This document shows positions 1 to 32,019 of a DNA stretch of 32,019 nucleotides, in pieces (position 1 is the first letter of the stretch; each line of letters opens with the position of its first letter). Below the pieces are notes generated by a model that saw only the letters and a list, made by a program, of their open reading frames with translations, made no database searches and was not told where the DNA came from. The stretch is from Candidatus Woesearchaeota archaeon (GTDB taxonomy: Archaea > Nanobdellota > Nanobdellia > Woesearchaeales > 21-14-0-10-32-9): NCBI GenBank assembly GCA_021736975.1, contig JAIPET010000011.1, forward strand, positions 1 through 32,019, given 5' to 3'. Made by a program: the position numbers and the translations under genes.

Positions 1-2
1 AT

Positions 3-422
3 GAAAAAAAAGAAATAAAAGAAAAATACAATCAAATAAAATACGAAATAATAACTGCTTACAAAAGCTCAAAAGCATGGTATACGCTGGAAGGATTTAA
101 AGAAACAGAAGATTTAAGGAATAAAAAAATAAACTATTTAAAAAAATTAGAACAAGAAACAAAAATAAACATATATAAATTAAGACATAAAAAAATCGAA
201 ATAAAAAGAGATGTGCAAGAAGAAAAAAAATATGTGGATCAAGAAAACATAAAAAGAGAACAAATAGATAAAAAAAATACATCAAAAATAAAACAATTCC
301 ATAAAGAAATCCCCTACAAAATAGCAAGAACAAATCTTAAACACTCGCCCCCTCAAACACTATATATAAATCTTAATAACAACAAAGTTTACAAAATAGA
401 ATTCTATAATAAAGAAAATTAG
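3..422 (+). CDS. 3' end of a lysine-rich protein of unknown function
   Basis: The frame is open from base 3 to a TAG at 420-422 and has no start inside the window, so this is the C-terminal part (about 139 residues) of a longer gene. An internal ATG at 213 is not convincing as the real start because the charged, helix-prone sequence continues unbroken upstream of it. The product is rich in Lys, Glu, Ile and Asn with no membrane segment and no motif I recognise. It converges on rtcB and overlaps its stop by 4 bases. Function unknown. Confidence 0.55.
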   Translation, partial: EKKEIKEKYNQIKYEIITAYKSSKAWYTLEGFKETEDLRNKKINYLKKLEQETKINIYKLRHKKIEIKRDVQEEKKYVDQENIKREQIDKKNTSKIKQFHKEIPYKIARTNLKHSPPQTLYINLNNNKVYKIEFYNKEN

Positions 423-1597
423 TTTTTATCTTTATTTTTTCCTTGTCTGCCACGTTCACCTTTCCAATTAATAACCGGTTTAAGATGCTTAATTATTTTA
501 ACAGAATCTTTTTGCTTATCCATAACATCAAAAACATCTTTATAAGCCATAGGAGACTCATCTAAAGTTCCTTGCGAAATCGTTCCTTTAATTCCTTTCA
601 TAGATTCCCTAAAATCTTCAATAGAAAACTTTTCTTTAGCATCTTTCCTACTATATTTTCTGCCCGCTCCATGACTACTACTTTCAATAAACTCTTTATT
701 ACCAAGTCCTTCAACCAAGAAACAACCATCCCTCATATTACCAGGAATAACGCCCCTTTCTCCACTCTTGGCAGGAGTAGCACCTTTTCTATGAATAAAT
801 AAACCATTTTCAGGAATTGCATGATTATGATTCTTATTAGTCCAAACTTCAAATTCAATTTTTTCACCTAAAACATCTTCAATTCCCTTAATTGTTCTTT
901 CAATTAATTCTAATCTATTTCTAAGAGCAAATTTCAAACCAAAATCAAGAACATTAAGATATTCTTTTCCAAGTTCCGAATCCTTATGAATTGGATGTGT
1001 TGCTTCAAATTCTTTATCAGTTCCTGCAACTTTCATCATATATTTTTCTGCAACTTTAAAACCAACACCCCTACTTCCAGAATGCACAGTAATCCAAGCA
1101 TCTCCAAGTTCATCTTCACTAAGTTCAATAAAATGATTACCATCACCTAAACTACCAATATGCCTAATCGCTTTACCTTCTAAAAATTGTAAAATTTCTT
1201 TATTATACGCTCCTTTTTTGAATTCTTCAATTAACACAGAATAATCTTCTTTAGTTTTTCTTGTAACAGCATTAGAAGAATTAATTTCTCCTTTACCCAT
1301 AGGAATTCTTTTTTTAACTGCATCAAAAATTTTATCTTGATTCTCTCTAATCTTCTTAAGCATATCTTTCCCTTTAATATGTGCTGCAGTCATACCACAA
1401 CCAATATCATAACCAACCCAGCTAGGAACAATAAAATCCTTGGTGACTAAAACTGAACCGATAGGAGCCACATAACCAAGATGTGCATCAGGCATTAAAG
1501 CACCTTCAACTACAAAATCACAATTAACACACTCTTCAAACTGCTTTAAAGTATTTTCATCTAAATCATCAGCGTAAATCCACTTATTTTTCTTCAT
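419..1597 (-). CDS. rtcB: RNA-splicing ligase RtcB
   Basis: RtcB joins 2',3'-cyclic phosphate and 5'-OH RNA ends using GTP and Mn2+, and in archaea it seals tRNA halves after intron removal. The 392-residue product carries the family motifs in order: MPDAHLG near residue 35, GYDIGCGM near 62 (metal-binding Asp and Cys), GDGNHFIEL, HSGSRGVG, NHNHA, HRKGATPA, PGNMRDG and SSHGAGR, whose His is the guanylylated residue in characterised RtcB. It is about 90 residues shorter than the usual archaeal form and closer in length and N-terminal motif (PDAHLGYVAPIGS) to the bacterial-type enzyme, so lateral acquisition is possible. The start has no clear ribosome site. A spliced tRNA (tRNA-Ser at 15755) is present in the same window. 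No archease gene is seen here. Confidence 0.95.
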   Translation of the reverse strand: MKKNKWIYADDLDENTLKQFEECVNCDFVVEGALMPDAHLGYVAPIGSVLVTKDFIVPSWVGYDIGCGMTAAHIKGKDMLKKIRENQDKIFDAVKKRIPMGKGEINSSNAVTRKTKEDYSVLIEEFKKGAYNKEILQFLEGKAIRHIGSLGDGNHFIELSEDELGDAWITVHSGSRGVGFKVAEKYMMKVAGTDKEFEATHPIHKDSELGKEYLNVLDFGLKFALRNRLELIERTIKGIEDVLGEKIEFEVWTNKNHNHAIPENGLFIHRKGATPAKSGERGVIPGNMRDGCFLVEGLGNKEFIESSSHGAGRKYSRKDAKEKFSIEDFRESMKGIKGTISQGTLDESPMAYKDVFDVMDKQKDSVKIIKHLKPVINWKGERGRQGKNKDKN

Positions 1598-1670
1598 AAT
1601 ACATAGAATGAAGAGCCATTTTTAAATTTTAAGTAATAATGCAAAAAAAAAAGAAAAAAAAGAAAAAAAA

Positions 1671-1991
1671 TCAATAATCAATAAACTCAATCCTTGGCAA
1701 GTCTTCCTTTTTCTGAATCTTAGAATCTGAATTTGAATCAAAACTTTGAGAATTTAAATCTAAATTATCCTCAGAACCACGATCATTAGAACCGCCACCA
1801 TCTCCAAATATGTTAAATGCACCAGGAGACGGATTCATCATTTCAGAATTCTGTGAACTGAAACCTGAAACCTGACTACTAAGTTCTGACGAAGAACCGC
1901 TGATATTATCTCCAACATATGCTTGAAGCATCCTAATAGCTTTCCTTATTTCTTCATCAGAATCCTTTTTTGTATCAATGTGAATTTCCAT
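1671..1991 (-). CDS. small acidic Ser/Gly-rich protein, unknown function
   Basis: This 106-residue product has an ordered-looking start (MEIHIDTKKDSDEEIRKAIR, a short strand then an amphipathic helix). About 60 residues rich in Ser, Asn, Gly and Asp follow, and the tail reads RIEFIDY. I believe small proteins with this type of N-terminus recur in Woesearchaeota-like genomes, but I cannot name a function. It lies upstream of rtcB on the same strand with a 73-base gap and is divergent from the kinase-like gene at 2044. A GGGGAT stretch lies in front of the ATG. Confidence 0.65.
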   Translation of the reverse strand: MEIHIDTKKDSDEEIRKAIRMLQAYVGDNISGSSSELSSQVSGFSSQNSEMMNPSPGAFNIFGDGGGSNDRGSEDNLDLNSQSFDSNSDSKIQKKEDLPRIEFIDY

Positions 1992-2043
1992 GATATAATA
2001 TCCCCGAATTTAAAATATATAAACTCTGTGTTTTAACTTGTGA

Positions 2044-2970
2044 GTGATAAATAAAAGAAAGATTTATAAAACGAATGAAAATCATCCGATAATGTACCCT
2101 GATTTATCAGAAGCAATTAAAAACTACGAATGGAAAAAACTAGAAGGAGGATGTCACGACGTATTTTTAATAAAAATATCTGGAAAAAAATTGATTTATA
2201 AAGCAAAAAGCAAAATACCTAATAAAACAAAGAAAAAAACAAAAGAAATTTTAAAAAAAATAGAAACCCCAATAATCAAATATTTTAATTCAAAAAATCC
2301 TTTTGAAAACATAAGATCTCTTGATCAAACCAAACAAACAAATATAGAAGAAGAAATAATAAATGAATGGAAAAAAAGAAATATACCAACAATAAATATT
2401 ATAGATCAAAAAAAAGACGCCACAATATTCCAATACATAAAATCAAAAAATTTTGAAACAATATTAAACACAAATTCATATGAATCAAAAAAATACAGAA
2501 AATTATTAGATTTAATAACAATAATAAATAAAATCGCGGAAAAAGAGCAAGAAATAAATTTATTGCACCCCGACAACCACCTAAGAAATTACTTATATTC
2601 TGAAGAAACACACACTGCAATAGCTATAGACCCTGGCCTCGTTTTAAATAAAGAAAATGAATTCAACACAGTAAAAAATAAATTAAACCTATTTATGATG
2701 TATTCAATACTAAATCTTAAAACAGAACATAAAGAAACATACCTAAAAGAATTTATAGATACAATAAAAAAAGAAGATTTAGAACAAATAAAATTTTTAA
2801 ATATAAAATCAAATATTTATGCTAAAACATATTTCAAAACAAGAACATATATAATCTCAGCAATAAGAAAAAAAAAAGTAACAAATCCTTTCCAAATATA
2901 TAGCGAAGAAAAAAGAAAGTCAATAAATAACCTGATAGAAATTAATCGCATCTATAAGAACAACCTTTGA
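2044..2970 (+). CDS. divergent protein-kinase-fold protein
   Basis: The 308-residue product has a degenerate kinase core. KLIYKAKSK around residue 50 could supply the beta-3 lysine. LLHPDNHLRNYL near residue 177 fits the catalytic-loop pattern HxDxxxxN, and AIAIDPG about 15 residues later occupies the place of the metal-binding DFG. This arrangement resembles small lipopolysaccharide-kinase or aminoglycoside-phosphotransferase-like kinases more than canonical Ser/Thr kinases; the substrate is unknown. The called start is GTG at 2044; an in-frame ATG at 2092 is an alternative. The gene converges with the TatD-type gene and overlaps it by 19 bases. Confidence 0.6.
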   Translation: MINKRKIYKTNENHPIMYPDLSEAIKNYEWKKLEGGCHDVFLIKISGKKLIYKAKSKIPNKTKKKTKEILKKIETPIIKYFNSKNPFENIRSLDQTKQTNIEEEIINEWKKRNIPTINIIDQKKDATIFQYIKSKNFETILNTNSYESKKYRKLLDLITIINKIAEKEQEINLLHPDNHLRNYLYSEETHTAIAIDPGLVLNKENEFNTVKNKLNLFMMYSILNLKTEHKETYLKEFIDTIKKEDLEQIKFLNIKSNIYAKTYFKTRTYIISAIRKKKVTNPFQIYSEEKRKSINNLIEINRIYKNNL

Positions 2971-3722
2971 TAATTCATAAAAATAGTATCAGCAGTTTCT
3001 ATTTCTTCAAAACCCTTTATTTCAGCAATCTTTTTTACTGCAATCTTAATATTTCTACTATCATTACGTTCGCCAGGACTAGGAGCTAAATAAGGCGCAT
3101 CAGTTTCAGTTAATAATTGATTTATATTTGTATAAGAAACCATTTCTTGAAGTTGTTGAAGTTTATCAACAATAGGACTAATTGAAAAATTCCAACCATT
3201 ATCCGCAACTCTTTGCATTAATTTCTTCTTACCCATAAAACAATGCATAACAGGATTTTTTAATTTACTAGATTCCAAAAGATCTATAACTTCAAGTTCT
3301 GCTTTTCTACTATGAATAATAAGAGGTTTTTTTGTCTTTTCACTTAATTCAATAAATTTTTCAAAACCCTCTTTTTGAATTTTTTTAAATTTATCTCCGC
3401 AAGGATTATCATTACCAAATTTAAAATCCATACCAACCTCGCCAATCGCAATAAATTTACTTTTGTTTTTTTTCATAAAATCAATTTCTTTATCAACCTT
3501 TTCAACACCATATTCAACAACATGTGTTGGATAATAACCAAGAGCGGGCTTTATCATAGGAAATATTTTAGCGTGCTCAAGAATTCTCCTATTACTAATT
3601 GGATGAACGCCATTTTCTATTATTACTTTAACTCCTTCTTTACTACAACTATCAAGAACTTTTGGAAGATCATCATCAAATTCTCCTAAATCATAATGCG
3701 CATGAACATCAACATATCTCAT
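2952..3722 (-). CDS. TatD-family metal-dependent hydrolase
   Basis: The 256-residue product is a TIM-barrel amidohydrolase-superfamily enzyme of the TatD type (3'-5' DNA/RNA exonuclease or metallohydrolase in characterised members). Visible metal ligands are DVHAHYD at residues 5-11 (HxH), GEVGMD (bridging Glu), IHSRKAE, HCFMG and the C-terminal TDAPYLAPSPG. Archaeal members of this branch are often annotated only as hydrolase, so nuclease activity is inferred. It is followed on the minus strand by the convergent kinase-like gene. Length is normal for the family. Confidence 0.88.
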   Translation of the reverse strand: MRYVDVHAHYDLGEFDDDLPKVLDSCSKEGVKVIIENGVHPISNRRILEHAKIFPMIKPALGYYPTHVVEYGVEKVDKEIDFMKKNKSKFIAIGEVGMDFKFGNDNPCGDKFKKIQKEGFEKFIELSEKTKKPLIIHSRKAELEVIDLLESSKLKNPVMHCFMGKKKLMQRVADNGWNFSISPIVDKLQQLQEMVSYTNINQLLTETDAPYLAPSPGERNDSRNIKIAVKKIAEIKGFEEIETADTIFMNYQRLFL

Positions 3723-3757
3723 TTTAAGAATGTAAAACTAATAAGTTATAAGTTTTA

Positions 3758-4294
3758 TTATTTTTCAATTTTTAAAACATAATCAGCAATATAATGCAAC
3801 ATAGGGTTTGAAAAAGATTTATTTGATTTAAAAAATCTTTTTGAATAAGGCCTAATACCCCCTTCATTATCATAATCTGGAAGAGAATCATAACCATTTT
3901 TATTAAAAAAGCCAGAAGAAATATCCGTGGGAATAACATGATGATCAATATATTTTAATTTTTTTCTATCAACAATAATAGAAAATAAATCCTGTAAAGA
4001 ATTTAAAATAAATTTCCCTGTCCCTTCATTTTCAATTTTTACAGCTAAGTGCCCTTTACCACGTACTGCTCCGACATTTCCAAAAAAATCTAATTTATTA
4101 AAAAAATAAGCGCCTTCAACAGAACCATCATAAATATTTTTTGCCAAAAGTAAATTATTTTTTGAATTTTCAAATTGCTTTAATATTTTTATTGCTTCAA
4201 AAGTATTATCTGCAAAATGAGCTTTTTGAAGAATTTTAGCTATTTTTTCTTCATCTTCTCCTTCATAATAAGATAATATTAATTTTTCAGACAT
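3758..4294 (-). CDS. probable GNAT-family acetyltransferase
   Basis: From MSEKLILSYYEG (ATG at 4292-4294) the product is 178 residues. The weak signature GHLAVKIENEGTGKFILNSL looks like the acetyl-CoA-binding part of GNAT enzymes, followed by SGFFNKNGYDSLPDYDNEGG, which fits the family's FYxxxGF region. The substrate is unknown. A longer frame starts at 4369, but a TTTATAAA-like box lies about 25 bases before the 4294 ATG, so the shorter, leaderless start is preferred. It is divergent from the short transcript at 4367-4662. Confidence 0.55.
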   Translation of the reverse strand: MSEKLILSYYEGEDEEKIAKILQKAHFADNTFEAIKILKQFENSKNNLLLAKNIYDGSVEGAYFFNKLDFFGNVGAVRGKGHLAVKIENEGTGKFILNSLQDLFSIIVDRKKLKYIDHHVIPTDISSGFFNKNGYDSLPDYDNEGGIRPYSKRFFKSNKSFSNPMLHYIADYVLKIEK

Positions 4295-4366
4295 ATAATA
4301 GTTTAAACAACAATCATTTATAAATATTTTGTTTATAATTACTGTTGAGTGGTAAAATAATCGAAA

Positions 4367-4406
4367 CATTTAAATACTAGGACTACTATTAAGTAGTTAG
4401 AGGTGA
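4367..4406 (+). promoter_or_regulatory. strong BRE/TATA promoter with ribosome site
   Basis: An A-rich BRE-like stretch (TCGAAAC) is directly followed by TTTAAATA at 4369-4376. Near the expected start of transcription is the inverted repeat ACTAC(N6)GTAGT (4382-4397), which could be an operator, then GAGGTGA just before the ATG at 4412. This is one of the best promoter plus ribosome-site combinations in the window, comparable to that of the major pilin. Confidence 0.5.
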
Positions 4407-4411
4407 GTTAA

Positions 4412-4534
4412 ATGGTGAAAGATGGATTATCAACAATAATAATCAACTATGAACAAAAAGAAAGAAACAACGAATCATACATAAAAGCAAAAAAATCAGA
4501 AGTGAGCATATACAGAAATACAGACAACACATAA
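4412..4534 (+). CDS. 40-codon small protein gene with strong ribosome site
   Basis: ATG at 4412 opens a 40-residue frame (MVKDGLSTIIINYEQ...) ending at TAA 4532-4534. GGTGA sits 5 bases upstream of the ATG, the spacing seen in front of the pilin gene at 18154. The product is hydrophilic with no membrane segment or motif I recognise. It shares its transcript with the hairpin-rich stretch at 4555-4662, so it could be a leader peptide or part of an RNA gene. Coding capacity rests mainly on the initiation signals. Confidence 0.45.
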   Translation: MVKDGLSTIIINYEQKERNNESYIKAKKSEVSIYRNTDNT

Positions 4535-4554
4535 ACTCACAAACATTCACATTC

Positions 4555-4662
4555 ATGATGGTCGAGGAGGAGACGTGATCTTTAAAAACACCTCTCACCC
4601 CTTCAAACCCCTCCACCCTCTAGAAGACCTCTTCGATCATCATACCCCTTTCTAAAGAAAGG
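4555..4662 (+). ncRNA. structured RNA-like locus, long stem with C-rich loop
   Basis: ATGATGGTCGAGGAGG (4555-4570) pairs with CCTCTTCGATCATCAT (4628-4643) over 16 positions, two of them G-T. Inside, GAGACGTG (4570-4577) can pair with CACCTCTC (4589-4596) with one mismatch, and the rest of the loop is almost G-free and C-rich (repeated CACC, CCCC, CTCC). A second hairpin CCTTTC-TAAA-GAAAGG lies at 4647-4662. G- and C-rich blocks are rare in this AT-rich DNA. No known RNA family (SRP, RNase P, C/D box) is recognisable. It may be the 3' part of the short transcript beginning near 4396. Confidence 0.45.
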
Positions 4663-4694
4663 AACAATAAAATATAATTCTAAAAATAAAAAAA

Positions 4695-5324
4695 TTAAAG
4701 AATGGAACTAATTTTTTCTTTTAAAGATTCATAAACATCTTCAATTGATTGAGCACCATCTATTTTAAATGTAGGAACCCCATTTTTTACAAAGAATTTT
4801 TCTACTGGCTCAGTTTGATCCCTATAAATATTCAACCTATGTTTAATAGCTTCAGGCTTATCATCATCTCTTTGAATAATCTCTCCACCTGCAGCTTTAC
4901 AATCTTCAATATCTTTATCAGCAATTTTATCAGCAATAAAAATTTTTTTTGTAGCCGTACAAATCCTTCTTTTTTCCAATCTCTTAACAGTTTCATCTTC
5001 AGAAATATCAATAACAATCATAAAATTTGGTTTAATATTATTAAAAACCCACTCTGCTTGTTCCATATTTCTAGGAAACCCATCAAGCAAAACCTTATCA
5101 TAAACATCAAGACTGTTTTTTATAAGTTGAAAAGTTATTTCATTAGGTACAAGATCTCCCCTAGCCATAATCTCTTTAAGTTGTTTTGCTAAATCAGTAT
5201 CTTTATCTCTTTCTTCCCTTAACAAATCACCCATACTAATAGGTTTAAAACCATAATCTCTTTCAATAAATTTTGCCTGTGTTCCTTTTCCGCAGCCTTG
5301 TGGGCCTGCAATCAATCCTATCAT
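4695..5324 (-). CDS. adk: adenylate kinase
   Basis: This enzyme converts ATP + AMP to 2 ADP in the cytosol. The 209-residue product has the P-loop GPQGCGKGTQ at residues 7-16, the AMP-site motif DGFPR near 81, and the LID region from RRIC to RDDDKPE near 117-155. It belongs to the bacterial/eukaryotic-type Adk rather than the short archaeal AdkA. The zinc-type LID is degenerate: the first Cys of each usual CxxC pair remains (CTAT, CKAA), the second is lost, so structural zinc is unlikely. The start overlaps the upstream gene by 4 bases (ATGA-type coupling). A T-rich run after the stop on the minus strand could end transcription. Confidence 0.95.
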   Translation of the reverse strand: MIGLIAGPQGCGKGTQAKFIERDYGFKPISMGDLLREERDKDTDLAKQLKEIMARGDLVPNEITFQLIKNSLDVYDKVLLDGFPRNMEQAEWVFNNIKPNFMIVIDISEDETVKRLEKRRICTATKKIFIADKIADKDIEDCKAAGGEIIQRDDDKPEAIKHRLNIYRDQTEPVEKFFVKNGVPTFKIDGAQSIEDVYESLKEKISSIL

Positions 5325-5773
5325 CCAAAATACCCCCTATCCTCTTTTATTTCATAATCTCTGCTCCAAGTTTCCTTAATCTCCCTTAGAAGAGCAATAA
5401 GTTCATCCTTAATTAAAAGCCAATCTGCAAAAACACTTTTAATTTTTTCAGCAGAATCATTTTCTTCAAATTCCAAATTTGAAATTAACAAAGTTCTATT
5501 CATACTCATAAGTTTTCTATAATAAACCTTAAGATTCGCCCTAGTTTCTTTACTTAAATTACTAGCTTCATGCATAGTACTTATAGAAGAATCAGGTTGA
5601 ATCAAAGACTCCACTATATCAGCAAGAAAATCAACTTTATTAAACATCTTCTTTGAAACTTCTTTCAAAATATTATCTTCCTCATCAATACCTTCGATTA
5701 AGAAATATTTTGCAAGTTCTTCATAAGAAGGCAAACCATATTTGACCTGCAACTTCTTATATTCTTCTTTCAT
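5321..5773 (-). CDS. conserved helical protein, unknown function, coupled to adk
   Basis: Beginning at MKEEYKKLQVKYGLPSYEEL (ATG 5771-5773), the product is about 150 residues, mostly charged helix, with no membrane segment. The open frame runs to 5878, but the extra N-terminal residues are a hydrophobic, poorly coded stretch, so the internal start is preferred. I recall similar KYxLPxxEEL starts in hypothetical proteins of DPANN archaea; no function is known to me. The overlapping stop/start with adk indicates one operon. Confidence 0.65.
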   Translation of the reverse strand: MKEEYKKLQVKYGLPSYEELAKYFLIEGIDEEDNILKEVSKKMFNKVDFLADIVESLIQPDSSISTMHEASNLSKETRANLKVYYRKLMSMNRTLLISNLEFEENDSAEKIKSVFADWLLIKDELIALLREIKETWSRDYEIKEDRGYFG

Positions 5774-5882
5774 ACCAAAATAGAAATTTGATGAGTTTTT
5801 AAGGGTTTTGAATATACAAAAATAATTACTCAATAATAGTGATAATAATAAAACATATAAACCATATGAAAATAACAAATTA

Positions 5883-6005
5883 ATGACTTTAGAATCAATG
5901 CTAACAGATAGTTTAGAAATATTAAAACAAGGATTAGAACATCATAATACATTTGCACAAAATAATCCGAGACTAAATAATTATCTAACAATGGAAATAT
6001 TTTAA
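5883..6005 (+). CDS. 40-residue small protein, first gene of a two-gene unit
   Basis: ATG 5883 to TAA 6003-6005 encodes MTLESMLTDS..., 40 residues, amphipathic helix-like with a His-rich centre (EHHNTF). CATATAAACC around 5855 is a plausible TATA box about 25 bases upstream, suggesting a leaderless start. The stop is directly followed, without a gap, by the GTG of the next frame, so the two are probably translated together. Function unknown. Confidence 0.45.
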   Translation: MTLESMLTDSLEILKQGLEHHNTFAQNNPRLNNYLTMEIF

Positions 6006-6590
6006 GTGGGAAGTGACGCAATAATACAACATAAAGATAATAAAAAAATAAATTTAAAACAAAGTTTGTTTAAAATGTTTTTAGCACCAATATATGCAGA
6101 AACAATAAACGGACTTATGTGGACCGGAGATATGGTTGGTAAATATTTATGGGATAATCCCGTTGCAAAAGCAGTACTAGGACCTAATCTTTTTGCGAAC
6201 TTAACAAACCCAATAGTTCTAGCAAATGAACAAATAGGAAAAGAAAATAAATATAGTTTCCCTAAATTAATCAAACACTACGCAACAATATTAGAAGATA
6301 AAAGAACAGAAAAAGAAAAAAAAGAAGATAATGAAAAAAATATAAAAAACAACATATTCAAAAACTTCAAAAGAAATTTTGTAGATAAAGTCGATAATTA
6401 CGGATATAAACAAACAGTAAAACACACACTTACATCATGGAACATATTCCAAATAATAAATTATTATGCAGTTCCACAACACTTAAGAACAATAGTAACG
6501 ATAGGACCTGGAGCAATATGGTCTTATTTATCAACGTCTTGGGGTCAAGGAAGACATAATCAAGGAAAAAGCATAACAAAACAAAAATAA
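6006..6590 (+). CDS. protein of unknown function, GTG start
   Basis: The 194-residue product begins at a GTG that abuts the stop of the small upstream frame. It has a moderately hydrophobic first third (around FLAPIYAETINGLMWTGDMV), a Lys/Glu-rich middle and a hydrophobic C-terminal patch (TIVTIGPGAIWSYLSTSWG) that could touch a membrane. No signal peptide or catalytic motif is recognisable. The abutting start implies translational coupling with the 40-residue protein. Confidence 0.5.
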   Translation: MGSDAIIQHKDNKKINLKQSLFKMFLAPIYAETINGLMWTGDMVGKYLWDNPVAKAVLGPNLFANLTNPIVLANEQIGKENKYSFPKLIKHYATILEDKRTEKEKKEDNEKNIKNNIFKNFKRNFVDKVDNYGYKQTVKHTLTSWNIFQIINYYAVPQHLRTIVTIGPGAIWSYLSTSWGQGRHNQGKSITKQK

Positions 6591-6609
6591 GCACTTAATA
6601 ATAACAATA

Positions 6610-6873
6610 TTAGAATTTAGATTTTATATACAAAATATTAGGGTTTTTACAAGAACTACATTTAAAATTGACTAAATCTTCTTTTTTTAAATATAAATTA
6701 ATTATTTTTTTAGAATAATCTTTACCGCACGAACAATTCACATCCGCAACAATAGAAGTAGACAATGGAAAATAAGAATATCTTAAAAAAATATCAGACT
6801 CAGTTAAAATATCAGATATACTAATAGTATTTGCAACAACATTTGTCGCACGAACACCTCTAATTTTTGACAT
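6610..6873 (-). CDS. small zinc-ribbon-like protein
   Basis: The 87-residue product has CSCGK near residue 48 and CSSCKNP near 73, a CxC...CxxC arrangement that could bind one zinc ion. The N-terminal half (KIRGVRATNVVANTISISD) is strand-rich and has no family I can name. It lies 37 bases downstream of the XPD helicase on the same strand, so it may be cotranscribed. Confidence 0.55.
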   Translation of the reverse strand: MSKIRGVRATNVVANTISISDILTESDIFLRYSYFPLSTSIVADVNCSCGKDYSKKIINLYLKKEDLVNFKCSSCKNPNILYIKSKF

Positions 6874-6910
6874 AAATTTAGAAATATAATAAAATTATTA
6901 AAATTTTCTA

Positions 6911-8803
6911 TTAATAATCATTCAAACTCTTCGCTTTCTCTTCAGGTTTAACATTAAAAAATTTTCTAATCATAGATTCATAAAGAAGAGTAACCTTTAA
7001 ATTCCAATCTTTAGGAAAACACCTCATATATTTATCCCAAGAATAACGCTCATCTAAAAAAATAACAACACCTCTATCAGTTTCACTCCTAATACAACGA
7101 CCAGCACTTTGAAGCGTTCTATTAAAAGCAGGAAAAACATAACCATAATCCCAACCCTTAGCAAATTTACGATCATAATAATTAATCAAAGCTTTAGTTT
7201 CAAGACCAGGTCTATTAAGAGGAAGACCAACAACAATAACACACTTCAAATAATCACCCGGTAAATCAATACCCTCTCCAAAACTCCCACTAGTAACGCC
7301 CATTAAAACTGCGCCAGAATTTTTATAACCTTTAAAATTCTCAATCATTTCTTCCTTTTCATTTTTTGACAAGCCAGGCTTTTCAATAAAAATAGTTTTT
7401 TCACAATCACTCAAATATTTATAAACATCATCCCTTAATTGATAACTAGGAAAAAAAACAGCAGAATTTCCAGGAACAATATTAACGATCTGAGTAATAA
7501 CTTTAGCCATCTCCATATACTGAGAATCACCTCTAGTAGTAAACTTAGTAGAAGTTTTAGGAATAATAATATTTAATTTATTATCTTGAGGAAACGGACT
7601 CTCAAGAGTTAATTCCTTAGTTCTAACCGCATCAAAACCAAGAACCTCTTTATACATGTAAGTCGGAGTGAGTGTTCCAGACATAATAATTGTTGAAAAA
7701 GCCTGATCCATAACAGGTTTACTAATAATACCAGGATCTAAACACTTATACATCAAAGACAAAAAATCTTCTTGCAAACCTTTACTTTTAGAAAATATTC
7801 TAGTAAACCCTTCATCATTACCAGCCCAAGCAATAAGAAATTGAGAAATACTACCAATGTAAGAATACTTTTGTTCTTCTCTAACATCATCAGCAGCACT
7901 TTCTAAAACCTCCACCAAATCATAATAATCCATGATTTCATTAATTTTATCAATAAAATCTTCCCTTGAAACATAAATCTCTTGTTCCTCAGAATCATAA
8001 CCCTCAATAACAGAAATAATTTTTTGAATTGGCTTAATAACATTTTCTTTATTAAATTTTTCAGCTTCGCTTAACGCTCTCTTCAAAGCAACATTAGAAA
8101 TTTTTTCAGAAGCCAAATCCTTAATTCTTCTAGGAAGATTATGAGCCTCATCAATAACAATAATTGCATCTTCAAGCAATTTATCTATTTTATTCAAAAA
8201 AGAATCCCTAATTCTAGGATGAAATAAATAATAATAATCAGCAATAATAACTTTTGAAGATTTACCAATAATAAGACCAATCTCATACGGACAAACTTCG
8301 TGCTTTGAAGAAATATCTATCATCTCATCAGTCATAACAGGACTAATTTCTTTTATTTCAGAAACAGCAGCCTTCGTATTAAAAGTGTGCTCTTCTCCTT
8401 TTTTTAAATTAGAATAAAAAGAACACTTATTATCTTCCCTTAAAGCCCTACAATAATCAGAAAAATCTTTAGTTGATAAAACACTAACACCTGGCTGCAA
8501 ACACATGTGTCTTTTCCCAATAATATCAACTGCAACAAGTTTAACATCATGTTTTTTCTTTATATCTCTAATAGTATCAATAGCAATCTTATGTTGAGTG
8601 TGCATACTAGTTAAAAAAAAAATTGTTTTATCCGTTTTAATACTATTTGAAAGAGCAGCCGCAATACTAGCTGCAGTTTTACCAAGACCTGTAGGTGCAT
8701 GCGCAATAAGATTATTTCCCTTACTAACTGCTTCATGAATTGCATTAACTAAATCAATCTGAATATCTCTAACCTCATCATAAGGAAAATAAGTAGTAGC
8801 CAT
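6911..8803 (-). CDS. XPD/Rad3-type DNA helicase with FeS domain
   Basis: This is a 5'-3' superfamily 2 DNA helicase of the XPD/Rad3 family (630 residues). Walker A is APTGLGKT at 36-43 and the Walker B/DEAH box is VIDEAH at 216-221. Four cysteines positioned for a 4Fe-4S cluster are at about 101, 118, 127 and 171 (KRHMC, DYC, NKC, EVC). C-terminal helicase motifs include MSGTLTPT, GVTSGSFGEGIDLPG and FNRTLQSAGRCIRS (Q..GR..R). In archaea XPD has roles in DNA repair, but the exact role is not settled. CATTTAAAAAA lies about 26 bases upstream of the ATG, so the gene seems to have its own leaderless promoter. Confidence 0.93.
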   Translation of the reverse strand: MATTYFPYDEVRDIQIDLVNAIHEAVSKGNNLIAHAPTGLGKTAASIAAALSNSIKTDKTIFFLTSMHTQHKIAIDTIRDIKKKHDVKLVAVDIIGKRHMCLQPGVSVLSTKDFSDYCRALREDNKCSFYSNLKKGEEHTFNTKAAVSEIKEISPVMTDEMIDISSKHEVCPYEIGLIIGKSSKVIIADYYYLFHPRIRDSFLNKIDKLLEDAIIVIDEAHNLPRRIKDLASEKISNVALKRALSEAEKFNKENVIKPIQKIISVIEGYDSEEQEIYVSREDFIDKINEIMDYYDLVEVLESAADDVREEQKYSYIGSISQFLIAWAGNDEGFTRIFSKSKGLQEDFLSLMYKCLDPGIISKPVMDQAFSTIIMSGTLTPTYMYKEVLGFDAVRTKELTLESPFPQDNKLNIIIPKTSTKFTTRGDSQYMEMAKVITQIVNIVPGNSAVFFPSYQLRDDVYKYLSDCEKTIFIEKPGLSKNEKEEMIENFKGYKNSGAVLMGVTSGSFGEGIDLPGDYLKCVIVVGLPLNRPGLETKALINYYDRKFAKGWDYGYVFPAFNRTLQSAGRCIRSETDRGVVIFLDERYSWDKYMRCFPKDWNLKVTLLYESMIRKFFNVKPEEKAKSLNDY

Positions 8804-8857
8804 AAAAATAAGAAAGACGTTGTTTTTTAAATGCTTTCCTAATGCAAAAATAATAAA

Positions 8858-9553
8858 TTATTGTTTTTTATTAATATTTTTTAAAGAAGATTTCGCTTTA
8901 CCAATAATTTTTTTAGCATGTTCACCAAAATTTTTAACAGCATCTTCAGCAATAGGATCTGCAATTTTAGTAATTTTTTCAATTTCTTTATTATATTCTC
9001 TTAATAATAAATTCACATTTTGAATTGTTTGACCATACTTATTAAAATAAATGAGAGAATGCAAATCAGATTCCTCTCTAACCTCAGGCTCACCATCAGC
9101 ATAACCAATAGTAATAATTGCTTGAGGCCTCACAGTATCAGGAATATTTAAAATACTTAACAAATAATCCTCATTAAAAGAACCAACCCAACAAGCACCT
9201 AAACCCATATTATGTGCTGCTAAAAGAATGTTTTGAATCGCAGCAGCAGAATCTTGAATTGAATATAATCTTTGACCCCTTAAACCATAATAAGATTCAG
9301 TTCTTTGAGCATCTGCACAAACAACAATAAGAACAGGTGCTTGAGCAATCCAATATTGTTCAGTACAATGATCCGCAATACCCTTAATATTTTCTTTATC
9401 AGTAACCAAAATAAACCTATAATCCTGCAAATTTCCAACACTAGGCGCCCTGGAAGCAGCTTTTAGAAGTAAAGTGAGTTTATCAAACTCAACTGGCTTT
9501 TTCAAATAATTCCTAACGCTTCTTCTTGCCAATATACAATTAAGAGTATCCAT
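8858..9553 (-). CDS. nitroreductase-family flavoprotein
   Basis: The 231-residue product starts with the FMN-binding pattern ILARRSVRNYLKKPV and continues with ASRAPSVGNLQDYRF, QAPVLIVVCAD, SIQDSAAAIQNILLAAHNMGLGACWVG and PQAIITIGYADGEP, the order typical of NAD(P)H-dependent nitroreductase-fold proteins. The physiological substrate is unknown; such proteins reduce quinones or nitro compounds or act in other flavin chemistry. A charged 40-residue helical tail is unusual for the family. It lies upstream of the helicase on the same strand. Confidence 0.88.
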   Translation of the reverse strand: MDTLNCILARRSVRNYLKKPVEFDKLTLLLKAASRAPSVGNLQDYRFILVTDKENIKGIADHCTEQYWIAQAPVLIVVCADAQRTESYYGLRGQRLYSIQDSAAAIQNILLAAHNMGLGACWVGSFNEDYLLSILNIPDTVRPQAIITIGYADGEPEVREESDLHSLIYFNKYGQTIQNVNLLLREYNKEIEKITKIADPIAEDAVKNFGEHAKKIIGKAKSSLKNINKKQ

Positions 9554-9641
9554 AAAAAATTAATGCATAAAGCATTTTATATATTTATCGTAAAAATACC
9601 TCTTTGAGAAATATTTCTAAATTTTTTTGAAATAAAAAAAA

Positions 9642-10085
9642 TTAACGCAATCTTTGACCACAATTAAAACAAAAATTGGTCCCAGACATAATTTGAGCAC
9701 CGCATTTAGGACATCCAGGTCTTTGCGGAGCAACATTTTGATTAGAACTTTGAGAAGAATTTTGTCTTTGAATACCTTGCATTAACCTTTGCTTTTCTAA
9801 AAAAACATCCCTATCTGTTTTTACTTTAGAAAGATCATTACCTAAAAAAACACCTGTTTTTTGAGCCCAAGAAGAAGATTTTTTAAAACCAACATCTGAT
9901 TTTTCCTTTTTATTTTTAGGATTAATAAATAAAATTATTAATTTAAACAAACCAAAAGCTCCAAAAGCAATACCAACATAAAAAAATATGTCCAAATTAG
10001 CACTTTCTTTAATACTTTCAACATAAGCAGAAAAACCAGTCATAAAAGCGCCAACAATCAACCAAACAAACCCATGAATTTTCAT
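9642..10085 (-). CDS. two-helix membrane protein with C-terminal zinc ribbon
   Basis: From ATG 10083-10085 the product is 147 residues: two membrane segments (FVWLIVGAFMTGFSAYV and FFYVGIAFGAFGLFKLIILF), a polar Gln/Ser-rich linker, then the zinc ribbon CPKCGAQIMSGTNFCFNCGQ at the C-terminus. This layout of membrane hairpin plus cytosolic zinc ribbon is common in archaea and has no assigned function. An ATG six codons upstream (10103) is an alternative start. Confidence 0.7.
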   Translation of the reverse strand: MKIHGFVWLIVGAFMTGFSAYVESIKESANLDIFFYVGIAFGAFGLFKLIILFINPKNKKEKSDVGFKKSSSWAQKTGVFLGNDLSKVKTDRDVFLEKQRLMQGIQRQNSSQSSNQNVAPQRPGCPKCGAQIMSGTNFCFNCGQRLR

Positions 10086-10130
10086 ACAATTAAAAACAAA
10101 CAACCTAATATATAAATTTTTTCACGAAAG

Positions 10131-10255
10131 GGTCTTGTCCGGAAAGGAATAAAAAATTATACTAAATGCACAGCAAAACCTATTCGCTCTCTTTAAGATC
10201 GCATGTGCCTTTATGGGGGTTTAGCATACAAAAATGCGATATTCTAAACATTACC
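10131..10255. mobile_element. MITE-like hairpin element, copy A (degenerate)
   Basis: This 125-bp copy starts GGTCTTGTCCGGAA and ends in a decayed complement (TTCTAAACATTACC). It keeps the inner stem (TATACTAAA against TTTAGCATA with one mismatch) and the GCATGTGCC core shared with the copies at 15584 and 31556. The 8-bp sequence CACGAAAG flanks it on both sides (10123-10130 and 10256-10263), a target duplication. The decayed right arm suggests the oldest of the three insertions. No protein is encoded. Confidence 0.75.
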
Positions 10256-10416
10256 CACGAAAGACATAATATCTCATTCTCATTATCTTTATATAGTAAA
10301 AAATAAGTTTAACTTGTTTTAAAAACAAAAAAATCAACATATTTTACTTAACTAAACACACTTTTTTCAATTTAATTCAAATAAACAACAAAAACAAATA
10401 TATTCACCTTACAAAC

Positions 10417-10567
10417 GGCTAATAGGAAACCCTTCTTTTTTTATATTGCAAAACACTATTATTTACTCCGTCAAAATCAAAAAACCAATATTTGCACCTA
10501 TTTTGCCATACAAAATGCAAATATTTCAAATTAACTTTAAAGCAATACAGAGGGTTTCATATTAGTC
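10417..10567. repeat. 151-bp nested inverted repeat in the intergenic gap
   Basis: The rest of the gene-free stretch between 10104 and 10629 holds a second, different palindromic block. Outer arms 10417-10433 and 10551-10567 (core GAAACCCT against AGGGTTTC) pair over 17 positions with one mismatch and one G-T. Further in, TATTGC (10444) pairs with GCAATA (10542), AATATTTGC (10487) with GCAAATATT (10517), and ATTTTG with CAAAAT around the loop CCATA. No clear flanking duplication is seen. It could be another miniature element or a structured RNA. The remaining DNA of this gap is AT-rich with nothing recognisable except a TATA-like AGGTTTAAATAT shortly before the gene at 10630. Confidence 0.6.
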
Positions 10568-10629
10568 AACATTTACGAACAAAAGGTTTAAATATTGAAA
10601 TGCAAAAAAAAATGTAAAGGTGGTTAATC

Positions 10630-10968
10630 ATGAGCGATTCAAATTTACCAGTAGTATGTAGAGGTTGTGGCCGAACCGTAACAATGAGCCAAATAAATTT
10701 TGACGACGATAGCAAACAATACGTATGTAATGCATGTTATAATGCTAAAAAGAAAATAAATTCAAAACCTCAAGGAACGGAAGAAACTAAGACAAATAAT
10801 GCATTAATAAAACCAAAAATAAATTATCAATGCCCTGATTGTAAATATAAATTCTCAAAACCAAAAGACAAACCACCAAAAGATTGCCCATATTGCGGAA
10901 ATAAAAAAGTAGAAATAATAGACGACTCAGCATCAAGACTTTTAGATGAATCTGATGAATGGGGATGA
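10630..10968 (+). CDS. double zinc-ribbon protein
   Basis: The 112-residue product has two metal-binding pairs sets: CRGCG...CNACY (residues 10-40) and CPDCK...CPYCG (about 74-92), each CxxC...CxxC, joined by a polar linker; the tail is acidic. Such rubredoxin/zinc-ribbon folds often mediate nucleic-acid or protein contacts in archaea; the function here is unknown. AAGGTGG lies 9 bases before the ATG. Its stop overlaps the next start (ATGA). Confidence 0.7.
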   Translation: MSDSNLPVVCRGCGRTVTMSQINFDDDSKQYVCNACYNAKKKINSKPQGTEETKTNNALIKPKINYQCPDCKYKFSKPKDKPPKDCPYCGNKKVEIIDDSASRLLDESDEWG

Positions 10969-11264
10969 AAGATAACATAACAAGAGAATATATATTATAT
11001 AAAATAAAAGCAACAACACATTCAATTGTAGTTGCAGGATTTATGATTTTTTTTAGTTATCAAATAATCAACAGCATCAACTATAAAATAAATAACGCAT
11101 ATTATGATGAACAAAAAATACTATATGCTACAAACAAAATTTCTCATCAAGAATTAAAAGAAAGAAAAAAATCTAGAAACAAACAACAATTAAATTATGA
11201 ATTAAAAGAAAACAAAGCAATACTAAGAGAAAATAATATTGAAGAAATAATTTGTTCTGATTAA
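10965..11264 (+). CDS. small single-pass membrane protein
   Basis: The ATG at 10965 overlaps the stop of the zinc-ribbon gene as ATGA, so this start is preferred over the in-frame ATG at 10959. The 99-residue product has one membrane helix (HSIVVAGFMIFFSYQIINSI, about residues 19-38) and then a charged helical tail that is probably cytosolic or coiled. Function unknown; coupled to the zinc-ribbon protein. Confidence 0.55.
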   Translation: MKDNITREYILYKIKATTHSIVVAGFMIFFSYQIINSINYKINNAYYDEQKILYATNKISHQELKERKKSRNKQQLNYELKENKAILRENNIEEIICSD

Positions 11265-11286
11265 AAAATTTATAAAAAATAAAATT

Positions 11287-12570
11287 TTAATACTGTCCAA
11301 TAACTTCTTTACCAAACATATATGGCCTTAAAACTTTTGGAACAGATATGCTGCCATCTTTGTTCTGATAATTTTCTACTATTGCAACAAGAATTCTGCT
11401 TGTGGCTATTGCAGTATTATTTAACGTATGCACTGTTTCTCTTTCGTTTTTCTTGTTCAGCAGTTTAATGTTTAAATCATGCGCTTGGTAATCAACACAA
11501 TTACTTAAACTTGCAACTTCACCGTAAGTATTAGTAGTTGGTCTATAAACCTCCACGTCGTAAGATTTATTTTTCCAGATGGATAAATCCCCTGTGCATA
11601 TTTCTATAACTCTGTAAGGAAGTTCTAGGTGTTTCATTAATTCTTCTGTATTTTGAAGAAGTTCTTCAAACATTTGATGTGATTCATTTGGTTTTGAAAA
11701 TATGAACTGCTCTATCTTGTTAAATTGATGTGTTCTCCAAAGACCCTTTTCATTTATACCGTGACTCCCAATTTCTTGTCTAAAACACATAGTATAAGAA
11801 AAATATTTCTTAGGAAGTTCATCTTCTGGAAATGTTTGTCCTTCGTGCATCCCTAGCAATACGTGTTCACTAGTTCCTATAAGATTAAGATCATCATCTC
11901 CTTGAACTTTGTAAATAGTTTCATCAAACGCAGCAGTATCCATTGCAGCATCCAAAACTTTTTTATGAATCATTAAAGGAGGCTCTATGTACGTATATTT
12001 TTTTCTTTGCATAAATTCTATTGTAAATCTAATTAAAGCTTGATTAAGCAATGCAAAATCTCCTTTTAATAAATAAAAACCATTTCCTGAAAGATTTGCT
12101 GCTGTTTCAAAATCTGCAAAATCTTTTTCTTCGAGTAGTTCTACGTGATTTTTTATTTCAAAATCGAATTCTTTTTTTTCTCCAACCTCTGTTAATGTGA
12201 CATTTTCAGAATCATCCTTTCCTTTAGGAACAGATTCATGTGAAAGTGTTGGAATCCTTCTTAGAATAGCATTAATTTCTTCCTTTAGAACTTTTCTTTT
12301 TTCTTCCAACTCACTAATTTTTTTTGGAACTAATTTCACTTCTTCAATAACTAAAGAAGCATCATCCCCTTTCTTTTTTAATTCATTAACTTTTTGACTT
12401 AATTCATTTCTTTTTTTTCTAAGAGCATCCTCTTCAAATTTAATTTTTCGCCACTCTTCATCTTTAGACAAACACGATGAAACCAAATCCAATCTATCTT
12501 CAAGAAATCTTTTTTTTAGTTCATCTTCGTATGCTTTCGCATTTTCCCTCAATAATTTTATGTCTAACAT
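11287..12570 (-). CDS. serS: seryl-tRNA synthetase
   Basis: This class II synthetase charges tRNA-Ser with serine in the cytosol. The 427-residue product has the N-terminal coiled-coil arm (about residues 35-110), then motif 2 (FRQEIGSHG...GLWRTHQFNKIEQF), the TSEH serine-site motif (LIGTSEHVLLG) and motif 3 (LNNTAIATSRILVAIVEN). It is the common bacterial-type SerRS, not the rare methanogenic form, and of normal length. CTATAAATA about 26 bases before the ATG suggests a leaderless promoter. A tRNA-Ser(GCU) gene lies 3 kb away. Confidence 0.96.
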   Translation of the reverse strand: MLDIKLLRENAKAYEDELKKRFLEDRLDLVSSCLSKDEEWRKIKFEEDALRKKRNELSQKVNELKKKGDDASLVIEEVKLVPKKISELEEKRKVLKEEINAILRRIPTLSHESVPKGKDDSENVTLTEVGEKKEFDFEIKNHVELLEEKDFADFETAANLSGNGFYLLKGDFALLNQALIRFTIEFMQRKKYTYIEPPLMIHKKVLDAAMDTAAFDETIYKVQGDDDLNLIGTSEHVLLGMHEGQTFPEDELPKKYFSYTMCFRQEIGSHGINEKGLWRTHQFNKIEQFIFSKPNESHQMFEELLQNTEELMKHLELPYRVIEICTGDLSIWKNKSYDVEVYRPTTNTYGEVASLSNCVDYQAHDLNIKLLNKKNERETVHTLNNTAIATSRILVAIVENYQNKDGSISVPKVLRPYMFGKEVIGQY

Positions 12571-12743
12571 GTTAATTCAATATTTAATGAATATATTTAT
12601 AGTTTTGTATTATTTGGTTCAGTATGTTTCAGAAAAAATACTTTTTGTTTCAAAATAAAATTATTAACTATATTGAAATTAAATAAAAATATTGAAAAAA
12701 TAAAAAACAACAATTTGTTTTTTACCATTGTTCAGGAAATACG

Positions 12744-12788
12744 TTTCTCGACGAGAAAATTGCGGAAATAAAGAAAAGTTTATATAGT
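12744..12788 (+). promoter_or_regulatory. palindrome plus TATA box
   Basis: TTTCTCG-A-CGAGAAA (12744-12758) is a perfect 7-bp inverted repeat with a single central base, about 20 bases upstream of GTTTATATAG (12779-12788), a good TATA box pointing rightwards. The pair looks like an activator or repressor site with its promoter. The only downstream plus-strand frame is the short one at 12846. The rest of 12571-12824 contains the serS promoter and nothing else I can identify. Confidence 0.4.
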
Positions 12789-12845
12789 TCAACCAATTTC
12801 AGAATATACTAATATGTATACTAGGTGATAAACCTGAAACAACCG

Positions 12846-12968
12846 ATGATAAAAAACCCAACATTCTTAAGAACACAATCTAATAGATTCAACAACTACA
12901 GACTAAAAGCGCACGCAAAACAAAACACATTTCACGTAACATGCAAATCAAATTACATAGCTGCCTAA
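12846..12968 (+). CDS. possible 40-residue basic small protein
   Basis: The frame MIKNPTFLRTQSNRFNNYRL... runs from ATG 12846 to TAA 12966-12968 and is rich in Asn, Arg and Lys. A TATA box at 12779 and an AGGTGAT sequence at 12823-12829 lie upstream, but the latter is 16 bases from the ATG, too far for normal use; an in-frame GTG at 12825 overlaps it. It could instead be a short RNA. It converges with the VKOR gene, ending two bases before that gene's stop. Confidence 0.3.
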   Translation: MIKNPTFLRTQSNRFNNYRLKAHAKQNTFHVTCKSNYIAA

Positions 12969-12969
12969 A

Positions 12970-13341
12970 TCAGTAGTAAAAAAAAAACACATTCACAACA
13001 TAAATGCAAATACAAACAACACAGATCGTTCTAATTTTAAAAAATAAAATATAAGCTAAAAATAAATCAAACAAATTAACAAAAACAAGCAACATCAAAG
13101 AAGAAAAAAAATCATTAAAAAAATAAAATATAAATAAAACCACATAAAAAAACAAACCTAAAACTGAATTCTTAAAACCGAATAAAGCCCCGAAACGACT
13201 ACTAAAAGCTTTAGTACAAGAAATACCAGAACGAAAATCACAAAAAGCAACATAATTTTTATCTCTTTCAAAATTTATAGAAACCAACAAAGAATACAAA
13301 GATAATAAAAAACCAATTACTAAAAATACCAAATAAAACAT
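12970..13341 (-). CDS. VKOR-family disulfide-generating membrane protein
   Basis: Vitamin K epoxide reductase homologues reoxidise a thioredoxin-like partner using quinone, driving disulfide formation outside the cytoplasmic membrane. The 123-residue product has four membrane segments, the loop pair CDFRSGISC near residues 34-42, the conserved SRFGALFGFKNSVLGLFFY segment and the active-site CVVC near residue 108. It is a compact VKOR without the fused thioredoxin domain found in some bacteria. No DsbA-like partner is in the window. The exported Cys-rich VWA protein at 19680 is a plausible ultimate substrate (inference). Confidence 0.85.
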   Translation of the reverse strand: MFYLVFLVIGFLLSLYSLLVSINFERDKNYVAFCDFRSGISCTKAFSSRFGALFGFKNSVLGLFFYVVLFIFYFFNDFFSSLMLLVFVNLFDLFLAYILFFKIRTICVVCICIYVVNVFFFYY

Positions 13342-13403
13342 AAAACCAAAAACGAAACACAGCTATAAAAATATTATGCAATAAAAAAACACTAAAAAAT
13401 AAA

Positions 13404-15365
13404 TCAAATCAAAGAATCCAACCAAGAACCAATAGAATTAAACCACAATAAAATCCTTTGACCAAAACTTAAATCAATCAAATCAATTCTGAAAGATTTT
13501 GATAAATTAATCTCCTTGCCTGCATCATCAAAAAAAGAAACGGAAACATCTAAATAATTTTCACCAGCATCAAGATTTTTTGCAGGAAAATTAAAAATAA
13601 AAGATTGCTTACCTAAAAGCTCTTTAACAAAAAAAGACTCGACAAAATTATCATGAAAAATACTAACATTAACATTTTTTGGATTAGAACTAGAATTTTT
13701 TTCTAAAGAAAAATTAAAAACAACCAAATCATCAAACCCAACACTAGAAGGAAAAACAACATCCGAAAATTTAATATCAACATCATCCAAAACATTAACA
13801 GTTAAAAAACTCTGTTCAGAAAAAGAAAGCTTTTTTGCTGTAACCACAAAAGTAAAAAAACCAGGCTCATCAAAAAACTTAGAAAAAGAAATATCATCAT
13901 AATCATTTGCAGTAACAACCTTACACTCCCCATCTAAACAAACCCTGATATTGGAAGCATCTTCAAACTCAACACTACAACCAATATTCAAAACATCACC
14001 AACATAAACAACATCATTTTCTAAAGCACAAGAAAATAAAATATTAGAATCAATATCCTCTGCATCATCTATAGAAAAAGCACTAGCAACATCAGAAGAA
14101 ACAAAAATACCAGAATCAGAAGCCTTAAAATTAGAAGAAACATTAAAACCTGAAAAAGTATAAATCACAATCGGAAAAGTATAAATATAATCTTCATTAA
14201 AAGAACCATCTAATTTAACAGTCCAAGAAATCTCCCTAGTCTCACCAGGTTTTAACAAAATATCCTTAGTCAACTCATCAATATTTTTTAAATTTTCAAC
14301 AGAACCAAGAGAAATTCCAAGAGCAACATAATAATCCTCCAAATTAGAAACTTTAGCTTTAACAACATTAAAAGAACCAAAAGAAACTTCCTCCTCAAAA
14401 AATTCAACAGAAACACCAATATTACTCTTTAACTGATTACCCTTATTCAAAATAACACTAGAAATCTTTTGATTACCAGGAACAACATCATAACCACTAG
14501 CCCTCCAAGAATACTTAACATTAAACTTATCACTATCCAAACCCTCCTCAAGCTTAATATGAGTAGAATCAACAAAACCAAGTTGATTATAAGTAGGATC
14601 AAAAGGAACCCAACCATAATCAGGAAAATAAACTTCCGCCCAACCATGCGCACCCCAATTCTCATCAAACAATTCAGAATCAGTATAAGCAATACCAGAC
14701 ACACTACGTGCAGGAATACCTAAAGAACGAACCATACTAATAAACAAATTACTCATCTCATCACAAACACCACGCCTATTCTTCAAAACCCAAGAACTAG
14801 GAAGACTAGCATCTTTAGTCACAGTACTTAAATTATAATCAATATTAGAATTAACCCAATCAGCAAGCTTGAAAACAACAACAAACAAATCATCCTCACC
14901 CTTAGCAAGCTTAGAAGCCAAAGCCTTAATATCCCCATCAAAATCAATCAAATCAGTTTCTTTAGTAAAATCAATCAAATCAGAATCCAAATTTTTCAAA
15001 GGAAATAAAACCTTCTCCTTAATCTTAACAGGAAAAGAAAACGTATCAGTAACAACCTGCGCTTCAAAAACAAAATCAACAGGCCTATCAACAGTTAAAA
15101 AAACACCGCCATCCCTAAAATCACCAGACGGAGAAACAACAGAAGAAACAACACTTTGCCTATAATCCTCTAAAGGCAACCAATAATAATCAAGATTCAA
15201 ATAATCAAAATCCGCCCTAGCATCCGTCCTCTCAAACTCAACAGGAATACTAATAACACTCCTAACCCTTAAAGAATCATAATTATTAACATCATCAACG
15301 CCAAAAACAACATTAGATAATAAACTAATAAAAATCAACAAAACCACAAAAAAACTCAACCTCAT
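13404..15365 (-). CDS. exported transglutaminase-like cysteine-protease-fold protein
   Basis: From MRLSFFVVLLIFISLLSNVV (ATG 15363-15365) the product is 653 residues with a clear N-terminal signal sequence. The transglutaminase-like core has the triad Cys in RRGVCDEMSN (about residue 201), His in GAHGWAEVYF (about 240) and Asp in VPFDPT (about 256). The C-terminal 350 residues are beta-rich, Ig-like repeats (SVEFEEE..., CSVEFEDA..., VNVSIFHD...). It should act outside the membrane as an isopeptide-forming, hydrolysing or scaffold enzyme; which one cannot be told. A longer frame starts seven codons upstream. Codons are almost all G- or T-ending (ATT, GTT, AGG), as for other minus-strand genes. 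It lies upstream of the VKOR gene on the same strand. Confidence 0.85.
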   Translation of the reverse strand: MRLSFFVVLLIFISLLSNVVFGVDDVNNYDSLRVRSVISIPVEFERTDARADFDYLNLDYYWLPLEDYRQSVVSSVVSPSGDFRDGGVFLTVDRPVDFVFEAQVVTDTFSFPVKIKEKVLFPLKNLDSDLIDFTKETDLIDFDGDIKALASKLAKGEDDLFVVVFKLADWVNSNIDYNLSTVTKDASLPSSWVLKNRRGVCDEMSNLFISMVRSLGIPARSVSGIAYTDSELFDENWGAHGWAEVYFPDYGWVPFDPTYNQLGFVDSTHIKLEEGLDSDKFNVKYSWRASGYDVVPGNQKISSVILNKGNQLKSNIGVSVEFFEEEVSFGSFNVVKAKVSNLEDYYVALGISLGSVENLKNIDELTKDILLKPGETREISWTVKLDGSFNEDYIYTFPIVIYTFSGFNVSSNFKASDSGIFVSSDVASAFSIDDAEDIDSNILFSCALENDVVYVGDVLNIGCSVEFEDASNIRVCLDGECKVVTANDYDDISFSKFFDEPGFFTFVVTAKKLSFSEQSFLTVNVLDDVDIKFSDVVFPSSVGFDDLVVFNFSLEKNSSSNPKNVNVSIFHDNFVESFFVKELLGKQSFIFNFPAKNLDAGENYLDVSVSFFDDAGKEINLSKSFRIDLIDLSFGQRILLWFNSIGSWLDSLI

Positions 15366-15583
15366 ACAAAAATAAATCAAAAACAAACTTTAAATAATTT
15401 CTTAAAAACAATTTTATCCACAAAACAACAACAAAATAACAAAAAATCTTATTTTATTCAACCATAAAAAGAAAAAAACAAACAAACACTTAATTTTATT
15501 AACAAAAACCAATACAACCACCTCAAATATCTTCAAAACACACACATAATTGAAATCTAGACAAAACATAAAAACAAACATCA

Positions 15584-15706
15584 GGCTCTAGCCGGAAAAG
15601 AATAAATTTGTATACTGGAACACGGCACAGCATATGCATTCTCTTCGAGACTGCATGTGCCTCGATGGGCGCCAGTATACACAAAAGTGTTATTCCGGCT
15701 AGAGCC
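15584..15706. mobile_element. MITE-like hairpin element, copy B
   Basis: The 123-bp element begins GGCTCTAGCCGGAA and ends with its perfect 14-bp complement. Inside are a second perfect stem (TGTATACTGG with CCAGTATACA) and an inner hairpin (GGCAC...GTGCC with TATGCA/TGCAT and a TCTC-TTC-GAGA tip). AAACATCA (15576-15583 and 15707-15714) flanks it on both sides; the following base is G on both sides too. It sits 48 bp upstream of tRNA-Ser. The 200 bp before it (15366-15583) is A/C-rich DNA in which I see no gene. Confidence 0.85.
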
Positions 15707-15754
15707 AAACATCAGAAACCTTTAAAAACAAAATAACATTCTGTAACAAAATAT

Positions 15755-15877
15755 GCCCAGGTCGCATAGCCTGGTATTGCGCAGGATTGCTACGGACAAC
15801 TTTGTACGTATGAAAACCTACAATACCACAAATATCCTGTCCCTTTGGGATCGTGAGTTCAAATCTCACCCTGGGCG
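15755..15877 (+). tRNA. tRNA-Ser (GCU) with 41-nt intron
   Basis: Acceptor arms GCCCAGG (15755-15761) and CCTGGGC (15870-15876) pair fully, followed by discriminator G. The D arm contains TAGCCTGGTA. The anticodon stem CAGGA (15782-15786)/TCCTG (15835-15839) encloses TT-GCT-A then A, so the anticodon is GCU (15789-15791). A class II variable arm TCCC-TTT-GGGA and the T arm GTGAG-TTCAAAT-CTCAC confirm tRNA-Ser. The intron, 15793-15833, is at the canonical 37/38 position. TTG pairs with CAA next to the splice-site bulges, a somewhat relaxed bulge-helix-bulge. CCTTTAAAAAC near 15718 is the likely TATA box. Confidence 0.93.
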
Positions 15878-15906
15878 CTTTATCTTAAACGCAAAAAAAA
15901 ACAGAG

Positions 15907-16173
15907 ATGAACTAAATAGCAAATAAAAAAGCAATAAAATCAATTATTTTTGGAACAATAAGCATAATAATTTTATTTATACCAATAGCAAACATATCAC
16001 TAACATTTTTAGCAATAATATATGCCCTTAAAGGACTAAAACAAGGAAAAGAAGAACAATGTAAATCAAGCATAATTCTTGCCTCAATAGGATTTACACT
16101 CGGTTCCTTAACAATGATTAAACACATATACTTCTTTACAGAATTATCACTTAAAATAACAACAATATTCTAA
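15907..16173 (+). pseudogene. broken small membrane protein gene (DUF4190-like)
   Basis: An 85-codon open frame (15916-16173) encodes a protein that looks real: NKKAIKSIIFGTISIIIL, then IPIANISLTFLAIIYALKGL and a second hydrophobic pair. This is the layout of DUF4190-type small membrane proteins. There is no ATG, GTG or TTG before its last third. In the same frame, ATG AAC TAA (15907-15915) precedes it, so a single TAA at codon 3 separates the only start from the body; GAGATG lies around the ATG. Either a nonsense mutation has inactivated the gene or translation begins at the ATA after the stop. Confidence 0.6.
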
Positions 16174-16269
16174 AAAAAAGATTAAAAATACTAAAAACAA
16201 ATAAAAAATAAATGAAAACAAGTAAATATCAAATCAGAATAAAATAAAAGATACTAAAACAAAAAAATA

Positions 16270-16344
16270 TAGCGGAGGGAAGATTTGAACTTCCGACCTC
16301 AGGGTTATGAGCCCTGCGGGCACTCCTGACTGCCCTACCCCGCT
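16270..16344 (-). tRNA. initiator tRNA-Met (CAU)
   Basis: On the minus strand the molecule starts AGCGGGG (16344-16338), and its 3' side is CTCCGCT plus discriminator A. The anticodon arm is CAGGG-CTCATAA-CCCTG with anticodon CAU. Three G-C pairs at the end of the anticodon stem and the A1:U72 end identify it as the archaeal initiator rather than elongator. The T arm is GGAAG-TTCAAAT-CTTCC. A TTTATAAA box lies near 16370-16377 on the same strand, and a run of T follows the 3' end (16261-16267), a likely terminator. CCA is not encoded. Confidence 0.95.
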
Positions 16345-16475
16345 AGGTGTAGGACAGATAAATAAGGATTCATTTATAAATCTTTGTTCAAAAATAAAAA
16401 AATATTCGATATTTATAGATAATCTCCGGTTTTTTGTAAGAAACATATTTTAAAAAAAATATTTTTTCATACGCC

Positions 16476-17009
16476 ATGATAAAAAATTTAATTGAAGATA
16501 TTAATCTTAGAGGTCGAATATTTGAAACTGTTTCAAGAATATTAATAAGAAGACACCAAAATAATAATTTCATATTTCAATGTTCTCAATTTAGTTCATT
16601 TGAAGAAATTATAAAAAAATATAGATTGAATTGCGATAAAATGCCTGAACTAAAAGACTATTTACAAACAAATAAAATCAGAGCAGATTTGATCGAATTT
16701 GAATTAAATAATCTTGATGAAAGAATTGTTAAAAAAATATCTTTTTATGATGTGAAAACTAGAAAAAATAATTCTAAGAGAAAATACTATGAATCTTGCG
16801 TTTCTGTTCATAAATTTATGAATGAAGTTGAATCTAAATTTAAATGTAATAATTACATCCTTAGTATTTTAATTTTTGAAGATTGGAAATTTAGTTTTAA
16901 CATATATCAATACGACGAAGTTTTACTTAGAATTTATAATTCAGTAAAGAAAAAAACATTATTTTTCATAAAAAATGGAGAAAAAAAATATTTTAATAAA
17001 GAATCATAA
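16476..17009 (+). CDS. PD-(D/E)XK nuclease-fold-like protein
   Basis: The 177-residue product contains RADLIEFEL near residue 69 and, about 20 residues on, ISFYDVKTRK near 89. A conserved Asp followed by D-x-K on a strand is the core signature of PD-(D/E)XK nucleases (Holliday resolvases, RecB-like). YYESCVSVHKFMNE would provide the following helix. The substrate is unknown and activity is only suggested. Codon choice (ATT, GTT, AGT, GAT, CTT) differs from the A-ending style of other plus-strand genes, hinting at inversion or transfer. It is divergent from tRNA-Met. Confidence 0.6.
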   Translation: MIKNLIEDINLRGRIFETVSRILIRRHQNNNFIFQCSQFSSFEEIIKKYRLNCDKMPELKDYLQTNKIRADLIEFELNNLDERIVKKISFYDVKTRKNNSKRKYYESCVSVHKFMNEVESKFKCNNYILSILIFEDWKFSFNIYQYDEVLLRIYNSVKKKTLFFIKNGEKKYFNKES

Positions 17010-17094
17010 ACGTAAAAAATTCTGAAAATAAACAAAATACATAAAAAATCTAAGAAAAAAACAAATTACGCAACTAAAAAATATCGAGAAATAA

Positions 17095-17229
17095 TGAAAA
17101 TCCCTGCTCCGAGTCTATCTCCGCCCTAAAGGACGGAGTATTACGACTCAGTCGCCTAGACGGGATTTTCAGATTGTGCACTATCGACCTAAAGGCCGGG
17201 GTATTAAACCCCATTCGCTAGCGCGCAAT
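17095..17229. repeat. double hairpin resembling IS200/IS605 ends
   Basis: Two adjacent hairpins fill the gap between genes. The first (17095-17171) has outer arms TGAAAATCCC/GGGATTTTCA, a GAGTC/GACTC stem and an inner CTCCG-c-CCTAAAGG-a-CGGAG hairpin. The second (17172-17229) has ATTGTGC/GCGCAAT arms, CG-a-CCTAAAGG-c-CG and GGGG/CCCC. Both carry the same-direction motif CTATC...CCTAAAGG...GTATTA. The same motif (GACCTAAAGGTCGGGGTAT) lies at the tnpB end at 31900. This suggests a non-autonomous IS605-type relic or a guide-RNA-like scaffold. Flanks 17010-17094 and 17230-17311 are AT-rich with nothing recognisable. Confidence 0.5.
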
Positions 17230-17311
17230 AAATAAATAACAAGAAATAAATAAATTTTAGAACATAATTTAAAACATAATTTAAATAAAAACAATAAAAT
17301 AAAATTAAAAT

Positions 17312-17557
17312 TTATCCTTTAATTTTACTTCTTTTATCTTTCATTCTTCTTTCCACAATTTCAGAAGCAGGCTTATTTCTATTGAATCTAAGGAACTTTT
17401 CCATCTTTTCCTCATCTTCTTTTTTTTGCTTTTGTTGTTCATCATCTAAATCCGGAAACTTAATATCTAAAGTCCCAGGCTTTTCTTTGTGGAATTTTGA
17501 ATATCTTTCTTTTTTTGCACTAACTTTTTTAGGTTTGTTCTTATTTTTCTTGCTCAT
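17312..17557 (-). CDS. small highly charged protein, unknown function
   Basis: From MSKKNKNKPKKVSAKKER (ATG at 17555-17557), 81 residues, over half of them Lys, Glu, Asp or Arg, with no hydrophobic core. A GAGAGGT ribosome site just before this ATG decides against the longer frame starting at 17587. The basic start and acidic middle (PDLDDEQQKQKKEDEE) suggest an RNA- or ribosome-associated or disordered protein, but this is a guess. Confidence 0.55.
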   Translation of the reverse strand: MSKKNKNKPKKVSAKKERYSKFHKEKPGTLDIKFPDLDDEQQKQKKEDEEKMEKFLRFNRNKPASEIVERRMKDKRSKIKG

Positions 17558-17672
17558 TGGAAAAACCTCTCGATTTTGATAATACATAGAAAAAAAGACC
17601 TATTTATAACTGTTATGCTTTGAAATTGATTAGAATTCATTAAAAAAAGAAAAAAAAGAAAAAAATATTGAT

Positions 17673-18154
17673 TTACTTCCAAGTTCCAGATGCTTGACCT
17701 TGATGCGGTTTTGTTAAAGTTGTTTTCGCATTATAGTAATCAAACGATAATTCTGTACTAAAAGCATCTCCTGCACTTTGTTGTCCACAATCCCAAGTCA
17801 CTACAAATGTAGCTCCAGATGGAATAGGTGTAGAATTTGTAACTATTGAACCATCAAGTGTTGCAGATACAGTATATACTGAAGAACACACATCTGTTCC
17901 TGAACCAGTTAAGGTAATGTTACTGAATTTCCTGCTCCGTTTTTTAAAGCAATTTGTATTGTTGAACTTGTATTGTCTGCAGTGTAAAGTCCTGAATCTA
18001 ATGAAATAAACGGCACTCCAAATGTTGTTTTATCAGGTACTGTAGGATTTAGTAATCCAAAATATGCTAATGCTCCAATTGCCAATAACACAACTAATAT
18101 TGCCCAACCATAAGTCATTAGAAACTCCATAGCTGCTTGTCCTTTTTTATTCAT
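17673..18154 (-). pseudogene. major pilin with class III signal peptide, frameshifted
   Basis: ATG 18152-18154 begins MNKKGQAAMEFLMTYGWAIL, a textbook archaeal class III pilin leader (cleavage KKG|QAAMEF, Glu at +5, then a hydrophobic assembly helix). The frame stops at 17909-17911, but the neighbouring frame continues as a pilin-like beta domain (TLTGSGTDVCSSVY... to SFDYYNAKTTLTKPHQG...TWK, 17673). One missing base near 17917 would join them as ...NSVT-ITLTGSG..., giving about 160 residues. The site is not a homopolymer. A strong GAGAGGTGA ribosome site and a TTTATAAAT box suggest high expression of the intact gene. Whether it is mutated, mis-sequenced or shifted during translation cannot be decided from sequence. 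Confidence 0.75.
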
Positions 18155-18159
18155 AATTT

Positions 18160-18343
18160 CACCTCTCAAACTTTATAAGCCTGATTTGATATAATTATCA
18201 AATTATACATTTATAAATATTTCTATTTTTCCGGGAAAAAGTATATTAGTATCATAAAAAACGCACTTAGAATGAATTAAAGACTTAGAAAAAGTTTATA
18301 TAATAACAAAAAGGAAATAAAAACAAAAAGAGAGTGAGAAAAA
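18160..18343. promoter_or_regulatory. divergent promoter region of the pilus locus
   Basis: Between the minus-strand pilin and the plus-strand pilus operon lie a TTTATAAAT box (18211-18219) for the pilin, with GAGAGGTGA (18158-18165, read on the minus strand) before its ATG, and TTTATATAA (18295-18303) for the operon, with GAGAGTGAG (18330-18338) downstream. Both are expected to make short leaders of about 25-35 bases carrying ribosome sites, unlike the leaderless housekeeping genes. Confidence 0.5.
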
Positions 18344-18772
18344 ATACAAAAAAATAAAATACAAAAAAGAGGACAAGTCGCAATGGAATATTTAGCAGTA
18401 TTCTCAATTACTGCTTTAATGATAATACCTATGCTTCTAATATTTACAAGCCAATCAAATAACATGAAATTAGAAATAATAAATTCTCAAATAGATAAAA
18501 TAGGCTCAGAAATAACAGACGCTGCTGAAGAAGTATATTATATGGGTTATCCTTCAAAAAAAACAATAAGAACAAATTTTCCAGAAGGACTAACACAAAT
18601 AGAATTTTCAGGAAATACACTAATCTTTTACTTAGAAACTCCATCTTTAACCTCAGAAACAATAAAAGTTGCAAGATCAAATATTACTGGAAACTTAAAA
18701 CCATATCAAGGACTCCACATAATATCAATAGAAGCAACAGAAACAGGCTCTGTTAATATAACCGAGGAATAG
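18344..18772 (+). CDS. pilin-like protein with class III leader, no normal start codon
   Basis: The frame encodes KRGQVAMEYLAVFSITALMI, a clear class III prepilin leader, and about 120 following residues of small pilin-like sequence. The first in-frame ATG (18383) is inside the leader, after the processing site. Upstream to the in-frame TGA at 18335 there is no ATG, GTG or TTG, only ATA at 18344 (about 5 bases after GAGAGTGAG) and 18359. Alternatively a GTG at 18334 would read into the frame if one A were missing from an A-run. I mark the ATA at 18344 as the provisional start. First gene of the plus-strand pilus operon. Confidence 0.6.
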   Translation: MQKNKIQKRGQVAMEYLAVFSITALMIIPMLLIFTSQSNNMKLEIINSQIDKIGSEITDAAEEVYYMGYPSKKTIRTNFPEGLTQIEFSGNTLIFYLETPSLTSETIKVARSNITGNLKPYQGLHIISIEATETGSVNITEE

Positions 18773-18773
18773 A

Positions 18774-19172
18774 ATGAATAAAGGACAAATAGCCATAGAA
18801 TTCATAACACTATCAATAATGGGTTTTTTTATATTAATATCCTTAATAGCAATGCTTAGTTTTTTTTCTGTACAAAAAAGTTCGGAAAAAACATATCAAG
18901 AACTTCAAGATTTAGGCATGTCAATACAAGAAGAAATATTTCTTGCATCAGGAGTAGAAAATGGATATCAAAGAAATTTTGAAATACCAACAGAACTAAA
19001 CGGAAAACCAATAACAATAGAACAAGGAACAACAATAATTAATACAGCATACTTAATTTTAAAATTTGAAAATAACGAAATATTCTACGACATCCCATTA
19101 ATAGACGGAAACATAACAACAGGCCAAAATACAATCATTAAAAATAACGACTCAATACAAATAAATACATAA
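18774..19172 (+). CDS. pilin-like protein with class III leader
   Basis: The 132-residue product begins MNKGQIAIEFITLSIMGFF, giving cleavage KG|QIAIEF with Glu at +5 and a hydrophobic helix, so it should be processed by the archaeal prepilin peptidase and inserted in a pilus or pseudopilus. The rest is small and beta-rich, without cysteines. It begins one base after the previous stop, and a GAGGAATAG ribosome site overlaps the end of the previous gene, indicating one operon. Confidence 0.75.
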   Translation: MNKGQIAIEFITLSIMGFFILISLIAMLSFFSVQKSSEKTYQELQDLGMSIQEEIFLASGVENGYQRNFEIPTELNGKPITIEQGTTIINTAYLILKFENNEIFYDIPLIDGNITTGQNTIIKNNDSIQINT

Positions 19173-19173
19173 A

Positions 19174-19677
19174 ATGAAACACACAAAAAGCCAAGTAATA
19201 ACTGTAGATTTCATAATAGGAATATTAATGTTCCTTTTAATATTAGTTACCTCAATGAAAGTAATAGTTCACATAGTACCAAATCACGAATATCAAGCAC
19301 TATATAACGATGCAAAACATATTTCTGAACTACTAATGACAAAAGGACTTCCTGAAAATTGGAACGAAACAAACGCAGTAATACCAGGAATAATAAGCTC
19401 TCAAAGACTCAACATAACAAAACTTGCAGAATTTGACAAAATAGATTACGAATTAAGTAAACCATTATTACAAACAGAAAGCGAATACATCTTTTTTTTT
19501 AAAAATAAAACAAGCACAATAAACATAACTAAATGCATAAGAGGATACAACATAACAACAGATAATAATTGTAACTTTGACATTAATCAAATTCCTCACG
19601 ATAATCTAGTTAATATCGAGCGATTTTTAGTATACAATGGAGAAATAATTCAACTAAAATTATATGCATGGAATTAA
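19174..19677 (+). CDS. pilin-like membrane-anchored protein
   Basis: The 167-residue product starts MKHTKSQVITVDFIIGILMF, a variant of the class III leader in which KS|QVITVDF replaces KG|Q...E. Processing is therefore less certain, but the hydrophobic helix and small exterior domain fit a minor pilin. It has three N-x-S/T sequons (NET, NIT, NKT types) and two cysteines (KCIRGY, NNCNF) that could form a disulfide. It starts one base after the previous gene and its stop overlaps the earlier possible start of the next. Confidence 0.65.
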   Translation: MKHTKSQVITVDFIIGILMFLLILVTSMKVIVHIVPNHEYQALYNDAKHISELLMTKGLPENWNETNAVIPGIISSQRLNITKLAEFDKIDYELSKPLLQTESEYIFFFKNKTSTINITKCIRGYNITTDNNCNFDINQIPHDNLVNIERFLVYNGEIIQLKLYAWN

Positions 19678-19679
19678 AA

Positions 19680-22400
19680 ATGATAAAAAAAACAAAAAAT
19701 AAAAAAAGCATATATTTTTCTTTAGACGGTATTTTAGCAGGAATATTAATAGCATCAGTTCTGATAATGCTTCTTCAAAATAATTTTTATGAACCAAAAA
19801 TAGATCAAAAATCCTTTATGTCCCAAGACATACTTAATTCATTAACAGAAATAAAACTACATGAAATAAACAATCAATTTATTTTAGACGAAATAACTAA
19901 TGGAAACATAACTGACACAAATAGATCCGTTCTAGTACAACTAGGAGAATACTGGGCATTAAATAAAACAGATAAAGCTCAACAACTATTTGAATCAGTA
20001 TTAAATCTAAATACAACAAATACTAAAAAAATACGACTAACAATAGAAAATGAAGAAATATACTCTTCAAATCAACAAAATCCAGAAAATATCGTTAGCA
20101 CACCAAGAATGATTGCAGGCATAGCAAAAGGATCACCAATAGAAGGATTTAGCAGCAATGCATATCTAAAAAAAATAAGTGATAAAAAAACATCATCATT
20201 CTCATACATCGGAGGATTCATAGGACAAGGAAACATAACAAACAAAATAATTTTACCTGAAGACTACACACAAAATAAATTTATTCAAGGAACAATAAAA
20301 CTTGAAACACCAGGGGAATTTGAAATATATATCAACGGAGATAAATGCGGCACAACCTATCAAGGCACAGATAATGTTGTAAAAGAATGGTCCTTAAACG
20401 AATGCAATTCAAGTTTAAATACAAATACAAATAAAATAAAAATAATTTTTATATCTGAATTAAATGAAAGTTACATTTCAGGAGGTTTAATAAAAATAAC
20501 ATACACCACAGACAAACTCATAGAAAATTATACTCAAGGATATAAAAAAATATATTTTCCAGAAATAGAAGGATTTGTAAACATTTACGATAGCATTTCA
20601 GCACAAGGAAAAATACAGAACTACACATTAAATATGACTTTTTTTAGTCAATACGACACATTTTTCACATTTGGAAATGAAACACTCTTTATTGCACCCG
20701 GAGACAATCAAACACAAAATGTCCTACTAACAAAACTAAATCAAAATCTAGACCCAAAACAAATACCAATAAGATTCGGAATTACAAACTTCTCAAACAT
20801 ATCAATAATACAAGACGGATTACCAGCAGATTCTCTTTTAGTTACAGATGTATCAGGAAGCATGGGAAATTGCGGAGAATATGCAAGCGAAGAACAAGAA
20901 TTATGCACATACGAATACTACCAATGGTGGTCATGGGGATACTGGGCAGAATGCCAATATACAGGAAGCTGTAACGATAATGAATGCGGGGTATGGGCCT
21001 GGTATGGAAATACACGAAATCACGAAATAACAACTGAAAATGTAACCTTGTGCAATAGAACACTAATGGATGTAGCAAAAGATTCAGATCAAATGTTTGT
21101 ACAAACAATACTAGAAAATTCAACAATAAATAAAATAGGACTGGTAGACTATTCAACAAATGCAAATACAGAAACAAGTTTAACAAACAACCAAGGAGTA
21201 TTACTAAGCGAAATAGAAACATATTCTGCAAGCGGATCAACATGCACATGTTGCGGAATAAATAAAGCTGCATCTTTATTATATGGTTCTGAAAACAAAA
21301 AATTCATGGTAGTTCTAAGCGATGGAGAACCTTCACTTTATTGTAATAGTTTCACCGATTACCAAGGATCAAATTACTGGGGAGGAGACAGCAGCTCAGG
21401 AAGTTCAAGTTCAACCGATAAACAATGGGCAATAGATGCAGGACAAGAAGCATGCAACAACAACATAACAGTATATTCAATAGGATTTGGCGAAGCAATG
21501 AGTTCTGAGGGCCATGATGTAATGAGACAAATAGCTTGCAACGACTCACTATATTACAACGCAACAAACGTGCAAGAATTAGCACAAATATATCAAAACA
21601 TATCAAACCAAATATTAATATCTGCCAATTTTTCATCACAAACATTAAGCATAATTGGAGACTACTTAGAAACAAACATATCAGACGAATCATATATAGA
21701 ACTATTTTACGAACCACTAATTGAAGAAAATTTACAAAATAAAATATCATTAACTTTTGAAACAGAACAATTACTAAACTGTAGTTCAACAATAGATATA
21801 CCTTCAGGAATAACAATAAAAGATGCACACATAACATCTTATTCCAGTAACCACTGGAGCAAATATTTAGAAGTAAATGGAATAGAAGTGTTTAATCTAA
21901 CAAAATTTGGAACAAACTACTCAATTCTTGGAGACCCATTCATAATACAAATACCCTCAACAATATTACTATCAGGAAAACAAAACAACATAACACTAAA
22001 TATAGGAGACAATGCATATAATAATTCAAATTGTTCACAAAATAACACAATAATATACACAGCACTATTAAATTCTTCAACAGAAAGAATGAATGCAAAA
22101 AGCAAAGCAGAAGGATGTTCATGGACAATAGAATCAGAAAATAATAAAACATCAATAGCAAAAATACCTGCAGACTATAACGGAACAAAAAATTGTACAT
22201 ACAATTCAACAACAATTTATTACGATCCAGAAGATAGTTACGATTTAGCTGCATATAATTTAATGCAAATCCTAGACCCTGATAACAATCAAAAAATAAT
22301 AGTAGAATTACAATCAACTGACCTTGAAATAATAATAACAACAATAGAAGGAGTACCATACTTATGGGGCCCATCATTAATAAAAATAGAAATATCCTAA
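19680..22400 (+). CDS. large VWA-domain surface protein of the pilus locus
   Basis: About 906 residues (an in-frame ATG at 19668 would add four). The N-terminal anchor KKSIYFSLDGILAGILIASV resembles a prepilin helix, so the protein could cap or decorate a pilus. The central von Willebrand A domain has the metal-binding MIDAS elements DVSGSMG (about residue 390), a Thr-containing loop (STNANTETSLT) and LSDGE. Between the first and second elements sits an insert of about 65 residues rich in Cys and Trp (CTYEYYQWWSWGYWAEC...), with further cysteines in TCTCCG. Many N-x-S/T sequons fit a glycosylated exterior. Role as adhesin is inferred from VWA family behaviour; partners are unknown. Confidence 0.8.
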   Translation: MIKKTKNKKSIYFSLDGILAGILIASVLIMLLQNNFYEPKIDQKSFMSQDILNSLTEIKLHEINNQFILDEITNGNITDTNRSVLVQLGEYWALNKTDKAQQLFESVLNLNTTNTKKIRLTIENEEIYSSNQQNPENIVSTPRMIAGIAKGSPIEGFSSNAYLKKISDKKTSSFSYIGGFIGQGNITNKIILPEDYTQNKFIQGTIKLETPGEFEIYINGDKCGTTYQGTDNVVKEWSLNECNSSLNTNTNKIKIIFISELNESYISGGLIKITYTTDKLIENYTQGYKKIYFPEIEGFVNIYDSISAQGKIQNYTLNMTFFSQYDTFFTFGNETLFIAPGDNQTQNVLLTKLNQNLDPKQIPIRFGITNFSNISIIQDGLPADSLLVTDVSGSMGNCGEYASEEQELCTYEYYQWWSWGYWAECQYTGSCNDNECGVWAWYGNTRNHEITTENVTLCNRTLMDVAKDSDQMFVQTILENSTINKIGLVDYSTNANTETSLTNNQGVLLSEIETYSASGSTCTCCGINKAASLLYGSENKKFMVVLSDGEPSLYCNSFTDYQGSNYWGGDSSSGSSSSTDKQWAIDAGQEACNNNITVYSIGFGEAMSSEGHDVMRQIACNDSLYYNATNVQELAQIYQNISNQILISANFSSQTLSIIGDYLETNISDESYIELFYEPLIEENLQNKISLTFETEQLLNCSSTIDIPSGITIKDAHITSYSSNHWSKYLEVNGIEVFNLTKFGTNYSILGDPFIIQIPSTILLSGKQNNITLNIGDNAYNNSNCSQNNTIIYTALLNSSTERMNAKSKAEGCSWTIESENNKTSIAKIPADYNGTKNCTYNSTTIYYDPEDSYDLAAYNLMQILDPDNNQKIIVELQSTDLEIIITTIEGVPYLWGPSLIKIEIS

Positions 22401-22405
22401 AAAAA

Positions 22406-23398
22406 ATGAAAAAAATAAAATATGTCAAAAACATCGGAAAAAAAGGATTCACATACTTACTAATAGCAAGCATATTAATAGCAATAGTTTTAATAGTTTT
22501 TTTAACAACACAAAGATATAAATACCAAGATAGACAAGAAATAGATCAAATAAGAATAAAAACAATAAATGATTTTGTAAAAGGATTCAATGATGATGTG
22601 GAAAGAGCAACATACATAAGCTCATTTAGAACATTATTAGCAATAGAAGACTACATAGCTACAAAAGGAACATTTCTAAATAATACAGAAACCCAATTTC
22701 AAGAAACATTTTATTATGGAACATTAAATGGTAGTATTCCTGAAATCATGGAAGACTCGAGTTTTCAAAACTATTTAACAAATATGAACAACATTGCAAA
22801 TAAAATGGGAATTCAAACACAAGTAAACATCTCAAAAATATCCCTAAAACATTCAAACCCTTGGAACATAGAAGTTAGCATAAATAGTAACATCAGCATC
22901 CAAGACAAAGAAGGATTAGTATCTTGGGAATATCAAAAAGAGTTTAAAACAATATTACCCATAGAAAATTTAAGAGATCCACTATACAGTACATTTACAA
23001 ACAATAGAGTTCCAAATACAATAATACAAAACCCCTTTGAAAACTTAGTAAATTCAACAAATAACAACACAACAAATCTTAAAAAATTAATAAATAATTC
23101 ATATTATGTAGAATCTTCAAATGCACCAAATTTTTTAATGAGATTTGAAAATAATTATTCACCAGACCCATTAGGGTACGGAATAGAAAGCATAGTCAAC
23201 ATAGGAGAAATAAACGCCCAAGACATAGAAGTATATTCAGATAGAGTAAAAATAGACTATATATATTTCAATAATTTAGATTCAACAAAAATATGCGATG
23301 TAGATGGAATACCTTCAGAATATTATTTTGTTATCCCACAAAACAAAACAAATCTTTATGAAATAAACGAATTAAATTATTCAACATCTTGCCCATAA
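22406..23398 (+). CDS. membrane-anchored exterior protein of the pilus operon
   Basis: From MKKIKYVKNIGKKGFTYLLI (ATG 22406, 5 bases after the previous stop) the product is 330 residues: a short basic start, one hydrophobic segment (FTYLLIASILIAIVLIVFLT), then a long exterior domain with many N-x-S/T sequons and two cysteines near the C-terminus. KKG|FTYLLIAS is leader-like but lacks the Glu. It is probably another pilus-associated or tip protein. A frame opening at 22364 inside the upstream gene is less likely to be the start. Confidence 0.65.
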   Translation: MKKIKYVKNIGKKGFTYLLIASILIAIVLIVFLTTQRYKYQDRQEIDQIRIKTINDFVKGFNDDVERATYISSFRTLLAIEDYIATKGTFLNNTETQFQETFYYGTLNGSIPEIMEDSSFQNYLTNMNNIANKMGIQTQVNISKISLKHSNPWNIEVSINSNISIQDKEGLVSWEYQKEFKTILPIENLRDPLYSTFTNNRVPNTIIQNPFENLVNSTNNNTTNLKKLINNSYYVESSNAPNFLMRFENNYSPDPLGYGIESIVNIGEINAQDIEVYSDRVKIDYIYFNNLDSTKICDVDGIPSEYYFVIPQNKTNLYEINELNYSTSCP

Positions 23399-23437
23399 AC
23401 AAAGACAAAATAAAAACTCCATTTTAAAGTAGTTACG

Positions 23438-23459
23438 TAAAGTATATAAGTATACTTTA
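23438..23459 (+). promoter_or_regulatory. perfect palindrome enclosing a TATA box
   Basis: TAAAGTATA-TAAG-TATACTTTA is a perfect 9-bp inverted repeat with a 4-base centre. The TATA box TATATAAG lies inside it, and the ATG of the winged-helix gene follows at 23473, so initiation would be close to leaderless. A dimeric regulator bound here would block TBP, the classic archaeal repression layout. The adjacent winged-helix protein is the obvious candidate. Confidence 0.6.
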
Positions 23460-23472
23460 AAAATGAAGTATA

Positions 23473-24621
23473 ATGAAGAACATAACAACAGGAGTCGATA
23501 GACTAATAAAACTTCTAAATCAAAAAAATAAAGTCACCTTAGAAGAAGTGGCAATAGAATTAAATTTAGAAGAAGAAACAGTTCAGGAATGGTTAGAACT
23601 ATTAGAAAAAGAAGGCCTTGTAAAAATAACATCAAATCTATCAAAAACATGGATAGAATCCAATAAAATAGAAAAAAAAATAGTAGAGAATGCAGCAGGC
23701 GAAATACAATCAAAAAAAGAAGCATTCGCAAGAAAAATAGAAATAGCAATAAAAACATTAAATAAAGACACATCAGGTTTTGAAGAAGTAAAACGAGAAT
23801 TCTTATCAATACAAAGTAGAATAAAAGATGAACTTGACACAGCAAGAAAAGAAATGAAAGAATTAGAACAATACGATAAACTCAAAAAAAACATAAATAA
23901 AGAAATAGAAGAACAACAAAAAACCTACGCGCAATTCACAAAAGCATATGAAAATCAAATAGCAGACTTTACAAAAAAAGAATTACAAATAATAAACCGA
24001 TTAAAAAAAGAAGAAGACAATGCAGATAAACTAGAAAAAAGCGTAAATGAACTTCTAAAAACAAAAAAAGCAGCAGAAGAAACAATAACAAAAGCCGTAG
24101 AAGATTTAAAAACCGTAGCAAAAGAAATAGGAAAAGAAATGAATCAAATAAGCAAAACAGAAAAATCAATAAAATCAATAAAAAATGAACTTGTAGATTT
24201 TAATATACATATCCAAAAAAACAAAGAAAAACAATTAAACAAACTCGCAGAAAGATTAAATATAGATAAACAAAAAATCGAACAAGAACATAAAGACTTA
24301 CTAAAAAATGCAAAAATGACAGTGACAGAACTAAAAACATACTCACAAACAGAAAAAGTATTATTCAAAAATTTTGAAACATTATTTGGAAAAAAACTAA
24401 AAATAAAAGACCTTATAGAAACAATACAAAAAGAAAAAAATGAATTAAAGAAAGAATTAGAAGATTTAGAAATAAGAGTAAAAACATTTACCATAATAAC
24501 AAAAGATCCTAAAATAAAATCACAAATGAATGAAATAGAAAAAACACTAAAAAAATATGAAGAAAGAAAAAAAACAATAATGTCAAAAATCATAGACCTA
24601 ACAAAAATGATAGGAAACTAA
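23473..24621 (+). CDS. winged-helix plus long coiled-coil protein
   Basis: The 382-residue product has an N-terminal winged-helix DNA-binding domain (residues 1-60: KVTLEEVAIELNLEEETVQE, then LLEKEGLVKI as wing approach). About 300 residues of nearly continuous charged coiled coil follow (KEMKELEQYDKLKK..., KLAERLNIDKQKIEQEH...). No membrane segment is present. The combination suggests a DNA-bound scaffold, autoregulator or sensor for the pilus motor genes behind it. Its own promoter carries a perfect palindrome (23438-23459). I do not recognise a named family. Confidence 0.65.
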   Translation: MKNITTGVDRLIKLLNQKNKVTLEEVAIELNLEEETVQEWLELLEKEGLVKITSNLSKTWIESNKIEKKIVENAAGEIQSKKEAFARKIEIAIKTLNKDTSGFEEVKREFLSIQSRIKDELDTARKEMKELEQYDKLKKNINKEIEEQQKTYAQFTKAYENQIADFTKKELQIINRLKKEEDNADKLEKSVNELLKTKKAAEETITKAVEDLKTVAKEIGKEMNQISKTEKSIKSIKNELVDFNIHIQKNKEKQLNKLAERLNIDKQKIEQEHKDLLKNAKMTVTELKTYSQTEKVLFKNFETLFGKKLKIKDLIETIQKEKNELKKELEDLEIRVKTFTIITKDPKIKSQMNEIEKTLKKYEERKKTIMSKIIDLTKMIGN

Positions 24622-24652
24622 ATTAGTAAGGCAAAAAAAAGGGGAGACATAA

Positions 24653-26332
24653 TTGCCAAAAAATAAAAACAAAATTTTAAAGAAAAAAATAAAGAAGAAG
24701 ATAGTTAAAAAATTAAATACAAACAAACAAAAACAAAACAAAGACAAAACAAAGACAAAACCACAAAAAGTACAAAAAAATAAAAAAATATAAATAGAAC
24801 CAAAAAAAATAACAACTGAAAAAAAAATCATAGAAACATACCAATATAACTCAGGACAAATACCTATAACAATAACTGTAAAAAAAGAAAAAGGAGATTA
24901 CGTACCCCAATACATGGTTGAAATAAGCCTGATAAGTAAACCAACAGAATTAATACTAGAAAAAATAAGACAAGAATTAATAAGAAGAGTAAATCTAGGA
25001 ATCACAGATATAAGCGACATAAAAAAAACAGACATAGTAGAAGAAAAATTCGACAAACTAATACGAATATTAATACAAAAATATTTTCCAGATGCAAACG
25101 AAGCAGTAACAGATTTCTTATCAACATACCTAAGCATGAAAACAATAGGCCTTGGAAAACTAGAAATAATAATGGGCGACGAAAACTTAGAAGAAGTAGT
25201 AATAAACCAAGCATCAGAACCTGTATGGGTATATCACAAAAAATATGGATGGCTAAAAACAAACATATATCTAGAAAATGAAGATCAAACAAAACACTAT
25301 GCAAGCATAATAGGAAGAAGAGTAGGAAGACAAATAAACGTAGCAAACCCATTACTAGATGCACACTTAAAAGGAGGCGACAGAGTAAATGCCACACTAG
25401 TGCCTATAAGCACAGCAGGACACACAATAACCATAAGAAAATTTTCAAAAGACCCATGGACAATAACAAAATTTCTCAAAACAAATACAATAACACCAGA
25501 AGCAGCAGCTCTAATATGGTCTGCAATACAATATGAACTATCAGCAATAATAGCAGGAGGAACTGCATCAGGAAAAACATCTACGCTAAATGCATTCGCA
25601 TCATTTTTCCCACCAAATCAAAGAATAATAAGCATAGAAGATACACGAGAAATAACACTACCAAAATACCTACACTGGGTACCCTTAAACACATCACTTC
25701 CAAATGCAGAAGGCAAAGGAGAAATAAGCATGGGAGACCTTTTGGTAAACAGCTTAAGAATGAGACCGGATAGAGTATTAGTAGGAGAAGTAAGAAGAAA
25801 AAAAGAAACAGAAACATTATTTGAAGCAATACACACAGGACACAGCGTATACGCAACATTTCACGCAAATAGCGCAAGAGAAGTCGTAGATAGACTAACC
25901 AACCCACCACTAGACGTACCAAAAATAATGTTGCCTGCAATAAGCTTAATAATAGTACAATTTAGAAATAGAAGAACAGGAAAAAGAAGAACATTTCAAA
26001 TAGCAGAAATAACAGAAAAAGGAGAAGCAAGAGTATTACAACAATACGATCCAAAAAAAGATAAACTAGTATCAAAAGGAGGCGATCAAATAGATCTATT
26101 CTTAAATTCAAAAAAACACGACTCAACATTCTATGAAACAATCAAATTATTCACAGGAATGGATAATGATGAAATAACAAAAGACCTAAATGAAAAAGTA
26201 AAAATACTAAAATATCTTATAAAAAACGATATAACCGAAGTTGACGAAGTAGGAAAAGTAATCGCAGAATATTATACAGACAAAAATAACTTAATGAGAT
26301 ATGTTAATGCCAATCAAAAATTAACAGACTAA
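24653..26332 (+). CDS. type IV pilus/archaellum-type secretion ATPase, interrupted by in-frame TAA
   Basis: The ATPase belongs to the TadA/VirB11/ArlI family powering pilus assembly. It has IIAGGTASGKTSTLNAFA (Walker A), IEDTREITLP (Asp box), MRPDRVLVGEVR (Walker B), HTGHSVYATFHAN (His box) and the trailing RRTGKRRTFQIAEI region. The long continuous frame starts at ATG 24914, but family-like sequence (ITITVKKEKGDYVPQY) precedes it, back to 24794. A lysine-rich N-terminus with TTG at 24653, 6 bases after GGGGAG, is in the same frame and is separated only by TAA at 24791-24793. So the gene carries a nonsense codon, is read through, or restarts at the ATA after it. Confidence 0.85.
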
Positions 26333-26341
26333 GGCAAAAAA

Positions 26342-27138
26342 ATGAATTTTTTTAAAAAATTATCAAAACAAATCCCGGACCTAGAAGAAAAACTAAAACA
26401 AGCAAGCATACCAGATACTCCGCAAATATACATAAAAAAAACATTTATGACAGCAACAATATTGTCTCTAGGAATCATGATTGTTTTCTTTGCATTCTTA
26501 AAAAGCCCATTCGTAATACTACTAATACCAATAATATTCCCAATAATGTTTATGTATTTTATAAAATTTGTAGATGTAAAAATAACCCAAATAAAAAAAA
26601 AATAGATGAAGAAATAATATATGCAGGAAGATTTCTAATAATAGAAATAGACTCAGGAGTACCAATGCATAAAGCTTTTGAAAATTTAGAAAAAAATTAT
26701 GATTATGTAGGAAGATATTTCGGAGACATAATAAACAAAACATATCTAGGAACAGACATTGAAGACGCAATAAATGACACACTAATGAATGCACCATCAG
26801 CAAACCTAAGAAAAATACTATGGCAAGTACTAAATAGCCTAAAAACAGGAGCGGATGTAGGACCCGCACTAAACTCGGTAATAGATCAAATAGTAAAAGA
26901 ACAAAAAATAGCAGTAAAAGAATACGGAAAAAAACTAAACCCCATGGCTATGTTTTATATGATGATATCTGTAATAATACCAAGCCTAGGAACCACTATG
27001 CTAGTAATACTAGCCACATTCATGGGATTAAATATAAGTTTAGGAATCTTATTAGCACTAGCAGGACTAATAACATTCGTACAATTTATGTTCATGATGA
27101 TGATAAAACAAGCAAGACCACCAATAAGTATGGAATAA
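26342..27138 (+). CDS. TadC/ArlJ-type pilus platform protein, frameshifted at A10
   Basis: This is the inner-membrane platform of the pilus motor (T2SSF domain family). The first frame (26342-26605) gives MNFFKKLSKQIPDLEEKL... with two membrane segments and stops just after a run of ten A (26593-26602). The neighbouring frame continues seamlessly as KKIDEEIIYAGRFLIIEIDSG...NSLKTGADVGPAL... to 27138, including two C-terminal membrane helices. One additional A in the run, or a -1 slip on it, gives a single product of about 265 residues. Its internal ATG at 26665 is unlikely to be a true start. It is followed by the second platform gene after 4 bases. Confidence 0.8.
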
Positions 27139-27142
27139 AAAA

Positions 27143-28213
27143 ATGTTTAAAAAAATCAAAAATCAAAAAAAAGATAAAAAAAACATGAATGTTACTAGTA
27201 GATTTGATAAGAAAAAAAATAAAGAAAAAAGAAAATCAAGTAAAATACTAGAAGAATTCTTAATAAAATCAGGATACGACATAAAACCATCAGAACTAAA
27301 TAAAAAAATTCTAAAAATAAACATGATAATAACAACAACATTAGTCATAATAACTCTAATATACGCAATAATATATGGTGCGAGCACCTTAAATCTAATA
27401 TTGATGATCTTATCAATACTAATAGCAATATTTGGCATACTATATCTACTAAGCCTACTAATAGTATTCGCATATTTAGACATAAAAATATATCAAAGAA
27501 CAGCGCAAATAGAAGACGTACTACCAGACTTTCTACAACTCACATCAGCAAACATCAGCGCAGGAATGCCAATAGATAAAGCACTATGGTTAGCAGTAAG
27601 ACCAAGATTTGGCGTATTAGCAAAAGAAATAGAAGAAATAGCAAAATCAACAACTGCAGGAGAAGACCTAGAAGTAGCACTTTTAAATTTTTCAAAAAAA
27701 TACGATTCAAGAATATTAAAAGAATCAGTAAGTTTACTAATAGCAGGAATAGAAGCAGGAGGAGAAATAGGAGTATTATTAGATAAAATAGCAACAAACA
27801 TACAAGAAATAAAACTAATGAGAAAAGAAATAGGAGCAAGCGTAACAACATACACAATATTCATAACCGCAGCATCAATTTTTGCAGCGCCACTACTATA
27901 TGCTCTAAGCATGGAATTACTAATAGTAGTAAAAAATATTGCAGGCGAACTAAGTTTAGATGCAGCATCAACAGCAGCATCAGGATTTAGTTTTAGTTTA
28001 TCAGGAGATGCAATAAAACAATCCGACTTTCAACTATTTAGTTTTTTACTATTAGGCCTCACAAGTTTTTTTTCAGCAGGAATAACAAGCATAATAAAAA
28101 AAGGCAACATAAAAGCAGGAATAAAAAACATACCCATATATATATCAGTAGCATTAATAATATATATAATATCAGAAAAACTTCTCTCCTACTTATTTGC
28201 AGGAATGCTATAA
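27143..28213 (+). CDS. TadC/ArlJ-type pilus platform protein, second copy
   Basis: The 356-residue product has a basic N-terminus (Lys-rich, about 45 residues), paired membrane helices near residues 53-115, and the T2SSF cytosolic domain with the family features DVLPDFLQLTSANISAGMPI, AGEDLEVALLNFSKKYDS and LIAGIEAGGEIGVLLDKIA. Further membrane helices follow in the C-terminal third. Two different TadC-type proteins following one ATPase is the standard Tad-like arrangement, where they are thought to form a heteromeric platform. Intact frame; ATG 4 bases after the previous stop. Confidence 0.87.
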   Translation: MFKKIKNQKKDKKNMNVTSRFDKKKNKEKRKSSKILEEFLIKSGYDIKPSELNKKILKINMIITTTLVIITLIYAIIYGASTLNLILMILSILIAIFGILYLLSLLIVFAYLDIKIYQRTAQIEDVLPDFLQLTSANISAGMPIDKALWLAVRPRFGVLAKEIEEIAKSTTAGEDLEVALLNFSKKYDSRILKESVSLLIAGIEAGGEIGVLLDKIATNIQEIKLMRKEIGASVTTYTIFITAASIFAAPLLYALSMELLIVVKNIAGELSLDAASTAASGFSFSLSGDAIKQSDFQLFSFLLLGLTSFFSAGITSIIKKGNIKAGIKNIPIYISVALIIYIISEKLLSYLFAGML

Positions 28214-28267
28214 AAAAATAGAAAAACAAATATAAACAAATAATGATTCTTTAAAAAACAAAAAAAA

Positions 28268-29224
28268 ATGAAACTACCAAAATTCAAAAGCCAAGCATTT
28301 TTTGCTCCTATGGCTGGAATTAGCGATCCAGCTTTCAGAACTTTATGTGCTGAAATGGGTGCAGGTTTAGTTGTCACAGAATTAACAAGCATAAATGCAA
28401 TAGTTGCAAAAGAAAAAATTCTAAAAAAAGATGGAAAAAAAATATCAGAATTCATAGAATTTTCAGAAAAAGAAAGACCTATATCAATACAATTATTCGG
28501 ATCAGACATAAAACTACTAAGTAAATCAGCACAAATAGTAGAACCTTACTTTGACATAATAGATTACAACATGGGATGTCCAGCGCCACATATAACAAAT
28601 CAAATGGCGGGCGCAGCTTTATTACAAAAACCCGATTTAACAAAAAAGATATTTACAACACTCATCAACGCAGTTGATAAACCAATAACTCTAAAAATGA
28701 GAACAGGAGTAAACAATTCAGATTGTTATTTATGGAAACCTGTAGCAAAAATTGCGGAAGACTGCGGCATATCAATGATAACACTACACCCAAGAACAAT
28801 AAAACAAGGATATAGCGGAAAAGCTGACTGGAATATGATCAAAGAATTGAGGTCGGTTGTCAACGAACAGGTTAAAGTTGTAGGAAATGGAGACATAACA
28901 AAACCAGAAGATGCAAAAAAAATGATAGAACAAACTGGATGCAATTATATAATGATAGGAAGAGGTGCGATGGGAAACCCGCAAATATTTTCTCAAATAA
29001 ATAGTGAAATGCGATCGGAACGATGGTCTGAGACTACTTTTGAAGAAAAGAAAAAAACACTGCACAAATATTTAGAACTGACAAAAAAATATCCGACAAT
29101 AAAATTTGCATCAATCAGAACACAAGCAATGCAATTCACCAAAGGAATAAAAGGTGGAAAAGAACTCAGAAACAAAATTGCAAGAGCTCAAACAATGCAA
29201 GAAATCAAAGAAAAATTTAAATAA
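28268..29224 (+). CDS. tRNA-dihydrouridine synthase
   Basis: This FMN enzyme reduces uridine to dihydrouridine in tRNA D-loops. The 318-residue product begins FFAPMAGISDPAFRTLCAEM, has the catalytic motif DYNMGCPAPHIT with Cys near residue 104, LKMRTGV with the conserved Lys, TLHPRTIKQGYSGKADW with His/Arg, and VVGNGDI and IMIGRGAMGNP for phosphate and FMN binding. It looks most like the DusB group. It starts 54 bases after the pilus operon and probably is not part of its function. Confidence 0.93.
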   Translation: MKLPKFKSQAFFAPMAGISDPAFRTLCAEMGAGLVVTELTSINAIVAKEKILKKDGKKISEFIEFSEKERPISIQLFGSDIKLLSKSAQIVEPYFDIIDYNMGCPAPHITNQMAGAALLQKPDLTKKIFTTLINAVDKPITLKMRTGVNNSDCYLWKPVAKIAEDCGISMITLHPRTIKQGYSGKADWNMIKELRSVVNEQVKVVGNGDITKPEDAKKMIEQTGCNYIMIGRGAMGNPQIFSQINSEMRSERWSETTFEEKKKTLHKYLELTKKYPTIKFASIRTQAMQFTKGIKGGKELRNKIARAQTMQEIKEKFK

Positions 29225-29244
29225 AAAACAATTCAAAATAATAG

Positions 29245-29964
29245 ATGAACAAAAAACAAGAACAAAAAGCTAACGAAACAACAAAATCAAAATTTAAAAG
29301 CATAAGAGAAATAGTTCTAAACAATGAAAATATTGATAAAACAAAATTAAAAATAAATATAAGAAAAGCAATCGAAGAATTTTATTCTGGACAAGAAAAT
29401 TTTACAAACATATCAATAACAGATTTTATATTCATAACAATGACCAATTTAATGATAAATGAAGAATATATATCAAATAAATCTATAAATTATATATCTG
29501 ACATATTAGGAGATCACACTAAAAAATTTTTAACAGAAGCACAAACAAAAAATGCTTACTTATTAATAATAAATCCAGACGAAGCAAGTTTAGCAGTTCA
29601 AAACAGAATAGACATATATGAATTTAAAGCAAATAAATATCTATTTAACACAGGAATACTATATAAATATCACCAGAAAAAAGGAGAAGGACATATAAAA
29701 ACAATAAAAAATGCGGCAATACAAGCATATCGAAAAGCAGCAGACATAACAACAAGTAACAAAATGCAAATATTTACAGAAATAGCAGATACATACGAAT
29801 ATCTGAATGAAACAATAAATAAACTTTCAGACGAATTTATCCTGGGAGGAAAAAACGAATACACAATGAAAATATTCAAACAATCACTAGGAAACAACCC
29901 GTTAAGAATACCCACAATAGAACAACAACAAACCATGATGAGGATGTGGAATATAATCAATTAA
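29245..29964 (+). CDS. helical protein of unknown function
   Basis: The 239-residue product is a soluble, helix-rich protein with repeating tetratricopeptide-like spacing (IQAYRKAADITTSNKMQIFTEIADTYEYLNE) but no clear repeat consensus. No signal peptide, cysteine cluster or catalytic motif is visible. It starts 20 bases after the dihydrouridine synthase gene, so both could be one transcript. It converges with the transporter gene. Confidence 0.6.
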   Translation: MNKKQEQKANETTKSKFKSIREIVLNNENIDKTKLKINIRKAIEEFYSGQENFTNISITDFIFITMTNLMINEEYISNKSINYISDILGDHTKKFLTEAQTKNAYLLIINPDEASLAVQNRIDIYEFKANKYLFNTGILYKYHQKKGEGHIKTIKNAAIQAYRKAADITTSNKMQIFTEIADTYEYLNETINKLSDEFILGGKNEYTMKIFKQSLGNNPLRIPTIEQQQTMMRMWNIIN

Positions 29965-29976
29965 AAACCAAAAAAA

Positions 29977-30840
29977 TTATCCGAAGAAAAAACCGATGCA
30001 AAAACTAACAATTATAACAAGCAAAGCACCAAATATTTGATGTTTAGTTATTTTCTCTTTATTCACAAAAACACCAAGAAACAAAGCAATAGCAGGATAA
30101 CTCTCAGTTATACCAATAGCAACAGCAAGACCTGAACCCACAATAGCAAAAGCAAAAAAAACCCATGCAGCAGTATCCAAAAGACACATAACAAGAGTAG
30201 CCAAATCAATTTTCTTAATAAAATATTTTTTCCAAACAAATTTTTTCTTCTTAATAAGAAAAACAAAAGTTATAATCGTGAAAATAACCCAAGCAAACCA
30301 AACACTTAACAAAGGAGAAATATTAATAGCAATATACCCAGTCAAAAAATTAATTATCCCCATACCCACCGCAGCAAGAATTGCCAATCCAGTACCATGT
30401 TCAAAAATAAATTTTTTAACTAAATAAATTTTTGGAAGCACAACAAAAACAAGACCAACAAAAACAAGTACAAATAAACATATCAAAGAGAAAGACAAAG
30501 ATTCCTTAAGCAATAAAACTGCTAAAATAATGGTGATAGGCAACTCTATCTCTAACAAAACCTCTACAACAAATAATTTGCCAACACGTAAAGCCTCAAG
30601 ATTAATCATACTAACAAAATAAGTAAAAATACCAAAAAATAAAAAAAATAAAAAAATTTCCAAACTACTAATAAATTTAAAATCAAACCAAACAAAAGGC
30701 AGTAAAACAAAACTACCAACAAAACCTATTAAAAAAAGAGTTTCAGAAACACCAATCCTCCTAGTGCTTTTTTGAATCAAAAAATCACCAACACCCCAAC
30801 AAATCATAGCAAGAAAAGCCGCCAACACCGAATTCATCAT
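29977..30840 (-). CDS. DMT-superfamily (EamA-like) transporter
   Basis: From ATG 30838-30840 the product is 287 residues with about ten membrane segments in two repeats of five (first repeat starts MICWGVGDFLIQKSTRRIG, second around AAVGMGIINFLTGYIAINIS). This is the typical drug/metabolite transporter architecture; the substrate is unknown. An earlier ATG (30858) is unlikely because the shared TATA box sits about 26 bases upstream of 30840. It shares a bidirectional promoter with RNase HII. Confidence 0.85.
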   Translation of the reverse strand: MMNSVLAAFLAMICWGVGDFLIQKSTRRIGVSETLFLIGFVGSFVLLPFVWFDFKFISSLEIFLFFLFFGIFTYFVSMINLEALRVGKLFVVEVLLEIELPITIILAVLLLKESLSFSLICLFVLVFVGLVFVVLPKIYLVKKFIFEHGTGLAILAAVGMGIINFLTGYIAINISPLLSVWFAWVIFTIITFVFLIKKKKFVWKKYFIKKIDLATLVMCLLDTAAWVFFAFAIVGSGLAVAIGITESYPAIALFLGVFVNKEKITKHQIFGALLVIIVSFCIGFFFG

Positions 30841-30863
30841 AAAACACAAAATAATCAAATATA

Positions 30864-30871
30864 TTTATAAA
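30864..30871. promoter_or_regulatory. palindromic TATA box shared by two genes
   Basis: TTTATAAA is its own reverse complement. It sits about 26 bases from the ATGs on both sides (30840 on the minus strand, 30891 on the plus strand), so one box may serve two leaderless transcripts, the transporter and RNase HII. The gene starts are only 50 bp apart and no second box is obvious. Confidence 0.5.
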
Positions 30872-30890
30872 CTTTAGCAAAAACTAAATA

Positions 30891-31556
30891 ATGATGATAA
30901 TAGCAGGAGTAGAAGAAGCAGGCAGAGGACCAGTCATAGGACCAATGGTAATGGCAATATGCGCAATAAATAAAGAAGAAGAATACAAATTAAAAAATAT
31001 GGGTGTAAAAGACTCAAAACTACTTACACCAAACCAACGAGAAGATATGTTTGAACAAATAAAAGAAATGACGACACATGCAATAATCATTCTCCAACCA
31101 AAAGACATAGATAATGCTCTTAACGACCCAGCAATGAACCTAAACAAACTAGAAGCAGTAACAACTTCAAAACTAATAAACTCAATATCAAAAGCAAAAA
31201 AACCAGATGAAATAATACTAGATTGTCCGTCAAACAACATACCAGTTTACGAACAATACGTCAGAGCAAAACTAGAAGATCAAAAACAAAAACTAATACC
31301 AGAACACAAAGCAGATTTAAATCACATAATAGTAGGTGCTGCATCAATACTAGCAAAAGTAACAAGAGATAGAGAAATAGAAAAAATCAAACAACAAATA
31401 GGCCTAAACTTTGGCTCAGGATACCCTTCAGACCCAACAACAATATCATTTCTAAATCAAAATTGGAAAACACACGAAAAAATTTTTAGAAAAACCTGGA
31501 AAACATACCAAAAAGTCGCAAACAAACACAAACAAAAAGGACTAGGAGATTTCTAG
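30891..31556 (+). CDS. rnhB: ribonuclease HII
   Basis: RNase HII cuts the RNA strand of RNA-DNA hybrids, including single ribonucleotides left in DNA. The 221-residue product has GVEEAGRGPVIGPMV at the start, MGVKDSKLLTP, ILDCPSNN and HKADLNHIIVGAASILAKVTRD, which supply the usual acidic residues. The first catalytic Asp of the standard DEAGRG motif is Glu here (residue 8), a conservative but unusual change. The C-terminus GLGDF ends at a TAG whose G is the first base of the MITE copy at 31556. Leaderless start likely. Confidence 0.92.
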   Translation: MMIIAGVEEAGRGPVIGPMVMAICAINKEEEYKLKNMGVKDSKLLTPNQREDMFEQIKEMTTHAIIILQPKDIDNALNDPAMNLNKLEAVTTSKLINSISKAKKPDEIILDCPSNNIPVYEQYVRAKLEDQKQKLIPEHKADLNHIIVGAASILAKVTRDREIEKIKQQIGLNFGSGYPSDPTTISFLNQNWKTHEKIFRKTWKTYQKVANKHKQKGLGDF

Positions 31557-31678
31557 GTCTTGTCCAGAAAGGTATGGAACTGTATACTGGAGCACGGCAC
31601 ATCCTATGCATTCTCTTCAAGAATGCATGTGCCTCAATGGGCGCCAGTATACAAAATGCTGTTATTTTGGACAAGACC
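31556..31678. mobile_element. MITE-like hairpin element, copy C
   Basis: The 123-bp element begins GGTCTTGTCCAGAA and ends TTTTGGACAAGACC, pairing at all 14 positions with one G-T. The same inner stem as copy B (TGTATACTGG/CCAGTATACA) encloses an inner hairpin ATGCATTCT-CTTCA-AGAATGCAT. GATTTCTA flanks it (31548-31555 and 31679-31686), followed by G on both sides. It entered the TAG stop of RNase HII, whose third base it supplies, so the protein is unchanged. Confidence 0.88.
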
Positions 31679-31721
31679 GATTTCTAGGAAAATTTATAAA
31701 CTTATTAATAAAAATAACATT

Positions 31722-31934
31722 ATGCTTATTAGAAATAAAATTGGAAGAAAAATCACCAATTCAAGTAGCTTTTTCTCTGGATTCATAACCACTCAACAAC
31801 TTAAAAAAGATGTAGATTCATTCTTTGGTTTTGAAAGACTCTCAACAGATGTAGAACTAAGTTCAATCAGACGATTAAATAAAATGACCTACTCCCGCGA
31901 CCTAAAGGTCGGGGTATCTCAGGCTGTGGCGTGA
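31722..31934 (+). CDS. short frame possibly truncated by the tnpB element
   Basis: ATG 31722 follows TTTATAAA (31692-31699) at leaderless spacing and opens MLIRNKIGRKITNSSSFFSG. The 70-codon frame runs into the IS605-type end sequence near residue 55 and stops inside it. Residues 1-54 could be the start of a host gene cut by the insertion, and the last 16 are element sequence. No family is recognisable. Confidence 0.35.
   Translation: MLIRNKIGRKITNSSSFFSGFITTQQLKKDVDSFFGFERLSTDVELSSIRRLNKMTYSRDLKVGVSQAVA
31887..31918 (-). repeat. IS200/IS605-type right-end hairpin
   Basis: Directly after the tnpB stop (reading the minus strand) lies ACCCCGACCTTTAGGTCGCGGG, a hairpin with CCTTTAGG at its tip. 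This is the usual end structure and guide-RNA (reRNA) scaffold position of tnpB elements. The double hairpin at 17095-17229 carries the same CCTAAAGG core. Confidence 0.6.
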
Positions 31935-32019
31935 TGTAATCCTTGATTTTTGATGTAGTTGTCTACTGTTGAGAATTCGTTGTAGCCTACTGTTGTTGCG
32001 CATCCTCCTGCGCTCCACA
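31919..32019 (-). CDS. 3' end of a TnpB-like gene
   Basis: The last 32 codons on the minus strand read ...AGGCATTVGYNEFSTVDNYI... ending LHHATA at a TGA (31919-31921). The tail follows no catalytic motif within the window, but its direct abutment on an IS605-type end hairpin and the C-rich short tail fit the variable C-terminus of archaeal TnpB RNA-guided nucleases. The gene continues beyond the window. No tnpA is visible here. Confidence 0.5.
   Translation of the reverse strand, partial: WSAGGCATTVGYNEFSTVDNYIKNQGLHHATA

Follow-up and report, generated by a model that had tools for sequence, protein, structure and literature searches.

The window analyzed here (the whole 32,019-nt stretch of a Candidatus Woesearchaeota contig) contains a 123-bp element at 15584-15706 whose ends (GGCTCTAGCCGGAA and TTCCGGCTAGAGCC by direct reading of the sequence) are inverted and match at 14 of 14 positions. 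A second stem lies inside (TGTATACTGG/CCAGTATACA, 10 of 10 bases, 15609-15618 pairing with 15672-15681), and AAACATCA is repeated directly on both sides (Table 1). All of these dimensions had been given in a preliminary description of the locus and were confirmed to the base. Folded as a single strand, the element reaches -60.4 kcal/mol, versus -29.0 ± 3.5 kcal/mol for shuffled sequences (z = -8.9). The adjacent tRNA-Ser recognized in that description is a real gene (Rfam tRNA model, 42.6 bits; anticodon GCU by inspection); its intron is present, and ARAGORN missed it. Two further copies of the element, one of them decayed, lie elsewhere in the window, and a GC-rich stretch (CTCCCGCGACCTAAAGGTCGGGGTATCTCAGGC, 31890-31940) stands out from the surrounding AT-rich DNA close to the contig end.

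Table 1. Positions of the element, its parts, its neighbors, and the two further copies in the window
Feature	Position	Strand	Remark
Left target-site duplication (TSD) AAACATCA	15576-15583	.	
Left outer terminal repeat GGCTCTAGCCGGAA	15584-15597	+	Resembles autonomous IS5-type ends in G167, G197, and G118
Inner end motif / hairpin arm P1 GTATACTGG	15610-15618	+	GTATACTG equally spaced in autonomous IS left end
Core 5' internal loop AACAC	15619-15623	+	Consensus RGCAC
Core helix P2, 5' arm GGCAC	15624-15628	+	Partner 15657-15661; covariation
Core distal hairpin P3	15634-15656	+	Pairing kept, sequence variable
Core helix P2, 3' arm GTGCC	15657-15661	+	
Core 3' internal loop TCGATGGGCG	15662-15671	+	Consensus TCNATKGGCG
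Hairpin arm P1' CCAGTATAC	15672-15680	+	
Right outer terminal repeat	15693-15706	-	
Right TSD AAACATCA	15707-15714	.	
BRE-TATA element GAAACCTTTAAAAA	15715-15728	+	Directly abuts duplication; conserved in G001
tRNA-Ser(GCU) gene with intron	15755-15877	+	Downstream of BRE-TATA at 15715-15728
Second copy	31556-31678	+	Same core; outer ends GGTCTTGTCC
Second-copy TSD GATTTCTA	31548-31555 and 31679-31686		
Second-copy BRE-TATA	31687-31700		
Third copy, decayed	10131-10255	+	
Decayed-copy TSD CACGAAAG	10123-10130 and 10256-10263		
Decayed-copy BRE-TATA	10122-10109	-	

Copies within the genome

The genome to which the window belongs (G000; 1.31 Mb, 98% complete) carries about 29 related elements, nearly all with an 8-bp duplication of their own. 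Besides divergent members, there are 14 full-length copies that are 94-100% identical to the window element, differ from one another at 0-8 of 123 bases (mean, 3.2), and each have a perfect 8-bp duplication unlike that of any other. Across the genome, the end pattern matched 23 times per strand, versus 0 times for a reversed control. Since so many near-identical copies each have their own duplication, the window element is a member of a real and recently mobile family of miniature inverted-repeat transposable elements (MITEs): it is short, lacks a transposase gene, has terminal inverted repeats and a TSD, occurs in many copies, and shares its ends (the outer repeat and an equally spaced GTATACTG) with autonomous elements in genomes G167, G197, G118, and G110. 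The preliminary description had proposed just such a non-autonomous, recently mobile element in a small DPANN-type archaeon, to be abandoned if the genome held no other copies; many were present. A sister MITE family of 163-164 bp (L023-L029) has the same IS-type ends and a different interior, and it too lies upstream of promoters. No viral, phage, or plasmid carriers of the element were found.

Autonomous relatives and the probable parent transposase

When the end sequence was sought in 15 carrier genomes, two convergent end pairs approximately 0.9 kb apart were found. At G197:C8:4020-4951, the element is flanked by a perfect duplication (TAATCTAT), and its transposase gene is interrupted; the autonomous element on G167:C48 has an intact ORF of 298 aa. 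Both proteins match DDE_Tnp_1 (PF01609; E = 1.7e-13) as their sole Pfam match, and D116, D186, and E239 are invariant in six transposases, the other five of which are 27-72% identical to the first. The DDE_Tnp_1 domain and DDE triad are those of an IS5-type parent, as are the single ORF of about 300 aa, the element length of about 0.92-0.95 kb, and the 8-bp TSD, since the IS5 family includes groups with 8-bp TSDs, such as ISH1. The best curated IS5 model (NF033579), however, gave 106.5 bits, under its cut-off of 140, so we call the parent IS5-type rather than a confirmed IS5 family member. Perfect 8-bp TSDs also surround the autonomous elements in G197, G110, and G118. The left end of the G167 element (GGTCTGTCCAGAAAGGAATAAAAGTGTATACTG) contains the MITE outer repeat and an equally spaced inner GTATACTG, so part of the second stem of the MITE is an IS end motif, a point missed by the preliminary description, which had rightly recognized the 10-bp stem itself. 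The MITEs bear two left-type ends, and the inner part of the IS right end differs.

Among 353 genomes from the order, 52 encode a relative of the transposase at E ≤ 1e-8, nine of them at 43% identity or more. The preliminary description was right that the window contains no transposase, and this extends to the whole assembly, which has no relative at E ≤ 1e-8 and no PF01609 match at all; its MITE copies are thus orphans. Because the autonomous elements are present at one copy per genome, it is from the ends that we infer MITE transposition by an IS5-type enzyme. The IS6 and IS1595 families likewise combine 8-bp duplications with GG...CC ends, and parents of these types had been suggested initially. 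Such a parent is extremely unlikely: for IS1595, PF12762 is absent from the genome and was matched once among 40 relatives, and for both types the search for DDE transposases with matching terminal repeats that the preliminary description recommended led instead to IS5-type PF01609 elements in related genomes. ISL3 was also considered as parent and rejected, with PF01610 found in 0 of 19 carrier genomes.

Insertion register at BRE-TATA promoters

On one side of nearly every copy, positions 1-14 outward from the duplication carry the consensus RWAAMWTTTWWAAA, which is an archaeal BRE and TATA box. Elements were scored against the textbook consensus on the better of their two sides, with the background scored likewise. 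Among the 29 elements of the genome, sister family included, 18 scored at least 13 of 14, versus 1.1% of random positions, and the best match within 45 nt fell at offset 0-1 in 21 (9% at random; P about 4e-16). The same offset was found in 17 of 23 copies elsewhere (again versus 9%; P about 2e-13), and among 27 elements of other genomes whose ends could be resolved, 17 scored at least 12, versus 2.5%. Autonomous IS in G197, G110, G118, G242, and G158 keep the same register. Elements are randomly oriented with respect to the promoter (11 to 10). Shortly downstream of most copies lies the start of an ORF or tRNA, and in six the start codon is exactly 35 nt past the duplication; a short, fixed distance of this kind is expected for leaderless archaeal genes. 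From their sequence and these downstream starts, the flanking motifs are predicted to be real promoters.

The same-genus genome G001, which has no copies of the element, retains the tRNA-Ser promoter (GAAACCTTTAAAAAC) with no element upstream, and the element is also missing from two other orthologous loci. The empty-site comparison suggested in the preliminary description thus yielded orthologous promoters free of the element, but since the 8-bp target itself has diverged in G001, precise insertion is supported rather than proven. At one promoter, two elements stand one after the other with three copies of TACAAATA around them, indicating that the insertion site is reusable. Taken together, register-exact targeting of promoters is well supported; the preliminary description had missed it, as it had the structured interior common to elements with different ends.

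The conserved core

Searching 353 genomes from the order with a covariance model built on the 71-nt core gave matches in 19, and a broader model added four more, giving 23 from one order. When 371 genomes sampled across the phylum were searched, all matches were confined to that same order. Named genomes with the core pattern are Candidatus Woesearchaeota ARS73 and one Nanoarchaeota bin. A genome from another family of the order (G034) has one copy, 70% identical, with compensatory changes. Over 75 sequences, 22 of 22 pairs showed changes in both partners, with pairing in 93.5% of cells versus 65% when shuffled. The constant parts are the unequal loops RGCAC and TCNATKGGCG, which flank helix P2 and are kept across genera.

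Outer ends around the core are IS5-type GGCTCTGTCC, GGCTCTGTAGAA, GTACGTATTTAGTTGC, GGCTAATATGAAACC, or unrecognizable. In G195, GTACGTA ends flank an IS66-family transposase (L196; PF03050, E = 3.9e-33; NF033517 above cut-off) in one copy whose own TSD is not recognizable, and core elements with GTACGTA ends have perfect TSDs and adjoin promoters. Going by this single IS66 copy, the ends with which the core travels belong to two or more transposase families that are unrelated. Its presence in elements with different ends is real. Transposition does not depend on it, since the sister family is mobile with the ends of the window family and another interior.

No IS ends or TSD can be recognized on the core elements of G195, G218, and part of G170. 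In the end-less core hairpins of G218 (L076-L125) and G195 (L055-L102), the outer stem varies between copies yet pairs. In some hairpins (L100, L109, L114, L101, and L118), one core sits on the tip of another in the opposite orientation, and the first stems of the two are of kinds that usually accompany different end types. Extra hairpins enlarge the tips or loops of core elements in G200 (L188-L195), which reach several hundred bases. Repeats starting GGCTAATATGAAACC adjoin several copies in the genome of the window (flanks of L019, L010, L026, and L037), and ends of this type enclose the same core in G197 (L201).

Discussion

The element is a MITE with a structured core inside that was probably moved in trans by an IS5-type transposase, since lost, and inserted upstream of a BRE-TATA promoter. 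Two IS ends enclose the 71-nt core, and the enzyme acting on them would be an IS5-type DDE transposase (PF01609) that the genome no longer encodes. Integration duplicates 8 bp and occurs at one fixed position immediately upstream of the BRE, here that of the tRNA-Ser(GCU) promoter. The transposase may recognize TBP and TFB bound at BRE-TATA as a promoter complex, or the bend at the upstream edge of that complex; either would leave the promoter intact and allow the site to be hit again. Selection may maintain the core as a fold of the DNA itself (hairpin or cruciform) that is useful to the element, and it could switch between sets of ends by recombination between cores.

Alternatively, the transposase could read the AT-rich BRE-TATA sequence directly, without TBP/TFB, which would also yield the sharp flank consensus. 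We lean against this reading but consider it a real possibility, as the observations that speak against it are not decisive: elements with ends matching the IS66 family occur at the same register (L104, L062, and L189), a finding that a host complex common to both would explain more readily, and starts at fixed distances downstream mark real promoters rather than any TATA-like run. Survivorship, in which insertion is random and a compact genome retains only those copies that fall between a promoter and the gene preceding it, would account for the intergenic location of the copies and for promoters being left intact. It predicts a spread of distances, however, whereas 38 of 52 copies lie at offset 0-1 against 9% expected, and it is accordingly very improbable.

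Explanations for the core invite similar comparison. That it is a functional RNA (a regulatory RNA or ribozyme) spread by transposition is suggested by the strong covariation, conserved internal loops, optional peripheral hairpins, and many copies, but it has no match in Rfam, its orientation relative to promoters is random, and wobble pairs, which should outnumber A.C mismatches under selection on one RNA strand, are not in excess (21 G.T versus 33 A.C in the alignment). Transcription of both strands could mask such a bias; even so, we consider a functional RNA unlikely. The lack of wobble excess together with the random orientation favors structure at the level of DNA or of both strands, and this is what the alignment points to. 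Template switching that repairs imperfect palindromes would produce simultaneous paired changes without wobble bias and in the absence of structural selection, and the nested cores and variable hairpin tips are compatible with it. Since it leaves the conservation of the two unequal loops across genera unexplained, it is quite unlikely to be the source of the covariation, though palindrome repair could contribute to it. More speculatively, the core might be a selfish DNA module that rides both IS5-type and IS66-type transposases by exchanging ends, with both enzymes using promoter-complex-directed insertion at harmless, reusable sites; we find this conceivable but doubtful.

The closest precedent is p-MULT 3/4 (TnGBS, ISLre2, and the ISKra4 group), a set of DDE transposons whose insertions lie upstream of promoters at a constant distance and leave them intact (PMC3942029), as do those of the family described here. 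TnGBS and related IS insert 15-17 bp upstream of the -35 element of sigma-A promoters, and an interaction with the initiation complex has been proposed (PMC3942029). In contrast to those bacterial sigma-A promoters and Mutator-type transposases, the present elements use archaeal BRE-TATA promoters and an IS5-type enzyme (PF01609), and orientation is fixed in most p-MULT 3 elements but random in ours; as the only Pfam match of the transposase is PF01609 rather than a Mutator-type domain, the family does not belong to p-MULT. Integration beside a transcription initiation complex is also known from Ty3, a yeast retrotransposon whose integrase and TFIIIB are cited in PMC3942029, and the protein contact suggested here would resemble it. 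Like other prokaryotic MITEs, such as Correia elements (reviewed in PMC10969869), the family is short, non-autonomous, and multicopy, has terminal inverted repeats and TSDs, forms stable hairpins, and often lies upstream of genes. It differs in keeping a fixed distance to promoters and in having an interior that goes beyond a deleted IS, namely, a covarying core common to elements with unrelated ends.

The window element itself is an ordinary MITE. Register-exact insertion upstream of promoters is known for bacterial sigma-A promoters and, in other elements, for eukaryotes, and among the papers searched we found no description of it for the IS5 family. For archaea, a preference of ISH6 for an AT-rich motif has been noted (PMC3942029), and the literature searched, mostly outside subscription papers, held no further description of promoter-targeted transposition; register-exact targeting of BRE-TATA promoters thus appears new for archaea. 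A structured, covarying interior common to mini-transposons with unrelated ends is unusual and is not seen in ordinary deletion-derived MITEs. Docking of an archaeal transposase on TBP/TFB becomes a directly testable question, and the register would offer a means of marking promoters from sequence alone in uncultured DPANN archaea.
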